Source of the DNA: an uncultured Archangium sp.
Lineage (GTDB): Bacteria > Myxococcota > Myxococcia > Myxococcales > Myxococcaceae
Direction of reading: 5' to 3'
DNA: 61,834 bases
Assembly: GCA_903905455.1 (NCBI GenBank)
Contig: CAIVGN010000058.1
Span: 1 to 61,834 of the forward strand
Shown here: positions 1-61,834 of the stretch, piece by piece
Numbering within the stretch: the stretch's first letter is position 1
Layout: each line of letters starts with the position of its first letter
Position numbers and translations under genes: made by a program
The notes under the pieces: generated by a model
What the model was told of the DNA's origin: nothing
Seen by the model: only the letters and a program-made list of their open reading frames with translations
Database searches by the model: none

Positions 1-245
1 GCCTGGGCGGTTGATCAGGCGCATTCCAAGACCATCGAGAAGAAGCTTCGGTGTCCTGCGCTGCGAGCGTTACTGCACCTTGAGGCCACGCCCCGTCTCC
101 CTCTGGATCCCGTCTGGCCCCCGCGGCCGAGCGGTCCCCTTTCCCCGGGGGGAAAGGAAGGGATTGGGGCGAACCCCGGCACCCCAGAAAACAAACGGAC
201 TGTGCCGATCGCAGGAGACGAAAGCCTCCCGTCGAAGCCCGCACG
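1..245 (+). repeat. Dispersed ~240-bp repeat, copy A (left end may lie outside)
   Basis: This segment is near-identical to 25482-25725 in the same orientation, starting at GCCTGGGC followed by TTGATCAGGCGCAT and ending around CCTCCCGTCGAAG. It holds a short palindromic core (CCTTTCCCC then GGGGAAAGG) and then GGAAGGGATTGGGGCG. A third, inverted and more diverged copy lies at 25186-25366. Open frames across it do not resemble a known protein and differ between copies, so I read it as non-coding. It ends just past the stop codon of the lipoprotein gene at 250. Whether it is a small mobile element or a structured RNA cannot be told from this window. Confidence 0.75.
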
Positions 246-249
246 CGCC

Positions 250-2814
250 TTACCGACAGGACACCTGCGTCGAACTCGCTCCGATGGCCGTCGTGCACGT
301 CCCCACCACGACGTTCAGCGACGTCCCCAGCGACAGGAACTTCCCACACGCCGCGGGCAACGCGAGGGCCGTGGGTAGCTCGCACACCGTCGCCGTACCC
401 AGGGGCACGCCGCAGGTGCCCGTATCTGAATATGTGGTGACCCCGCTGGTGACCGACGCACAGGAGGTGCCCCCGTTGCCGCTGCCGATGGCCCCCGAGC
501 AGTTGTAGTCGAAGCTCCCGTCGCCCCGCTCGGTGGTGAAGTACGTCGTCTGCCCCGGGCGCGCGTTGGCGTTGAGGTCGTAACAATCGATGTTGGGGCA
601 GCTGTTGCCCGACCTTCCGATGCAGTCCACCTTCGCCAGCCACCAACCCGCCGCGCCATCCGAATAGTAGGTGCGCCCACTGGAGACCACCGCCGGCCCC
701 GCGCAGCTGATGTTCTGCGACGTGTCGTTGGGGAACGGGTAGCCGTCTTGATCATCGTCCTGCAGCACGTTGTTGACGGCCGCGACCACCAGCCCGTTGG
801 TCGGGTTGCAGTCGGTCGCCCCGAGCGCCTGGGTCCCCAGCACGAAGGCGTTCACCCCTTCGACCGCCGAGTAGTAGGTGCGCCCATTGACCATCGCCGG
901 CACGCCCACGCAGTTCATGGACACCGCGGTCGTCGCGTAGCCGTCCTGGTCGACGTCGAGCGCCGTCGAGACGAGCTGGAACTCGCTCGCCGCGCTGTCG
1001 TTGCAGTCAGACGAGTTCGACACCCATCCCGTCTGCTGCGGGCACTGCAACTGCGAGTTGCTCGCGAGCCCAAAGCCGTCGCCATCGAAGTCGCGGTAGT
1101 AGGTGGTGGGGAACGTCGACGCGCTCGCGTCGTTGCAGTCGGTCCCGGTCAGCGCCGCGCTCGCGTCGAGGTACACGAACACGCCCGAGGTGTTGGCGTA
1201 GTACGTGCGCCCGTTGATGACCGACGACGCGCCCACGCACGCGGTGGCCGGGGCCGCGCTCCCGAAGCCGTCATGGTCGAAATCGACGACCATCGTCGGC
1301 CGCGAGTTGAAGACGTCGGAGTCGAAGTCGTTGCAGTCGGCGCTCGCCGACGCCGTCGCCAACCAGGTGTACCCGCCGCTGCTGTCCCGGAAGTAGGTGC
1401 GCCCCGAGATCAGCGAGGAAGCGCCGACACAGGCCGCGGCGTTGAGCGTGGTGGAAGCCGTGACTCCATCGCGGTCCACGTCGCGCACCGCGGCCCGCGT
1501 GTCCCTGACGAACGGGTTGCCGTCGTCGCAGTCCCCACCGACCAGCACGTAGCCCGCGGGCGGAGGGCACACCGACATGCTGTTGCCGAGGTCGCCCACC
1601 TGGTCTCCGTCGACGTCCCGGTACGAGGGGGCCGCCACCCCGGCGCATGCCCCAGCCGTACACGAATCACCTTGCGTGCAAGCCACGCCGTCGTCGCAAC
1701 TGCTGCCGTCGGCCTTGTCGGTGAAGACGCAGCCTCCGTCACCGGCGCAGGCCACGGACTGCTGGCAGGCCGTCGGCGCCGGGCAGGCATAGCCGGTGCC
1801 GTTGCACTGGCCCGTCGCGCCGCAGGTGTCTCCCGCGGTGCAGGCCTGGCCGTCGTCACAGGTCGCGCCCGCGCTGCGCGGGGTGACGGCGCAGCCGCCC
1901 TCGCCGTTGCACACGCTGGCCGAGCTGCACTGGCCGGGCGTGCACGCGTAGGTCGTGCCCTGGCACACGCCCGCACTGCACTGGTCGCTGTGCGTACAGG
2001 CCACGCCGTCGTCGCACGAGGCGCCATCGGTGCGGGGCGCGGCGACGCAGCCCCCGTCTCCCGCACAGGCCACCGACACTTCACACTGGCTCGGCGCGGG
2101 GCAGGCGTAGGTCGTGCCCGTGCAGGCCCCGGCGGCGCAGGTATCGCCGGTGGTGCACGCCACGCCGTCGTCGCACTGCTCGCCGTCGGGCTTGGAGAGA
2201 CCTTCGCAGGTGCCTCCGTCGCCGCACGCCGTGGCCAGCTTGCAGGCGCTCACCGGTCGGCACTTCTGGCGCGGCACGTCGCAGAGTTCGCCCAGCGCAC
2301 AGCCCAGGTCGCAGGCCACCGGCGCACACGCCCCGGCACGACACACCGTGCCGGCATCGCAGGCGCTGTGCGCGCAGACGTCGGAGGCCATCACGCACAC
2401 GCCACCGGGCCCACACACGTCACCCGCGGGGCAATCGTCGTCGCGCACGCAGGCGCAGTGGCTGTCGATGCAACCCAGCGCGTCGCCCAACCGCGTGGAG
2501 CACGCCCGGCCACACTCGCCACAGTGTTGCGGGTTCACGTCGAAGCCGCCGCCCGATGCGGGGGTACAGGCCTGCCAACCGGCGTCCGCCCCGCAGGTGC
2601 TCTGGCAGCTGGCGGGGGTGCACGGCTTGGTCTGGCCCGCGAAACACGTCCCACTGGGGACGTCGTCGACACGGCACTCCCCACCGCGACACACGGAGGA
2701 GGGCAGGCAGTCCGCGCTCGTCTCACAGGCGAAGCGGGTCTGGTTCACCGTATCGAGACAGGTGCAGCCGGAGAGCACCGCCAGCGCAACAGAAGAAAGC
2801 AGCCGCAGGCGCAT
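250..2814 (-). CDS. Large Cys- and Asp-rich lipoprotein (MopE/thrombospondin-3-like)
   Basis: An 854-residue secreted lipoprotein. The N-terminus has a basic stretch, a hydrophobic core and lipobox LSGC with the acylated Cys at about residue 17. Residues ~20-400 are Cys-rich; the part from ~210 carries four units built on CDDGVACT-x-GD-x-C-x-G-x-C, each followed in the first three by a YACP-like segment and CxGxGGC. Residues ~400-760 carry six DxDxDG-type segments (for example DVDGDQVGD, DFDHDGFGSA, DDDQDGYPFP) with GDCDD or DCND motifs, as in the MopE/thrombospondin type 3 metal-binding families. It is probably calcium-stabilised and disulfide-bonded on the cell surface. The ATG is preceded by the ankyrin gene 33 bp upstream on the same strand. 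Exact function is unknown. Confidence 0.85.
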   Translation of the reverse strand: MRLRLLSSVALAVLSGCTCLDTVNQTRFACETSADCLPSSVCRGGECRVDDVPSGTCFAGQTKPCTPASCQSTCGADAGWQACTPASGGGFDVNPQHCGECGRACSTRLGDALGCIDSHCACVRDDDCPAGDVCGPGGVCVMASDVCAHSACDAGTVCRAGACAPVACDLGCALGELCDVPRQKCRPVSACKLATACGDGGTCEGLSKPDGEQCDDGVACTTGDTCAAGACTGTTYACPAPSQCEVSVACAGDGGCVAAPRTDGASCDDGVACTHSDQCSAGVCQGTTYACTPGQCSSASVCNGEGGCAVTPRSAGATCDDGQACTAGDTCGATGQCNGTGYACPAPTACQQSVACAGDGGCVFTDKADGSSCDDGVACTQGDSCTAGACAGVAAPSYRDVDGDQVGDLGNSMSVCPPPAGYVLVGGDCDDGNPFVRDTRAAVRDVDRDGVTASTTLNAAACVGASSLISGRTYFRDSSGGYTWLATASASADCNDFDSDVFNSRPTMVVDFDHDGFGSAAPATACVGASSVINGRTYYANTSGVFVYLDASAALTGTDCNDASASTFPTTYYRDFDGDGFGLASNSQLQCPQQTGWVSNSSDCNDSAASEFQLVSTALDVDQDGYATTAVSMNCVGVPAMVNGRTYYSAVEGVNAFVLGTQALGATDCNPTNGLVVAAVNNVLQDDDQDGYPFPNDTSQNISCAGPAVVSSGRTYYSDGAAGWWLAKVDCIGRSGNSCPNIDCYDLNANARPGQTTYFTTERGDGSFDYNCSGAIGSGNGGTSCASVTSGVTTYSDTGTCGVPLGTATVCELPTALALPAACGKFLSLGTSLNVVVGTCTTAIGASSTQVSCR

Positions 2815-2847
2815 AGCCCACGAGTATCCCTGCTTCCCCCACTCCCG

Positions 2848-3939
2848 TCACGCGCGGGGCAGGCCCGCACGACCGATCAGCCAGAGCAGCGCCATCACCA
2901 GCGCCACGCCCGCCGCGCCCAGCGCCCCGGAAAGGGGCAGCGCGCCGCCGACGAGCACGGTCGCCACCCCGAGCACCACCAGGTTCCAGCGTTGGCGCGG
3001 CGCCTTCGCCCCGCCTGCGAGCCCCTTGGTCGAGACCGGAACCACCGCCGTCGCCACCAGGGAGATCAGCAGCGCGAAGACGAACCCCGGGAAGCTGGGG
3101 TGGTTGAAGGGAAGGCGCGAGAGGTCTGCGCCCAGCGCGCCGACGATGGCGAAGAGCCCACCCGCCGCCATGAAGCCGAAGACGAGCATCAACACCATGG
3201 GCACCAGCGACTCGCTGAAGGGCACCGCCATGTCGCCGGTCCCCAGCAGCACCATCACGTCGAAGGGTTGCCTGGCCTGGCGCGCGCGGTCCCACGCGGT
3301 GCGCCCCTCGGCGTCCTTCACGTCGAGCTTTGCGCCGGCCTGCACCAGCGCCTTGAGCACCTCTTCGACGAGGCCCGGGTCGTCGGTGCCGGCCGCGGCG
3401 AGGTGCAATGGCGTCGCGCCGACCTCGTCCACGGCGCCCACCAGGCTGCCCTTCTCGAGCAGCGCGCGCACCACCGGAAACTCGTGCTCCTCGCAAGCGA
3501 CGTGCAGCGGCGTACGCCCGGCTTCATCGCGCCCCCGGAGATCAGCCCCGGCCGCGAGCAGCAGCGCGGCGCTGTCTGCGTCGGCGCACTCGCAGGCCGC
3601 GTGGAGCGCCTGGAGCGATGTGCCGTCGCGGCCCGCGCGCGCGTTGACGTTGGCGCCCTTGCCCAGCAGCCACTTCGTCGCGGCCGCGGCCACCGGCGAG
3701 CCCTGCACGGCCACGAGCGGCGTCAGCCCCTCTTCGCTGTGGCCCTCGACCGAGGCGCCCCGCTGCACCAGCAGGTCGGCGAACTCCCACGCCTGCTCGA
3801 GCAGCGCCACCATCAGCGGCGTCGCCCCCAGCACGTGCCCACCCTCTTCGTCGAAGGCCTCGAGCGCCTCGCCGCGCGCCAGGGACGAGACCCCCGCGGC
3901 GTCGCGACGACGCAGGGCCGTGAACAGCGCTTCGCTCAT
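2848..3939 (-). CDS. Ankyrin-repeat membrane protein
   Basis: A 363-residue protein starting MSEALFTALRRRD. Residues ~5-240 form about six ankyrin repeats, with the typical G-x-TPL-x-x-A pattern (GATPLMVALL, GLTPLVAVQG, GRTPLHVACE, GATPLHLAAA) and a last, degenerate unit. The C-terminal ~120 residues contain four hydrophobic segments likely to cross the inner membrane, so the repeats probably face the cytoplasm. The start was chosen because its ATG overlaps the TGA of the upstream gene by 4 bp (ATGA), implying translational coupling; an open frame continues further upstream but in low-quality sequence. Ankyrin repeats bind proteins; the partner is unknown. Confidence 0.85.
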   Translation of the reverse strand: MSEALFTALRRRDAAGVSSLARGEALEAFDEEGGHVLGATPLMVALLEQAWEFADLLVQRGASVEGHSEEGLTPLVAVQGSPVAAAATKWLLGKGANVNARAGRDGTSLQALHAACECADADSAALLLAAGADLRGRDEAGRTPLHVACEEHEFPVVRALLEKGSLVGAVDEVGATPLHLAAAGTDDPGLVEEVLKALVQAGAKLDVKDAEGRTAWDRARQARQPFDVMVLLGTGDMAVPFSESLVPMVLMLVFGFMAAGGLFAIVGALGADLSRLPFNHPSFPGFVFALLISLVATAVVPVSTKGLAGGAKAPRQRWNLVVLGVATVLVGGALPLSGALGAAGVALVMALLWLIGRAGLPRA

Positions 3940-4265
3940 GAAAGGCTCCGTCGGTCGTACACCGGCACGCTCACCGCGCCCCTGAGGAGGGTCTTCGCGT
4001 ACCGGGCCGTCCGGGAGAGGAGGCCGGCGAACACCCGTGCCCCGTCGGAGGCCGGGGAGTTGAACCCCTGGTCCCAGAGGTGAACGCGGCCCTCGAAGCG
4101 GCAGGCCAGGAGGTTGTCCAGGGCCCACCCCACGTGCTCCACGGGCTCGAGTTCCAGCACCGCGTCGGCGGCGACCAGGCGCACCCCGGGGCCCCGTTTG
4201 GAGTCGATGGAGAGGCGAACGGCTTCGGAGTCCCGGGTGGCGGCCCGCTCGAGGGTCGGGGTCAT
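3936..4265 (-). CDS. Small hypothetical protein, coupled to the ankyrin gene
   Basis: A 109-residue soluble protein beginning MTPTLERAATRDSEAV. I do not recognise the family. The middle (VRLVAADAVLELEPVEHVGWALDNLLA) is rich in V, L and E and may form a small alpha/beta fold. No signal peptide, membrane segment or Cys motif is seen. Its stop codon overlaps the ankyrin start by 4 bp, and the shared direction with 2848-3939 suggests one operon. It lies divergent to atpH with 74 bp between the start codons. Confidence 0.6.
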   Translation of the reverse strand: MTPTLERAATRDSEAVRLSIDSKRGPGVRLVAADAVLELEPVEHVGWALDNLLACRFEGRVHLWDQGFNSPASDGARVFAGLLSRTARYAKTLLRGAVSVPVYDRRSLS

Positions 4266-4339
4266 GGGGGGACCGTATGCGACCGGGGAAGCGGCCGATG
4301 CTGGAAATGGCGGGACCCCGGTGCTAGGCGCAGCCCGCC

Positions 4340-4882
4340 ATGTCGAACGTCCCTGTCGCCCGTCGCTACGCCCGTGCCCTCCTCGATGCCAGCGGTGCCG
4401 AGGCGGACCAGGTCCTCGTGCAGCTCGAGACCCTTGCCACCTACTTCGACGGCCAGCCGGTGATCCTCGCCGCCCTCTCGAACCCGACCCTCACGCGCCC
4501 GCAGCGCATGACGCTGGTCGAGACGATCATCAGCAACGCCGACGGCCTGCAGCCGGTGCTGGCGAACCTGATGAAGGTGCTGATCGACCGCAACCGCTTC
4601 GACACCCTGCCCTTCATCGCGCGCCAGTTCCGCGACATGGTCGACAGCCGCATGGGCCGCGTCCGCGGTCGCGTGGTCTCGGCGGCCAAGCTCGGCGACG
4701 TGCAGGTGGCGGCGCTCAAGAAGCAGCTCGAGTCGTTGACCCAGCGCAGCGTGGTGCTCGAGACGAGCGTTGACGCGACGCTGCTCGGCGGCGTGGTCGC
4801 CACGGTGGGCAGCTACCAGTACGACGGTTCGCTCAAGTCGCAGCTCGCCGAGCTCGGCCGCACGCTGACCGGCGCGCGCTGA
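4340..4882 (+). CDS. atpH: F1Fo ATP synthase subunit delta
   Basis: 180 residues, the normal length for AtpH (OSCP family). The N-terminal helical domain contains the family start VARRYARALLDA, and the C-terminal half ends with the conserved LLGGVVATVGSYQYDGSLKSQL stretch (a GG-hinge, then a D-x-S signature) before the final helix. In the complex it caps the F1 head and joins it to the peripheral stalk. No other atp gene is next to it: upstream is a divergent hypothetical gene and downstream a stem-loop then an opposite-strand gene. It therefore appears to be transcribed alone. Confidence 0.95.
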   Translation: MSNVPVARRYARALLDASGAEADQVLVQLETLATYFDGQPVILAALSNPTLTRPQRMTLVETIISNADGLQPVLANLMKVLIDRNRFDTLPFIARQFRDMVDSRMGRVRGRVVSAAKLGDVQVAALKKQLESLTQRSVVLETSVDATLLGGVVATVGSYQYDGSLKSQLAELGRTLTGAR

Positions 4883-4883
4883 A

Positions 4884-4943
4884 CCGTCGTCGAAGCTGAC
4901 GACGTCGCGTTTCAACCCCAGCGGTTGTCAATTTTGATGACGC
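4884..4943 (+). repeat. 60-nt stem-loop element, diverged copy, right after atpH
   Basis: Two 20-nt arms (4884-4903 and 4924-4943) flank a 20-nt loop containing TTTCAACC and CAGCG. The element is homologous to the reverse strand of 51535-51594 in arms, loop and the next bases (ACTCGCRGACC). As DNA the arms differ at six positions, but as rightward RNA four of these become G-U pairs, leaving 18 of 20 positions paired. It starts one base after the atpH stop codon. There is no T-run after it, so it is not a standard intrinsic terminator, though it could protect or end the atpH mRNA. Confidence 0.7.
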
Positions 4944-5087
4944 ACTCGCGGACCTCCGCGGGGTGCGCAGCTTCCTCCACGAAGACGGGTGACCCGGTCA
5001 CGGTGCGCTCGCGGTGTGGGGATGATTCGCAGCGAGCACGGAGCCGCGTGTCCCGCCCCGACCACCGCCATCCCTGCCGTCTGCGCC

Positions 5088-5999
5088 TCACCGGGTCTTC
5101 GCACAGGCCGGCACGAGATCCACGCCGCCGAAGAACTCCTGCACCACGAGCCCCCACGCCTTGGCGTTCTCTTCGTTCCCGCACTTGAACGCGGGCCCCG
5201 GGCGCTCCTTGCGCAGCAACGCGCGGTGCTCCGAGTAATACCGCCGCGCGATGTCGGCGCCGTACTCGCCCACGCCGTTGCCGGGTTGGAAGTCGTAGTA
5301 CGTGCCGCCGCGCACCTTGATGCTGTCGGGGGTGTACGGCTCGAGGCAGCTCACCTTGACCCCGCACTTCGCCACGATGCGGTCGTAGATGCCCGAGAGC
5401 GCGCGGTACGACCAGTTGCCGTGGGCCTGGTCGTTCAAGTGGAACACCTCGTGGAACAAGGTGCCGCGCACGCCGGCCTCGGAGCCAAAGAGCGAGCCCG
5501 ACACGTTGTACGCGACGGCCCAGTCGACGGCATAGGCGGAGGGGGTGCGGCGCTTGACCGACTCGAAGAAGCGAAAGTCGAGGGCGCGCCAGCGGTAGTT
5601 CGGGGTGCCACCGAGGCGGGCAAAGAAGTCGTCGAAGTCATCGAGCGCGCCCACCGCCCAGTCGAGGTGCCGGCGCTCGGTGCCCAGGGGCAGGTGCGGC
5701 ACGAGGTGCAGCTTGCCGCGGTAGCCGCCATCGAAGTCCTGCTCGGGCAGCACGCCCATCACCGTGCCGCTGCGCGCGTAGAACGAGAGGGCCACCTTCC
5801 CGGCCGCGGGTTCCTTCGCGTAGCGGGCGGTGAGCAGGCAGGAGATCTGCTCGGTCTCGGAGCCCACCTCGCAGGGCACGGGCGAGGCGACGGCGCCGAA
5901 GAGGATCTCCTGGGCCTGCTTGCGGCTGAGCTTGGGCGCGGCCTGGGCGCTGGCCAGCCACGGCACCACCATGAGCACTGCGAGCCAGCCGCGCACCAT
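5088..5999 (-). CDS. Secreted HExxH protein, putative zinc metallopeptidase
   Basis: 303 residues with a Sec signal peptide (MVRGWLAVLMVVPWLASAQA). The central motif GTLFHEVFHLND is an HExxH zinc site, and about 80 residues later EYGADIARRYY offers a possible third zinc ligand (Glu), as in gluzincins. Paired cysteines near the C-terminus (VKVSCLEPY, FKCGNEEN, VPACAK) suggest disulfides in the periplasm or outside. The ATG at 5999 is chosen over an in-frame start at 6101 because only it gives a clean signal peptide. I cannot name the family and activity is inferred from the motif alone. Confidence 0.75.
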   Translation of the reverse strand: MVRGWLAVLMVVPWLASAQAAPKLSRKQAQEILFGAVASPVPCEVGSETEQISCLLTARYAKEPAAGKVALSFYARSGTVMGVLPEQDFDGGYRGKLHLVPHLPLGTERRHLDWAVGALDDFDDFFARLGGTPNYRWRALDFRFFESVKRRTPSAYAVDWAVAYNVSGSLFGSEAGVRGTLFHEVFHLNDQAHGNWSYRALSGIYDRIVAKCGVKVSCLEPYTPDSIKVRGGTYYDFQPGNGVGEYGADIARRYYSEHRALLRKERPGPAFKCGNEENAKAWGLVVQEFFGGVDLVPACAKTR

Positions 6000-6122
6000 G
6001 GGCCGCACCCTATTTCCCAGTGCGCTCGAGCGCCGCCCTCGAATTTCTGAGGTCCCCGGGCCGGCGACGCGCCTGCCATCATGCCCTTGTCCATGGCGCA
6101 CCCCTTGCTCACGGAAGGCGCC

Positions 6123-7283
6123 ATGCGTTCGCTCGTGGTGCTCGCCTCCGTCGTCCTCTGCGCCTGTGGGGCGAACCCACCGGTGCCCCTGAACGATGCG
6201 GGGCCGACGCCGCCGAGCGACGCCGGCCTGGATCTCAACGACGTGTCGTGGCTGGTGCCGTTGCCCCTGCCCGCGCAGGTGCCGGTGATGCTCGGACTGG
6301 ACAGCCGTGGCCCGCGCGGCCCGCTGCTCCCCCGGCGGCTCTACGACGCGCTGCCCGGGCTGCTCGCGGGGGAGGACCCGCAGACCCTCTTTGCGCGCTT
6401 CAAGGTGGTCTCGATTCGCGTCGACCCCTGCTTCCCGCGCACGGCGACCTCAGGCTGCATCCAGCACCTGCGCCTCGTGGCCCAGCCCATCGTCTCCGCG
6501 GGCCTGGTGACCTCGACCGACGACGCCACGTTGCACCTCTTCTTCGAGCTGAGCCTCGACGACTTCGCCGACGCGAAGCAGACCGTGTGGCAGCTGCGCG
6601 CGCTGGCCCAGGGCGCCACCGACGGCAAGCCGCTCGACGTGCACCCGGTGATGCGCGCGGAGGGCCTCACCGGGCCCTACGCCACCACGCTGCACGCCCT
6701 GGTGACCCGGCTGTGCGGCGAGCAGAACCTCACCCGCGTGGCCTTCATGCGCCTGGTGCAGAAGGACATCGCCTGGCGCTTCGGCGCGCTCGACGTGCAG
6801 AACGGCCAGCTGGTGCCAGGCCCCATTCCGCGGCTCACCGCGCTCACCGAGCAGGGAGTGCAGGAGTTCGGCAACGACGCCTTCCGCTCCGGCGCGCTCC
6901 AGCCGGCCGCGTCGGGTGACGACCTGCCCGTGCTGCTCTCGGAGTCGGAGCTGCGGCTGACGGACCAGCGCACCTACGACCGGGCCATCACCGCCGCGCT
7001 GCGCGTCGAGCACCCCGCGCGCTCGAACCCCAAGACCATGGACTGCGGGGCCTGCCACGTGGCCAGCCGGGCCCTGCGCAACGCGCGCAAGGAGCGCCCC
7101 GTGGACACCAGCACCCACGCCGACCGCTACGTGGGCCATGCGCGCTTCGACTTGACCCGCATCGACGGCATTGGCGACGACCCGCGCAGCCTGCGCTCGT
7201 TCGGCTACTTCGAGGCCTTGAGCGCGCTGAGTCAGCGCACCATCAACGAGAGCGCGGAGGTCGCCGAGGCGATGTCGCGCTGA
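6123..7283 (+). CDS. Lipoprotein with a single CxxCH motif
   Basis: 386 residues beginning MRSLVVLASVVLCACG, a signal peptide with lipobox LCAC. A short Asp/Pro linker (NDAGPTPPSDAGLDLND) follows, as is common for surface lipoproteins in this window. Near residue 305 the sequence MDCGACHVASRALR carries CxxCH, the haem c attachment motif, so it might bind one haem. The remainder has no domain I recognise. The start at 6123 is preferred to 6081 because it opens directly into the signal peptide. It diverges from the HExxH gene with about 120 bp between the starts. Confidence 0.75.
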   Translation: MRSLVVLASVVLCACGANPPVPLNDAGPTPPSDAGLDLNDVSWLVPLPLPAQVPVMLGLDSRGPRGPLLPRRLYDALPGLLAGEDPQTLFARFKVVSIRVDPCFPRTATSGCIQHLRLVAQPIVSAGLVTSTDDATLHLFFELSLDDFADAKQTVWQLRALAQGATDGKPLDVHPVMRAEGLTGPYATTLHALVTRLCGEQNLTRVAFMRLVQKDIAWRFGALDVQNGQLVPGPIPRLTALTEQGVQEFGNDAFRSGALQPAASGDDLPVLLSESELRLTDQRTYDRAITAALRVEHPARSNPKTMDCGACHVASRALRNARKERPVDTSTHADRYVGHARFDLTRIDGIGDDPRSLRSFGYFEALSALSQRTINESAEVAEAMSR

Positions 7284-7331
7284 GCGCATGAGCCCTGCAC
7301 GCCCCAGGCGCGCGCAGGTATAAGGCCCCGC

Positions 7332-7682
7332 GTGAGCGATCTTCCCCCCTGCCCGAAGTGCAAGTCGGCCTTCACCTACGAAGACGGCCCCCTGCTGGTG
7401 TGCCCCGAGTGCGCGAACGAGTGGTCGCCTGGCGCCGCCGCCGCCGAGACGAAAGAGGAAGGGCTCGTGGTGCGTGACGCCTACGGCACCCAGCTCAAGG
7501 ACGGCGACACCGTCACCATGGTCAAGGACCTCAAGGTGAAGGGCGCGACCTCCACGCTCAAGGTCGGCACGCGGGTGAAGAACATCCGCCTCGTCGACGG
7601 CGACCACAACATCGACTGCAAGATCGACGGCTTCGGCGCCATGGCGCTCAAGAGCGAGTTCGTGAAGAAGGTCGCGGACTGA
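7332..7682 (+). CDS. phnA: PhnA/YjdM family protein
   Basis: 116 residues, GTG start. The N-terminus is a zinc ribbon ([13 protein letters not shown] then [11 protein letters not shown]) and the C-terminal ~70 residues match the PhnA domain ([26 protein letters not shown], then [27 protein letters not shown]). Despite the name, the family has no proven role in phosphonate use; it is a small, widely conserved cytoplasmic protein. Its stop codon is immediately followed by the stop of the convergent metallophosphoesterase gene, leaving no room for a separate terminator. Confidence 0.93.
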
Positions 7683-8294
7683 TCAGGGCAGGTCGATGAC
7701 CGTCGCCGGGAACTCGGCGTAGGCCGTGGTGCAGTTCACCAGGGTCGTGGCGCCCTGCGACCACTGCCCGCGGTCTTCGTGAATGTGCCCGAAGAAGTGC
7801 AGTTTCGGCTGCACCCGGCCCAGGTGCCGCAGCAGGTCTTCGCAGCCCACGCGCTCGCCGCGGTGCACCAGGTCTCCGAAGCCGTGCGGGGGCCCGTGGG
7901 TGATGAGCACGTCGATGCCCTCGGGAATGAGCTGCCAGATGGCGTCGATGGCCGGCCCGCGCCGCGCGTTGAAGGCCCAGTCGTAGAACCAGGGCTGCCA
8001 GGGGCTCCCGTAGAACCGCCGCCCTTCGATGACCGTCTCCTCGTCTTCGAGGTAGGTCAGCCCGTGGAACAGGTCGCGCGCCCCGCCACGGTTGCCCTGC
8101 AGCCAGAAGTCGTGGTTCCCCGCGATGAGCACCTTGTGCCGGTGCGGCAGCGAGCGCAGCCAGTCGGCCACCCGCTCGAGCTGGGGGAGCGTGCCCCGCT
8201 CGGTGAGATCCCCCGCGTGGATCAACACGTCGCCGTCAGGCACCGTCAGCCCGTCGTGCGCGCCGTGGGTGTCGGCCAGGGCCACCAGGCGCAT
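7683..8294 (-). CDS. Calcineurin-like metallophosphoesterase
   Basis: 203 residues with the complete metal-binding motif set in order: DTHGAHD near the start, GDLTERG, GNHDFW, THGPPHG and GHIHEDRG. This is the compact class III-like phosphoesterase fold that binds two metal ions; the natural substrate is unknown (nucleotides, nucleic acid or phosphoprotein are possible). The start MRLVALADTHG at 8294 places the first metal ligand at the usual distance from the N-terminus. It is the last gene of the leftward run from 11292, 4 bp after the PEGA gene. Confidence 0.9.
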   Translation of the reverse strand: MRLVALADTHGAHDGLTVPDGDVLIHAGDLTERGTLPQLERVADWLRSLPHRHKVLIAGNHDFWLQGNRGGARDLFHGLTYLEDEETVIEGRRFYGSPWQPWFYDWAFNARRGPAIDAIWQLIPEGIDVLITHGPPHGFGDLVHRGERVGCEDLLRHLGRVQPKLHFFGHIHEDRGQWSQGATTLVNCTTAYAEFPATVIDLP

Positions 8295-8298
8295 GGGC

Positions 8299-8604
8299 TC
8301 ACTCCACGGAAGGGGTGACCGTCTCGTCGGTGGGCGCCGCACCCGACTTCGTGCTCTCGAAGCCCCAGACGTAGGTCTTCTTCTCGCCGGCCTTCACCGA
8401 GACCTCCTCTTCGTGCGAGTCGCCCTTGTACGAGAGCTTCACCACGTGGCGCCCGGCCGTGACCTTGAGCACCAGGGGCTTGCCGCTGGTGCCGTGCTTC
8501 TTGCCGTCGACCATCACCGCCACCCCCTCGGGGGTCACTTCGATGGTGAGCTGCGCGGGCGCGGCGGCGACCACCAGGTGAGACACGAGCGCGAGCATCA
8601 ACAT
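8299..8604 (-). CDS. Small secreted PEGA-domain protein
   Basis: 101 residues. A signal peptide (MLMLALVSHLVVAAAPA) is followed by one PEGA-type beta domain: VTPEGVAVMVDGKKHGTSG, then PLVLKVTAGRHVVKLSYKG. PEGA domains are short surface-associated beta folds often found repeated in secreted proteins. The C-terminal tail is acidic and unstructured (TDETVTPSVE). It sits 27 bp after the 136-residue secreted gene and 4 bp before the phosphoesterase, so it is likely co-transcribed. Confidence 0.82.
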   Translation of the reverse strand: MLMLALVSHLVVAAAPAQLTIEVTPEGVAVMVDGKKHGTSGKPLVLKVTAGRHVVKLSYKGDSHEEEVSVKAGEKKTYVWGFESTKSGAAPTDETVTPSVE

Positions 8605-8631
8605 GGAGAACCTCGGGGTGAAGAGAGAACC

Positions 8632-9042
8632 TCAGCGCAACACAGGCACGTACCAGAAGTCAGGCAGGCACTCGGCCCCACTGCGCGCGAGCACCTCGTC
8701 CCACGCAGCTTCGACCCGCTGGCCCCCACACACCAGCCCGAGCGGCACCCGCAAGCGACCCGCGCCCGAGGCGACGTCGTGAAACACGGGGCGCAGCGCC
8801 CCGAGCTTCGCGCGCACGGCTGCCGCGTCGCGCACCTTCCACAGCCGCATCGTGGGCCGCTCGAGGGTGACGGTCGCCAACGGGTCGAGCGCGAGCACCG
8901 CGGCGCGGGTGGCGTCGGAGGGCCGTGGCTCAGCCACCAACGTGGGGCTCTCGTAGAAGGTGTAGCTGCGCCGGGCGTCGCGGAAGGTGTGCACCGCGGG
9001 GGACTGCGCCACCACCGCCAGCAGCAAGAGTGTCTGTAGCAT
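8632..9042 (-). CDS. Secreted 136-aa protein, candidate detached propeptide/chaperone of the adjoining subtilase
   Basis: 136 residues with a signal peptide (MLQTLLLLAVVAQSPA). The mature part, YTFYESPTLVAEPRPSD onward, has alternating strands and helices of about 80 residues and ends in a Cys-containing tail (LVCGGQRVEAAW, AECLPDFWYVPVLR). Its start codon directly abuts the stop codon of the kexin-like protease gene. That protease has no visible inhibitor-I9-like propeptide of its own. Aeromonas kexin-like protease ASP is known to need a small secreted partner (ORF2) encoded right after it; the arrangement here is the same. That this protein is such a partner is inference from size, location and secondary structure pattern, not from clear sequence identity. 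Confidence 0.7.
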   Translation of the reverse strand: MLQTLLLLAVVAQSPAVHTFRDARRSYTFYESPTLVAEPRPSDATRAAVLALDPLATVTLERPTMRLWKVRDAAAVRAKLGALRPVFHDVASGAGRLRVPLGLVCGGQRVEAAWDEVLARSGAECLPDFWYVPVLR

Positions 9043-11292
9043 TCAGGGCCTCCCGTAGAGGCGCAGCTTCCAGGAGTGGAAGGTGCCGGTGGTGCCGCTG
9101 ACGAGGTCCTTCACGGTGAGCGTCCACACGCCGTCGGCCGGCTCGTCGAGGTGGCGCACGCTGGTGAAGACGAAGGCGTCGAGGGCCGAGCAGCGCGTCG
9201 CGCCGGTGCCCGGGTCGAGGCAACCGTGCGGCGGGTGCAGCAGGTCGGTGGCGCCGCCGGTCCGGCTCAGCGTCAGCTCGAGGTCGCCGGAGCGCGCGTG
9301 GGCGACGGAGACTTCAATCTCCACCACCTCGACGTGGCCCAGGCCGCTGTTGGCGATGGTGAGGCTCGAGGAGACGCCGCTCGCGTTCGCGTCGGGCACC
9401 GCCTGCGCCGGCAGCGCGAGGGGACTCTCGAAGTTCAGCTCCGGGCCCACCGGGGTGATGGTGCGCGCCAGGGCCACGGCCGCCGTCGCGTCGACCACCC
9501 CGAAGCCGTAGTCGTGGTGCACGTGCAGCCGCGCGCCGTTGTCGCTCCAACCCGGCGAGCTGGCGTCGCACTTGCGGGCGGACAGCGCGAGCACGCGGCG
9601 CACGTCGCGGTACGAGAGCTCGGGCCGCACCTGCAGCACGAGCGCGCCCACCCCCGCGGCGACGGGCGTCGAGCCCGAGGTCCCGTTCATGGTCGAGGAG
9701 TAGTTGGCGTCCCGGTGCTCCCCCGGAGTGGTGCCGGAGTTGTACCCGGCGCTCCCGGTGATGTCGGTGGTGACGAGGCTGAGGCCGTCGTCACCCTCGG
9801 TGGGCGCGGCCACCAGCACGTTGGCGCCGGGCTCCGCGTACAGGGGGCGCTTGCCGTCGCGCCCCACGCCGCCCACGGTGAGCACGAAGCGGCTGTTGGC
9901 CTGGCCGTCGAAGTTCGAGTCGTCGACCGGGCCCTGCGCCGGGTCAGCCCCGTTGCCCGCGGCCCAGAAGTACACCACGCCCTTGCCGCCGCGCCCGGTG
10001 GTCGCGCCCTCGGTGACGCCGGAGAGCCACAGCGGGTCGGCGAAGGTGAGCAGCCCCGAGTTGTCCCACGCGTCGCCCCACGAGTTGTTGCTGATGGCCA
10101 CCACGTCTTGCTGGCGCACCATCGCGTCGTGCTCGTTGGCCGAGGTGAGGTCTTGCAGCAGGTTGAAGCTGCGCAACTGGGCGCGCGGCGCGACCCCGCG
10201 CAGGCCCACGCCGTTGACGTCGCGCGCGGCCAGGAGCCCGGCGACGCAGGTGCCGTGCTCCGCGAGGGCGACCGCGGCATTGCCCAGGTAGTCGTGGCTC
10301 TGGCCGGTGGCGACGTTCTGCCGCAGGTCTTCGTGGGCGAGGTCGACGCCCTCGTCGACGATGGCCACCTTCACCCCTTCGCCCTTCACCCCGCTGGCCC
10401 ACACCGGCAGCACGTTGACGTCTTCCCCGTCGACGTTGGTCAAGTGCCACTGCTCGCTGAAGTACGGGTCCGGGCTGGTGAGGCCCAGCGGCGTGCCCGA
10501 GACCTCCGCGCTCCACGCGCTCTCGACGGCGCCCGACACGGCCGCCACGCGCAGGAAGTAGGCCCGGCCGTTGACGAGGCCGGTGATGACGAAGGGGCTG
10601 CTCACCGCGCGGAACACCACGCGCCCGGGCAGCGTGTCGAGGTTCGCAGCGGTGAGGCCGGGGACTTCGGCGAAGTACACCGCGCTCGAGCCCGCGGCCT
10701 GGGTCCACGTCACGCGCAGGGCACCGTCTTGCGCGGTCACTGCCACGTCGGTGGGCGCCGCGAGGCTCGAGACGGGCACCACGGTGACGGTGGTGGTGGA
10801 GACGGCGTCGGGGCCCGAGCCCTTGCAGGTCAGGGTGTAGCTCGTGGTCTGCGCCGGGGTGACGGTGGTCGAACCGCTGGGCACCACCGCGCCGACCCCG
10901 GGGGTGATGGCGCAGGTGTCGGCGTCGCTCGAGACCCACGACAACTGCACCGGCGCCTCGGGGATGCCCTGCGCGGGCGTCGCGCCGAAGGAGTCGATGC
11001 GCACCGCGGCCCGCACCGTGACCGTCACCTCGGCCTTCGCGCCATCGCAACTCAGGGTCCACGTGGTGGTGACCTGCGGCTGCACCAGCGTGGCGCCCGC
11101 CCGCCCCACGGCGCCCACGTCGGGGGTGAGCGTGCAGCCCGACGCGGCGGTCGCCTGCCAGGCGAGCTGCACCGACTGGCCGGCGACGATGAAGAGGGGG
11201 TCGGCGCGGAAGAAGTCGATGCGACCGGACGTCGCCGGGCAGCCGGCCAGCACCAGGGCCACCAGCAGCGCTGCGCGGCGATGAAACCTCAT
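9043..11292 (-). CDS. Kexin-like subtilase lipoprotein with P domain
   Basis: 749 residues. Signal peptide and lipobox LAGC at the N-terminus. Next come two Ig-like segments of ~90 residues (each with a conserved Cys pair and TPxVGAV), an FnIII-like segment (~185-270), then the S8 peptidase domain with all catalytic motifs: VAIVDEGVDLAHEDL (Asp), EHGTCVAGLLA (His), WAAGNG (oxyanion region) and NGTSGSTPVAAG (Ser). The last ~140 residues are a proprotein-convertase P domain (VSVAHARSGDLELTL, then DGVWTLTVKD). It should be a surface-anchored protease. No propeptide lies between the signal peptide and the Ig domains. First gene of a four-gene leftward operon; its promoter must lie inside the FitA remnant, as only 23 bp separate them. 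Confidence 0.93.
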   Translation of the reverse strand: MRFHRRAALLVALVLAGCPATSGRIDFFRADPLFIVAGQSVQLAWQATAASGCTLTPDVGAVGRAGATLVQPQVTTTWTLSCDGAKAEVTVTVRAAVRIDSFGATPAQGIPEAPVQLSWVSSDADTCAITPGVGAVVPSGSTTVTPAQTTSYTLTCKGSGPDAVSTTTVTVVPVSSLAAPTDVAVTAQDGALRVTWTQAAGSSAVYFAEVPGLTAANLDTLPGRVVFRAVSSPFVITGLVNGRAYFLRVAAVSGAVESAWSAEVSGTPLGLTSPDPYFSEQWHLTNVDGEDVNVLPVWASGVKGEGVKVAIVDEGVDLAHEDLRQNVATGQSHDYLGNAAVALAEHGTCVAGLLAARDVNGVGLRGVAPRAQLRSFNLLQDLTSANEHDAMVRQQDVVAISNNSWGDAWDNSGLLTFADPLWLSGVTEGATTGRGGKGVVYFWAAGNGADPAQGPVDDSNFDGQANSRFVLTVGGVGRDGKRPLYAEPGANVLVAAPTEGDDGLSLVTTDITGSAGYNSGTTPGEHRDANYSSTMNGTSGSTPVAAGVGALVLQVRPELSYRDVRRVLALSARKCDASSPGWSDNGARLHVHHDYGFGVVDATAAVALARTITPVGPELNFESPLALPAQAVPDANASGVSSSLTIANSGLGHVEVVEIEVSVAHARSGDLELTLSRTGGATDLLHPPHGCLDPGTGATRCSALDAFVFTSVRHLDEPADGVWTLTVKDLVSGTTGTFHSWKLRLYGRP

Positions 11293-11315
11293 GCCGAGGT
11301 GACTACTCGTGGCGC

Positions 11316-11665
11316 GTGGCTCGGCGCAACCTCGAGGAAGACGTGAAACTTCGCCTCAAGCGCCGGGCCGCGCGGCACGGCTGCAGCAGCATGGAAGAGG
11401 AGGTCCGGGAGATCCTCCGCAACACCGTGAGATCCGAGGAGTCGACGCCTTCGAAGCTCGGCAGTCGGATCGCGTCGCGGTTCGCGAAGATCGGCCTCAC
11501 CACCGAGATCCCCGAACTGCGCGGCCAGGCCGCGCGGGGCGCCCGGTGGACGTGCGCGACACGCAGATCGCCGGCATTGCCCTGGCGCGCCGCGCGACGC
11601 TCGCCACGCGAAATACGAAACCCTTCAGCGATCTCGCGGTGAGCGTCGTCAACCCCTGGCGTTGA
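11316..11665 (+). pseudogene. FitA antitoxin joined to the last part of a FitB (PIN) toxin by deletion
   Basis: From the GTG at 11316 the frame encodes a ribbon-helix-helix antitoxin of FitA type: RNLEEDVKLRLKRRAARHG, SMEEEVREIL, then the usual C-terminal tail ending IPELRGQAARG near 11537. The sequence then jumps, in a different frame (from ~11543), to GRPVDVRDTQIAGIALARR and ATLATRNTKPFSDL...VVNPW, which is the C-terminal ~40 residues of a VapC/FitB PIN ribonuclease. About 100 residues of toxin, including its first catalytic Asp residues, are missing. The toxin must be inactive; the antitoxin body could still be made with a frameshifted tail. Confidence 0.8.
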
Positions 11666-11807
11666 ACGCTCCCCGCCGAAGGCCGCAGGAACCTCGCACG
11701 CAGCGCACGAATCGCGTCGTTGGTGCGGCCACCGCCCTGGTCTCCCTTGCCACGCTTCGGGCACGGCCGATGCAGCCTGACCTCGGCGAATCTCCAGGGG
11801 AGCCACC

Positions 11808-12098
11808 ATGCACCACGACCCACTGCCTCAAGAGCCCACGTCAGTCGGAGGTCGAGCCGCAGAGGTGATCACCGATGCCGCCTCCATCGCCAGGAACCGC
11901 GCGCGCGCCGGGAGCTCGCGGATGCAGGAGTTCGTGCGCGACCACCCGCTCTTCTCCGTCGGCGTGGCCATCAGCGGGGGCATGGTGCTCGGCGCCCTGG
12001 GCCACAAGCTCCTCGAGCACCAGACCTCGCTGGGGGAGGCACTGGCCGACCGCATCGGCGTCAACCGGCTCCGTGAGCGGGTGCGCCGTTCCATCTAG
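11808..12098 (+). CDS. Small membrane-anchored protein (ElaB/DUF883-like)
   Basis: 96 residues with a good ribosome binding site (AGGGGAG) 6 bp ahead of the ATG. The N-terminal half is helical and charged (AAEVITDAASIARNRARAG); then DHPLFSVGVAISGGMVLGALGH forms one membrane segment, followed by a basic tail (RLRERVRRSI). This layout, charged helix then a single C-terminal transmembrane segment, resembles the ElaB/YqjD/DUF883 ribosome- or stress-associated membrane proteins, but sequence identity cannot be judged here. The 165 bp upstream (11643-11807) shows no gene. Confidence 0.7.
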   Translation: MHHDPLPQEPTSVGGRAAEVITDAASIARNRARAGSSRMQEFVRDHPLFSVGVAISGGMVLGALGHKLLEHQTSLGEALADRIGVNRLRERVRRSI

Positions 12099-13347
12099 GG
12101 CGGCGCGGTGGTGCGCCCTCTTCCTGGGTGTCTCCACGGCGACCCTCGCCGCGGGTGACGGGGGCGTGGGGGGCGTGGTGCTCGACGCCCAGACCCGTGC
12201 GCCCATCGCTGGTGCGTACCTCGTCAGCGGGACCACCTTCGCGAGAAGCGACGATGCGGGTGTCTTCGAACTCCCAGCGCTGGCGAGTTCGACGTCGCTT
12301 TCGGCCCGCGCCGTCGGCTACCGACGCAGCGAGGTACCGCACACCGGCCAACCCGTCACCGTGGCCCTCGAGCCCTTTGCCCCGAAGGCGCTGTACCTCT
12401 CGGCCCTGGGCATCGGGAACGCGGAGCTGCGCAACGCGGCGCTGCGGCTGATCTCGAAGACCGAGCTCAACGCCCTGGTGATCGACGTGAAGGGCGACAC
12501 CAGCGTGGTGCCCTGGAAGAGCGCCGCGGTGACGGCCGCCGGGCTCACGCAGCCGACCCGGGCCATCGTCGCCGACATGGGTGGGCTGGTGGAGATCCTG
12601 CACCGGCGCGGCGTGTATCTCGTGGCGCGCATCGTGGTGTTCAAGGACGAGGCGTTGGCCCGAGCGCGCCCCGCGTGGGTGGTGACGACCTCCGACGGTG
12701 GCACGTGGATCGACGGGAAGGGGCAGGCGTGGGTCGACCCGTCACGCCCCGCCACCTGGGAGCTGAGCCTCGCGCTCGCCGAGGAGGCCGCGGCCTTCGG
12801 CTTCGATGAGATCCAGTTCGACTACCTGCGCTTCCCCGACGCCGAGGGGCTCCGCTTCTCGAAGCCCGACACCGAGGACCACCGCACTGCCGCCATCGAC
12901 GGGTTCCTCGAGGCGGCCCGCACGCGGCTCTCGCCCTTCAACGTCTTCCTCTCGGCCGACGTGTTTGGCTACGTGTGCTGGAACGAAGGAGACACGCACC
13001 TCGGGCAGCGGCTGGAGCTGCTCGCCGAGCGCGTCGACTACCTCTCGCCCATGCTCTACCCCTCGGGCTTCGCCACCGGCATTCCCGGGCATCGGCAACC
13101 GCTCGACGCGCCGCGGGAGATCGTGCAGCACACCCTCGCCGAGGGACTGCGGCGCACGGGCCTGCCCGGGGTGCGCTTTCGCCCCTGGCTGCAGGCGTTC
13201 CCCGACTACGCCTTCGACCACCGCGTCTTCGGAGCCGCGGAGATCCGCGCCCAGGTGGAGGCCGCCGAGGCGCTGGGCACCAACGGGTGGATGTTGTGGA
13301 ACCCGCACAACCGGTACTCGGGTGCGGGCCTGCTCAAGAAACGCTGA
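12073..13347 (+). CDS. Secreted putative glycoside hydrolase (DUF4015) with a carboxypeptidase-regulatory-like domain
   Basis: 424 residues from a GTG start that overlaps the previous gene by 26 bp; this start is preferred because it gives a signal peptide (CALFLGVSTATLAAG). Residues ~32-100 are a carboxypeptidase regulatory-like beta domain (GGVVLDAQTRAPIAGA, DDAGVFELP). Residues ~110-424 match the DUF4015 TIM-barrel family: LNALVIDVKGD, EIQFDYLRFP with a likely catalytic acid, NVFLSADVFGYVCW, YLSPMLYPSG and GWMLWNPHN. The family is predicted to act on polysaccharides; no substrate is established here. Confidence 0.85.
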   Translation: MSGCAVPSRAARWCALFLGVSTATLAAGDGGVGGVVLDAQTRAPIAGAYLVSGTTFARSDDAGVFELPALASSTSLSARAVGYRRSEVPHTGQPVTVALEPFAPKALYLSALGIGNAELRNAALRLISKTELNALVIDVKGDTSVVPWKSAAVTAAGLTQPTRAIVADMGGLVEILHRRGVYLVARIVVFKDEALARARPAWVVTTSDGGTWIDGKGQAWVDPSRPATWELSLALAEEAAAFGFDEIQFDYLRFPDAEGLRFSKPDTEDHRTAAIDGFLEAARTRLSPFNVFLSADVFGYVCWNEGDTHLGQRLELLAERVDYLSPMLYPSGFATGIPGHRQPLDAPREIVQHTLAEGLRRTGLPGVRFRPWLQAFPDYAFDHRVFGAAEIRAQVEAAEALGTNGWMLWNPHNRYSGAGLLKKR

Positions 13348-13356
13348 CCCCGGCCC

Positions 13357-13452
13357 TCAGGGCGCGTTCTGCTGCATCATCGTCACGAGGCCAGCCACCG
13401 CCGCCGCGTTGTCGCCGCCCTGGTAGGCCGCGCCGAAGTCGACCATCTGCCC
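13357..13452 (-). pseudogene. Possible C-terminal gene fragment
   Basis: An open frame ends in TGA at 13357-13359 and reads MLGQMVDFGAAYQGGD then NAAAVAGLVTMMQQNAP. It has Met and Gln content unlike random antisense frames here and looks like the end of a protein. Upstream the frame stays open only as low-quality sequence to about 13563, with no convincing start. It could be a short gene or the leftover of a deleted one. Confidence 0.3.
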
Positions 13453-13522
13453 CAGCATCGACAGGCTGCCCCGCACCGAGCCTGAGAGCGGAGTGCGGGT
13501 ACTGGTGCACAAATGGGAGCCA

Positions 13523-13539
13523 CGTAACGCGCCGTTACG
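13523..13539. promoter_or_regulatory. Short perfect palindrome CGTAACG-CGC-CGTTACG
   Basis: Seven-bp arms with a 3-bp spacer, 22 bp past the stop codon of the leftward quinone oxidoreductase gene. It could be a small hairpin or a protein-binding site; no T-run follows on either strand. Confidence 0.4.
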
Positions 13540-13561
13540 AATCCCGGTGCCGCCGGGCGGG

Positions 13562-14503
13562 TCAGCCGACGCGAATGATCACCTTGCCGCGAGCGCGCCT
13601 GGTCTCGATCAGCGCCTGCGCCTCGGCCACCTCGGTGAAGGGGAACACCCGGTCGAGGACCGGCTTGAGCTTGCCCTCGTCGCACCACTTCGCGAGCAGC
13701 TCGAGATCGACGGGGTTGGGTTTGACCACCACCAGCCGGGCGCGCTTGCTCGTCAGGTGCGTCGCCAGGTGCTGCACGGCGATGGTCACGCTGGGCACGG
13801 TGGAGACGTAGGTGCCCTTGCTCGAAAGCGCGCCGCGCACCTCGCCGAAGCCGCGGTTGCCGAAGACGTCGAAGAACACGTCCCAGTTGGAGCCCTTCGC
13901 GAGGCCGGTCTTCTCCGTGTAGTCCCAGGCCTCGTGGGCACCGAGCTGGAGACACAGCGCCACGTTCCGCGCGCTGGAGGTGGTCGTCACCTGGGCCCCG
14001 AGCAGCCGGGCCACCTGCGTGGCGAACACCCCCACCCCGCCCGACGCGCCGTGGAGGATCACCCGCTGGCCGGTGGTGAGCCGGCCCTCGTCGCGCAGGG
14101 CCTGCAGCGCGGTGAGCCCGGCGAGCGGCACGGCGGCGGCCTCCTCGAAGGACAGGCGCTTCGGCTTGAGGGCGAGCTCGTCGAGCGAGAGGCACACCTC
14201 TTCGGCCACCGTGCCCCCGGCCCAGCCGTGCTTCATGCCGAACACCTCGTCACCGGGGCGAAAGCGCGTCACCCCGGGCCCCAGGGCGTGCACCACGCCG
14301 GCCACGTCGAAGCCCAGCTGCCGGGGAAAGCGGTCGCCGGTCATGCGGCGGAACTTGCCCTTGCGGATGAGCGAGTCCTTGGGGTTGAGCGCCGCGGCGC
14401 GCACGCTGAGCAACACCTCCCCCGGGCCCGGTTGCGGCGAAGGCAGCAGCCGCGACTCGAGCACCTCCGGAGAACCGTAGCGGTCGTAGACGATGGCGCG
14501 CAT
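13562..14503 (-). CDS. Zinc-free MDR family NADPH:quinone oxidoreductase-like enzyme
   Basis: 313 residues with the medium-chain dehydrogenase fold. Residues 1-120 form the GroES-like domain (EVLLSVRAAALNPKDSLIR, LGFDVAGVVHALGPGV, PGDEVFG); residues ~120-270 the Rossmann domain with the nucleotide-binding motif ILHGASGGVGVFA. The zinc ligands of alcohol dehydrogenases are absent, matching the quinone oxidoreductase/zeta-crystallin branch, which reduces quinones or enones with NADPH. It is cytosolic and has no obvious operon partner. Confidence 0.9.
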   Translation of the reverse strand: MRAIVYDRYGSPEVLESRLLPSPQPGPGEVLLSVRAAALNPKDSLIRKGKFRRMTGDRFPRQLGFDVAGVVHALGPGVTRFRPGDEVFGMKHGWAGGTVAEEVCLSLDELALKPKRLSFEEAAAVPLAGLTALQALRDEGRLTTGQRVILHGASGGVGVFATQVARLLGAQVTTTSSARNVALCLQLGAHEAWDYTEKTGLAKGSNWDVFFDVFGNRGFGEVRGALSSKGTYVSTVPSVTIAVQHLATHLTSKRARLVVVKPNPVDLELLAKWCDEGKLKPVLDRVFPFTEVAEAQALIETRRARGKVIIRVG

Positions 14504-14535
14504 GGCGGGGGGCGTTAGCTCAGGTCAGGCCGCGA

Positions 14536-14679
14536 GAGCGGAAGAACGGCTCTCCCGGACACCTCGAGGTCGAGGCGAAGGACGCCACTGCGCACGCCTT
14601 TTACGTCAAGCACGGAGCCCTCTCGTTGCAGGATGATGAGCGGCATCTGGTCTTCGACCTCCGTGTGTGGAGGGCCTGA
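14536..14679 (+). pseudogene. C-terminal fragment of a GNAT acetyltransferase toxin
   Basis: The frame reads LEVEAKDATAHAFYVKHGA, then LSLQDDERHLVFDLRVW and a stop at 14677-14679. This is the end of a TacT-like GNAT toxin (the A-x-x-FY-x-x-x-G-F helix and the DD-x-x-HL strand). No N-terminal part lies upstream; the frame before ~14560 is unrelated. A matching N-terminal fragment in the same orientation lies 1.2 kb downstream (15815), on the far side of the ATP-grasp gene. Confidence 0.75.
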
Positions 14680-14700
14680 AATCGGGGCGTCCGACCCGTT

Positions 14701-15477
14701 TCAGCCGAAGGTCTCCTCGAGCGTGAGCACCAGCTTCTGCACGTCGGCGGCATAGAAGCCCGCGGCGTTGAGCGTGTTGATCTCCACCACCTTGAGGCCC
14801 GCGTCCGTGTCGCAGACGTCGATGACGAAGGCATCGTGCGGTTGCCACTCGCTGACGCGCTCGGCGACGTAGCGATCGACGCGCGCGTCGACCTCCGCGG
14901 ACGAGAAGACGCGGTTCCCGCGCTTGTAGAGCGAACGGGTGATCACCTGCCCCTTCACGATCCAGTAGCGATACTCGGCGTGCAGCTCGACGGGCTGCGC
15001 CAGCTGGATCTCGGTCTCGGGGGTCATGGTGCTCCCGTCCTCGACCCGGAGGGCGCAGACCGCGCGCTGCCAGGTGGTGAACGCCTCGCGGGAGAAGAGC
15101 CCCCCGGCGAAGCACTTCGAGTCCGTCGTCGGGCGCACGAACATCGTGTCGCGGTCGAAGCGCGCGTCCTGGAAGGTCGTCACCACCGAGCTCGCGTTGA
15201 GCAGGTGCGCGCCCCAGTGCTCGCGCTGGCGGGTGAAGTCCTGCTCGTACAGGTCGAAGACGCCGGGCGACCAGCCCTCGCGGCGCGCGACGTGGCGCAT
15301 CGAGTACGAGCCGAAGCAGATGGCCTTCCGGTGGCCGAAGCTGGCGGCCGGCACCAACTCGCCGCTGAAGGGCACGACCTGGTGCACCGAGTGGCTGATG
15401 CCGAAGCGCTCCAGCGCCGCGACCATCGCGGACCAGCCGGTCTCGAGGAAGATGTCGTTCTGCAGGACCCAGTGCAT
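14701..15477 (-). CDS. ATP-grasp protein, DUF4343 (R2K clade)
   Basis: 258 residues, start MHWVLQNDIFLETGW. The family pattern is visible: N-terminal QNDIF, HSVHQVVPFSGEL, CFGSYSMRHVAR, MFVRPTTDSKCFAGG (candidate nucleotide-binding Lys), AEYRYWIVKGQVI, and the C-terminal metal/ATP residues FVIDVCDTDAGLKVVEIN...LNAAGFY. R2K-clade ATP-grasp proteins, related to eukaryotic CDC123, are predicted ligases and occur in phages and conflict islands. The gene lies on the opposite strand between two broken copies of a GNAT toxin system, and its first bases abut the truncated antitoxin. Substrate unknown. An in-frame ATG at 15516 is less likely, as it precedes the family start. Confidence 0.85.
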   Translation of the reverse strand: MHWVLQNDIFLETGWSAMVAALERFGISHSVHQVVPFSGELVPAASFGHRKAICFGSYSMRHVARREGWSPGVFDLYEQDFTRQREHWGAHLLNASSVVTTFQDARFDRDTMFVRPTTDSKCFAGGLFSREAFTTWQRAVCALRVEDGSTMTPETEIQLAQPVELHAEYRYWIVKGQVITRSLYKRGNRVFSSAEVDARVDRYVAERVSEWQPHDAFVIDVCDTDAGLKVVEINTLNAAGFYAADVQKLVLTLEETFG

Positions 15478-15524
15478 GGGGACTCCGCACGTAGCCCGCG
15501 GCGGGTCCTGACGCATCCCTTCGC

Positions 15525-15818
15525 CTGGGCGAGGAACTCGGCCTCAGCCGCAGCCAACTCATCGACGAAGCCCTGGCGCTCTTCCTCAAGGCCGTGGTCG
15601 AGGTGCGTCGAGGGCGGCGGCTCGTGACGCTCGACCCGTCTTCGTCACACCCCGCGTGCGAGCTCGCCACCCCGACTCTCTCCGCGCTCGAGTGGGCACA
15701 GAAGCCAGAGAAGCTCGTGTTGCCTGCCGCGGCGATCGCGAAGATGAAGGCGCTCGCGGTGACTGCACCGGCGCCCGGGACTCGACTCCGAACGGCTGCT
15801 AGACGCCGCGTGAAATGA
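15525..15818 (+). pseudogene. 5'-truncated RHH antitoxin of a GNAT toxin pair
   Basis: The frame reads GEELGLSRSQLIDEALALFL, KAVVEVRRGRRLVTLD, then LATPTLSALEWAQKPEKLVLP to a TGA at 15816-15818. This resembles antitoxins with an N-terminal ribbon-helix-helix partnered with GNAT toxins. The first strand is missing: upstream the frame reaches a stop at 15492 without a start codon, just where the ATP-grasp gene begins on the other strand. Its stop overlaps the toxin start by 4 bp (ATGA), the normal coupled arrangement. Confidence 0.65.
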
Positions 15819-16252
15819 GCGGGTCGGAGTCCCCCTACATCACGACGCCCATCGAGGAAGTCGACAACCAGTCGGGCTTCTCGTGTGGCAAGCGCCCGCT
15901 CGACGACTACTTCGCGCGCCACGCCTTCCTCAATCACGTCGGAGACGTCGGGCGGGCGTACGTACTGCGCAAGGCCGCCGAGGCCGACACGAAGCTTCCT
16001 GCGGTGCTCGGCTTCTGCACGTTGAACATGGCTTCGGCCGAGTCGACGCCGGTCGCGGCAGTCTTGAAAAGGACACTGCCGAAGTACGCCATGCCCGTCG
16101 CGCTGATCGGTCGCCTCGCCGTTGACCAGAGGGCGCAGGGCAAGCGCATCGGCGAGGAGTTCGGCGGCGCCCGCGCGTCGACCATCAGCGCCCCCGGCGT
16201 CCCAGGTCATCGACGGTCACTACGCGCGCGCCCAGACCCACCGCGCCACTGA
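15815..16252 (+). pseudogene. N-terminal part of a GNAT acetyltransferase toxin
   Basis: 145 residues are open. Residues 1-~118 are typical of TacT-like toxins: FSCGKRPLDDYFARHAFLN, YVLRKAAEAD, VLGFCTLNMASAES, YAMPVALIGRLAVDQRAQGK. After GKRIGEE the acetyl-CoA-binding helix and the C-terminal half are replaced by unrelated low-complexity sequence to the stop. It cannot form a complete acetyltransferase. These toxins acetylate aminoacyl-tRNA; this copy should be dead. Confidence 0.75.
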
Positions 16253-16310
16253 ATCTCCGCATGCGTTGCGGTGATTCAAACCCGAATCTCCGCACTTCTT
16301 GCGGTGAATT
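16251..16310. repeat. Two tandem 27-bp hairpin repeats
   Basis: Copies at 16251-16277 and 16284-16310, 33 bp apart. Each starts GAATCTCCGCA and ends TTGCGGTGATTC or TTGCGGTGAATT, with a variable middle (TGCG versus CTTC). In copy 1 the 11-bp arms are complementary except at one position. They lie between the toxin remnant and the 3' end of the ADP-ribosylglycohydrolase gene. No T-run is present. Confidence 0.6.
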
Positions 16311-16328
16311 GGCGCGGAGCCGTGGGGC

Positions 16329-17357
16329 TCAGCGCTTGACGGTGGCGAAGGCCGAAGTCACCACCGGCACCCGCGAGAGCTTCACGTCGAAGAGCCGGTC
16401 GGCCACTTCGATCAGCGCCTCGGAGTACATGATGTTCTTGCGCAGCCGGCTGGGGATGGCCTCGGTGCCCAGGTGCGCCCCGGCCACCGCCGCGCAGATG
16501 CCCGCGGTCACGTCGACCTCGCCGCCGGCCTTGAGCACCAGCTGCATCGCCGCGCGGAAGTCGGTGGGGCACTTGAGGAAGGCGAACAGGCCCGTGAGCA
16601 GCACCGGCGTCACGTGCGCGGGCACGCCCATGTCGAAGTCGTAGTGCGTGGGGGGCACGCCCACGCGGCGCAGGGCCACCATCGCCTTGTCGGTGTCCCA
16701 GGCGAGCGCGCGCGGCAGGTAATACAGCTCGTCGGCGAGCGCGGCGCTGTGCGGCGAGGCGGCCTCGCTCAGCTGCTCGCAGAACTCCTCGGCGGACATG
16801 GACTCGCCCGACAGGCCCAGCTGCACCGCGCGGGCGAAGGCCGACACGCCGGCCGCGCACAGCGGGTCCTTGTGGGTCATCACCGTCAACACCTGGGCGT
16901 CGTGCGCCAGGCGCATGGGCATGGGCTCGCTCGACAGGCCCACCACCACGCCGCGCGAGAGGCTCGAGGGGTCGCACACGCCCATCGGCGCGCCCGCGCT
17001 CATCCACGGGGTGCCCGAGAGCAACGCCTCGGCGGCCTGGGTCGCCGACGGAGGCGGCTGCAGCACGGTGCCTTCCTGCCAGAGCCACGAGAGGTGCTGC
17101 GCGGCGGCGCGACCGTCGATGCGCTTCTCGCGCACCACCGCGTCGGCCACGGCCATCATCATCTGCGTGTCGTCGGAGAACTGGCCGCGGGGAAAACCAC
17201 CGCGCGGCCGCGAGGCGAAGTCGTCACCGGTGGGCTGCGAGCGGATGAGCGCCGTCGCCGGGAGCCCGCGCAAGGGGAAGCCCAGCGCATCGCCGATGGC
17301 AAACCCGAGCACTGAAGCGCGGAACCTGTCCTGGAGAACGGCGACGTGAAGCGGCAT
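16329..17357 (-). CDS. ADP-ribosylglycohydrolase family protein
   Basis: 342 residues, starting MPLHVAVLQDRFRASV. The family motifs are present: GFAIGDALGFPL near residue 20, GQFSDDTQMMM near residue 60 (metal-binding Asp pair, usually TDDT) and, towards the C-terminus, GGEVDVTAGICAAVAGAHLG, which supplies the other metal ligands (usually DxDTxA). Such enzymes remove ADP-ribose from proteins or related molecules using two Mg ions. Here one canonical Asp-Thr position reads DVTAG, so activity needs confirmation. It follows rlmH by 78 bp on the same strand. Confidence 0.88.
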   Translation of the reverse strand: MPLHVAVLQDRFRASVLGFAIGDALGFPLRGLPATALIRSQPTGDDFASRPRGGFPRGQFSDDTQMMMAVADAVVREKRIDGRAAAQHLSWLWQEGTVLQPPPSATQAAEALLSGTPWMSAGAPMGVCDPSSLSRGVVVGLSSEPMPMRLAHDAQVLTVMTHKDPLCAAGVSAFARAVQLGLSGESMSAEEFCEQLSEAASPHSAALADELYYLPRALAWDTDKAMVALRRVGVPPTHYDFDMGVPAHVTPVLLTGLFAFLKCPTDFRAAMQLVLKAGGEVDVTAGICAAVAGAHLGTEAIPSRLRKNIMYSEALIEVADRLFDVKLSRVPVVTSAFATVKR

Positions 17358-17435
17358 GGACGGAGGAAGCGGAAGATACGCCGTCCTCTGTGACGTGAGC
17401 CATCGGGTTGTTCGTCGACCGGTCGCCATGTCGCC

Positions 17436-17894
17436 CTACGCCTTGTGGTACGGCTCGCCGCGAAGAATGGAAAACGCCCGGTAGACCTGTTCGACCAGCA
17501 CCAGCCGCGCGAGGCGGTGCGGGAGGGTCATCGCCGACAGCGACAACACCAGCCCGGCCTTCGCGCGCACGGCCTCCGACAACCCCTCGTCGCCGCCGAT
17601 GACGAAGGCGACGTCGCGGCCCCCGTCCTGCTGACGGCCGAGCCACTTGGCGAAGTCGACCGACGAGAGCAGCTTGCCCCGCTCGTCGAGCGCGACCAGC
17701 GTGTCCTTGGGCCCGAGCTTCTTGAGCAGCGCGGCGCCCTCTTCTTCCTTGGCCTGCACCCCGTCGCGCTTCGACTCGGGCAGCTCGAGCACCGTCACCT
17801 TGGCGGTGTGCGCGAGCCGGGAGACGTATTCGTCGACGCCAGGCGAAAAGAGGCCCGACCGGTCCTTACCGACCGAGAGAAACGTGAGCTTCAT
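17436..17894 (-). CDS. rlmH: 23S rRNA (pseudouridine-1915-N3)-methyltransferase
   Basis: 152 residues, the standard size for this SPOUT methyltransferase. Diagnostic features are the N-terminal MKLTFLSVGK, VALDERGKLLSS, the SAM-knot FVIGGDEGLSEAV and the C-terminal TLPHRLARLVLVEQVYRA followed by GEPYHK. It methylates pseudouridine 1915 in helix 69 of assembled ribosomes. It lies 33 bp after rsfS, the usual pairing of two late ribosome-related genes. Confidence 0.97.
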   Translation of the reverse strand: MKLTFLSVGKDRSGLFSPGVDEYVSRLAHTAKVTVLELPESKRDGVQAKEEEGAALLKKLGPKDTLVALDERGKLLSSVDFAKWLGRQQDGGRDVAFVIGGDEGLSEAVRAKAGLVLSLSAMTLPHRLARLVLVEQVYRAFSILRGEPYHKA

Positions 17895-17927
17895 GGGGCG
17901 GGCGCGGCGACGACGGGAACGTGGGGC

Positions 17928-18524
17928 TTACAGCGAGACGCGGGGAGCGTCTTTCCACATGTCTTCGAGGTCCATCATCTCGCGCTTGTCGTGGGTGAAG
18001 AAGTGGGCGACCACGCCCTCGTCGTAGTTCACGCACACCCAGTCAGGAGAAGCCTCGACCGAGGCCGCGCGCTTGCCTTCCGGCTTGAGCAGCGCGTCGA
18101 CGCCTTCGTGGATCGCCGACAGCTGGCGATCGGACTCGCCCGAGGCGAGCACCACGTAGTCGTAGCCAACCTGCTCGGCGCGGGCGCGGGTGTCGATGAC
18201 CAGCACCTTGCCGGCCTTCTTGTCGACGGCCACGGCGGCGATGCGGCGGGCCAGGGCGAGCGCCTCGGGGGCCGCGCGGGCGACGGTCTTGGGGCCCTTG
18301 TTGACGGCGGCCTTCTTGGTCGGCGTCTTGCGCTTGGTGGTGGGGCGCTTGGACTTGCGGGCAGCAGGGCGCGCACCCTTCTTGGGCGCAGACTTCCGCG
18401 ACGCGAACGTGCCCTTCTTGGCCTTCGGCGCGGCGCGGCTCGAGGTCTTCTTCTTCGCCGCCGACGACGTGGGCTTCTTCTTCGGGGCCGACTTCTTCGC
18501 GGGGGTCTTCTTCTTCGCTGCCAT
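17928..18524 (-). CDS. rsfS: Ribosomal silencing factor RsfS with a Lys/Ala-rich N-terminal tail
   Basis: 198 residues. The C-terminal ~115 residues are a normal RsfS/Iojap domain: ALARRIAAVAVDKKAGKVLV, YDYVVLASGESDRQLSAI, DWVCVNYDEGVVAHFF and a final acidic LEDMWKDAP. RsfS binds ribosomal protein uL14 and blocks subunit joining in starvation. The first ~85 residues (AAKKKTPAKKSAPKKK and similar) are a histone-H1-like tail absent from most family members. The ATG at 18524 is chosen because the tail starts there; more upstream Met codons open unrelated sequence. Operon with rlmH. Confidence 0.92.
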   Translation of the reverse strand: MAAKKKTPAKKSAPKKKPTSSAAKKKTSSRAAPKAKKGTFASRKSAPKKGARPAARKSKRPTTKRKTPTKKAAVNKGPKTVARAAPEALALARRIAAVAVDKKAGKVLVIDTRARAEQVGYDYVVLASGESDRQLSAIHEGVDALLKPEGKRAASVEASPDWVCVNYDEGVVAHFFTHDKREMMDLEDMWKDAPRVSL

Positions 18525-18699
18525 GGGGCAACCTGTAGCGCAAAGGGCGGGCCCGGTGGCGATCATTTCGGCGCGCGGGCGAAGGGTGCCGGCGGGCATC
18601 GCGGCGGCTGATGAGTCGAAGGGGCGGGGCTTCATCGGCGCCCGTCCGCGGCCCGACGCCCCCGGTGAACCGGGCGCCCCGCCGTGTAGGGTCTCGCCC

Positions 18700-19089
18700 A
18701 TGGACCTCAAGGCAGTTCGAAAGACCCTGATTGCGCAGCACGATCACCTTCGCGGGCTGATGACGGCGGTGGAGTCGACGCTCGACGGGGCCCAGGCCGA
18801 CGCGGCCGAGCTGGGCATTCGGGTGGTGGCGGTGCGCGAGGCGGTGCTGGCCCACAACCAGGCCGAAGAGGCGACGCTGGGGCCCATCCTCCGGGAGATC
18901 GACGCCTGGGGCCCGGAGCACGTGAAGGAGATGCTCGACGACCACCACGACGAGCACGACGTCATCGTCGACAAGCTGCGCCACGGGGTGAAGCCGGCCG
19001 CGGTGCGCGAAGTGCTGGCGCACCTGCGGGGGCACATGCTCCACGAGGAACAGAGCATCCTGTCCGAGGCGCTGCTGCAGGACGAGTGA
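18700..19089 (+). CDS. Hemerythrin HHE domain protein
   Basis: 129 residues of four-helix bundle pattern with the metal ligands: LIAQHDHLRGL (first His), EAVLAHNQAEEATL (His and Glu), DDHHDEHDVI (HxxxH-type) and LRGHMLHEEQSIL (HxxxE). Non-haem di-iron proteins of this type bind oxygen or nitric oxide or repair iron-sulfur centres. It lies divergent to rsfS and convergent with proA, 6 bp from its stop. An upstream in-frame start at 18190 would add antisense-of-rsfS sequence and is rejected. Confidence 0.9.
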   Translation: MDLKAVRKTLIAQHDHLRGLMTAVESTLDGAQADAAELGIRVVAVREAVLAHNQAEEATLGPILREIDAWGPEHVKEMLDDHHDEHDVIVDKLRHGVKPAAVREVLAHLRGHMLHEEQSILSEALLQDE

Positions 19090-19095
19090 CGCGGC

Positions 19096-20340
19096 TCAGC
19101 GCGTCTGGCCGTCACCCTCGACGACGTACTTCTGGGCCGTCAGCTCCTTGAGGCCCATGGGGCCGAAGGCGTGCAGCCGGCTGGTGGAGATGCCCACCTC
19201 GGCGCCCAGCCCCAGCTCGCCGCCGTCGTTGAAGCGCGTGGAGGCGTTGACCATCACCGCCGAGGCGGTGACTTCACGGGTGAAGCGCTGCGCCAGCGCC
19301 GGGTCTCGGGTGACGATGGCCTCGGTGTGCTCGCTGCCGAACTGGGCGATGTGCGCCAGCGCGGCCTCGAAGCCGTCGACCACCTTCACCGCGAGAATCA
19401 GGTCGAGGAACTCGCGGCCGTAGTCGTCGCCCTTCGCCGGGGTCACCGGCACGGACGCCAGCGCCACCGTGGCGGCGTCACCGCGCAGCTCCACGCCCTT
19501 GCCCACCAGCGCCTTGGCCGCGAGCGGGAGGAACGCCGCGGCGATGGGCGCGTCCACCAGCAGGCACTCGGCGGCGTTGCACACCCCGGGGCGCGAGGTC
19601 TTGGCGTTGACGATGAGGCGGGAGGCCAGCTCGAGGTCGGCGGTGCGCTCCACGAAGACGTGGCACACGCCCTGGTAGTGCTTCACCACCGGCACCCGCG
19701 CGTGCTCCACCACGAAGCGGATGAGGCCTTCGCCCCCGCGCGGGATGCAGAGGTCGATGAGCCCGTCGAGCTTGAGCAGCTCGAGCATCGACTCACGGTC
19801 CGTGGTGGGCACCAGCTGGATGCAGGCCGCCGGGAGGCCCGCCTCGGCGAGGCCCACCTGCAGCGCGCGCGCGATGGCCTGGCAGCTGCGGAACGCCTCG
19901 GAGCCCCCGCGGAGGATGGCCGCGTTGCCGCTCTTGAGGCACAGCGCCGCCGCGTCGCTCGTCACGTTGGGCCGCGACTCGTAGATCATCAGCACCACGC
20001 CCAAGGGGAGCCGCTCCTTGCGCACGCGCAGGCCGTTGGGCCGCGTCCACCGCTCGGTCACCTCGCCCACCGGATCGGGCAGCGCGGCGACCGACTCCAC
20101 CGCGGCGGCCATGGCCTCGAGGCGCGGGGCGTCGAGCAGCAGCCGGTCGAGGAAGGCGTCGTTCTTGCCCGAGGCCCGCGCGTCGGCGAGGTCGAGCTGG
20201 TTCTGCGCGGCGATGTCCGGGCCGGCGGCGCGCAGGGCGCGGGCCATGGCGCCGAGCGCGCGGTTCTTCTGCTCCGTGGACGCCGCCACCAGCACGCGGG
20301 CCGCGGCGCGGGAGGCCTGGGCGAGGGCTTTCATGCTCAC
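19096..20340 (-). CDS. proA: Gamma-glutamyl phosphate reductase
   Basis: 414 residues, full length for ProA, the second enzyme of proline synthesis (gamma-glutamyl phosphate to glutamate semialdehyde, NADPH). Conserved blocks are [44 protein letters not shown], and [15 protein letters not shown] with the catalytic Cys, plus [18 protein letters not shown]. The GTG start overlaps the TGA of the upstream lipoprotein gene by 4 bp (GTGA); an ATG lies two codons later. No proB is in the window. Confidence 0.96.
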
Positions 20341-20969
20341 GGCACCACCTCGTACGTGGTGCCCACCCGGCGCAGGCCCTTCGGCGCGGCCGGGGCATCG
20401 AAGAGGCGCACGAGGGAGCCGTCCTTCACCTGGGCCCGGAAGGCCTGCGCGCCGCCGCTGGTGCTGGCGATGAACTCGAAGCTCGAGGGGTCACGCCACA
20501 GCAGGTCGGCGTGCACCATGGCCTCGGTGCCGTTGAGCGCTTGCACCGCCACGGGCTTGAGCTTGCCCTCGAGGTACCCGCGGAGCTGGTCGAGCTTCAC
20601 CACGTGGTACGGCCCGTAGTGGTCCACCTGCAGGGCCACGGCCGAGCAGTCGGGGGCGAAGACGTCGAAGCGCCAGTCGTTGAAGAAGACCTGGCCCACG
20701 GGCGCGAAGCCCTTGGCGGTGCCGTCGGCGAACCGGAAGGCCAGCGACTCGACCCCGAACGACTTCGGCGCGGGCTGCGGGAGGTCCTTGAGGGCGTCGG
20801 CGTTACCGCTCCACACGGCGGTGACCGGGCCGCAGGAGACCGCGTGGTAGGCGCCGTCGAGCGACACCTCCTTCGGGCTCAGCGGCGGGACCACGGGGGG
20901 CGGCGGGGCCTCAGGCTTGCTCTTGCAGGCGGTCAGCGACAGGTAGGCCAGGACGAAGACGAGGCGCAT
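20337..20969 (-). CDS. Lipoprotein of unknown function upstream of proA
   Basis: 210 residues starting [18 protein letters not shown], a signal peptide with lipobox LTAC, then a Pro-rich linker ([14 protein letters not shown]). The mature domain has alternating short strands ([39 protein letters not shown]) and two cysteines likely paired. I do not recognise the family. It is translationally coupled to proA although its role is unlikely to be in proline synthesis. Confidence 0.72.
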
Positions 20970-21033
20970 GGGGGCGCTGTTACCACGACTCGGAGCACGA
21001 CCCGCCCCGCGTGGCTGTGGCAACGTGCGCGCC

Positions 21034-21351
21034 GTGAACGACCGCGAAGCCCTGTTCAAGGAGATGGTCAGCCAGTTCCCCGACAGCCCCATGGGGCACT
21101 TCTCGCTGGGCCGGCTCTACGTCGACGAGAAGCGCTGGGCCGAGGCCATCATCGCGCTCGGCGCGGCGGTGAAGCTCGACCCGCACTATTCGGCGGCCAT
21201 CGTGGCGCTCGGTGACGCCCACGCCGGCCAGGGAGACAAGGACGGCGCGAAGGCCGCCTGGCAACGCGCGCTGGCCACCCCGCACGGGCAACGCGACGCG
21301 AGCCTCCAGGCCGATCTCGAGCAGCGCATTCGCGACATCGACGACTTCTGA
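21034..21351 (+). CDS. Small TPR protein
   Basis: 105 residues from a GTG start. Two to three tetratricopeptide-like repeats are visible: SPMGHFSLGRLYVDEKRWA, EAIIALGAAVKLDPHYSAA, and IVALGDAHAGQGDKDGAKAA followed by WQRALA. It should be a cytoplasmic protein-interaction module. The start is set at VNDREALF, as the preceding in-frame sequence looks like leader. It diverges from the lipoprotein-proA unit and its stop abuts that of the next gene on the other strand. Confidence 0.75.
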   Translation: MNDREALFKEMVSQFPDSPMGHFSLGRLYVDEKRWAEAIIALGAAVKLDPHYSAAIVALGDAHAGQGDKDGAKAAWQRALATPHGQRDASLQADLEQRIRDIDDF

Positions 21352-21714
21352 TCAGAACTCGCCGCGAATCGACGGGCCCTTCTTGACCTGCAGCGTGGCG
21401 AAGCCGCCGTTGCGCTGCTCGCGCAGGTAGCGGGCCAGGGTCAGCAGGTCGTCGTTGCCGAAGGGGCAGGCCCCGAAGGTGCGCTCGATGGCCTGCATCA
21501 CGTCGGGCACCGGCGCGCCGGCCTTGAGGCCCAGGCCCAGCGAGAGGTCGCCCAGCAGCGTGAGGCACAGGGTGGGCAGCGGGGTGTTCGCGCTGGCCAG
21601 TTCCAGCAGCCGGGGCATGTACATCCACACGTCATCGTTGGTGAACGCAGGGTCCAACTGCACGCCGAGCAGCGCCTCGAAGAACCGCCGCGCGATGTCC
21701 GTGGGCTCGGCCAT
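21352..21714 (-). CDS. Hypothetical protein, 120 aa
   Basis: Starts MAEPTDIARRFFEALLGVQ; mostly helical (LLELASANTPLPTLCLTLLG, DDLLTLARYLREQRNGG). No signal peptide or catalytic motif. A Cys-Pro (FGACPFGNDD) near the C-terminus is the only striking feature. Open sequence continues upstream of the ATG but with no second good start. Family not recognised; divergent to 21772. Confidence 0.6.
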   Translation of the reverse strand: MAEPTDIARRFFEALLGVQLDPAFTNDDVWMYMPRLLELASANTPLPTLCLTLLGDLSLGLGLKAGAPVPDVMQAIERTFGACPFGNDDLLTLARYLREQRNGGFATLQVKKGPSIRGEF

Positions 21715-21771
21715 GGAAAACAGTCTTTCACAGCGGTTGCACAGGAGGGTGGGCTCCTGTGTATTCCATGC

Positions 21772-22485
21772 ATGGCCATCTCCAAGATCAGCAGCGCCCC
21801 CCTCGCAGCCAAGCCCCACGCCGGTCCCAGCGCCGCCGACCTGAAGACGGCCAAGCACCTGAAGACGGACATCCTGGAGGTGCTCAAGCGGGTGCGCTTC
21901 GGCACGCCGCTGACCGCCGCCGCGTCGCCGAAGGCGAACGCCAAGGGTGAATGGCAGGCGCCCAACGGCGACAAGTTGATCAAGGTGGTGCTCAGCAAGC
22001 CGCCCGCCGGAGCCATGGGTGGCATGACCCACGTGGGCCTGGTGAACCCCAAGACCAACCAGTTCTACGACGCGAACTTCGGCGCCATCCAGGGTGGCCA
22101 GGTGATGCACGGCCCGATGCAGCTGGCCGACAGCGCGAAGTTCGCGGGCAAGAACTTCAACGCCAAGGACATCGAGGCGCTGACCGCGGCTGCCAACGGC
22201 ACCACCACGGCGCCGGCCGCCGCGACGCCGGGCAAGACGCAGATCCTCAACGCCCTGGGCACCTACGAGTTCCACAAGATCGTGAAGTGGGGCGCCAAGG
22301 GCCCGGCGGACACCGCGGTGCTCAAGAAGGTGGCGCTCAAGAAGGAGAACCACCCCGACGGCTTCACCTACACGGGGCTGGTGCTCAAGAGCGACCCGAA
22401 CAAGGTGGTCATCGCGCGCTCCGGTGGCATCGCGGGCATCACCCAGTACACGCAGCCGCTCGACGTCACGCGCCTGCCGCGCTGA
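21772..22485 (+). CDS. Hypothetical protein made of two diverged repeats
   Basis: 237 residues. A Lys/Ala-rich N-terminus (ISSAPLAAKPHAG) precedes two copies of a ~75-residue unit. Unit 1 contains LKRVRFGTP, KLIKVVLSKPP, THVGLVNPKTNQFYDANFG and HGPMQL; unit 2 contains LGTYEFHKIV, AVLKKVALKKEN, TYTGLVLKSDPNKVVIARSG and YTQPLDV. The pattern, strand-lysine strand-TxxGLV-strand, suggests a small beta domain duplicated within the gene. No signal peptide. Function unknown. Confidence 0.7.
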   Translation: MAISKISSAPLAAKPHAGPSAADLKTAKHLKTDILEVLKRVRFGTPLTAAASPKANAKGEWQAPNGDKLIKVVLSKPPAGAMGGMTHVGLVNPKTNQFYDANFGAIQGGQVMHGPMQLADSAKFAGKNFNAKDIEALTAAANGTTTAPAAATPGKTQILNALGTYEFHKIVKWGAKGPADTAVLKKVALKKENHPDGFTYTGLVLKSDPNKVVIARSGGIAGITQYTQPLDVTRLPR

Positions 22486-23556
22486 TCAGGGCAGCTTGAA
22501 GCGCGCGAGACCCTCGCGCGCGAAGCTCCCCAGGTAGAGGAAGCCCTCGTGTTCGGTCACGCACGCGATGGGTGAGTAGCTGTCGGGCGCCTCGTGCTGG
22601 AACGACTCCACGGGCTTGCCGTTGGCGTCCACCAGCAGCACGTACGAGTGGCGCGCGGGCTTGGGCTGCAGCGCCTTGGGCAACGCGGCGACGATGCGCC
22701 GCACCTCCGGCCAACCGGCCAGCGCGTCGAGGGCGGGCTTGCGCGGGCTGCCGATGGCGACCCAGAAGCCGTTGCGCGAGGGCGAGTAGCGCACGTTGTC
22801 CGGGAAGCCGGGCAGCGAGTCGGTGAAGAGCTCCTTCTTGCCAGCGCGCTCCCCGGTCAGGCCGACGCGCCACAGGCGGTAGGCGCCAGTCTCCGAGACG
22901 ACGAGGAACGACTCGTCACCCGAGAGCGCCACGCCGTTGGTGAAGGCGAAGCCGTCGGCGACGAGCGAGAGTTCCTTCGTGGCGGGCACGTACTTGAGCA
23001 ACCGGCCCGTGGCCTGGTGCTCGAGCAGGTCCTCGGTGAAGCGCTCGATGGAGTTCCGCGCCGAGGCGTCGGAGAAGTAGATGACGCCGTCCTTCGTGAT
23101 GGCGAGGTCGTCGACGAAGCGAAAGGGTACGCCGCCGAAGCCGGTGGCGAGCACGTCGATCTTCCCCGCGGAGTCGATGGCCAGCAGCCCGGCGTGGGCG
23201 TCGCAGACGATGAGGCGGCCGTCGGGGTGGGAGGCCATGGCGAGCGGGCGGCCCTTCGTGTCGAAGAGCACCTCGGGCGTGTCGAGCCCGACCTTCAGCT
23301 TCACCACCCGCCCGTCCTTGAGGCCGGCGAGCAGCGCGCCGTCGGGGGCCACGGTGACGGCCTCGGGGCCGACCAGGTCCTTCGCCCACCACTCGATGGG
23401 CACCAGGCGATCGTTGGGAGCGTAGGCGCCCTCGAGCGGGGCGACCGGCGGCGCGACCCAGGCCGCGGGCTCGATGGAGGAGCTGAAGTACAGCGCGCCC
23501 AGCACCGCGGTGAGGCCCAGGAGCACGCCGGCGGTGATTTTTCGCAACGTGGTCAC
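22486..23556 (-). CDS. SMP-30/strictosidine synthase-like beta-propeller, membrane-anchored
   Basis: 356 residues. The N-terminus has one transmembrane or signal segment (ITAGVLLGLTAVLGALYF). The rest is a six-bladed propeller of the gluconolactonase/strictosidine synthase-like (APMAP) group: GPEAVTVAPDGALLAG, FVDDLAITKDGVIYFSDAS, LVADGFAFTNGVALSGDES, DNVRYSPSRNGFWVAIG. Family members often bind Ca and act as lactonases or arylesterases. The GTG start overlaps the upstream lipoprotein stop by 4 bp, so the two are probably co-translated. It converges with 21772-22485 with no gap. Confidence 0.87.
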   Translation of the reverse strand: MTTLRKITAGVLLGLTAVLGALYFSSSIEPAAWVAPPVAPLEGAYAPNDRLVPIEWWAKDLVGPEAVTVAPDGALLAGLKDGRVVKLKVGLDTPEVLFDTKGRPLAMASHPDGRLIVCDAHAGLLAIDSAGKIDVLATGFGGVPFRFVDDLAITKDGVIYFSDASARNSIERFTEDLLEHQATGRLLKYVPATKELSLVADGFAFTNGVALSGDESFLVVSETGAYRLWRVGLTGERAGKKELFTDSLPGFPDNVRYSPSRNGFWVAIGSPRKPALDALAGWPEVRRIVAALPKALQPKPARHSYVLLVDANGKPVESFQHEAPDSYSPIACVTEHEGFLYLGSFAREGLARFKLP

Positions 23557-25112
23557 GGGAGGCTCCCCCACTGGGTGGCGCCGACGCGGGCGATGAAGCG
23601 CGGCGGCGCCCCGAGGGTGGGCTTGTAGATGGCGGCCTCGGCGAAGTTGAGCGAATCCAGCACCGGGCAGGCTGCCGGGTAGTCGCCGTGACCGACGGCC
23701 ACCGCGTTGGTGCCCGCGGGCGGCGCGGCGTTGAGCAACGAGCTCGCGTCGCGGCACCGGTTGACCTCGTCGTAGACGAAGGGAGTGAGGGACGGGAGCT
23801 GCTCCACCACGCCGGCGTCGAGCCCGAAGCCCTCGGCGGTGCGCACGGCGCGGCAGAACTCGCTGGCGTGCAGCTGGCTGACGGTGATGCCGTTGGTGGC
23901 GAAGAAGGCCTGCACCGCGGCGAGCTCGGCGTCGGAGACGGAAGGCGTCAACTGCGCGGCGGTGGCCGTGGCGCAGGTCGCGTCGCAGCGTTTCCACCAG
24001 CCGGGCGAGGTGGTGGTGCTCGCCGTGCCCAGGGCGGTTTGATCAACACAGGTGGTGGCCGTCGCGTGGCGGAAGAAGAGCGAGTAGCCGCCGCCCTGGA
24101 GCGCCTGCTTGAGGGTGAAGTGGAACGTCGCGGTGACCGGGGTGGTGCTGCAGGTCGCGCCGACGCAACCCCAGGCCGCGTAGGTGTAGCGCCGGGCGTC
24201 GAGCGCGAGATCGGGCAGGAGCACGTCGAGGCGCTCGCTGGTGGCCACGCCAGCGCCGTCGAAGACCACGGTGGCCGAGGGGTCCGTGGGGCCGGTGGGC
24301 GCGGCGTTGAGGCGGCGCAGCACCTTCACGGCAGAGGCGGTGGTGGTCCACGCGAGCTCGACGCGCTGGCCGTCCGCGCTGCGCTGGGCGGTCAGGTTCG
24401 AGATGGCGAGGCCGACGCCGCCGTCGGCGGGCGCGATGACCGCGAGGCTCGGGGCGTTCGCGCCGCAGCGACCGCAGCCGTTGCAGTTGAAGACGCCGTA
24501 CCAGGTGGGGGTGCTCGGCGAGAGGTTGGCCAGGGGGTCGGTGGTCATCGACGAGGGGCCGGCGTAGACGATGGTGCCGTCGGTGACGCTGGTCGGCGCG
24601 CTGCCGCGCTTGCGGAGGACGGTCACCCCTTCAAAGGCGGTGGAGACGTCGGGCGGAGTCCACGAGAGGCGCAGGTTGGGGCCCTCGAAGACCGAGCTGA
24701 GGTTGGTGACTTCGGCGGTGGGTGGCGGGGTGTGGGCGCCGCGCAGGGAGCGCACGGTGGCCGGGCTCTTCGACCAGGTGCCGTCGGCGGCGCGGCTCCA
24801 CAGGTGCCAGGCGAACGGCCCGCACGAGTCGGGGAGGTTGGTGTCGGTGAACTTCGTGTCTTCGCTGTCGTGCACGATGACGCCGGCGCCGAGCGGGTCT
24901 CCCACCGCGCCGCCGTCGGGCATGGTGGCCTCGGTGGTGCCCAGGGTGCGGGCGATGAGCGTCGATTGGGCGTTGAGGCCTTTTTCCCAGGTGATGACCG
25001 CGGTGCCCGGCGTGACCATGAGGTCGGCGCGCACCGGCGGCTCGACGTAGATGGGCTTGGGCCCTCCGCAGCTCGCGAGCAGCGGGAGGAGGCACAGGAG
25101 GTGTCGGGTCAT
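23553..25112 (-). CDS. Lipoprotein with FnIII-like domains and a histidine-phosphatase-like C-terminus
   Basis: 519 residues. Signal peptide MTRHLLCLLPLLASC with lipobox. Residues ~25-310 contain FnIII-like segments (LRLSWTPPDVSTAF, VELAWTTTASAVKVLRRL). Residues ~335-519 resemble the histidine phosphatase (phosphoglycerate mutase) superfamily: YSLFFRHATATTC corresponds to the catalytic RHG (here RHA), and AVAVGHGDYP to the second catalytic His. The middle DAELAAVQAFFATNGITV and VSQLHASEFCRAVRTAEGF fit the family's substrate-gate region. Extracellular phosphatase activity is plausible. Coupled to the SMP-30-like gene. Confidence 0.8.
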   Translation of the reverse strand: MTRHLLCLLPLLASCGGPKPIYVEPPVRADLMVTPGTAVITWEKGLNAQSTLIARTLGTTEATMPDGGAVGDPLGAGVIVHDSEDTKFTDTNLPDSCGPFAWHLWSRAADGTWSKSPATVRSLRGAHTPPPTAEVTNLSSVFEGPNLRLSWTPPDVSTAFEGVTVLRKRGSAPTSVTDGTIVYAGPSSMTTDPLANLSPSTPTWYGVFNCNGCGRCGANAPSLAVIAPADGGVGLAISNLTAQRSADGQRVELAWTTTASAVKVLRRLNAAPTGPTDPSATVVFDGAGVATSERLDVLLPDLALDARRYTYAAWGCVGATCSTTPVTATFHFTLKQALQGGGYSLFFRHATATTCVDQTALGTASTTTSPGWWKRCDATCATATAAQLTPSVSDAELAAVQAFFATNGITVSQLHASEFCRAVRTAEGFGLDAGVVEQLPSLTPFVYDEVNRCRDASSLLNAAPPAGTNAVAVGHGDYPAACPVLDSLNFAEAAIYKPTLGAPPRFIARVGATQWGSLP

Positions 25113-25185
25113 GGAGGGGGGATCTAGTACGGAATGGGAGCGTCGCTGAGGTGGGCGCGGGTGGAGGGCGGAGGGCGGCTGCGAT

Positions 25186-25366
25186 GGGAGGCGTGCGTCT
25201 CCTGCGATCGGCACAGGTCGTCTCCATGTTTGGGTGCCAGGGATCGCCCCAATCCCTTCCTTTCCCCCCGGGGAAAGGGGAGCGCTCATCTGCCGCGCGG
25301 GCTAGACGAGCGCACAGAAATTCGGGGCGTGGCCTCAATTTTCAGGAACGTTCGGGGTTGCCTGAT
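25186..25366 (-). repeat. Dispersed repeat, inverted diverged copy C
   Basis: Read on the minus strand, this matches copy B (25482-25725) in the parts GCCTGATC (inverted end), TTGAGGCCACGCCCCG, GCGCTCCCCTTTCCCC, GGAAGGGATTGGGGCGA, TGTGCCGATCGCAGGAGACG and GCCTCCC. Other parts have diverged or been replaced. It begins about 75 bp after the start codon of the leftward lipoprotein gene, so the repeat could carry or disturb that gene's promoter. Between C and B (25367-25481) I see no gene; there is a TGAAGCAGCAG direct repeat at 25413 and 25429. Confidence 0.7.
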
Positions 25367-25481
25367 CCACCGTCGGCCCTCGACGGTTTTCGTGGACGGC
25401 GACGCGGGGCGCTGAAGCAGCAGCATCTTGAAGCAGCAGGTGCTGCCCTTGGGCAGCCACGACAGGAAGTCAGATGTTGCT

Positions 25482-25725
25482 GCCTGGGCAGTTGATCAGG
25501 CGCATGCCAAGACCATCGAGAAGAAGCGAGGGGGTCCTGCGCTGCGAGCGGTCCTGCATATCGAGGCCTTGCCCCATTCGACTCTGGATCCCGTCTGGCC
25601 CGCGCGGCGAGCGCTCCCCTTTCCCCGGGGGGAAAGGAAGGGATTGGGGCGAACCCCGGCACCCAAACAAAGAAGCGACCTGTGCCGGTCGCAGGAGACG
25701 CAAACCTCCCGTCGAAGTCACCCGC
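25482..25725 (+). repeat. Dispersed ~240-bp repeat, copy B
   Basis: Nearly identical to 1-245 in the same direction; differences are scattered substitutions and a few small indels. The palindromic core is at about 25617-25640. Together with copy C it fills most of the 685-bp non-coding stretch 25113-25797 upstream of the CotH-like gene. The last ~75 bp before that gene (25726-25797) are a C-rich ACCC-repeat leader. Confidence 0.75.
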
Positions 25726-25797
25726 GCGCCCGCAAACCCGCACACCCGCCCACCCGCCCACCCGCACCCAACCCCCTCCCGTACTACCCTCGTCGCC

Positions 25798-27516
25798 ATG
25801 CCTCGCGCGCTGACCGGACTGCTGGCCCTCTGCGCCCTGTGCGCCTGCCCCTCGCCGGTGGCGCCAGACGCCGGCCCCCCCACCGTCGTCATTGCCACGC
25901 CCGACGCAGGCGACCCCACCGCAGCCCTCTTCGCGCCCAACCACGTCATCGACGTGCGCCTCGAGTTGCCCCCTTCCGACTGGGAGACCCTCCGCCACCA
26001 GACCCGCGATCTCTTCACGCTCCTCGCCGGCGACTGCGTGGCCCAGCCCTTCCCTTCCCCCTTCACCACCTTCGAGGGCGTGGCCACCATCGACGGCCAG
26101 CGCCTCGAGCGCACCACCATCAAGAAGAAGGGCTTCCTCGGCTCGCTCTCGACGAACCGCCCCTCGCTCAAGCTCAAGTTCGACGCGCTCCTCGCGGATC
26201 AACAGGTCTCCGGCCTCGACGCGATGACCCTCAACAACGCCCAGCAAGACCCCGCCCTCGTGCGCCAGTGCCTCGGCTACGCGCTCTTCGCGAAGGCCGG
26301 GCTGCTCGCGCCGCGCTGCAGCTTCGCCCACGTGCGCGTCAACAGCGTCGACCTCGGCGTCTACGTCCACGTCGAGGCCATCGACAAAGACTTCCTCCGC
26401 CGCCGCTTCCCCAACGCGAAGGGCAACCTCTTCGAGGGCACGCTCAGCGACTTCAACGCCACCTTCGTCCGCACCTTCGACCTCAAGAGCCCCAACACCG
26501 ACCCCGCTGACCTCTCCACCGTGCTCTCCGCCCTGGCCGCACCCGATGCCGAGGTGCTCGCGCGCCTCGAGGCGGTGCTCGACGTGAACCAGTTCATCGA
26601 CTTCTGGGCCATGGAGACCCTGCTGCGCCACTGGGACGGCTACGCCGGCAACACCAACAACTTCTTCCTCTACGACGACCCCACCACGCACCGCTTCGTC
26701 TTCATTCCCTGGGGCGCCGACGCGGTCTTCACCTCCGGGCCCGCGTCGGCCGACAACCCCGAGGGCCTGTTGCTGCGCAGCCAGCTCGCCCAGCGCCTCT
26801 ACGCCCTGCCCTCCACCCACGACCGCTACCTCGCGCGCCTGCGCTTCCTCCTCGACACCGTCTTGGACGAGCCCTCGTTGCGCGCCGAGGTGCTGCGCAT
26901 GCAAGACCTCGTCGCCCCGCTCACCGACTTCATCCAGCGACCCCAGCTCGCCAATGGGCTGGCCGACGTGCGCCGCTTCATCGACACCCGGCGCGCGAAG
27001 TTGAACGCGGTGCTCGCCAACCCGCCCACCGCCATGGCGCCCACCGAGCGGCCCTCCCCCTGCCTCGCGCGCCTGGGCTCCATCTCGGCCACCTTCTCGA
27101 CCACCTGGGGCACGCTCGACGCGCCGAACCCCTTCACCGCCGGCACGGGCACCCTCGACTTCTCACTGGGCGCGCCCATCGCCTTGCGCGGCCCGGTCGC
27201 GAGCACCGCCGGCCTCGACCTCACCGGCAACGACGGCCCGCGCGTGGGCGTCAACGTCTTCTCGTACCTTGGTGATGGAGGCGCCACGGTCGCGGCGCTC
27301 CGGTTGATCCCCGCGCGCTATCCACCCGTGGGCCCGCAGCCCTTCGACCTCTTTGAGCGCTACGGCGTGATGATCGACTTCTCGAACCAGGTCGCCACGC
27401 CCGTGGGCATCTTCGGCAACGGCACCCTGGCGTTCGAAGACGCCGGCACCTCCGACGGCGCACTTGTCACGGGGCACTTCTCCGCAGAGATCTACCGCTG
27501 GCCCTTCGGCGGCTGA
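25798..27516 (+). CDS. CotH-family lipoprotein
   Basis: 572 residues. Signal peptide and lipobox LCAC, then a DAGPPT linker. The CotH region runs ~45-400: NHVIDVRLELPPSDWETL, ERTTIKKKGFLGS (substrate-loop Lys), LNNAQQDPALVRQCLGYALF, VNSVDLGVYVHVEAIDKDFL, then NFFLYDDPTTHRFVFIPWGADAVF with the metal-binding Asp near the C-terminal end. CotH of Bacillus is a protein kinase for spore coat; bacterial homologues outside spores are common and uncharacterised. The final ~150 residues are a beta-rich segment of unknown role. Surface location is likely. Confidence 0.88.
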   Translation: MPRALTGLLALCALCACPSPVAPDAGPPTVVIATPDAGDPTAALFAPNHVIDVRLELPPSDWETLRHQTRDLFTLLAGDCVAQPFPSPFTTFEGVATIDGQRLERTTIKKKGFLGSLSTNRPSLKLKFDALLADQQVSGLDAMTLNNAQQDPALVRQCLGYALFAKAGLLAPRCSFAHVRVNSVDLGVYVHVEAIDKDFLRRRFPNAKGNLFEGTLSDFNATFVRTFDLKSPNTDPADLSTVLSALAAPDAEVLARLEAVLDVNQFIDFWAMETLLRHWDGYAGNTNNFFLYDDPTTHRFVFIPWGADAVFTSGPASADNPEGLLLRSQLAQRLYALPSTHDRYLARLRFLLDTVLDEPSLRAEVLRMQDLVAPLTDFIQRPQLANGLADVRRFIDTRRAKLNAVLANPPTAMAPTERPSPCLARLGSISATFSTTWGTLDAPNPFTAGTGTLDFSLGAPIALRGPVASTAGLDLTGNDGPRVGVNVFSYLGDGGATVAALRLIPARYPPVGPQPFDLFERYGVMIDFSNQVATPVGIFGNGTLAFEDAGTSDGALVTGHFSAEIYRWPFGG

Positions 27517-27601
27517 GTCATTTCCAGGTGCGAGTTTCTCAGCGCCTGAGAAGCGCCACGACCCCTTGTGGCCTGCCCGGGAGTGAGCGAGTCAGGGCCC
27601 C

Positions 27602-28552
27602 ATGATTCGCTCTTCGTTGATCGCTGCGTTCGTCTGCATCTCCCTCCTGGCTGGCTGCGGGCGTGACGTCGTCAGCGAAGATCTCGACGGCGGCGCCACG
27701 GGCGGCGGCACCGGCACCACGGGCACCGGCGGCAGCACCGGCGCCGGCGGCAACACCGGCACCGGCGGCAGCACCGGCGCCGTCGGCTTCTGCAACGTGC
27801 AGCCCGTGCTCCAGGCCCAGTGCGGCTCGTGTCACGGCACCAACCCCGTCAGCGGCGCCCCGCAGTTGATGACCCGGGCCCAGCTCACGGCGAACTCCCC
27901 CATCGCGGGCACGATGCTCGACCGCAGCATCACCCGCATGGAAACGCAGCCCCTCTCGGCCGCGATGCCCCCCAACGTCGGCGGCTCGGCCAGCGACGTC
28001 GCCCTGCTCAAGGCGTGGCGCACCGCGGGCCTCGTCGACTGCATGACCGGCACGGGTGGCGGCACCGGCGGCGGCACGGGCACCGGCGGCGGCGCTGGAA
28101 CGGGCGGCGGCGGCGGCACCATGGTGGCCACCACCTGCGCGAGCAACATCCACTGGAGCTTCGGCAACTCGCTGGGCGCGGCGATGAACCCCGGCGAGGC
28201 CTGCGCCGCGTGCCACACCTCGCAGGGCAAGGGGCCGCTCGACGGCTTCATGGGAACGGTCTACCCCGCGGTGCACGAAGGCCCGCTGTGCACCGTGACC
28301 TCCATCCCCACCGGCGTGACGGTGGAGATCCTCGACATGGCCGGCGTCGTTCGCCAGACCTTCCCCATCACCGCCTTCAGCGACGGCAACTTCCACGGCG
28401 GCACCGTCGGCTCGCCCTCGCCCTACCGCGCGCGGGTCAAGCAGGGCACGGTGGTGAAGAGCGAGATGGTCGGCGCCCAGACCAACGGCGACTGCAACGT
28501 GTGCCACACGGCCCAGGGCGCCCAGGGCGCGCCGGGCCGCCTTCACTGGTGA
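27602..28552 (+). CDS. Multi-CxxCH (c-type cytochrome-like) lipoprotein with Gly/Thr linkers
   Basis: 316 residues. Signal peptide MIRSSLIAAFVCISLLAGC (lipobox). Two low-complexity GTGG linkers (residues ~32-60 and ~150-175) separate two domains. Three haem-binding motifs are seen: CGSCHG, CAACHTS and CNVCHTA; a YPAVHEG segment could give an axial ligand. The first domain has the layout seen in surface cytochrome-like lipoproteins (CNVQPVLQAQCGSCHG, AMPPNVGG). A role in extracellular electron transfer or peroxide chemistry is possible but unproven. Converges with 28560. Confidence 0.82.
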   Translation: MIRSSLIAAFVCISLLAGCGRDVVSEDLDGGATGGGTGTTGTGGSTGAGGNTGTGGSTGAVGFCNVQPVLQAQCGSCHGTNPVSGAPQLMTRAQLTANSPIAGTMLDRSITRMETQPLSAAMPPNVGGSASDVALLKAWRTAGLVDCMTGTGGGTGGGTGTGGGAGTGGGGGTMVATTCASNIHWSFGNSLGAAMNPGEACAACHTSQGKGPLDGFMGTVYPAVHEGPLCTVTSIPTGVTVEILDMAGVVRQTFPITAFSDGNFHGGTVGSPSPYRARVKQGTVVKSEMVGAQTNGDCNVCHTAQGAQGAPGRLHW

Positions 28553-28559
28553 CCGGAGC

Positions 28560-29687
28560 TCACTTCTTCTCGGGGCAGGTCGCGGTCATCAGGTGGTTGT
28601 GCTTGCGCTCGCTGCCGTCGGGGTACCCGAAGCGCATGGGCACCTTCTTCGCGGTGGCGAACAGCTCGCGCAGCTCGACCTGGTAGCCCTCCCACGTGCC
28701 GAGGAACGACTTCTCGAACTGGCCGTAGGCCGCCACCGCGCACCCCTGCTTGAGCCAGTACCGCGGGGGCACGCCGGTCGAATCGAAGACCATGAACGCC
28801 GAGCTGGCCACCAGCCAGTCGCGCACCTTCGAGAAGGTGTTGCGCCACAGCAGGTAGCTCGCGGCCTTGGTCATCGCCGTGACCCGGCCCTTGCTCTCGA
28901 GGTGCTTCATCACCCCCACCGGCACCGCCTCGTCGCCCAGGTTCGCCGCGAGGTGACGGTGCGTGCGCCGCGGGGCGTCGAGCTGGCCCTTCGGCACGAA
29001 CTGCACCTCCACGTTGGCGAAGGCCGGGCTGAAGTCTGGCGCGCGCCAGGTGTCCTTGAGCTTCTTGGCGGTGCTGCCCTCCAGCGCGTCGATCTCCTCC
29101 TGCGAGTAGTAGTGCAGCGCGCCGTCGGGCTCGACGCGGAAGAAGCGCACCGAGACCGGCTCCTGGCCGGCGATGGCGAGGCCCATCAGGTGCATCGACA
29201 GCTGGCCGGGGAGCTCGCCGCGCTGCGTGGCCGAGAGGTTGCGCGAAAGGGAGTCGTTGCTCATCAGCGTCGAGGCGCTGGCGTTGCTCAGGGCCGCGAG
29301 CGACGTCTTGAGCGACTTCGCGTCGGTGATCTTCTTCCAACGCCGCGGGTCACCGGCCAGCTCCAGCGAGAGCGTGGTGAAGACCTGGGCCTCGGGGAAG
29401 AGCTGCAGCGCCGACATCAGGTCACCGCCGCCGAAGGGGTAGACCAGCTCCGGGGGCAGCGCTGCGGGCTTGAGCGGGTTCAAGAACTCGCGCGCGCGCG
29501 GGCCCCAGTTCTCCCGGTACTGCGTGTAGCGCTTGTCCTGCACCACGCACCACGCCTCGGCCGTCTTGGCGTCGAGCGAGGCCGGCAGGTCCCCCTGGCA
29601 GGTGACGAGCCGGAAGAGCGGGCGGACGTCATCGATGAAGTCCGCGGGGGCAGCGACGAGGGTCAGGGCGACGACGAGCGAGAGCAC
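28560..29687 (-). CDS. Secreted hypothetical protein, 375 aa
   Basis: A signal peptide (MLSLVVALTLVAAPA) is followed by a mature protein with five cysteines (LVTCQGDLP, AWCVVQDKRY, KQGCAVAAYG, TATCPEKK). Recurrent features are aromatic-rich segments (VSVRFFRVEPDGALHYYSQ, FEKSFLGTWEGYQVEL). I recognise no domain; it looks like a periplasmic or secreted globular protein. The next gene on this strand (VWA) ends 25 bp before its stop side, with separate promoters likely. Confidence 0.7.
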   Translation of the reverse strand: MLSLVVALTLVAAPADFIDDVRPLFRLVTCQGDLPASLDAKTAEAWCVVQDKRYTQYRENWGPRAREFLNPLKPAALPPELVYPFGGGDLMSALQLFPEAQVFTTLSLELAGDPRRWKKITDAKSLKTSLAALSNASASTLMSNDSLSRNLSATQRGELPGQLSMHLMGLAIAGQEPVSVRFFRVEPDGALHYYSQEEIDALEGSTAKKLKDTWRAPDFSPAFANVEVQFVPKGQLDAPRRTHRHLAANLGDEAVPVGVMKHLESKGRVTAMTKAASYLLWRNTFSKVRDWLVASSAFMVFDSTGVPPRYWLKQGCAVAAYGQFEKSFLGTWEGYQVELRELFATAKKVPMRFGYPDGSERKHNHLMTATCPEKK

Positions 29688-29712
29688 GCCGCCACCCTAA
29701 CGAATCCGGCGC

Positions 29713-31320
29713 TCAGTACCCGGTGTTGTCGTAACGGGTCTCGCGCGTGGCCACCGGCCGGCTGCGCAGCTCCTCGGCCCGGCGCATCATGGCCACGAAC
29801 TCCAGGCGCTCGGCCCGCTCGTCCGAGGCGCCCCGCGCGAGTTCGGCGATGGCCGACAGCGACCACGAGCCCACCGCGTTGCCCCTCAAGGTGTCCGCCC
29901 CGAGCGCGACCGCGGTGGCGAAGCGGAAGTCCGACCCCATCTCGCTGAGCCCGTGCGCGGTGACGGCGCGGGGGATGTTCTGCTCGAGCTCAAAGGCCTC
30001 ACCTGAATCGGGCAGCTGGCCCCGCACCGCCACCGTGCCGAGGGCGCCGGGCTTCGAGCTCAGCGTCACCTCGTAGAGCGCCGTCACCGCGTGGCCCGCG
30101 CCCAGCTCGCCCGCGTCCACGCGATCGTTGCGGAAGTCCGCGTCGGCCACGGCCCGGTTCTCGTAGCCGATGAGCCGGTACGAGGTGACCACGCTCGGGT
30201 CGAACGACACCTGCACCTTCACGTCCTTGGCGATGACCTCGAGGGTGCCGGTGAGCTCCTTGCGGAACACGCGGTCGATGGCCGCCTCGCCGTCCACGTA
30301 GAGCGCCTGGCCATTGCCCTTGTCGGCGAGCTCCTCGAGGGCGCCGCCCCGGTAGTTGCCCAGCCCGAAGCCCACGGTGGTCAGGGTCACGCCCTCTTCC
30401 ACGTGGGCGTGCACCGCGTTGAGCATCTGCGCGGGCGAGGTGTTGCCGATGTTCGCGTCACCGTCGGTGAGCACGATGACCCGGGTGGTGGTGCCGCGCC
30501 GCACCTGCTTGACGGCCTGGGCGTAGGCGAGCTCCATGCCGGTGCCCATGTTGGTGCCGCCGCCGGCGCCGAGGCTCGCGATGGCCGAGAGGATGGTCTT
30601 CTGGTTCGCCGCGCTGGTCGCAGGGAGCACCACCGCGGTGCTGCCCGCGTACGTCACCAGGGCCACGGTGTCCGCCTCGGTGAGCTGGGTGGTGAGCACC
30701 TGCAGCGCGCGCTTGGCCAGCGGCAGGCGATCCGCCGAGGCCATCGAGCCGCTCACGTCGACGAGGAACACCAGGTGCGCCGGCTTGCGGAGCGCGGCGG
30801 TCACCACCTTCCCCTTGAGCGCGACCTTGAGCAGCGTCTTCTGTTCGTCGAAGGGCGAGATGGCCCCCTCCACCGACACCGCGAACGGCGCTCGCTCGGG
30901 CGCGGCGAGCGCGTAGTCGAAGGCATTGACCCACTCCTCGACGCGCACCCCGTCGGTGGACGGCAGCGTGTTCTGCTCGAGCAGCGTGCGCCGCGCCCAG
31001 GTGTACGACGCGGTGTCCACGTCGATGGCGAAGGTACTCTTCGAGTCGAGCGCGGTGCGGGTGATGGGGTTGGGCGCGGGCACCGGGGGCAGGTACGCCG
31101 GCGCCGGGCTGGCGTACGTCTCGTTGGCCTGCGCGAACTGCGTGAACCGCTTCAGCTCGAGCTTGCCTCGTGACGCACTCGAGCGCCGCTCGACGGTGGA
31201 TTCACCCGCCAGCGCGTCGGCGCTCATGCCGCTGAGCGCCTTGATGTTATCCGCGAAGAGCGTGACCACGGCGAGCGACGTGAGACCAATCACCACCAAC
31301 GACGCGACGAGCTTCTTCAT
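29713..31320 (-). CDS. VWA-domain protein of the YfbK type
   Basis: 535 residues. The N-terminus has a signal or anchor segment (KLVASLVVIGLTSLAVVTLF). Residues ~85-150 form the family N-terminal domain (FAIDVDTASYTWARRTL, EEWVNAFDY). The von Willebrand A domain follows, with a full MIDAS: FLVDVSGSMASADR (DxSxS) and VIVLTDGDANIGN. The C-terminal ~170 residues are the YfbK-associated domain (GENRAVADADFRND-like, HAVTALYEVTL). MIDAS domains bind metal and ligands, and YfbK proteins are envelope-associated. ATG at 31320 is chosen; a GTG three codons upstream is possible. Confidence 0.9.
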   Translation of the reverse strand: MKKLVASLVVIGLTSLAVVTLFADNIKALSGMSADALAGESTVERRSSASRGKLELKRFTQFAQANETYASPAPAYLPPVPAPNPITRTALDSKSTFAIDVDTASYTWARRTLLEQNTLPSTDGVRVEEWVNAFDYALAAPERAPFAVSVEGAISPFDEQKTLLKVALKGKVVTAALRKPAHLVFLVDVSGSMASADRLPLAKRALQVLTTQLTEADTVALVTYAGSTAVVLPATSAANQKTILSAIASLGAGGGTNMGTGMELAYAQAVKQVRRGTTTRVIVLTDGDANIGNTSPAQMLNAVHAHVEEGVTLTTVGFGLGNYRGGALEELADKGNGQALYVDGEAAIDRVFRKELTGTLEVIAKDVKVQVSFDPSVVTSYRLIGYENRAVADADFRNDRVDAGELGAGHAVTALYEVTLSSKPGALGTVAVRGQLPDSGEAFELEQNIPRAVTAHGLSEMGSDFRFATAVALGADTLRGNAVGSWSLSAIAELARGASDERAERLEFVAMMRRAEELRSRPVATRETRYDNTGY

Positions 31321-31410
31321 GGGAGTCACCGTGAGTGCTGCGAGGTGACGGCATGGTGCGCGTTGCCGCGGCCCCCGAACATCGGCCGTCGGGAGGTCCT
31401 CCTGGTGACC

Positions 31411-31428
31411 GTCGGTCGAATGACCGAC
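31411..31428. terminator. Small hairpin GTCGGTC-GAAT-GACCGAC
   Basis: A perfect 7-bp inverted repeat with a 4-nt loop, 13 bp past the stop codon of the leftward gene at 31441-32040 and about 90 bp ahead of the VWA gene start. It lacks a T-run, so it may be a weak terminator, an mRNA-end structure, or an operator for the VWA gene. Confidence 0.4.
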
Positions 31429-31440
31429 CCCCCCCTTCGC

Positions 31441-32040
31441 TCACGGGCCGGGCAGGGCGGTGTCGCTCACCCTCAGGGCTTGCGCCGGCGCCTCGCACAG
31501 CCGCACCGGCGTGTCGTCGGGCTGGAAGAAGGACAACGTGCCCGGGGCGAGCCACTTCGCGCTGAGCCCCAGCTCGGAGGCGAAGACCTCGCGCTCCACG
31601 CGCTTCTCCATCAACACCGGCGGCTCGCGCAGGTGCTGGTGCACCCGGACCCAGACCCGCGAGACGCCGCTGGGGCCCCAGGCGAACGAGAGTCGATCTC
31701 CCCCCACGCGCTTCTCGTGCACCAGGGTCATGCCGAAGCTGGTGACGTCCACCTTCGCGCCGCGCAGCGACTGCCCGAAGACCACCGTCACCGCCTTCGT
31801 GCCCGAGGGGAGCACCAGCTCGAAGTCGGTGGCGCCGCCGGTGGCCTGGCCGTTGGCGTACAGCCCGGTCTCGTGCTCGACGAAGGTGAAGCGCTCGTCG
31901 CTCCTGAACTGCGAGAGCGACGGGGGCGCGGCGAGGTGCGGCGCATGGGCCGGCACCGGCACCTGCTTCCAGCCCGGGGTGCGGGCCTCGAACTCGAAGC
32001 ACGGCGCGGCCGCGAGCAACAGGGCGGGGAGCAGCATCAC
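31441..32040 (-). CDS. Secreted hypothetical protein
   Basis: 199 residues from a GTG whose TGA overlap (GTGA) with the upstream membrane gene is 4 bp; an ATG one codon later is an alternative. A signal peptide (MLLPALLLAAAP) precedes a beta-rich mature domain (ATDFELVLPSGTKAVTVVFG, DRLSFAWGPSGVSRVWVRVH). Cysteines near both ends could pair. No known domain. Operon with 32037-32792. Confidence 0.68.
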   Translation of the reverse strand: MMLLPALLLAAAPCFEFEARTPGWKQVPVPAHAPHLAAPPSLSQFRSDERFTFVEHETGLYANGQATGGATDFELVLPSGTKAVTVVFGQSLRGAKVDVTSFGMTLVHEKRVGGDRLSFAWGPSGVSRVWVRVHQHLREPPVLMEKRVEREVFASELGLSAKWLAPGTLSFFQPDDTPVRLCEAPAQALRVSDTALPGP

Positions 32041-32792
32041 GCCACCACCGGCGCCTTCGGGGTGATGAGCCGACCGCCCACCCAGGTCAGGCCACCGGCG
32101 AGCGCGAAGGCTGCGATGCGCAGCACGCCGTCGAGGTGCGTGGTGTCGTAGAGCAGCAGCTTGCCGAGCGCCGCGACGGTCAGCACCAGGCCCGCGCCGA
32201 GCACCGCCCGGTCTTCACGCTTGCCACCCCACACCACGCCCGCCAGGCCCGCCGCCAACCACGCCACGGTGACGATGACCCGCCGCGCGACGAAGCCGTC
32301 GCCGAGCAGCTCGCTGCCGTGAAAGAGGTGGAACGACGTCGCCAGCGTGAGCGCGAGGCCCGACCACGCCAGCCCCTGCCAGGCGAACATGCGGTGCGCG
32401 GGCGTCATCACCAGGGCGGTGCGCGCGCGGTTGGCGAAGGCCAGCCACGCGAAGGTCGCGAAGCCGGACGCGAGCGAGAGCAACACCAGCGGATCCCGCG
32501 TCGCGGCGTACCAGGCCGAGGACACCACCACCGAGGCCAGGGTGAGCGCCGGCCCGAGCAACGACTTCTTCTTCCGCTCGAGCACCAGGGTGCCCACCAT
32601 CGCGGCCCCGCTGCCCACCAGCAGCATCACCACCGCCTCCAGCGACACCTCCCTCCACACGAGGACCCCGGCGATGACCAGCAGCGCCCCGCCCAGCCAC
32701 TGCATGGCGTTCCCGTTGACCACCGGTTGCGGGCGCGCGGTGGTGAGGACGACTCGGTCAGGGGCGACGACTTCGGGCTGCGTGGGGTCCAT
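32037..32792 (-). CDS. Polytopic membrane protein
   Basis: 251 residues with about eight hydrophobic segments (for example WLGGALLVIAGVLVW, AVVMLLVGSGAAMVGTLVL, VIVTVAWLAAGLAGVVW). The C-terminal LGAGLVLTVAALGKLLLYD resembles the tail of DUF2339-type membrane proteins, but that is only a resemblance. A strong ribosome binding site (AAGGAGG) lies just ahead of the ATG. Function unknown; coupled to the secreted protein gene that follows. Confidence 0.75.
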   Translation of the reverse strand: MDPTQPEVVAPDRVVLTTARPQPVVNGNAMQWLGGALLVIAGVLVWREVSLEAVVMLLVGSGAAMVGTLVLERKKKSLLGPALTLASVVVSSAWYAATRDPLVLLSLASGFATFAWLAFANRARTALVMTPAHRMFAWQGLAWSGLALTLATSFHLFHGSELLGDGFVARRVIVTVAWLAAGLAGVVWGGKREDRAVLGAGLVLTVAALGKLLLYDTTHLDGVLRIAAFALAGGLTWVGGRLITPKAPVVA

Positions 32793-32909
32793 GGTGTTGC
32801 CTCCTTCAGCGGGTGATGGAGGCAGCCTCTCGCGCCCCCGTGACTCGCGGAGGGACGAGGCAAGGACTGTGTGCGGACGGCGTGTGGCGACGGTGTGGCT
32901 GCGGGCCGC

Positions 32910-33176
32910 TCAGCCCGCGAGCAACCGCGTGTGCCCGTTCTGGCAGACCAGCGAGCCGTCACCGGTCTCCTTCATCGAGCGCCCGCAGGCGCGGCACGAG
33001 GGGAGCGCGCCCGAGGTATCGACCTTCTTCGCCGCGGGCTTGAGCTGCATCAACTCATCGCGCACCTTGGCGAGCAGCTCGCCGCGCACGCCGCGGTACT
33101 TCGATTGGATCTGCTCGAAGCGCTCCATCATTTCCTGAAACTGCGCCTGACGGCCGTCGTCGATCGCCTGTGCCAT
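32910..33176 (-). CDS. Small zinc-ribbon protein
   Basis: 88 residues, start MAQAIDDGRQAQFQEMM. The first ~55 residues are helical and charged (MMERFEQIQSKYRGVRGELL); the C-terminus has a zinc ribbon CRACGRSMKETGD then LVCQNGH. Similar architecture is seen in small regulators or nucleic-acid-associated proteins; no specific role can be assigned. It ends just before the long upstream leader of the membrane gene. Confidence 0.7.
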   Translation of the reverse strand: MAQAIDDGRQAQFQEMMERFEQIQSKYRGVRGELLAKVRDELMQLKPAAKKVDTSGALPSCRACGRSMKETGDGSLVCQNGHTRLLAG

Positions 33177-33294
33177 GCGCGCAAAACTGATCGCCTCGAT
33201 CCTCCGCCGCAACCCCCTCTGGAGGCGCCTGATCCACCGGCCCCGGGAGTGGCCCTCTTTCCGGTGCATTGCGCGGCGACGCTGATCCACCGGC

Positions 33295-34698
33295 TCACCG
33301 TTCTGGCAGTTCCTGCGGGAGCGCCAGGCGGAAACAGGCGCCGCGCGAGGGGTCACCGGGCTGCAAGGTCACCGTGCCGCCGTGGGCCTCGGTCACCGCG
33401 CGCACGATGGACAGGCCGAGGCCCGTGCCTCGCGCGCTCCCCGCGGGACGCTGGGTGAAGAAGCGCTGAAAGATCTTCTCGCGGTTCCCCTCCGAGACCC
33501 CGGGACCGAAGTCGATGACGTCGGTGATGACGTGCGGGCCCTCGCGGCGCGCCTCGAGCCGCACCTTCGGCGTGACGGCCGGCTGCACCAGCGCGTTGTC
33601 GAGGAGGTTGCGCACGGCCATCGCCCAGCCCTCGCCGTCGAGCCGCACGCGCCCCACCTCCGGGCTGACGTGCACCTCGAACTGCACCCCGGACCAGCGT
33701 GGGTCGTGGCGATAGGTGTCGACGAGCGCCGACAGCCAGGGCGCGTAGTCCACCTCGGTGCGCGTAGCCTCGCGCGCGCGGGCGGCGGTGCGCACCTCGT
33801 CGAGCAACGCCTCGGTGCTCTCCTGGAGCCGCTGCACCGCCTCGGCGATGAGCCGCGTCCACTGCGCGCGCTTCTCGGGCGTCAGCTCCTTCGCCTCGGC
33901 CAGGCGCTCGCTGGCGGCGGCGATGGTGGCCAGCGGGTTCTTGAACTCGTGGGTGAGCGCTCCGGCGAGGGACACCGTGTCGCGCCACCGCGCGTCGAGC
34001 GCCGTCACCACCTCGGTCAGGGCGCGCGCCACCTCACCCAGCTCGTCCTTCCGCCCCAGCAGCGCCGCGTCTGCAACGGCCTTCACCGGGAAGTGCCGCG
34101 CCCCGGCGGCGAGCGCCTCGAGGGGCCCCACCAGCGCGCGCGACAACACCAGGCCCGCGACGAGGGCCACCAGCAGTTGCAGGAGGATCAACTTCGCCAG
34201 CTCGAAGCGCACCAGCACCAGCTGGCGGATCCCCCGGCGCAGCACGGTGTCGAGCGTGAGCGACGCGCCGTTGCCCTGCGACACCGGCACGCGCACCACG
34301 ATGGCCCGCCCCTCGTCGATGGCCACGCTCGTCGGCCGCGCGGGCGGCGCCCCCAGCTCCGGCGCGTCGAGCACCAGGGCCGGCCCGCTGGGCACCTGCA
34401 GCAACGCGTCGAGGCCCCGCGCGACCGGCGACGCGCGCTGCGCGAGCAGCTCGGTATGGCTGTCCCAGGCCACGTGGCCTTCCGCGTCGAAGGTGCGCAC
34501 CCACACCCCGGCCTGCGCGGCGCGGGCGGCCCAGGTCGACTCGGGCACGGTGACCAGCTGCCCGGCGAGCGCCTGCAGCCGCGTCGTCTCCTCGGAGATC
34601 AGCCAGCGCTCCCAGCTGAGCGCCACCCCCAGCATCACGAAGGGCGCGGCGACGATGAGCAGCACCACCGCGAGGATGGTGTGCCGGACCGACTTCAC
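33295..34698 (-). CDS. Membrane sensor histidine kinase
   Basis: 467 residues. GTG start overlapping the response regulator stop by 4 bp. TM1 at ~8-28 (ILAVVLLIVAAPFVMLGVAL), periplasmic sensor domain ~30-155, TM2 ~160-185, HAMP-like linker, then the HisKA helix with the phosphoacceptor in LTHEFKNPLAT (His ~251). The HATPase domain has MAVRNLLDNAL (N box), DFGPGVSEGN (G1) and GTGLGLSIVRAV (G2). A canonical partner for the upstream regulator; the input signal is unknown. Confidence 0.95.
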   Translation of the reverse strand: MKSVRHTILAVVLLIVAAPFVMLGVALSWERWLISEETTRLQALAGQLVTVPESTWAARAAQAGVWVRTFDAEGHVAWDSHTELLAQRASPVARGLDALLQVPSGPALVLDAPELGAPPARPTSVAIDEGRAIVVRVPVSQGNGASLTLDTVLRRGIRQLVLVRFELAKLILLQLLVALVAGLVLSRALVGPLEALAAGARHFPVKAVADAALLGRKDELGEVARALTEVVTALDARWRDTVSLAGALTHEFKNPLATIAAASERLAEAKELTPEKRAQWTRLIAEAVQRLQESTEALLDEVRTAARAREATRTEVDYAPWLSALVDTYRHDPRWSGVQFEVHVSPEVGRVRLDGEGWAMAVRNLLDNALVQPAVTPKVRLEARREGPHVITDVIDFGPGVSEGNREKIFQRFFTQRPAGSARGTGLGLSIVRAVTEAHGGTVTLQPGDPSRGACFRLALPQELPER

Positions 34699-35396
34699 GC
34701 GCCGCCCTGCTTGAGCCGGTAGCCCACGCCGATCACCGTCTCGATGGCTTCGAAGCCGGGGTCGACGGCGGTGCACTTCTGGCGGATGCGCTTGATGAAG
34801 GTGTCGATGGTGCGCTCGGTGATCACCACGTCGGCCCCGCGGGCGAGGTCGATGAGCTGGTCCCGGCTGAGCACGAAGCCCGGCTGCCGGGCGAGCGCGA
34901 GCAGCACCTTGAACTCGCTGCGGGTCAGCGACACCGGCTGCCCCCGCCAGGTCGCCGCGAAGCGCCCCTCGTCGATGACCATGTCGCCGGCGCGCACCAG
35001 CCTCGGCGTGGCCACGACCTCGACCGGCGTGCTGCGCCGGAGCACCGCGCGCATGCGGGCGATGAGCTCGCGGGTGTTGAAGGGCTTGCCCACGAAGTCG
35101 TCGGCGCCCAGCTCGAGGCCGGTGATGCGGTCGACGTCGTCGGCCCGCGAGGTGAGGAAGATGACCGGCACCTGGCTCGTCTCGCGCAGCTTGCGACACA
35201 CCGAGAGCCCGTCGAGCTCCGGCATCATCACGTCGAGCAGCACGAGGTCGAAGGCGCCGCCCCGAAACACCTTCAACCCAGCCTTGCCGTCATGGGCGGC
35301 CGTGACCACGAAGCCCTCCTCTTCGAGGGCGTCTCTCAAGATGCTCACCAGCGCGACGTCGTCGTCGACGAGCAACACCGAGGGGGCGGCCTTCAT
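34695..35396 (-). CDS. OmpR-family response regulator
   Basis: 233 residues. Receiver domain with acidic pocket VDDDV, phosphoacceptor Asp55 in LLDVMMPELDG, Thr in FLTSRAD and Lys in VGKPF. The C-terminal winged helix (LTRSEFKVLLALARQPG, ERTIDTFIKRIRQKC, IGVGYRLKQ) should bind DNA direct repeats. It is translationally coupled to the kinase gene and lies 12 bp after the ileS stop; no target genes can be named. Confidence 0.95.
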   Translation of the reverse strand: MKAAPSVLLVDDDVALVSILRDALEEEGFVVTAAHDGKAGLKVFRGGAFDLVLLDVMMPELDGLSVCRKLRETSQVPVIFLTSRADDVDRITGLELGADDFVGKPFNTRELIARMRAVLRRSTPVEVVATPRLVRAGDMVIDEGRFAATWRGQPVSLTRSEFKVLLALARQPGFVLSRDQLIDLARGADVVITERTIDTFIKRIRQKCTAVDPGFEAIETVIGVGYRLKQGGA

Positions 35397-35408
35397 GTGG
35401 CCCAGGGC

Positions 35409-38234
35409 TCAGCTCACCGCTTCGGTGCAGCGCACGCAGAGTTCCTGCGCGCCGACCTCGGGCTTGAAGGTCCAGCAGCGGGGGCACTTCTGCCCGGTGG
35501 CCGCGGCGAACTTCACCGCCACCTCGCCGGTGCCGGCCTCGAGGTGCACCTGGCTGACGATGAAGAACTCGGCGAGATCGTCGGCGTACTTGTCGAGCAG
35601 CGCCTTGGTGGCGCCCGACGCGGTCACCGTGACCTGCGCCTCGGCCGACTTGCCGATGAGCTTGTCGCGGCGCGCCGCCTCGAGCACCGGCAGCACCGCC
35701 GCGCGCACCTGGAAGAGCGCGTCGAAGTCGGTCACCACCACCGCGTTGGACTGGCCCAACGGCTTGGGGAACGCCTCGAGGAACACCGACTTCTGCTTCG
35801 CGCCGGGCAGGAACTCGTAGGCCTCTTCCGCGGTGAACGACATCACCGGCGAGAGGATGACCAGCATCTCCTTGGCGATGCGGTACAGCGCGGTCTGCGC
35901 GGAGCGGCGCTTGAGGCCGTCCTTCTTGCGCGTGTAGAGCGTGTCCTTCTGGATGTCGAAGTACTGCGCCGAGAGCTCGTTGGCGCAGAAGTCCACCACC
36001 GACTGGAACACGAGGTGGAACTCGTAGGCCTCGTAGGCCTTGTGCACCTTGTCCCCGAGGCCATCGAGCTTGGCGAGCACCCACTGCTCGAGCGGCAGCA
36101 ACTGCGCCACCGGCACCGAGTCGGTCGCGGGGTCGAAGTCGAAGAGGTTCGACAGCGCGTAGCGCACCGTGTTGCGGATCTTCCGGTAGCCCTCGGACAG
36201 CCCGTCGAGGATGGGCATCGAGAGGCGCACGTCGTTGCGGTAGTCGGAGGCCGCGACCCACAGGCGCATCACCTCCGCGCCGTGCTTCTTGGTGATCTCG
36301 TCGGGCGACACCGTGTTGCCCATGGACTTCGACATCTTGTTGCCGTTGCCGTCGACCACGAAGCCGTGGGTGAGGCAGGTCTTGTACGGGGCCACGCCGC
36401 GGGTGCCCACGCCCACCAGCAGCGAGCTGTGGAACCAGCCGCGGTGCTGGTCCGAGCCCTCGAGGTAGAGGTCGACGGGGACGGCCGCGTGCTCGCGCTG
36501 CTCCATCACCGCCGCGAAGCTGCAGGCCGAGTCGAACCACACGTCGAGGATGTCGGTCTCCTTCTTCAGCGTGTCCTTGCCGCAGGCGGGGCACAGGCTG
36601 CCCTCGGCGCGGAAGTCGGACAGCGGGTGCGAGTACCAGGCGCCGCCGCCCTCCTTCGCCACCAGGTCGGCGACCTTGTTCATCACCGCCGGGTCGATGA
36701 GCGCGTGGCTGCACTCGGTGCACACCGCCGTGGGGATGGGCACGCCCCAGGTGCGCTGGCGCGAGATGGTCCAGTCGGGCCGCGTGGAGAGCATGCCCCA
36801 GATGCGGTCGTGGCCCCACTTGGGCACCCAGGTCACGTGGTTGTCGATCTGGTCGAGGGCCTTCTTGCGCAGGTCGTTCGTCTCCATGGAGATGAACCAC
36901 TGCGGCGTGGCGCGGAAGATGACCGGCTTCTTGCTGCGCCAGCTGTGCGGGTAGCTCGTGGTGAGGAACTCGCCGGGCTGGTTGAGCAGCGCGCCCTGCT
37001 CCGCGAGCAACCTGGGCACCGTCTCGTTGGCGTCGAACACGAACTGGCCGGCCAGCAGCGGGCCCACGGTGTCGTCGTAGCGGCCGTCGCCCTTCACCGG
37101 GTTGTAGATCTCCAGCTTGTACCGGAGCCCCACCTCGTAGTCGTCGGGACCATGCCCCGGCGCGGTGTGCACCAGGCCCGTGCCCGCCTCGAGCGTGACG
37201 TGCTCGCCGGTGACGACGGGCAGCGTCTTGTCCATGAACACGTGGCGGTAGGTCAGGCCCTCGAGCTCTTCGCCCGTGGCGTAGCCGAGGATCTTCGTGG
37301 GCGTCACCAGCCCGGCGGCCTCGCCGACCTTGGTGGTCTTCACCGTCAGCTCGCCAGGCGCGAAATCGCTGAGCACCTTCGCCAGCAGCTCCTTGGCAAT
37401 GACCAGCACCCGGCCGGGGGTCAGCTCGTAGAACACGTACTCGAACTTGGGGTTCACGCTGATGGCGAGGTTCGCCGGCAGCGTCCAGGGGGTCGTGGTC
37501 CAGATGGCGAACTCGACCTGCTTGCCGGCGGTGAAGGTGAACTTCGCCGAGAGGTCGGTGGCGCTCTTGAAGGCCACGTAGGTCGAGGGCACCTTGATGT
37601 CCTCGTATTCGATCTCCGCCAGGGCGAGCGCGGTCTGGTCGTAGACGCACCAGAACACGGGGCGGTTGCGGCGGTAGAGCGAGCCCGAGGTGGCGAACTT
37701 CGCCAGCTCGCGGATCTCCTGCGCCTCGAAGTTGAAGTCCAGCGTGCGGTACTTCGCCTCCCAGCGCGCGAAGACGCCCATGCGCTTGAACTCGGCCGCC
37801 TGGATGTCGATGAACTCCAGCGCGTACTCGCGGCACTTCTGGAGGAACTCGTCGCGGGGCATCAGCCGGCGGTCGATCTTCTGCTCGCGCAGCTTCTTCT
37901 CGACCGCCTGCTCGATGGGCAGGCCGTGGCAGTCCCACCCGGGCATGAAGTCGGCGCGGAACCCGACCAGGTTCCGGTACTTCACCACGATGTCCTTCAA
38001 GATCTTGTTGAGCGCGTGGCCGGCGTGCAGCTTGCCGTTGGCGTAGGGGGGGCCGTCGTGCAGCGTGAAGGCCGGGGCGCCCTGGTTCTTCTCCAGCACC
38101 GCCTCGAAGGTCTTCTTCTCTTCCCACGCGGCGAGCATCTTCGGCTCCAACTGCGCCAGGTTCGCCTTCATGGGGAAGCCGGTCTGCGGGAGGTTCAACG
38201 TCGACTTGTAGTCCTTCGCGGGCGCGTCACTCAT
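35409..38234 (-). CDS. ileS: Isoleucyl-tRNA synthetase
   Basis: 941 residues, type 1 bacterial IleRS size. ATP-binding signatures: PYANGKLHAGHALNK (HIGH motif, ~67) and NKMSKSMGN (KMSKS, ~635). The CP1 editing domain lies between (~200-400). Near the C-terminus KCPRCWTFKPEV and ELCVRCTE bind zinc. Start MSDAPAKDYKSTLNL is chosen; ten earlier in-frame residues follow a weaker start. It attaches isoleucine to tRNA-Ile. Unlike many bacteria it is not followed by lspA but by the two-component genes. Confidence 0.98.
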   Translation of the reverse strand: MSDAPAKDYKSTLNLPQTGFPMKANLAQLEPKMLAAWEEKKTFEAVLEKNQGAPAFTLHDGPPYANGKLHAGHALNKILKDIVVKYRNLVGFRADFMPGWDCHGLPIEQAVEKKLREQKIDRRLMPRDEFLQKCREYALEFIDIQAAEFKRMGVFARWEAKYRTLDFNFEAQEIRELAKFATSGSLYRRNRPVFWCVYDQTALALAEIEYEDIKVPSTYVAFKSATDLSAKFTFTAGKQVEFAIWTTTPWTLPANLAISVNPKFEYVFYELTPGRVLVIAKELLAKVLSDFAPGELTVKTTKVGEAAGLVTPTKILGYATGEELEGLTYRHVFMDKTLPVVTGEHVTLEAGTGLVHTAPGHGPDDYEVGLRYKLEIYNPVKGDGRYDDTVGPLLAGQFVFDANETVPRLLAEQGALLNQPGEFLTTSYPHSWRSKKPVIFRATPQWFISMETNDLRKKALDQIDNHVTWVPKWGHDRIWGMLSTRPDWTISRQRTWGVPIPTAVCTECSHALIDPAVMNKVADLVAKEGGGAWYSHPLSDFRAEGSLCPACGKDTLKKETDILDVWFDSACSFAAVMEQREHAAVPVDLYLEGSDQHRGWFHSSLLVGVGTRGVAPYKTCLTHGFVVDGNGNKMSKSMGNTVSPDEITKKHGAEVMRLWVAASDYRNDVRLSMPILDGLSEGYRKIRNTVRYALSNLFDFDPATDSVPVAQLLPLEQWVLAKLDGLGDKVHKAYEAYEFHLVFQSVVDFCANELSAQYFDIQKDTLYTRKKDGLKRRSAQTALYRIAKEMLVILSPVMSFTAEEAYEFLPGAKQKSVFLEAFPKPLGQSNAVVVTDFDALFQVRAAVLPVLEAARRDKLIGKSAEAQVTVTASGATKALLDKYADDLAEFFIVSQVHLEAGTGEVAVKFAAATGQKCPRCWTFKPEVGAQELCVRCTEAVS

Positions 38235-38263
38235 GGGCGGGGTCGCTAGTCCGACTCGGTGCA

Positions 38264-38318
38264 TCAGGCAAACCTGACCTTTGGGGCGCCGCGAATGAGT
38301 TGATTACCAGTAGTTACC
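38264..38318. promoter_or_regulatory. Palindrome and TTACC direct repeats in the ileS / 38377 divergent region
   Basis: Between ileS (start 38234, leftward) and the small membrane gene (38377, rightward) there is TCAGG-CAAA-CCTGA at 38264-38277 and TTACC-N5-TTACC at 38304-38318, in an unusually AT-rich patch. These are candidate control sites for one or both genes. No regulator can be named. Confidence 0.35.
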
Positions 38319-38376
38319 GATTTGACGACGCTTCATGACTGGCAGTGATTCCGGTTCCCTGCCTAGGGTCCTGCCC

Positions 38377-38697
38377 ATGACCACGAACACCTCGCCGTCG
38401 ACGCAGAACACGCTCAAGTACATCGCGCATGCGGGCGTGCTCGGCCTGTGGCTCATCGCCGGGGGCGTCTTCACCTTCACCCAGCTCTTCGCCTCGCGGG
38501 GCCTGGGCGCGAGCGTCAACTACTGGCTGTGGTTCATCGGCTTCGCGGGCCTCACCACCCTGGCGGTGCGCTTCATCAAGTCGGCGGTGATGGTGCTCAT
38601 CGTGCACGCGGCCTTCGCGGCGCTGCTCAACCTCATCCCCACCTCGATGCCGTGGGCCATGTTCCGCTCCGGCTACGACCTGCTGATCAACCGCTGA
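38377..38697 (+). CDS. Small membrane protein coupled to the zinc-ribbon/TerB-like gene
   Basis: 106 residues with three hydrophobic segments (VLGLWLIAGGVFTFTQLF, LWFIGFAGLTTLAVRF, VMVLIVHAAFAALLNLI). Start MTTNTSPSTQ is preferred to an in-frame ATG 14 codons upstream. Its TGA overlaps the ATG of the next gene (TGATG), so the two are translated together and may interact in the inner membrane. Family not recognised. Confidence 0.78.
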   Translation: MTTNTSPSTQNTLKYIAHAGVLGLWLIAGGVFTFTQLFASRGLGASVNYWLWFIGFAGLTTLAVRFIKSAVMVLIVHAAFAALLNLIPTSMPWAMFRSGYDLLINR

Positions 38698-40334
38698 TGC
38701 GGGGGTGGTTCGGGCTCTTCTTCGTGGCGCTGCCGCTCCTCTACCAGGGGCTGCTGCGCGTGGGCGTGAACGACCTCGCCGCCGCCACCCTGGCCTTCGG
38801 GCTGCTGGCCGCGGGCCTCGTCTTCGTCGCCTCCCGGGTCATCGCCCACAAGCTGAGCGACCTGCGCGACCACCCGCCCTCCGAGCTGCGCCCCACCTTC
38901 GTGTCGCCAGCACTGGAAGACGTGGGTGCCCGCGCCGAGCTCGCCTTTCGGGTCGACGACCCCGACTTCACCGTGCAGCGCCTGCTGGCCACGGCGACCA
39001 CCATCGCGCAGCGGCTCGCGGCCGGTGACCTCGAGGCGGTGCACCCCTTCGTCTCCGACGGCCTCTTCCAGCGCCTGCGCACGCAGCGAAGGCTCTCCCA
39101 GCTCCCCCTCGAGTTCACCGGCTTCCAGGGCCGCGCGGTGAAGGGCGTGCTGGTCGCCGAGGCCTCGGTGGGCGCGCAGTACCAGCACGCCACCCTGCGC
39201 CTGACCCTGGGCGAGGGCCGCGACGCGCAGACGGTGGGCTTCACCCTGCTGCGACGCCGGGCGGCGAAGACGAAGCACGAGGGCCTGGCCGAGGCGAAGT
39301 GTCCTCACTGTGGCGCGGGCCTCGAGCTGGGCGCGACGCAGCGCTGCCGTTTCTGCGAGGCCATCGTGAACTCCGGCGTGCACGACTGGGTGTTGTGCGC
39401 GCTCACGCCCGGGGCGCACCAGCTCGCGCGCCCCGGCGACGTGCTCGACCCGGAGAACGTGCGGCAGGTGGACCCGGACCTCGCCCCTGAAGAGCTCGTG
39501 GACCGCGCCACCCTCACCTTCTGGCGCTGGGTCGAGGCGCGGAAGGGGGGCGACGAGGGCCGCCTCGCGCGCCTCGCCACGCCCGACTTCCTCGAGCTGC
39601 TGGAGCTGCAGGCCGCACCCGAAGGCGTCGTCTCCAGCGGCGGTGGTGAGCTGCGGGCGCTGCGCAGCGTGCGCGGCTTCGACGAGGCCCACGTGCTGCT
39701 GCGCTGGGCCGACACGCCCGGAGGCGTCACCCGCTCCCACCAGACGGTGTTCAAGCTGCGCCGGCCACACGGGCTGCGCACCACCACGGCGCTGGGGCTC
39801 TCCACGTTCCGCTGCCTCCAGTGCCTCGCCGCGGTCACCGATGCCGAGACGCCGGTGTGCGAGTACTGCGGCGCCTCGCTGCGCGATGCCTGGTGCCTCA
39901 ACGATCTCGAGGCGTTCACCACGTGGTCCGACCAGGCGGTGGCGCTGCGCAAGAAGGTGGGCGGAGACTGGGCCCGCGCGGCCACGCCGGCGCAGCGGGA
40001 GGCCGCCCTGGGGCTGCTGGTCTCGGTGGCCAGGGCCGACGGCGTGCTCAGCGAGGCCGAGGTGGAGCGCCTCGAACTGGTGGCGGCGAAGTGGCAGGTG
40101 CCGCCGGGGCAGCTCGCGGCGGCGCTGCAGGCCCCGGCGTCAGGGACGCCGAAGTTCGCGCGCGCCCTGGCGCTGTCGTTGACGCAGGAGCTGGTAGAGC
40201 TGGCGTTCGTCGACGGGAAGCTCGAGCCGAAGGAACGCAAGCGCCTCGACGCCCTCGCCACCACCCTGGGTACCGAGGCCGAGCTCAGCCGCGCACTCGC
40301 CCAGCAGTTGGCGCAGCGCTTCACGCGGGGGTGA
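38697..40334 (+). CDS. Tim44-like/TerB-like protein with two zinc ribbons
   Basis: 545 residues. N-terminus with two membrane segments (LFFVALPLLYQGLL, LAAATLAFGLLAAGLVFVA). Residues ~85-190 resemble the Tim44/MBA1 family (AQRLAAGDLEAVHPFVSD, FQGRAVKGVLVAEASV). Then a zinc ribbon CPHCGAGLELGATQRCRFC, a second Tim44-like module (~265-375), another ribbon CLQCLAAVTDAETPVCEYCG, and a C-terminal TerB-like helical domain (LGLLVSVARADGVLSEAEVE, AFVDGKLEPKERKRLDAL). Such proteins are predicted to be membrane-associated scaffolds. Coupled to the small membrane gene by TGATG. Confidence 0.85.
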   Translation: MRGWFGLFFVALPLLYQGLLRVGVNDLAAATLAFGLLAAGLVFVASRVIAHKLSDLRDHPPSELRPTFVSPALEDVGARAELAFRVDDPDFTVQRLLATATTIAQRLAAGDLEAVHPFVSDGLFQRLRTQRRLSQLPLEFTGFQGRAVKGVLVAEASVGAQYQHATLRLTLGEGRDAQTVGFTLLRRRAAKTKHEGLAEAKCPHCGAGLELGATQRCRFCEAIVNSGVHDWVLCALTPGAHQLARPGDVLDPENVRQVDPDLAPEELVDRATLTFWRWVEARKGGDEGRLARLATPDFLELLELQAAPEGVVSSGGGELRALRSVRGFDEAHVLLRWADTPGGVTRSHQTVFKLRRPHGLRTTTALGLSTFRCLQCLAAVTDAETPVCEYCGASLRDAWCLNDLEAFTTWSDQAVALRKKVGGDWARAATPAQREAALGLLVSVARADGVLSEAEVERLELVAAKWQVPPGQLAAALQAPASGTPKFARALALSLTQELVELAFVDGKLEPKERKRLDALATTLGTEAELSRALAQQLAQRFTRG

Positions 40335-40365
40335 ATCGCAGCGCGGGCGGGTCGTCGGTGGCGCC

Positions 40366-40566
40366 ATGCCGTTTCGAGCGCTCGCGATCCTCGTCCTCTC
40401 CGCCATCCCCGCAGCGCCCGTGCAGCCCTCCACGCCGGCCAACACCCGCGTCGAATGCCTCAAGTCGTGCGCCGGCGCGCCCAAGGAAGCGACCGGGGCC
40501 CGGCTCCTCGAGTGTCTGAACCGCTGCGACGCGCCGACCGTCGATGCCGGGGTCCTCAGGCCGTAG
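40366..40566 (+). CDS. Small secreted Cys-rich protein, paralogue of 44062-44289
   Basis: 66 residues with a signal peptide (MPFRALAILVLSAIPAAP). The mature part carries ECLKSCAGAPKEATG and LECLNRCD: two CxxxC-type pairs that likely form disulfides in a helical hairpin. The same pattern occurs in the gene at 44062. No binding or catalytic motif is known. Too short to score by family; supported mainly by the signal peptide and the paralogue. Confidence 0.6.
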   Translation: MPFRALAILVLSAIPAAPVQPSTPANTRVECLKSCAGAPKEATGARLLECLNRCDAPTVDAGVLRP

Positions 40567-40578
40567 CGCGCGGCCCGC

Positions 40579-41028
40579 TCAGGTCGCCGCGGCGACCACC
40601 TGCACCTCGAGGCGGATGTCTTCGCTGTCGGCCCGCAGGTAGATGGGCTCGAGCGCGTTGTCGGGCCGCCCCCAGGGCTCGTTGCCGACGATGATGCGCG
40701 GCAAGCCCAGCGCCGAGTCGATGGACATGGCGCGCTTCACCTGGCCCGCGGTGATGTTCGCCAGTTCGCGCAGCGTGTCCTCCATCATGCTCACGTCGAC
40801 GTCCGCGGGGTCCATGCTGAAGAGCCGCGCCCCCAGCTTCTGGCAGCTCGCCTCGTCGCCCATCACCACCACCACCACCGGCACCTTCCCGGGTATGGGC
40901 AGCACCGCGCGCCGGTACGCCGCGATGTTCTGGGTCGTGGTTGCCAGCGCGAACTTCACGTTCATCATGGTGATGGTGACGCTGTTGACCATCGAAGCGA
41001 TCGCGTCTGCCGATGGAAACTTGCTCAT
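40579..41028 (-). CDS. CheX/CheC-like chemotaxis phosphatase domain protein
   Basis: 149 residues. The conserved helix EDTLRELANITAGQVKRAM carries the family E-x-x-N catalytic pair, preceded by VVVVVMGDEASCQKLGARL and followed by GLPRIIVGN. CheC/CheX/FliY proteins remove phosphate from CheY-P. No chemotaxis cluster is nearby, so it may act on another receiver. The start MSKFPSADA at 41028 is chosen over in-frame upstream Met codons. The 169 bp upstream (41029-41197) have no gene. Confidence 0.82.
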   Translation of the reverse strand: MSKFPSADAIASMVNSVTITMMNVKFALATTTQNIAAYRRAVLPIPGKVPVVVVVMGDEASCQKLGARLFSMDPADVDVSMMEDTLRELANITAGQVKRAMSIDSALGLPRIIVGNEPWGRPDNALEPIYLRADSEDIRLEVQVVAAAT

Positions 41029-41197
41029 GTCGCCTCTGTGGAAGCCCTGCGCCGGAACCCTGACGGGCCGACGGCCCCGGGGTGGCTTGAGCAATGGGCG
41101 TGCCTTGTTGGATCTGCCCCGTGGATCACACGATTGCTGGGGGTTCCGTCCGGGGCCGCTGGGTCACGCCTGACTGATCAGGGTCGCGGAAGGGCGT

Positions 41198-41455
41198 TCA
41201 CTTCTTGACGAGGCGGTCCACGAGCGCCACGTAGGCCGTCATCGACGCGTCCTTCGCGGCCCCCTTCTTCTGGGTCCAGGCGTCGAACTTCGCGCGGCCC
41301 TTGAAGTCGAGCATGCCGGGGCGCGAGCCGCTGACGTCGCCCACCGTGGCCTGCTTGAAGAGCGCGTACAGCTCGAGCAGCTCGTCGTTGGAGGGCGCTT
41401 CTTTCAGGGTCTTCACGCGCTTCTGGGCGTCTTCGAAGGACTCGATGAGGGTCAT
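41198..41455 (-). CDS. Acyl-CoA-binding protein
   Basis: 85 residues, the exact size of eukaryotic ACBP. The four-helix signature is present: FEDAQKRVKTLKEAPSNDEL, LELYALFKQATVGDVSG, GMLDFKGRAKFDAWTQKKG (the acyl-CoA-binding Tyr-Lys region) and AYVALVDRLV. It binds long-chain acyl-CoA in the cytosol. This family is scarce in bacteria but known in myxobacteria. It follows the FMN-barrel-GNAT gene by 27 bp on the same strand. Confidence 0.94.
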   Translation of the reverse strand: MTLIESFEDAQKRVKTLKEAPSNDELLELYALFKQATVGDVSGSRPGMLDFKGRAKFDAWTQKKGAAKDASMTAYVALVDRLVKK

Positions 41456-41482
41456 GTGGCGGCCGACGGTAGCGCAGCGCCC

Positions 41483-42526
41483 TCAGCGCCGCAGGACCAT
41501 CTCGGTGGCGACGTACGGGCGAGGGGGCAGCGACTGCGCGGGCACGAAGCCGAACTGCGCGTAGAGCCCCTGGGCGTCGCGGGTGCCCAGGCGCACTACC
41601 CGGCAGCCACGCACCGCGGGGTGGTCCAGCAGCAGCCGCATCAGCGCCTTGCCCAACCCGCGCCCCCGCAGGTCGGCGCGCACGCAGACGTCGTAGACCC
41701 ACCCGTACTTGCCCCCGTCGGCGAGGGCCCGGGCGGTGGCCACGAGGGCGCCGGTGGCCTCGGTCACCCCCACCCACGCGGTGGCGCCGCGGTGCGCCCG
41801 CTCGAGCTCGCCTGGGGTGAAGACGTCGTTCCAGTATTCCCCGGCGAGCAGGGCCGCGGCCTCGCCGGAGCGCGTGGGCGGGAGCCAGCCGTGCAACGTG
41901 AGCCCCTCGGGCGCCGCGAGGAAGGCCGGCGTCGGGGTGTCAGGGTTCGCGGCGCGGATCAACTCCACGGCACGCACGTCACCGCGGGCCCAGAGCTTCT
42001 CCAGCAAGGTCGCGCGCTGGGTCGGGGTGCGGTTCTGGCCCAGCTTGGCCTTGGTGGTGAGCACGTCGAGGGGCAGCCCGGCGATGAGCAGGCCGCTGAC
42101 CTGCGCGCGGTAGAGCGGCGAGTCGGCGTCGAGGGGCACGTAGCCGCCCTCGGGTTGGAGCTTCTCCATCAGCCGCTGCAGCACCCGGGCCTTGCGGGCC
42201 GGCGCGTCGATGGCCTGCAGCACGCCGCGGGCCTGGGCCGAACGGTAGAGCGTGGTCGCCGGGCACGCGCGCTCGGGGTCCATGAAGTAGCTGGGGAGCA
42301 CCGCGATGGTCTCTTCCACCGAGACCACCACCGGCCGCCCCACCAGCGAGGTCTTCTCGCCCGCGGGCGAGCCGTGGAAGCAGACCCAGCCCTCGTCGAC
42401 CACGCCGTTGACCGTCTTGAGCACCGGCGCCCCGTCGGGGTCGACCCCGGCGACCTGCATCACCTCCAAGTCCGAGAACAACTGCCGGCCGAGGGCCTCC
42501 GAGGCGTGGAATTCGCGTCTGCGCAT
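41483..42526 (-). CDS. Pyridoxamine-phosphate-oxidase-like FMN barrel fused to a GNAT acetyltransferase
   Basis: 347 residues. Residues ~1-190 resemble the NimA/FMN-binding split-barrel family: VDEGWVCFHGSPAGEKTSLV, ETIAVLPSYFMDPERACPAT, YRSAQARGVLQAID. Residues ~205-347 are a GNAT acetyltransferase with the acetyl-CoA loop DLRGRGLGKALMRLLLDH and the final beta-bulge segment QGLYAQFGFVPA. Start at 42526 (MRRREFHASEALGRQ) is chosen because upstream sequence in this frame is antisense to the MocR gene. It is divergently transcribed from the MocR regulator, which may control it. Substrate unknown. Confidence 0.87.
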   Translation of the reverse strand: MRRREFHASEALGRQLFSDLEVMQVAGVDPDGAPVLKTVNGVVDEGWVCFHGSPAGEKTSLVGRPVVVSVEETIAVLPSYFMDPERACPATTLYRSAQARGVLQAIDAPARKARVLQRLMEKLQPEGGYVPLDADSPLYRAQVSGLLIAGLPLDVLTTKAKLGQNRTPTQRATLLEKLWARGDVRAVELIRAANPDTPTPAFLAAPEGLTLHGWLPPTRSGEAAALLAGEYWNDVFTPGELERAHRGATAWVGVTEATGALVATARALADGGKYGWVYDVCVRADLRGRGLGKALMRLLLDHPAVRGCRVVRLGTRDAQGLYAQFGFVPAQSLPPRPYVATEMVLRR

Positions 42527-42546
42527 GGGCCGACCGTGCCAGCACA

Positions 42547-42591
42547 CTGGACCAGCCAACAGGTCCAGTTTCGCGAAGTCGGCTAGACCAG
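42547..42591. promoter_or_regulatory. Candidate MocR operator in the divergent intergenic region
   Basis: CTGGACCAG (42547-42555), GGTCCAG (42562-42568) and CTAGACCAG (42583-42591) lie in the 78 bp between the FMN-GNAT gene and the MocR gene. The first two form a perfect 7-bp inverted repeat; the first and third are a 36-bp spaced direct repeat with one mismatch. MocR family regulators usually control a neighbouring divergent gene from repeats of this type. Site assignment is inference. Confidence 0.6.
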
Positions 42592-42604
42592 TCAGACTGC
42601 GCCC

Positions 42605-44056
42605 ATGGTCGACCACGCGCGCACCGGGCCCGTCTTTCTGCGCATCGCCCGCGAGGTGATGCACGACATTCGCCGGGGCCGGCTGGTGCCGGGCCAGCGA
42701 TTGCCGGGCAGCCGCACCTGGGCCGCGCAGCTGGGCGTCAACCGCAACACGGTCATCGCCGCGGTGAACGAGCTCGAGGCGCAGGGCTGGGTCACCACCT
42801 CGCCGGCGCGGGGCACCTTCGTCAGCGAGGCCCTGCCCGAGGAGCTCACCGGGCCCACCACCCGGGGCCTCGCGGCGTTGGGGGTCTCGCTCCCGCCCGA
42901 GCCCGAGTTCCTGCAGGCCCGCCCCTTCTCGCTCGACCCGGGCGTGCTGCACTTCTCGGCGGGCACGCCGGACCCGCGGCTGGTGCCGGTGGAGCTCCTC
43001 GCGCGCACCTGGCGCCGGGTGGTGCGCCGCGGCGGGCGGCGGCTGCTGGAGTACGGCGAGCCCGGGGGCCACCCCGCGCTGCGCCGGGCCCTGGCGACGC
43101 TGGTGGCCGAGCGGCGCGGCGTGCCGGCCACGCCGGAGCAGGTGGTGGTGACGCGGGGCAGCCAGATGGCCCTGGATCTCCTCGCCCGCGCCGTGCTGCG
43201 CCCCGGCGAGACGGTGGCCGTCGAGGCGCTGGGCTACGCCCCCGCCTGGGACGCGCTGCGCCTGGCCGGGGCGCGGTTGGTGCCGGTGCCCGTCGACGGT
43301 GATGGGCTCGACGTCGACGCCCTCGAGCGCCTCGCCCGCAAGCGCCGGCTGCGCGCGGTGTACGTCACCCCGCACCACCAGTACCCGACCACGGTGACCA
43401 TGTCCGCCGCGCGTCGCCTCGCGCTGCTCTCGCTGGCGAGGCGCCACGGGCTGTTGATCATCGAGGACGACTACGATCACGAGTTTCACTACGAGGGCCG
43501 GCCGGTGCTCCCCCTGGCGAGCGCCGACGACGCGGGCGTGGTGGCGTCCATCGGCACGCTGTCCAAGGTGCTCGCGCCGGGCCTGCGCCTGGGCTTCGTC
43601 ATCGCCCCCACCCGGCTCGCCGAGCGCCTGGTGCGCCTGCGCGCGGTGATGGACCGCCAGGGCGACCACCCCATGGAGGCCACCGTGGCCGAGCTGCTCG
43701 AGGAAGGGGAGCTGCAGCGCCACGTCCGCAAGATGAGGGGGGTGTACCGGGCGCGGCGGGACCTGCTGGTGGAGCGCCTCGAGGCGAAGCTGGGTGCGGT
43801 GCTGCGCGTGGACGTGCCGCCCGGGGGCATCTCGGTGTGGGCCCGGGTGACGCAGCCCCTCGACCTCGAGGCGTGGCTCGCGGCGGCCCGCGCGCGGGGC
43901 GTGGTGGTGCACCCCGGGGCCCGCTACACCTTCGACGGCCACGAGCCCGGCGCCCTGCGGCTGGTCTTCGCGCGCTTCAGCGAGGCCGAGCTGACGCGCG
44001 CGGTCGAGGTGCTGGCGGCGACGCTCCCCCACGGCCAGCACCGTCGGCTACAGTGA
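42605..44056 (+). CDS. MocR-family transcriptional regulator (GntR HTH plus aminotransferase fold)
   Basis: 483 residues. Residues 1-75 form a GntR winged helix (IAREVMHDIRRGRLVPGQRL, QLGVNRNTVIAAVNELEAQG, SPARGTFVSE). Residues ~110-480 are a class I aminotransferase-like domain with VVVTRGSQMALDLLARAVL, VYVTPHHQYPTTVTMS, IIEDDYDHEFHYEG and the PLP-Lys segment IGTLSKVLAPGLRLGFV (Lys ~322). Such regulators bind PLP and an amino-compound effector. The divergent FMN-GNAT gene is the most likely target, through sites at 42547-42591. Confidence 0.94.
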   Translation: MVDHARTGPVFLRIAREVMHDIRRGRLVPGQRLPGSRTWAAQLGVNRNTVIAAVNELEAQGWVTTSPARGTFVSEALPEELTGPTTRGLAALGVSLPPEPEFLQARPFSLDPGVLHFSAGTPDPRLVPVELLARTWRRVVRRGGRRLLEYGEPGGHPALRRALATLVAERRGVPATPEQVVVTRGSQMALDLLARAVLRPGETVAVEALGYAPAWDALRLAGARLVPVPVDGDGLDVDALERLARKRRLRAVYVTPHHQYPTTVTMSAARRLALLSLARRHGLLIIEDDYDHEFHYEGRPVLPLASADDAGVVASIGTLSKVLAPGLRLGFVIAPTRLAERLVRLRAVMDRQGDHPMEATVAELLEEGELQRHVRKMRGVYRARRDLLVERLEAKLGAVLRVDVPPGGISVWARVTQPLDLEAWLAAARARGVVVHPGARYTFDGHEPGALRLVFARFSEAELTRAVEVLAATLPHGQHRRLQ

Positions 44057-44061
44057 GGGCC

Positions 44062-44289
44062 ATGCGGGTCGCCTTCCTGTTCATCGCCGTCGCCGCGACC
44101 TTCGCCCTCGCGCAGGTGCAGCCCACGCCGTGCACCACCCGGTGCAACGTGCAGGCGTCCGACTGCATGAAGGCCTGCGTGGGCGAGCCCAAGGACGCGC
44201 AGCGCCCCGAGAAGGCGCAGCACCTCATGAGCTGCATGAAGACCTGCGAAGACCAGAACCGCCAGTGCAAGGCGAGCTGCGAGAAGTAG
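44062..44289 (+). CDS. Small secreted Cys-rich protein
   Basis: 75 residues. Signal peptide MRVAFLFIAVAATFALAQ, then a mature helical peptide with eight cysteines spaced as CTTRCNVQASDCMKAC and CMKTCEDQNRQCKASC: repeated CxxxC-type pairs. The centre matches the 40366 paralogue (CVGEPKDAQ versus CAGAPKEAT). It starts 5 bp after the MocR stop but on its own signal peptide. Likely a disulfide-knotted extracellular peptide; function unknown. Confidence 0.7.
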   Translation: MRVAFLFIAVAATFALAQVQPTPCTTRCNVQASDCMKACVGEPKDAQRPEKAQHLMSCMKTCEDQNRQCKASCEK

Positions 44290-44293
44290 CGCT

Positions 44294-45742
<1,449 letters not shown>

Positions 45743-45846
45743 GTTCGGCGCAAGCTATTCCCCCCCATGAGGGGCGTCGAGGTCGGTGGCACCCCCTGCA
45801 GCCCGCACTGGCGCCGGAGCCCCGGCTCGTTGAAGGTGGGTGCTCC

Positions 45847-47088
45847 ATGCAAAGCCCCGAAGACCGCCAGCGCTACCGGGCCACGATGCTGCTCATCGCG
45901 GTCGGCCTGGGCGCGCCCCTGGTGGCGCTGGAGTACGGGCTGGGGCACCACTGGCCCTGGAAGGCGCTGTGGCTGCTGAGCTGCGGCGTGGTGGCGCTGT
46001 GGCTGCGCAGCCTCTCGGAGCCGCCGCCGCGGTGGGCGCTGGTCGGCCTCGCCTCGCTCTTCACCGCGCTGGGGCCCGCGTCGATCGCCCTGGGCGAGCG
46101 CACCTTCGTCGAGCTGGCCACCATCGGCGCCATGCCGCTGGTCGCCGCGGTGCTCTTCATCGAGCGCTTCGAGGTGGTGGTCGGCGTCTCGGTGGCCGGG
46201 TGGCTGGCGAACACCGCGCTCTTCGCGTCGACCGACCAGGATCCCTCGCACGTCGCCTCCATCTCCGCGCGCCTCGCCGTGGGCGCCGCGGTGGTGTGCG
46301 GCACCTCCTGGTACAACCGCCGCCAGCGCAGCGAGGCCCGCAAGACCAACGCGCAGCAGCAGGCGCTCCTGCGGCTCTCGGAGATGCGCCGCGCCCAGGC
46401 CGAGCGCCTGGCGACGGTGGGGCGCCTGGCCGCCGGCGTGGCGCATGAGATCAACAACCCGCTGGCCTACGTGAAGTCCAACGTCGGCGCGGTCGAGGCC
46501 CACCTGTCGGGGAAAGACGCGCTCCCGCCCCACGAACTCGAAGAAGTGTTGCGCGACACCCGGCTGGGCATCGACCGCATCTGCCAGATCGTCGGCGACC
46601 TCAAGGCGTGGACGCGCGAAGACGGCGAGGCACGTGAAGAGGTGGACCTGGAGGAGCTGGTGACCAGCACGCTGCGGTTGGCGGCGGTGCGGCTGCCGCG
46701 CGGCCTCCCGGTGTCGGTCTCGGTCCCCGCCACGCTGCCGCGCGTGTGGGCGCACCCGCGCAAGCTCGCCCAGGTGGTGCTCAACCTGTTGATCAACGCC
46801 GGCGACGCGGTCGAAGAGGCGCACACCTCGCAGCCCGCCGTCAGCCTCGAGGCGAACCTCGACGGCGACCGGGTGGTGCTCTCGGTGAAGGACAACGGGC
46901 CGGGCATCTCTGCCGAAGCCTACCCGCGGCTCTTCGAGCCCTTCTTCACCACCAAGGCGCCGGGCAAGGGCACGGGCCTGGGGCTGGCGCTCTCGCGCGA
47001 GTACCTCGAGAGCTTCGGGGGGAGCATCGTCGCCCTCGATGCGGGGCCCGGCGCGCACTTCAAGGTCACGCTGCAGGCCTCGCTGTAG
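45847..47088 (+). CDS. Membrane histidine kinase (MASE-like N-terminus)
   Basis: 413 residues. About five to six transmembrane helices fill residues 15-160 (AVGLGAPLVALEYGLGH, FVELATIGAMPLVAAVLF), followed by a basic coiled linker. The HisKA box is GRLAAGVAHEINNPLAYVKS (His ~200). The kinase domain has VVLNLLINAGDAVE (N box), VKDNGPGISAEA (G1), FEPFFTTKAPGKGTGLGLAL (F and G2). No receiver domain or paired regulator gene follows; the sigma-54 activator across the divergent promoter has no receiver. It may phosphorylate a distant regulator. Confidence 0.93.
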   Translation: MQSPEDRQRYRATMLLIAVGLGAPLVALEYGLGHHWPWKALWLLSCGVVALWLRSLSEPPPRWALVGLASLFTALGPASIALGERTFVELATIGAMPLVAAVLFIERFEVVVGVSVAGWLANTALFASTDQDPSHVASISARLAVGAAVVCGTSWYNRRQRSEARKTNAQQQALLRLSEMRRAQAERLATVGRLAAGVAHEINNPLAYVKSNVGAVEAHLSGKDALPPHELEEVLRDTRLGIDRICQIVGDLKAWTREDGEAREEVDLEELVTSTLRLAAVRLPRGLPVSVSVPATLPRVWAHPRKLAQVVLNLLINAGDAVEEAHTSQPAVSLEANLDGDRVVLSVKDNGPGISAEAYPRLFEPFFTTKAPGKGTGLGLALSREYLESFGGSIVALDAGPGAHFKVTLQASL

Positions 47089-47091
47089 GGT

Positions 47092-47583
47092 TCAGCGCCC
47101 GCCGCACCTGCCCGAGCGGCACTTGCCCGCGGGGCCGCAGTCGGAGTCGAAGCTGCAGCTGCCCCCGGGGGCGTTCGCGCAGTGGCTCGACTTGCACTTC
47201 GCGCCGCCGCAGTCCGAGTCGAAGCTGCAGGTGCCGCCCGACGCCGTGGCGCAGGTGCCCGAGCGGCACTTCACCCCGCCGCCGCAGTCGGAGTCGAAGC
47301 TGCACCCGCCCGCCGCGCCGGCGCACTTGCTCGACTTGCACTTGCCCGCGGAGCCGCAGTCGGAATCGAAGCTGCACGAGCCGTCCGGCGCGCTGGCGCA
47401 CTTGCCCGAGCGGCACTTCGCGTCGCCGCAGTCGGAGTCGAAGCTGCACGAGGCGCCCTTCGCGTTGGCGCACTTGCTCGACTTGCACTTCACCCCGCCG
47501 CCGCAGTCCGAGTCGAAGCTGCACCCGTCGGCGAGGGCGGTCACCGGGCACAACGAGAGGGCCACGAGCACGAGCTTCAGCAT
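47092..47583 (-). CDS. Secreted protein of six CSFDSDCG repeats
   Basis: 163 residues. A signal peptide (LKLVLVALSLCPVTALAD) precedes six ~24-residue repeats, each CSFDSDCGxxxKCKSSKCA-like with a G/A-S-G spacer. Four cysteines per repeat give 24, almost certainly disulfide-bonded. The FDSDCG core and following Cys pair resemble small extracellular Cys-rich modules. Copies 1 and 4 share GGGVKC, copies 3 and 6 share GKC, so the array has expanded by duplication. No function can be named. Confidence 0.85.
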   Translation of the reverse strand: MLKLVLVALSLCPVTALADGCSFDSDCGGGVKCKSSKCANAKGASCSFDSDCGDAKCRSGKCASAPDGSCSFDSDCGSAGKCKSSKCAGAAGGCSFDSDCGGGVKCRSGTCATASGGTCSFDSDCGGAKCKSSHCANAPGGSCSFDSDCGPAGKCRSGRCGGR

Positions 47584-47587
47584 GGAC

Positions 47588-48139
47588 TCACCAGGTGACG
47601 CGAAAGAGGAGGACGCCGACGTTGGGCTGCAGGGTGCAGTCCGTGGCCTGGCCCGGCGAGGTCACCTCGAAGACGAAGCGCAGCACGCCCATCCACGAGC
47701 TGCCGACGTGCACGGCGACCGGGCGCGGGTAGGCCACCTTGAGTACGCCGGAGGTCCCGCTGGCCTCGGCCTCGAACTGCACGGTGATGCCGCGCATGGC
47801 GACCTTCACCAGCTCGTTCAACTTCTTGAGCACCGCGGCCGGTGACTTGTTCGACGCGGCCATGGAGCCCTTGATGAGGGGCAGCACGATGGGGCCGAAG
47901 CGGTCCTTCATCGAAGTGTGGGTCAGCTCCTCGAAGGTCGACGCGCCGAGCGTGGCCACGGCGACCTCGCCGAGCTCCTCGAAGGCCAGGGCGGGTTGCC
48001 AGGCGCCGCTCCAGGAGTTGGCGATGAGGTTCGCGGCCGCGGGGCTCAACTTCGCCTCGAGCTCGGCAAACCGGGGCGAGCGCTTGAGCCCCCGCACGAT
48101 GGAGTCGACGTACGCCGAGCTGAATTCGTAGTCCGCCAC
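47588..48139 (-). CDS. Hypothetical protein, DUF2378/TIGR02265-like
   Basis: 183 residues from a GTG, starting VADYEFSSAYVDSIVRG. Features include LIANSWSGAWQPALAFEELG, VATLGASTFEELTHTSM and a C-terminal beta stretch (GITVQFEAEASGTSGVLKVA, FVFEVTSP). The size and G/T-rich helix pattern recall the Myxococcus-specific DUF2378 paralogue family, but I am not sure. It lies 4 bp upstream of the Cys-repeat gene on the same strand, so it is likely co-transcribed with it. Confidence 0.6.
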   Translation of the reverse strand: MADYEFSSAYVDSIVRGLKRSPRFAELEAKLSPAAANLIANSWSGAWQPALAFEELGEVAVATLGASTFEELTHTSMKDRFGPIVLPLIKGSMAASNKSPAAVLKKLNELVKVAMRGITVQFEAEASGTSGVLKVAYPRPVAVHVGSSWMGVLRFVFEVTSPGQATDCTLQPNVGVLLFRVTW

Positions 48140-48176
48140 CCCGCAGTCGTAGCACGGGTGCTATGCGAGCCGCGCC

Positions 48177-49085
48177 GTGGTGACTGCCCCTGCACCGCTC
48201 AAGCCGGGCCCCGCCCACGCGTTGCTGCACCTCACCGTCTTCGTGTGGGGCTTCACCGCCATCCTCGGCCGGCTCATTTCGCTCTCGGCGATCCCCCTGG
48301 TCTTCTACCGGCTGCTCATCGTCATCGCGGTGATGCCGGTGGTCATCTGGTGGCGGAAGTTGCCGATGCGGGTCACGGGGCCCCAGCTGCGCACCTTCGC
48401 CTTCGTGGGCGCCCTGGTCGCCGCGCACTGGCTGCTGTTCTACGGGTGCATCAAGTACGCGGGCGTGGCGGTGGCGGTGCTGTGCCTGTCGACCATCACC
48501 TTCTTCACCGCGCTGCTCGAGCCGCTGGTGTTCAAGCGCCGGCCCGCGCCCTCGGAGCTGATCATCGGCTTCGGGGTGATGCTGGGGGTCAGCTTCCTGG
48601 TGAAGGTGGAGACCCGCACCGACTTCACGGGGTTGATGATGGGCCTCGGGAGCGCCTTCTTCTCGGCGTCGTTCGGCTCGCTCAACGGCAAGCTGGCGCG
48701 GCAGACGCGCGGCGAGGTGATGACCTTCTGGGAGCTGCTGGCGGCCACCGGGGTCACCGCGGCGTTCTTCGTGCTCGAGCCCGGCAGCTTCGTCTCGCCG
48801 CTCGCCTTGAGCGCGCTCGACGCGGGGCTGCTGCTGGTGCTGGGCGTGGGCTGCACGGTGCTGCCGTGGCTGTGGAGCCTGCGGGTGCTGCAGACGCTGG
48901 CGCCGTACGCGCTGGCGCTCGCGGTGTCGCTGGAGCCGGTCTACGCGATGGGGCTGGCGTGGTTCATCTTCCCCGACGCGGAGCAGCTCACGTGGCGCTT
49001 CTACGCGGGCTGCGGGGTGTTGCTGGTGCTGGTGGCGTTCAACACCTGGCGCAAGCAGCGCACCACGTCACTTCACCGCGAGTGA
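48177..49085 (+). CDS. EamA-type (DMT superfamily) transporter
   Basis: 302 residues with ten predicted membrane helices in two EamA halves: HLTVFVWGFTAILGRLISL, YRLLIVIAVMPVVIW, AVAVLCLSTITFFTALLEPL, then MGLGSAFFSASFGSLNG, LGVGCTVLPWLWSLRVL, ALAVSLEPVYAMGLAW. Members export amino acids or other metabolites. GTG start at 48177 (a second GTG follows). Its last 18 bp overlap the convergent RimK-like gene. Confidence 0.93.
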   Translation: MVTAPAPLKPGPAHALLHLTVFVWGFTAILGRLISLSAIPLVFYRLLIVIAVMPVVIWWRKLPMRVTGPQLRTFAFVGALVAAHWLLFYGCIKYAGVAVAVLCLSTITFFTALLEPLVFKRRPAPSELIIGFGVMLGVSFLVKVETRTDFTGLMMGLGSAFFSASFGSLNGKLARQTRGEVMTFWELLAATGVTAAFFVLEPGSFVSPLALSALDAGLLLVLGVGCTVLPWLWSLRVLQTLAPYALALAVSLEPVYAMGLAWFIFPDAEQLTWRFYAGCGVLLVLVAFNTWRKQRTTSLHRE

Positions 49086-49955
49086 CAGCGCGTGCCGCAC
49101 GATGGCCCCGGCGATGTCCTTGCGGGTGGCCTTCTCCAGGCCCTCGAAGCCGGGGCTGGAGTTGAGCTCCATGACCTTGGGGCCGTCGTTGCTCTCGAGC
49201 ATGTCCACGCCGCACACGGAGAGCCCGAGGGTCTTCGCGGCGCGCACCGCGGTCTCCTTGAAGCGCTTGTCGAGGCGGATGGACTTGCCCTCGCCGCCGC
49301 GGTGGATGTTGCTGCGGAACTCGCTGCCCTGGGCCTGGCGCCGCATCGCGCCCACCACCTGGTCGCCGACCACCAGCGCGCGCACGTCGCGGCCGCGGGA
49401 CTCGGCGATGAACTCCTGGAGGCACACGTCCTGCCCGAGGCCCCAGAAGGTCTGCACGATGGTCTCGGCCTCGGTGGGGGTGTTGGCGATCATCACCCCC
49501 ACGCCCTGGGTGCCACGCAGCAGCTTGATGATGCACGGCAGGCCGCCCACGGCCGCCACCAACTGCCGCACGTTCGCCCCGTCGGTGGCCATCACCGTGC
49601 GCGGCACGTCGAGGCCCTGCTGGGCGAGGAGCTGGAGGCACCGGAGCTTGTCGCGGCTGCGGGCGATGGCCGGCGCGGGGTTCACCACCGGCACGTTCAT
49701 CGTCTCGAGGTGGTTCACCACCGCCATGCCGTAGCTGGTGATGCTCGCGCCGATGCGGGGAATGACCGCCGAGATGCCGGTCACCGCGACGCCGCGGTAG
49801 AGCAACGTGTTGCCCTCGGTGGCGACCACCATGGTGCAGCGCAAGGTGTCCATCACCAGCGGGCGCGCGCCCTGTTCCCGGGCCGCTTCGATGAGGCGCG
49901 ACGTCGAGTAGAGCGACTTCTTCCGGGAGAGAATACAGAGCCGCTGGCGCGCCAT
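49068..49955 (-). CDS. rimK: RimK-family ATP-grasp ligase
   Basis: 295 residues with the RimK pattern: LCILSRKKSLYSTSRLIEAA, VVNPAPAIARSRDKLRCLQLL, IIKLLRGTQGVGVMI, CLQEFIAESRGRDVRALVVG, SNIHRGGEGKSIRL and VCGVDMLESNDGPKVMELNSSPGFEG (Mg/ATP ligands). RimK adds glutamate to the C-terminus of ribosomal protein S6 or makes polyglutamate; close relatives ligate other amino acids. The name is by family resemblance. It converges with the EamA gene with an 18-bp overlap. Confidence 0.92.
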   Translation of the reverse strand: MARQRLCILSRKKSLYSTSRLIEAAREQGARPLVMDTLRCTMVVATEGNTLLYRGVAVTGISAVIPRIGASITSYGMAVVNHLETMNVPVVNPAPAIARSRDKLRCLQLLAQQGLDVPRTVMATDGANVRQLVAAVGGLPCIIKLLRGTQGVGVMIANTPTEAETIVQTFWGLGQDVCLQEFIAESRGRDVRALVVGDQVVGAMRRQAQGSEFRSNIHRGGEGKSIRLDKRFKETAVRAAKTLGLSVCGVDMLESNDGPKVMELNSSPGFEGLEKATRKDIAGAIVRHALSLAVK

Positions 49956-50015
49956 GGACGGCGAGCACCGTATCAGTCGTTCAACGCGCCCGCCGCCATG
50001 ACTCGAGACAACGCC

Positions 50016-50786
50016 CTACTTCGCGGCGAAGGCCTCGGCGAAGAAGGTGTCCATCAGCGCGTAGGCGCGGGTGGCGGAGACCGCGTTGTACTGGGCCTTG
50101 CCCGGCATGTTCGCGTCGACGTCGGTGAAGCTGTGCACGGTGTTGCCGAACTTGACGAGCTGCCAGTCGATCTTGGTGGCGCGCATCTCGGCCTCGAAGC
50201 CGGTCACTTCTTCGGCGGGCACGAACGGGTCGTCGGCGCCGTGGAGCGCGAGCACCTTGCCGGTGATGTTCTTCGCGTCGTCAGGCGTGGGCGATCCGAG
50301 GCCGCCGTGAAACGAGACGACGCCGGCGATCTTCGCGCCGCTGCGGGCCAGCTCGAGAGCGCCGGTGCCACCGAAGCAGAAGCCGATGGCCCCGAGCTTC
50401 TTCTGGTCGAGCGGGAGCCCCTTCTGCGCGAGCAGCACGTCGAGGGCCTTCTTCACGCGCGAGCGCATCATCGGGCGGTTGCCCTTCACGGCGCCCGAGG
50501 CCTTGCCGGCCTCGTCCTGGTCCTTGGGGCGGCCGGTGGTGCCGTACATGTCGGCAACGAAGACCACGTAGCCACGCGCGGCGATGAGCTCGGCCTGCTT
50601 CACGTTGGCGTCGGTGATGCCCAGCCAGTTGGGCACCAGCACCAGGCCCGGACGCGCGGTCTTGGCGTCGTCGTAGACCAGCACGCCCTCGAACTTCGTC
50701 TTGTCGAGCTCGTAGGGGATCTTCTTGGTGGTCATGGCCGCCATGGCGGGGATCGAGAGGGTCAGGAGCAGGAGTGCGCTTTTCAT
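50016..50786 (-). CDS. Secreted dienelactone hydrolase family protein
   Basis: 256 residues with a signal peptide (MKSALLLLTLSIPAMA). The alpha/beta hydrolase fold of the DLH family is clear: GLVLVPNWLGITDANVKQAE, GYVVFVADMYGTTGRPKD, IGFCFGGTGALELARSG (catalytic Cys), LALHGADDPFVPAEEV (Asp) and GNTVHSFTD (His). A Cys nucleophile is typical of dienelactone hydrolases rather than Ser esterases. Periplasmic hydrolase of unknown substrate. Divergent from 50857. Confidence 0.9.
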   Translation of the reverse strand: MKSALLLLTLSIPAMAAMTTKKIPYELDKTKFEGVLVYDDAKTARPGLVLVPNWLGITDANVKQAELIAARGYVVFVADMYGTTGRPKDQDEAGKASGAVKGNRPMMRSRVKKALDVLLAQKGLPLDQKKLGAIGFCFGGTGALELARSGAKIAGVVSFHGGLGSPTPDDAKNITGKVLALHGADDPFVPAEEVTGFEAEMRATKIDWQLVKFGNTVHSFTDVDANMPGKAQYNAVSATRAYALMDTFFAEAFAAK

Positions 50787-50856
50787 GGGCGGCACCAGAG
50801 CACACGTTCGTCGCCACGCCGAACCCGACGTGCGGAGAAAGGCTCGAACGTGCGTG

Positions 50857-51411
50857 ATGCCCATCGAGCCGACGTTCGCCGTGCCCTGGTACCTCCGCCC
50901 GATGCTGTGGGTGACGCGGTGGGTGACGGGGAAGGACCCGCTGCCGGCGCGGCTGTTGACCTTGTTCCCCCGCGCGGCGGTCGGCGTCGGCATGTTCGAG
51001 GCGCTCACCGCGGGGCCGTCAGACCTCGACGCGCGCAGCCTCGCCGTGGCGCGCATCACCGCCAGCGTCACCGGGGGCTGCCCCTTCTGCGTCGACATGA
51101 ACGCGGCCGCGTGGAAACGGAATGGGCTTCGCGTGGAGGAACTGCGGGACGTGCTGGTGGGGGACTTCGCGCGACTCTCCGGGCGGGAGGCCACGGCGGG
51201 AAGGTACGCGAAGGCGCTGTCGTTGACGCCGGTGGTGCTCGAGCAGGCGCTCCGGCACGACCTCGTCACCCACTTCACGGCGCGGGAGCGCGTCGTCCTC
51301 GCGCACACCATCGCCCAGGTGAACGACTGGACCCGCTTCAACCAGGGCCTGGGCGTGCCGGCCGCGGGGTTCTTCGATGAAGCGGTGTGCCAGCTCCCGG
51401 TGACGAAGTGA
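50857..51411 (+). CDS. AhpD/carboxymuconolactone-decarboxylase-like protein
   Basis: 184 residues, ATG at 50857 (GTG one codon earlier possible). The core helix pair carries TGGCPFCVDMNAAAWKRNG, a CxxC in the position of the AhpD redox cysteines, though the family His two or three residues later is Asn here. SLTPVVLEQALRHDLVTHF and RERVVLAHTIAQVNDW fit the all-helical fold. It may reduce peroxide with thiol partners. The 329 bp downstream (51412-51740) hold only the stem-loop element. Confidence 0.82.
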   Translation: MPIEPTFAVPWYLRPMLWVTRWVTGKDPLPARLLTLFPRAAVGVGMFEALTAGPSDLDARSLAVARITASVTGGCPFCVDMNAAAWKRNGLRVEELRDVLVGDFARLSGREATAGRYAKALSLTPVVLEQALRHDLVTHFTARERVVLAHTIAQVNDWTRFNQGLGVPAAGFFDEAVCQLPVTK

Positions 51412-51534
51412 CGGCCACGGCCCTGGGGAGCAAGGGGCGTCAGGGACCCACGGCGGTGCTCACCTCGGGCGTGCCCCGCGACTTCGAGCCCCGGTGACCC
51501 AGGGAGCGCGCGGTACCTGCAGGGGTCTGCGAGT

Positions 51535-51594
51535 GCGTCATCAAAGTTGACAACCGCTGCGGTTGAAACTTGCCGTTGTCAACTTTGATGACGC
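51535..51594 (-). repeat. 60-nt palindromic element with perfect 20-bp arms
   Basis: GCGTCATCAAAGTTGACAAC (51535-51554) is repeated in exact reverse complement at 51575-51594, around a 20-nt asymmetric loop that on the minus strand contains TTTCAACC and CAGCG. On that strand it is homologous to 4884-4943, including the bases after it (ACTCGCAGACC). It lies 123 bp after the AhpD-like stop, in a 329-bp non-coding stretch between it and the FmdB gene. No transposase gene is nearby. Confidence 0.85.
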
Positions 51595-51740
51595 GTCCGT
51601 GAACCCCCGCGCCCCCCGGAGGTCTCTTCCACGAAGCCAGCACACCCGGGTCAACAACGTCGGCGTCGAGGTGCTGCGCGATGCGAGCACTGCGCGGGAC
51701 ACCCATCCCGCCCACCACCCAGCTCAGGTGAGGTGCAGCG

Positions 51741-51974
51741 TCAGGAGCCGCAGCCGCCGCTCGAACAACCTCCGGTGCCGCAGCTCGGTCCACCACCGCC
51801 ACCGCCGTACCCGTCGGCATGCCACCCGCCCCCCTTCAGGGAGAACGAGGACAACGAAATGCGCCTCGCCACCGGTGCGCCACAGTCGGCGTGCTCGGTG
51901 AGAGGCGCATCGTCCATCTTCTGCTTCACCTCGAAGGTGCCGCAGCGCTCGCAGTCGTATTCGTAGAGAGGCAT
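51741..51974 (-). CDS. FmdB-family zinc ribbon protein
   Basis: 77 residues. The N-terminal MPLYEYDCERCGTFEVKQKM is diagnostic, followed by a CGAPVARRISLSSFSLKGGG middle and a Gly/Cys-rich tail (GPSCGTGGCSSGGCGS). In other members a second CxxC follows TEHADC; here only one Cys (HADCGAPV) remains, so the zinc site may be atypical. Members are putative regulators of unknown action. 34 bp after the transaldolase stop is on the same strand. Confidence 0.9.
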   Translation of the reverse strand: MPLYEYDCERCGTFEVKQKMDDAPLTEHADCGAPVARRISLSSFSLKGGGWHADGYGGGGGGPSCGTGGCSSGGCGS

Positions 51975-52008
51975 CGCGACTTGTGAGCCGCGCGGCCCCG
52001 ATCGAGAT

Positions 52009-52983
52009 TCAGCCCAGCGCCGCGAGCTTCGGCTCGAGCGACTTCTCGAGCTCGGTGATGGCCTTGGAGAAGCCGTCGATGCCTTCCTTCAGCTTCTCGT
52101 TGGCCATCTTGTCTTCGGCGTGGAGCGTGTCGAACTGGGCCTTGTCGAGGTGCATCAACTCCGCCCCGCGCGTGGCCGCCAGCGCCGCGTCGAGCAGCCT
52201 GGGCACGGGCTCATTGGACGCCTCGAGCTCGGCGAGCAGCTTGGGGGCGATGGTGAGGAGGTCGCAGCCGGCCAGCCCGGTGATCTCGCCCACGTTGCGG
52301 AAGCTCGCGCCCATGACCTCGGTCTTGTACCCGTGGCGCTTGTAGTAGTTGAAGATCGCCGTGACCGAGAGCACGCCCGGGTCTTCCGCCGAGGGGTACG
52401 ACGCGCGGCCGGTGCTCTTGAGGAACCAGTCGAGGATGCGGCCGACGAAGGGGCTGATCAGCGTCACCTTCGCCTCGGCGCAGGCCACCGCCTGGTGGAA
52501 ACCGAAGAGCAGCGTCAGGTTGCAGTGGATGCCCTCGCGCTCCAGGATCTCCGCGGCCTTGATGCCTTCCCAGGTCGAGGCGAGCTTGATCAGGATGCGG
52601 TCGCGCTTCACGCCGACCTTCTCGTACATCGCGATCAGGTCGCGCGCCTTCTCGATGCTGGCGTCGGTGTCGTACGACAACCGCGCGTCGACCTCGGTCG
52701 AGACGCGCCCGGGCACCACCTTGAGGATCTCCATGCCGAACTCGACGGCGAGGCGATCCACGGCGCGCTTGCACACGGCCGCCGGGCTCTTGTCCGCGCT
52801 GTCACCCTTCGCCCACTTGAGCGCGGCGTCGACCACGCCTGCATACTGCGGCATCGCTGCGGCGGCGGCGATGAGCGACGGGTTGGTGGTCGCGTCACGC
52901 GGCCGGAACTTCTGAATCGAGGCGAAATCTCCGGTGTCGGCGACGACGACCGTGACCTGCTTGAGCTGTTCGAGGGAGTTCAC
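52009..52983 (-). CDS. tal: Transaldolase
   Basis: 324 residues from a GTG start ([18 protein letters not shown]). Class I transaldolase motifs are present: [42 protein letters not shown] with the Schiff-base Lys, and [19 protein letters not shown] plus [10 protein letters not shown]. It moves dihydroxyacetone units in the non-oxidative pentose phosphate pathway. The start is placed by the family length; an upstream ATG adds 12 residues of antisense-looking sequence. It diverges from the aspartic-protease-like gene with 61 bp between. Confidence 0.96.
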
Positions 52984-53044
52984 GAGCGCTAGGGAACGCG
53001 AAACCGCGCGCCGCTGCAAGCGTCACGGGTGGTACGGGGAGGTC

Positions 53045-54295
53045 ATGCGCCAGGTCTTCGGGTTCGTCGCGGTGCTGTCCCTGCTCGGTGCGTGCGGTCC
53101 CGGGCCGCAGCTGGAGTCCCCTGACGCGTCGATCGACCCCGGCGTCGACGCAGGCACCACCCTCGACGCAGGCACCACCCTCGACGCAGGCACCACCGCC
53201 GACGCAGGCACTGCCACCGACGCAGGCACCACCGCCGACGCAGGCACCACCGCCGACGCAGGCACCACCGCCGACGCAGGCACCACCGCCGACGCGGGCA
53301 CCACCGCCGACGCAGGCACCACCGCCGACGCGGGCTTCCGCCTCCCCGCCTGCCTCGGCCCCTCGCTTCCCCTCCAGTTCGCGGGCCAGCTCCCCTACGT
53401 GACGGTGCGCATCGGCAGCGGCGCCGCAGCGAAGACCGGCGCCTTCCTCATCGACCTCGCGAGCACCTCCTCGTGGATCGATCTCTCGGCCTTCCCCACC
53501 GCGCCCACCGGCACCTGCGGCAGCTCGAGCTGCACCTACGCCGACTTCGACTACTTCGGCGCCTGGGGCTCGGTGACGCTCTCCACCGCGGACTTCTCCT
53601 CCTTCCAGGGACCGCCGCGGCAGGCCGGCATCCTCGGCACCGACTTCCTGAGCCTCAACCCCACCACCCTCGACTACCGCGGCCACCGCGTCTTCTCGGC
53701 CACCGCGAGCACCTTCTGCACGCCCACCGAACTCACCGCCGCGGGCTTCGGCGCGGTGCCCTCCACGGGTTTCTATTCGACGAGCCTGTCCTCCCTGCTC
53801 CCGCTCTCGACGGTCATCACCGACGGCGGCGTGGCGGGCATCAAGGTCCCCAACGTGCCCACGGTTCGGCTCCGGGTGGCCGGGGTCGAGGCGCTCGCCC
53901 AGCTCGACACGGGCTTCGATGACGCGGTGGTGCCGCGGTCGATCAACATCAACAGCGCCTACCTGTCCGCGCTCAACACCCAGGCCCCCGGAGCGCTCAC
54001 CCGCGCCCCGACCCTCGACCTCACGCTCACTACCTGCGTGGGCAGCGCCGAGCCGGTCACCGCGTGGCGCGTGTCGGCCGGGTACGCCGTCGAGTTCCTG
54101 GGGAGCAACGGCGTCACCGTGCGCGCCTTCGCCGACGCGGTGCTCTTCGCCAAGAACACGCCCCCGGCCGCGCGGGCGTGCGGGGGCATCGGCACCTGGA
54201 GCGTGCCCGCCGCCCAGGTCGCCGGCTCGTTCTTCGTGACTTCGGGCGCGGTGGTCTTTGACCCGGTGCAGTCGACGGTGTGGCTCGCGCGCTGA
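53045..54295 (+). CDS. Aspartic-protease-like lipoprotein with TTADAG repeats
   Basis: 416 residues. Strong ribosome binding site (GGGGAGG), then a signal peptide with lipobox LGAC. Residues ~38-97 are ten hexapeptides (TTADAG type), an extended linker. The mature part has two pepsin-like active-site halves: GAFLIDLASTSSWID (D-L-A-S instead of the usual DTGS) and ALAQLDTGFDDAVVP (DTG). The order and spacing (~165 residues apart) fit a two-lobed aspartic protease, possibly with a weakened first site. Surface location expected. Confidence 0.8.
   Translation: MRQVFGFVAVLSLLGACGPGPQLESPDASIDPGVDAGTTLDAGTTLDAGTTADAGTATDAGTTADAGTTADAGTTADAGTTADAGTTADAGTTADAGFRLPACLGPSLPLQFAGQLPYVTVRIGSGAAAKTGAFLIDLASTSSWIDLSAFPTAPTGTCGSSSCTYADFDYFGAWGSVTLSTADFSSFQGPPRQAGILGTDFLSLNPTTLDYRGHRVFSATASTFCTPTELTAAGFGAVPSTGFYSTSLSSLLPLSTVITDGGVAGIKVPNVPTVRLRVAGVEALAQLDTGFDDAVVPRSININSAYLSALNTQAPGALTRAPTLDLTLTTCVGSAEPVTAWRVSAGYAVEFLGSNGVTVRAFADAVLFAKNTPPAARACGGIGTWSVPAAQVAGSFFVTSGAVVFDPVQSTVWLAR
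53156..53335 (+). repeat. Coding 18-bp minisatellite, ten copies
   Basis: Ten tandem 18-bp units (ACCACCGCCGACGCAGGC type) encode the TTADAG linker of the lipoprotein. Copies 1-2 read TTLDAG, copy 4 TATDAG, the other seven TTADAG, with only synonymous changes among most of them. Such arrays change length by slippage. Confidence 0.9.
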
Positions 54296-54331
54296 CGCCA
54301 GCCGATCCGCGACCTGATACAGGCGCGCCCC

Positions 54332-55510
54332 ATGAAGACGAAGCGCATCGGCATCCTCACGGGCGGCGGCGACGTTCCGGGCCTCAACTCGGTCATCAAG
54401 AGCGTGGTCTACCGGGGCTGGGAACACGGCGCGGAGACCGTGGGCATCCGCCGCGGCTTCGAGGGCCTCACCCACGTCGACCTCGATGACCCGGCCAGCA
54501 CCGCGAAGTACATCCTCCCCCTGACCCGCGAGAACACGCGCACCATCGATCGCCACGGAGGCACGGTGCTGCACTCGACGCGCGTGGGCCCCGCGCGGGT
54601 CCGCCACCTCCCGGCGCACCTGCACGACAAGCCCCTCGAGGCCACCGAGGGCAAGGGCGGCATCACCTTCGACCTCACCGAGGTGGTGCTCAAGAACCTC
54701 GAGCGCATGGGCATCGACGCGCTGATCTGCATCGGCGGTGACGGCACCCTGAAGTCGGCCGCCCAGCTCAGCAAGCGCGGGGTGCGGGTGATGGGCATCC
54801 CCAAGACGATGGACAACGACGTGCGCTCCACCGAGTACTGCATCGGGTTCTCCACGGCCATCAGCCGCGCCACCGCCGCCATCGATCGCCAGCGCACCAC
54901 CATCGGCTCGCACGAGCGCATCGGCATCTTCCGCATCTTCGGCCGCGACGCCGGCTTCACCGCGCTCTACACCGCGCACGCCACCTCGAACCGCTGCGTC
55001 ATCCCCGAGCACAAGGTCAACCTCGACAAGTTGATCACCCTCTTGCTCGAAGAGAAGCGCGAGAACCCCAGCAACTACGCCCTGGTCATCCTCGCCGAGG
55101 GCGCCACCTGGGACGGCTACGAGGTGCAGGAGTTCGGCCGCGTCGACGCCCTGGGCCGCCGCAAGAAGGCCAGCGTGGCCCAGGTCTTCGCCGACGAGAT
55201 CGCCCACCGCACCAACGAGGAGACCATCGTCTCCGACCTCACCTACGACCTGCGCTCCGGCGACCCCGACTTCATCGACAAGCTCGTCGGCTCGACCTTC
55301 GGCACCATGGCCCTCGACGCGCTCTTCGCCGGCGACTCGGGGAAGATGTCCGCCATCGTCAACGGCTGCTACCAGGTGGTGCCCCTGCCCTCGCCCGAGC
55401 TCGGCGCCCGGCGCGTCGACGTGGCCACCATGTACAACACCGACCGGTATCGGCCCCTGTATGGAAACAAGGTCGGTTTGCCCATCTTCCTGAACCCGGA
55501 ACGGGACTGA
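54332..55510 (+). CDS. pfkA: 6-phosphofructokinase
   Basis: 392 residues. N-terminal ILTGGGDVPGLNSVIKS (phosphate loop), LICIGGDGTLKSA (GGDGT near 136), GIPKTMDNDVRST with catalytic Asp in the TxD, GFSTAISRATAAID and FGRDAGFTALYTA. It phosphorylates fructose 6-phosphate in glycolysis. The GGDG sequence is typical of ATP users and the PKTMDND of a clade that includes PPi users, so the donor is not settled from sequence. It lies 33 bp upstream of the aminotransferase-PEPC fusion on the same strand, suggesting co-expression. Confidence 0.94.
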   Translation: MKTKRIGILTGGGDVPGLNSVIKSVVYRGWEHGAETVGIRRGFEGLTHVDLDDPASTAKYILPLTRENTRTIDRHGGTVLHSTRVGPARVRHLPAHLHDKPLEATEGKGGITFDLTEVVLKNLERMGIDALICIGGDGTLKSAAQLSKRGVRVMGIPKTMDNDVRSTEYCIGFSTAISRATAAIDRQRTTIGSHERIGIFRIFGRDAGFTALYTAHATSNRCVIPEHKVNLDKLITLLLEEKRENPSNYALVILAEGATWDGYEVQEFGRVDALGRRKKASVAQVFADEIAHRTNEETIVSDLTYDLRSGDPDFIDKLVGSTFGTMALDALFAGDSGKMSAIVNGCYQVVPLPSPELGARRVDVATMYNTDRYRPLYGNKVGLPIFLNPERD

Positions 55511-55543
55511 GCAGTTCATGAGGCATGGCGGGGCGCTTCGCTT

Positions 55544-58500
55544 ATGATGCGCCGCGCCATGAGCTCATTGAAGATGGAGTTGTCGAAGAAGGCCCTCACC
55601 ACCCCTGAACCGCAAGTCCGCGCCTTTGCGCGCCGCGTGCAGCAGGAGGGCGCCCTCGACCTGACGCAGGGCGACTACAAGAACTCCGACTTCGCGCCGC
55701 ACCCCGAAGTCGTCCGCGCGGCGCAGCGCATCACGCGCAACACGGTGCACAGCTACGGCGCCGCCGTGGGCCGCATGGACGTGCGCGCCGAGGTCGCCGA
55801 GTTCTCGAACCGCGACGGCCAGCGCGACTACCCGGGCACCGAGGTCCGCTACTTCCCCGACGAGGTCATCTTCACGTCGGGCACCCGCGCCGGCCTGGTG
55901 ATGGTGATGGAGGTGCTCGGCGCCGACGGCTCGGGCATCGTGGTGATGCGCCCCTCGTGGGAATACGACTGGTTCATCGAGCGCGCGGGCAAGAAGCTCG
56001 TGGAGCTCCAGACCCGCTCGCCCGACTTCCTGCCGGACCCCGCCGAGCTCGACGCGCTGCTCGCCAAGGGCGGCATCTCCAGCGTCATCATCAACAACCC
56101 GCACAACCCCACCGGCCGCGTCTACCCGCGCAAGCTGGTCGAGGAGCTCGTCGCCGTCTGCGTGAAGCACAAGGCCTACGTGCTCTACGACTCGGTGTAC
56201 CAGCGCCTCGACTACGTCGACGCCTTCGTCAACCCGGCCTACGCCAACCCCGAGTGGCGCCACTGGGTGGTGAACTTCTCGGGCCTCTCGAAGATGGACA
56301 TGTTCGGAGCCTCCACCGGCGCGCGCGCCTGCTGGGTGGTGATGAGCGACGAGATCCGCAGCAACGGCGTGCGCGCCCGAGAGGTCATCGCCAACCTCTC
56401 GGCGTGGCTCATGGCCAACCCCTCGACGCTGGCCCAGGACTGGGCCCTGGCCGCGCTGCAGAGCCCGCTGGCCGGCCTGCGCCGCCCCTCGCCGTACATG
56501 CGCGAGCGCCGCGACTTCATGGCCATGGCCGCCGACAAGTTGAAGCCCCTGGGCGTGGAGCGCACCGCCTTCGAAGGCACCTTCTATTCGCCCCTCGCCT
56601 TCCCCGGCCTCGTGGGTGAGCGCTTCGAGCGCCTGCGCCACGGCGTGCGCGAGTCGGCGGTGGTGAAGAACGGCGAAGACGCCTTCGACTTCCTGCTCAC
56701 CGGCGGGGTGGGCGGCATTCCCTTCACCGCGTTCGCCGGCGTGGACCGCGATCGCTTCGGCACCTGGCAGCGCCTGTCCTACGGCTCGAAGGATGTGAAG
56801 GAGCTGGTGGTCTTCATGCAGCGCATCCAGGACCGCATCGAGCGCCAGGGCCGCCTCGGCTCGAGCGCGCCTGCGGTCAAGCCCACGCCCGCGGGCCTGG
56901 TGTGGGGCGCGTCGTGCACCACCGCCGGCTACGACGCCCTCGACGGCCTCGACAAGGCGGCCTTCGACACCGCGCGCGCCGCATGGCTCCAGGGCGCGAC
57001 CCGCGAGACCCTGCGGCTGACGGGCACCAAGCACCCCGACTCCACCACGCACCGCGCCGAACAGTTGAAGCGCGCCGAAGCGGCGGCGGGCACCGGCGAG
57101 GGCTCGGCCAAGCGCGCGCTCTCGTACCTCGAGTGGAACCCGCTGGTGGAGGCGCGCCAGGAGTTCGACGAGACGCTGCAGGACCTGCTGGGGCCGATGA
57201 ACGAGGTGCTGCTCGACTTCGAGGGCCGCAACATCAGCCCCGAGTGGCTGGAGGTGCCGGAGAAGGTGGTGCTCGCGCTCTTGCGCCACGGCGTGGTGCC
57301 GGGTGACGAGCGGCACCTGCTGTTCCGCGTGCCCAACCCCTTCCTCGAGCAGGACGAGGAGAAGATCTCCAAGCTGCTGGCCATGGTGGCGCGCACCAAC
57401 CTGCTCTTCCACCTCGCCGCCCAGAAGCTGGGCTTCACCCCGGTGCAGAACGCGATCAACGAGGTCTCGGTGCCGCAGATCAACGCGCGGGCCGACGTGG
57501 GCGCGCTGGTGAAGATCGGCACCCTGTACCTCGCGGCCATCGAAGGCCTGTTCGAAGGCGAGCGCCGCGACGACTTCCTCTGCGCGCGCATCCCCGAGAG
57601 CAAGCGCGCCGAACTCAAGGCGAAGGTGGGCAAGGTGCGGCTCATGCCGCTGGTGGAGAACGTGGGCGCGCTGTCGCACCTGCCGGACCTGCTGGAGACC
57701 TTCTACGTGGCCCTGGAGCGCAACCGCGGCTTCCCCGGGCTGCCCACGGCCGAGAGCTTCGTCACCCGCTTCGACGGCACCGACCCGCGCGTGCGCGTGT
57801 TCGTGGCCATGAGCGACACCGCCGAGCAGAGCGGGAAGATCGCCACCGACTCGGCCTACACCCTGACCATCGCCGGCCGGGAAGACGCCGAGCGCCGGCT
57901 GGCCGAGCACGCCAAGAAGCACGGCGGCCTGGCCCCCAGGGTGTCCTTCCTCATCGGGGCGGGGCGCGCGGGCTTCCGCGGCGGCTTCGACCCTGAGCAC
58001 GAAGGCATCATCACGCAGTTCAGCCGCGCCGACGGCGTCACCATGCAGGGCATTCGGGCCGACGCGCCGGAAGAGACCCGGCGGCTGGCCGCGCGCTTCC
58101 GCGAGGTCGTCGCGCGCAACGCGGCGCCGCTGACCGTCAACCAGGCCGACCACGAGATCCTCCTCGACGTGCTCGACGCGGGCGTGAAGGCCCACACCGA
58201 GACCCTGCTGCGCATCGCGCCCATCATCTCGCCCTTCGGCGGGCTGGTGCCGCAGACGCGCGTGCGCATTCGCGCCACCGGTTCGGTGAACTACGGCCGG
58301 TCCATCCCCGAGTACCCCGAAGAGTGGGGAGGGGGCACCCGGCTGCCGGACAACCGCGACCTCCGCGACGCCTGGCCCGAGGGCGTCTCGTTGCCCCGCG
58401 CCATCGTCTACAACCTCGGCTGCACCACGCTGGGGTTGCCGGCCCTGACCTCCGACCTCGCGGCCCTCGACAAGCGCGCGGCGGTGCTGCTGGAGCGGGT

Positions 58501-59092
58501 GACCCCGGGCTACCGGGAGATCCAGGCGCGCGAGCTGCCGTACTTCGTCAAGCAGGCGGTGGCCCTGGTGTTCGGCAAGCGCTTCGCCGAGACCACCGAG
58601 AAGCACGTGCTCCGGGCGGCCGCTTCGCTGTGGGCCGACGTCAAGGTGCGTGAAGAGCTCGTGGCCCCCACCTGCCTCTTCGCGATGATGTACCTGCGCT
58701 ACGTCGCCGAAGACTCCGAGAGCTGGGACGAGACCAAGGAGCACGAGAGCCCGGCGACCCGCGAGAGCGAGCTGATTCGCGACACCGCGAGCGGCGCGTT
58801 CTCGGCCCTGTGCGCCGAGAAGCCCGGCGAGCGCTGGAGCGTGCTGCAGTCGCTCCTCGACGCCGAGGACGCCAACCGGCTGCTGCTCGCCCGCGAGCTG
58901 ACCATCGAAGAGAAGCGCGAGTTCGTCGACCTCGCCATCGATGGCTGGTTGCGCACCCTGGACGGTGCGTTGTCGCGGTCGCTGCGCGCCGACTGGTCGC
59001 GCCTGCGGGAGCTGGACAAGTCGGAGCTCACGCTGGAAGCCATTCGCCAGCTGATTGCCAACGAGCAACTGCGTGGGAGCCGCGGCGCCTGA
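55544..59092 (+). CDS. Fusion of class I aminotransferase and archaeal-type PEP carboxylase-like domain
   Basis: 1,182 residues. Residues ~15-430 are a class I/II PLP aminotransferase: NNPHNPTGRVYPRKLVEEL (~184), VLYDSVYQRLD and VNFSGLSKMDMFGASTGARA with the PLP-Lys at ~250. After a Pro/Ala-rich linker, residues ~490-1150 align in order with archaeal-type PEPC: GTKHPDSTTHRA (family TQHPDN), MNEVLLDFEGRNISPEW, LLRHGVVPGDERH, VRLMPLVENVGALSHLPDLL, RVFVAMSDTAEQSGK, GAGRAGFRGGFDPE (family GSLPFRGH) and PRAIVYNLGCTTLGLP. If both halves work, PEP would be carboxylated to oxaloacetate and transaminated to aspartate in one protein. ATG at 55544 has a GGGGCG ribosome site; the ATG at 55559 is an alternative. 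Confidence 0.88.
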   Translation: MMRRAMSSLKMELSKKALTTPEPQVRAFARRVQQEGALDLTQGDYKNSDFAPHPEVVRAAQRITRNTVHSYGAAVGRMDVRAEVAEFSNRDGQRDYPGTEVRYFPDEVIFTSGTRAGLVMVMEVLGADGSGIVVMRPSWEYDWFIERAGKKLVELQTRSPDFLPDPAELDALLAKGGISSVIINNPHNPTGRVYPRKLVEELVAVCVKHKAYVLYDSVYQRLDYVDAFVNPAYANPEWRHWVVNFSGLSKMDMFGASTGARACWVVMSDEIRSNGVRAREVIANLSAWLMANPSTLAQDWALAALQSPLAGLRRPSPYMRERRDFMAMAADKLKPLGVERTAFEGTFYSPLAFPGLVGERFERLRHGVRESAVVKNGEDAFDFLLTGGVGGIPFTAFAGVDRDRFGTWQRLSYGSKDVKELVVFMQRIQDRIERQGRLGSSAPAVKPTPAGLVWGASCTTAGYDALDGLDKAAFDTARAAWLQGATRETLRLTGTKHPDSTTHRAEQLKRAEAAAGTGEGSAKRALSYLEWNPLVEARQEFDETLQDLLGPMNEVLLDFEGRNISPEWLEVPEKVVLALLRHGVVPGDERHLLFRVPNPFLEQDEEKISKLLAMVARTNLLFHLAAQKLGFTPVQNAINEVSVPQINARADVGALVKIGTLYLAAIEGLFEGERRDDFLCARIPESKRAELKAKVGKVRLMPLVENVGALSHLPDLLETFYVALERNRGFPGLPTAESFVTRFDGTDPRVRVFVAMSDTAEQSGKIATDSAYTLTIAGREDAERRLAEHAKKHGGLAPRVSFLIGAGRAGFRGGFDPEHEGIITQFSRADGVTMQGIRADAPEETRRLAARFREVVARNAAPLTVNQADHEILLDVLDAGVKAHTETLLRIAPIISPFGGLVPQTRVRIRATGSVNYGRSIPEYPEEWGGGTRLPDNRDLRDAWPEGVSLPRAIVYNLGCTTLGLPALTSDLAALDKRAAVLLERVTPGYREIQARELPYFVKQAVALVFGKRFAETTEKHVLRAAASLWADVKVREELVAPTCLFAMMYLRYVAEDSESWDETKEHESPATRESELIRDTASGAFSALCAEKPGERWSVLQSLLDAEDANRLLLARELTIEEKREFVDLAIDGWLRTLDGALSRSLRADWSRLRELDKSELTLEAIRQLIANEQLRGSRGA

Positions 59093-59128
59093 GCTAGAAG
59101 GGGTCCCTCCCCCCGGAGAAGGCCCCCG

Positions 59129-59908
59129 ATGCTCTTTCTCGCGTTGTCCCTCGCGCTCTCGGCGGCCCCGCCGAAGCTCGTGTCAGTGCCCTGGTCGGTC
59201 ACCCGCGTCGACCCGGCGCTGGCCGACATCTACGAAGACGGGCTCGCGCGGGCGCTGCGCAGCCACGGCATCGCCGTCACCACCGCCAAGGAGCTCACCA
59301 CCCTGCTGGGCGTCGAGCGCCAGCGGCAGCTGCTGGGCTGCGGGGAAGGCTCGTCGTGCCTGGTCGAGCTGGCCAACGCGGTGGGCTGTGACTCGACGTT
59401 GATGGTGAGCCTCAGCCGCCTCGACACCGTGATGACCGCCAGCGTGAAGGTGCTCTCGTCGTCCGCGGGCCGGGTGCTGGCCGAGACGGTCATCGAGGCC
59501 ACCTCCGAGCGGGCCTTCGCCGACCGCCTCGACGACGCGGCCCTGACCATCGCCCACCTGCTCGTCCCCCCGCCGCCGAAGCGCCCCCTGCGCGCGGGCG
59601 TGTGGGTGCCGCTGCTGGTGGGCGGCGTGCTCACCGCCGGCGGCGCGGTGTCCGTCGGTGGCGCGTACCTCGAGGCCGGGGCCATCGATCGCCAGCTCGC
59701 GGCCGACGGCGTCGTCATCCAGAAGTCTCGCGACGACGCGGCCTGGGGGAGGATCCTCCAGGCCGGCGGCTGGAGCCTCGTCGGCGTCGGGCTCGCCGCG
59801 ATGCTCACCGGGCTGGTGGTCTCGTTCTTTCCGGAGGCGCCGCTGGCGCCCACGGTCTCGTTCTCTGCGGGCCACGTCGAGCTCGGCTTCGCCCTGGTGC
59901 TCCCATGA
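59129..59908 (+). CDS. Secreted hypothetical protein with TolB/CsgG-like N-terminus and two membrane segments
   Basis: 259 residues. Signal peptide (MLFLALSLALSAAP); then an alpha/beta segment like the N-terminal domain of CsgG/TolB proteins (LADIYEDGLARALRSHGI, VTTAKELTTLLGVER, GSSCLVELANAVGCD). A Pro-rich hinge (PPPPKRP) is followed by two hydrophobic segments (WVPLLVGGVLTAGGAVSVGG, LVGVGLAAMLTGLVVSFF). Probably envelope-located. Its stop overlaps the next lipoprotein start by 4 bp (ATGA). Confidence 0.75.
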   Translation: MLFLALSLALSAAPPKLVSVPWSVTRVDPALADIYEDGLARALRSHGIAVTTAKELTTLLGVERQRQLLGCGEGSSCLVELANAVGCDSTLMVSLSRLDTVMTASVKVLSSSAGRVLAETVIEATSERAFADRLDDAALTIAHLLVPPPPKRPLRAGVWVPLLVGGVLTAGGAVSVGGAYLEAGAIDRQLAADGVVIQKSRDDAAWGRILQAGGWSLVGVGLAAMLTGLVVSFFPEAPLAPTVSFSAGHVELGFALVLP

Positions 59909-61834
59909 GGGTTGCCTTCTGCTTCACCGCGCTCGCGCTGGTGGGGTGCATCGACTTCGACGCCAAGCTCGACGCCGGCGCGCCGCCCGTGACGGACGGC
60001 TCCGTCTCGCAGCCCGACGCTTCCGTGATGGAGCCCGACGCCGCCGTGCTGGCCCCCGACGCCTCGGTGGCCGACACCTGCCCGGGCTTCACCTTCGAGG
60101 GCTTCTGCTGGGTGAACCCCACCCCCCTGGGCGACGACCTCCACGCGGTGCTCTACCGCCCGGAGACCGACGAGGTGTGGGCGGGAGGCAAGGCCGGCAC
60201 GGCGCTGCACGGGCGGTGGAACGGGGCCGCGGGCCGCTACGACTGGCACGACGCGAAGCTGGGCGGCGTGCTGCAGCTGCAGCGCGGGAGCTCCGGCGAG
60301 GTGCAGGGGTTCCTCGCGCTCATCGACGGCGGGCTGTTGGTCTACGGCGAGAGCCTGCCCATGCTCCGCTGGAACGGCGAGGGCTGGGACGCGGGGCTGA
60401 CGCCCTCGGTGACGCGCAACGCGGTGCTCTATGGCCTGGCACAACTCCCGACCGGCGAGGTGCTGGGCGTGGGGCAGTTCGACAACCACGAGTACCGCGT
60501 CACCAGCGACGACGGCGTGAGCGCCACGGCGGCCGGCGGCACCGGCTCCGTCGCCGGCTCGGTCATCGTGCACGACGGGGCCTTCGTGACCATGTTCCGG
60601 GACAGCGCGAAGGTCGCTCGCATCACCGGCGGCGGCCTGGACGCCAGCGTCGAGGTGGCCGACAACGAGTTCGAAGCGCTCCGGCTCTGGGAGGGCTCGG
60701 ATGGCAAGGTGTGGTTCGCCGGGCATGGCTGCCAGCTGGGGCGCATCACGCCGCCCTCGGGGGTCGAGGTGAACAACGGGGGGGCCTGCCCCACCAACAT
60801 CGGCAGTGCACGCCTCGCCTCCGGGCTGTGGAACGCCCAGCGCAACCGCACCGTCATCACCGGCTCCAATGGCGTGCTCTTCGAGGCCACCGAGGCGGCG
60901 CTGCTCGGCGCCACGCCGCAACCGACGCAGTTCGACCCGGTGGTGCCCACCACCATGCCCAGTATCCTCGCGGCGGCGGTGCTGCCCGATGGGGGCGGCC
61001 TCGCCGTGGGTACCGCGGGCCTGCTCGCGCGGCGCACCCCGGTCGAAGGGTGGCAGGCCGAGCCGCAGGTGCGCACCCGGCTGCGTGCGGTGGTGGTCGC
61101 CGATGGCGGCGTGGTCATCGTCGGCGGAGACCGGGTCATCGTCACGGCCAGCGCCACCGGCGGCGCGCCGGTGCAGTGGTGGGGCGCGCGGACCGTCGCC
61201 ATGGCCAACAGCGACGAGCTGCTCGCCGGCTGGTCCGACGGAACGCAGTGGGTCTCGGTGGGGGTCAACACCAGCGCCAACACGGGCGGGGTGTGGATCA
61301 ACGGCGAGACGTTGCCTCGACAGGTGCGCGGCGGGAGCCTCAACGGCGTCGCCGGGCCCTCGAGCGATCGGCTCCTCGCGGTGGGTGACGACGGGGTGAC
61401 CGCGTTCTCGGGCGCCGACGGCGGGTGGGCCGAAGGCTGGCTCGACGCGGGCACGATGAGCTCGGTGGCGTGGACGCCCGAGGGCTACGTCATCGGCGCC
61501 AACGGCGCGGTGCTCCGGCTGCAGGTCGACGGGGGGCTCGAGTCGCTGGCGCGCCCCACCTTCCCGGTCAACGCGCTGGCGGTGGTGGACGGGGTGGTGT
61601 TCGTCGCCGGCGACAACCTGGGGCTGGGCCGGTTCACGCTGGGGGCCAGCGACTACGCGGAGCCCATCGCCTTCAGCGAGGTGCGCGCAGGCGACCTCAC
61701 GGCCGTGGTCGCGCTCTCCGCGAACGAGGCGTGGGCCGCCGGCGGCGGGGGGCTGCTCTTTCACTTCGTCGGGGGGAGCTGGGTACCGGTGGAGTCAGGC
61801 ACCCGCCGCGACTTCTTCGGCGCGGCCGTCAGCC
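59905..61834 (+). CDS. Large lipoprotein with beta-propeller-like repeats (3' end outside the window)
   Basis: At least 643 residues; the frame is open to the last base. Signal peptide MRVAFCFTALALVGC with lipobox, then a linker of PDASV/PDAAV units (residues ~30-55). The mature part contains recurrent short segments of propeller type: AVLYRPETDEVWAGGKAGTA, RNRTVITGSNGVLFEA, LRAVVVADGGVVIVGGDRVI, LNGVAGPSSDRLLAVGDDG, SVAWTPEGYVIGANGAVLRL. These recall lipoproteins with WD/kelch-like or Asp-box blades, but no family can be fixed. Start overlaps the preceding stop. Confidence 0.82.
   Translation, partial: MRVAFCFTALALVGCIDFDAKLDAGAPPVTDGSVSQPDASVMEPDAAVLAPDASVADTCPGFTFEGFCWVNPTPLGDDLHAVLYRPETDEVWAGGKAGTALHGRWNGAAGRYDWHDAKLGGVLQLQRGSSGEVQGFLALIDGGLLVYGESLPMLRWNGEGWDAGLTPSVTRNAVLYGLAQLPTGEVLGVGQFDNHEYRVTSDDGVSATAAGGTGSVAGSVIVHDGAFVTMFRDSAKVARITGGGLDASVEVADNEFEALRLWEGSDGKVWFAGHGCQLGRITPPSGVEVNNGGACPTNIGSARLASGLWNAQRNRTVITGSNGVLFEATEAALLGATPQPTQFDPVVPTTMPSILAAAVLPDGGGLAVGTAGLLARRTPVEGWQAEPQVRTRLRAVVVADGGVVIVGGDRVIVTASATGGAPVQWWGARTVAMANSDELLAGWSDGTQWVSVGVNTSANTGGVWINGETLPRQVRGGSLNGVAGPSSDRLLAVGDDGVTAFSGADGGWAEGWLDAGTMSSVAWTPEGYVIGANGAVLRLQVDGGLESLARPTFPVNALAVVDGVVFVAGDNLGLGRFTLGASDYAEPIAFSEVRAGDLTAVVALSANEAWAAGGGGLLFHFVGGSWVPVESGTRRDFFGAAVS

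Follow-up and report, generated by a model that had tools for sequence, protein, structure and literature searches.

Locus and reading frame

The window (the whole stretch of DNA analysed, 61,834 nucleotides) carries a single gene in which a class I aminotransferase is joined to an archaeal-type PEP carboxylase (aPEPC), lying downstream of a phosphofructokinase gene. The principal features are as follows:

54332..55510, + strand: 6-phosphofructokinase (PF00365, E 1.8e-67), 33 bp upstream of the fusion gene
55544..59092, + strand: whole fusion gene, 1,182 aa, from an ATG start to a stop at 59090-59092
55583..56854, + strand: class I PLP aminotransferase half, residues ~14-437 (PF00155, E 8.3e-30; fold match Z 17-20)
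56855..57001, + strand: junction, residues ~438-486 (44-73% identity to the window, length nearly constant)
57002..59089, + strand: aPEPC half, residues ~487-1182 (PF14010, structural model and match to 3odm_A)

The forward-strand frame at 55544-59092 runs through 1,182 codons with no internal stop. A Pfam hmmscan of the fusion protein placed an Aminotran_1_2 match at residues 38-333 (E 8.3e-30, above the gathering cut-off) and a PEPcase_2 match (PF14010) at residues 534-1016 (E 2.2e-33; 116 bits, gathering cut-off 25). The ORF and Pfam results confirm the location and both domains given in an earlier, sequence-only reading of this DNA, which had described one unbroken 1,182-residue frame with an aminotransferase followed by an archaeal-type PEPC-like domain.

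Comparison of the window gene with 21 full-length relatives showed far less divergence at codon positions 1 and 2 than at position 3 (against relative L008, 0.123, 0.111 and 0.298 for positions 1, 2 and 3, respectively). An antisense open frame of 1,167 aa lies opposite the fusion gene (55565-59068, − strand) and is to be expected, because third-position GC in the sense frame is very high (0.96). Codon-position divergence and homology together exclude both a chance ORF and the antisense frame as a true gene.

Aminotransferase half

By its PF00155 match and its fold-type I residues (Lys, Asp, Asn, Tyr and two Arg), the N-terminal half is a class I aminotransferase. Its closest solved relatives are the Thermus aspartate aminotransferases (AspATs; E 3.6e-22). 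Across 22 sequences, Y71, W139, N188, D216, Y219, K250, R261 and R410 are invariant. Two positions bear on cofactor and substrate:

55886..55888, + strand: R115, invariant; lies opposite the VGGKQAL lysine of Thermus AspAT, which is replaced by Ser in the mutant entry 1b5o
56291..56293, + strand: K250, predicted PLP Schiff-base lysine (SGLSKMDMFGASTGAR), invariant in 22 sequences; corresponds to the lysine of NGAAK in Thermus AspAT

The VGGKQAL lysine, Lys109 in pig numbering, is the residue that binds aspartate and glutamate by their side-chain carboxylate, and the position of R115 favours a dicarboxylate as the probable substrate of this half. NCBIfam matches were scattered over alanine aminotransferase, archaeal aspartate aminotransferase and GntC, none of them near its cut-off; against the archaeal aspartate aminotransferase equivalog the fusion scored 88.9 bits, below the cut-off of 550. 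With every aminotransferase equivalog short of its cut-off, sequence does not settle the amino-acid substrate. In an AlphaFold model of the whole protein, built with 22 close sequences, the N-terminal half was poor (pLDDT mostly 30-70).

PEP carboxylase half

An AlphaFold model of residues 478-1182 reached a pLDDT of 87.2 and a pTM of 0.88. It superposed on chain A of 3odm, the Clostridium perfringens enzyme and the sole solved aPEPC found, with a Z-score of 34.3 and an rmsd of 2.6 Å over 491 of 525 residues. Alignments with plant PEPCs (Z 18-21) and with the E. coli enzyme (1jqn, Z 16.8) began at the catalytic-His loop and continued to the end of the chain, and other PEP/pyruvate TIM barrels (Z about 16) matched in the barrel only. 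The comparison returned a complete aPEPC fold for this half (3odm_A Z 34.3; model pLDDT 87). The 1jqn alignment starts with model residue 9 on chain residue 127, which would put H497 (model residue 20) on His138 if the intervening stretch is ungapped.

The PEPC half begins near residue 487 rather than at the profile edge (534), because TGTKHPDS (493-500) corresponds to the N-terminal MSTQHPDN motif of aPEPCs; stand-alone aPEPCs from Acidobacteriota and Chloroflexota (L035, L036, L069-L072 and L075) start with M(S/L)TQHPD. One of these, the Chloroflexota protein L075, is of the Clostridium-like kind (368 bits to PF14010) and matches the window protein over a longer stretch (442 aa, at 25% identity) than do the other stand-alone forms compared.

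Residues were compared between 18 fusions and the same seven stand-alone aPEPCs. Overall identity between the fusion C-terminal half and the stand-alone forms is about 25%; 47 of the 92 columns invariant across the seven are also invariant across the 18 fusions. H497, E560, R595, E705, D758, R812, D840, R906, R908, Y917, R919 and R952 are invariant in both sets. The features of this half are:

57032..57034, + strand: H497 in TKHPD, counterpart of the catalytic His, invariant (E. coli His138 by alignment register)
57656..57658, + strand: E705 (PLVEN), predicted metal ligand, invariant
57815..57817, + strand: D758 (AMSDTA), predicted metal ligand, invariant
57977..57979, + strand: R812 (GFRGG), predicted active-site Arg, invariant
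58043..58063, + strand: MQGIRAD (834-840), QSALRYD counterpart shortened by one residue relative to stand-alone aPEPCs; Q835 and D840 invariant
58397..58399, + strand: R952 (LPRAI), predicted PEP-binding Arg, invariant
58706..58780, + strand: fusion-specific highly conserved stretch, residues 1055-1079 (AEDSESWDETKEHESPATRESELIR), near-invariant among fusions

The conserved residues presumably play the catalytic roles that we assign to them through alignment and general knowledge of the E. coli enzyme. In the PEPC mechanism, a single Glu and a single Asp hold Mg, and carboxyphosphate is deprotonated by a His on a loop (PMC10176493).

The sequence-only reading had reported no QSALRYD-like stretch, had taken RAGFRGG in place of SLPFRGH as a departure from the family, and had wondered whether this half had changed its chemistry or become regulatory. 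The stretch is in fact present as MQGIRAD. Stand-alone aPEPCs carry Asn instead of His at the end of the other motif (APFRGN), so the absence of the SLPFRGH His is uninformative. With the catalytic residues retained and invariant, a changed chemistry or a regulatory role becomes less likely. A loss of PEPC motifs is excluded by the alignment with stand-alone aPEPCs. The test named for the two-enzyme idea, a search for an archaeal-type PEPC match and for the His, Arg and metal residues, found the match present and the residues kept, and the idea survived.

Next to the conserved motifs the fusions differ by Q496K, T593L, M645Q, P810G and Y839A, and they lack one residue of the QSA loop. Insertions at about 504-526, at 729-743 and within 1038-1169 add roughly 160 residues. 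For residues 1055-1079, no counterpart was found among the stand-alone aPEPCs aligned; W1061-D1062, K1065 and H1067-E1068-S1069, near the 1038-1169 insertion region, are invariant in fusions and absent from the stand-alone forms.

Against TIGR02751, the NCBI equivalog for archaeal-type PEPC, the fusion scored 103.6 bits, below the cut-off of 146.05; the C-terminal half is homologous to aPEPC and aPEPC-like, though under the equivalog cut-off. Both halves are certain at family level and their exact reactions are left unnamed, since the Pfam profiles pass and the NCBIfam equivalogs fall short. That the fusion protein combines two enzymes is well supported by profile, alignment and fold.

Junction, distribution and descent

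The junction is less conserved than the flanking halves, yet it aligns with few gaps across 22 sequences. Its earlier description as a Pro/Ala linker suits residues ~438-450, which are Pro/Ala-rich, and does not suit the remainder, which continues to 486 and is partly predicted to be helical.

A survey across genomes, another of the proposed checks, recovered full-length fusions in five phyla, sparsely distributed. A scan of genome contigs yielded 27 loci, most spanning residues ~13-1182. The full-length fusions are 67-82% identical to the window protein from end to end and occur in Myxococcota, Acidobacteriota, Pseudomonadota, Chloroflexota and Riflebacteria; record titles name Acidobacteria, Thermoanaerobaculia, Vicinamibacterales, Steroidobacteraceae, Lysobacterales, Chloroflexi, Riflebacteria, Deltaproteobacteria, Bradymonadales and Myxococcales. 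An alignment of 22 fusion sequences has 1,208 columns and few gaps, junction included. One gene encodes both folds, with the catalytic residue sets of both halves and the linkage between them conserved.

The fusion is rare, occurring in <2% of surveyed genomes: 3/195 in the window's phylum, 4/297 in Acidobacteriota (one split across two contigs), 1/296 in the order of one gammaproteobacterial host and 1/400 in Chloroflexota. Every named fusion record found is a metagenome assembly; this would account for the fusion having been overlooked so far. In two Chloroflexi MAG records, L028 (G213) and L025, the fusion gene is broken over two frames, through either a frameshift from assembly error or decay.

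In the tree, the five Pseudomonadota fusions form one group nested within the acidobacterial copies with strong (starred) support, which suggests horizontal transfer, with metagenomic bins and unsampled paralogues as caveats. Identity of the fusions to the window protein is flat at 69-74%, against 51-71% for the PEPCK core in the same genomes (the more distant ones being compared). This flat identity and the nesting of the Pseudomonadota copies would fit horizontal transfer, short of proof.

Gene neighbourhood and host carboxylases

The phosphofructokinase gene 33 bp upstream had been read as support for the proposed function. That argument falls away: no phosphofructokinase was found beside any relative with flanking sequence, and no neighbouring gene recurred beside the fusion across lineages. 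An operon with phosphofructokinase is excluded, that gene being local to the window. Elsewhere in the window, 42605-44056 (+ strand) encodes a GntR-type DNA-binding domain followed by an aminotransferase-like domain, an ordinary MocR-type regulator, and 38448-40334 (+ strand) encodes a 628-aa protein with a TerB-like match at its C-terminus.

Carboxylases were surveyed in 24 distinct fusion genomes using PF00311 (PEPC) and PF02436 (pyruvate carboxylase). Fifteen of the 24 had neither, an absence that rests on draft genomes, which may hide genes; the other nine also have an ordinary PF00311 PEPC, and PEPCK of one type or other is present in most. Both carboxylases are missing as well from 64 of the 195 genomes in the window's phylum, so their absence from 15/24 fusion genomes is suggestive only. 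The window's genome (97.8% complete) gave no PF00311 PEPC, the fusion locus included, and no PF02436 pyruvate carboxylase; it has a single PEPCK, of the GTP type, and 14 further class I/II aminotransferase matches. That the fusion is the sole anaplerotic enzyme everywhere is excluded by the nine genomes with a PF00311 PEPC and by PEPCK in most.

Proposed function and alternatives

The fusion is likely to be a bifunctional PEPC-aspartate aminotransferase that takes PEP and bicarbonate through oxaloacetate to aspartate. The C-terminal half would convert PEP and bicarbonate into oxaloacetate and phosphate by the ordinary PEPC mechanism, with Mg2+ on E705 and D758, the Arg set holding phosphate and carboxylate, and H497 deprotonating carboxyphosphate. 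The N-terminal half would then turn oxaloacetate into aspartate by transamination, most likely with glutamate as donor. The activity of each half, the use of aspartate and glutamate as substrates and the coupling of the two steps are what we infer here. In hosts without another PEPC or pyruvate carboxylase, the fusion would be the main route for refilling the TCA cycle and supplying the aspartate family. A review describes aspartate as a competitive inhibitor of an aPEPC, which makes product feedback on the carboxylase half plausible (PMC8100219).

Channelling of oxaloacetate between the halves is possible. A more ambitious version, which we regard as doubtful, is a single-chain ‘aspartate synthase’ that would pass oxaloacetate directly from the PEPC site to the transaminase site, provide its hosts with their main anaplerotic carboxylase and have spread between phyla as one cassette; here residues 1055-1079 may help to couple the sites.

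Other explanations of the joined protein have to be weighed. The C-terminal half might be a true PEPC and its partner act on another amino acid (alanine, aromatic or enduracididine-like), with coupling through regulation or the PEP/pyruvate pool rather than by hand-over of oxaloacetate. The scattered NCBIfam matches, none near cut-off, and a three-residue insertion between K250 and R261 that is unlike Thermus AspAT speak for such a substrate, but the best solved relatives are aspartate aminotransferases, the basic R115 stands where Thermus AspAT has Lys, and oxaloacetate is both the product of PEPC and a substrate of aspartate aminotransferase; we judge this arrangement unlikely. Less probable again is drift of the PEPC half to a new chemistry, or its conversion into a ligand-sensing regulator of the aminotransferase. 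Identity of about 25% to stand-alone aPEPCs, the roughly 160 inserted residues, the conserved extra stretch at 1055-1079 and the motif-adjacent Q496K, P810G and Y839A could be read in this way, but every fusion has the invariant active-site Arg, His, Asp and Glu, and a regulator would not be expected to retain metal ligands, base and the whole Arg set over five phyla.

Rarity of the fusion is all that speaks for a joining artefact, in which two adjacent genes were merged by a lost stop or by assembly in this genome alone. We give this virtually no weight: the same join, at near-constant length, recurs in >20 independent assemblies, which refutes it. A bifunctional PEPC-aspartate aminotransferase remains our preferred reading.

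Comparison with known enzymes

With aPEPCs (PF14010/TIGR02751; Clostridium perfringens, 3odm) the fusion shares the fold over 491/525 residues, the N-terminal HPD motif, the metal Glu and Asp, the Arg set and the chain end. Unlike them, it has an N-terminal aminotransferase, a C-terminal half of about 695 residues (against about 490-540), insertions (about 504-526, 729-743 and within 1038-1169), about 20-25% identity and a score below the TIGR02751 cut-off. The class I AspAT of Thermus thermophilus (1bjw/1bkg) is alike in domain order, cofactor residues, NPxNPTG and a basic residue at the VGGKQAL position, whereas the fusion is joined to PEPC, has a substrate that is predicted, and carries three extra residues between the PLP lysine and the phosphate-binding Arg. 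Bacterial and plant PEPCs (PF00311; E. coli 1jqn, maize, Arabidopsis) share the overall fold, starting at the catalytic-His loop and running to the C-terminus (Z 17-21), but no PF00311 match was found in the fusion by hmmscan of the protein or by a search of the window's genome, and it lacks roughly 130-160 residues before the catalytic His.

The same review describes a malic enzyme fused to a phosphotransacetylase-like domain that is regulatory and has no phosphotransacetylase activity (PMC8100219). There too an enzyme of the PEP-pyruvate-oxaloacetate node and a second metabolic domain share one chain, but both halves of the PEPC fusion keep their catalytic residues. The PEPC passages found in that review make no mention of an aminotransferase fusion (PMC8100219), and no published description of one was found in the open literature searched, most subscription papers lying outside it. 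The separate parts are of known kinds; the joined enzyme appears new relative to the literature searched, an earlier description being possible, and public protein databases may already list its domain architecture by automatic annotation.

PEPC is one of the main points at which inorganic carbon enters central metabolism, and the oxaloacetate that it makes is unstable, with several enzymes competing for it. A natural fusion of PEPC to the next enzyme on the way to aspartate would offer a clear case on which to test substrate channelling and, in a single gene, a ready tool for aspartate-family production. The fusion also hints at how some bacteria without another recognised PEPC or pyruvate carboxylase may refill the TCA cycle.
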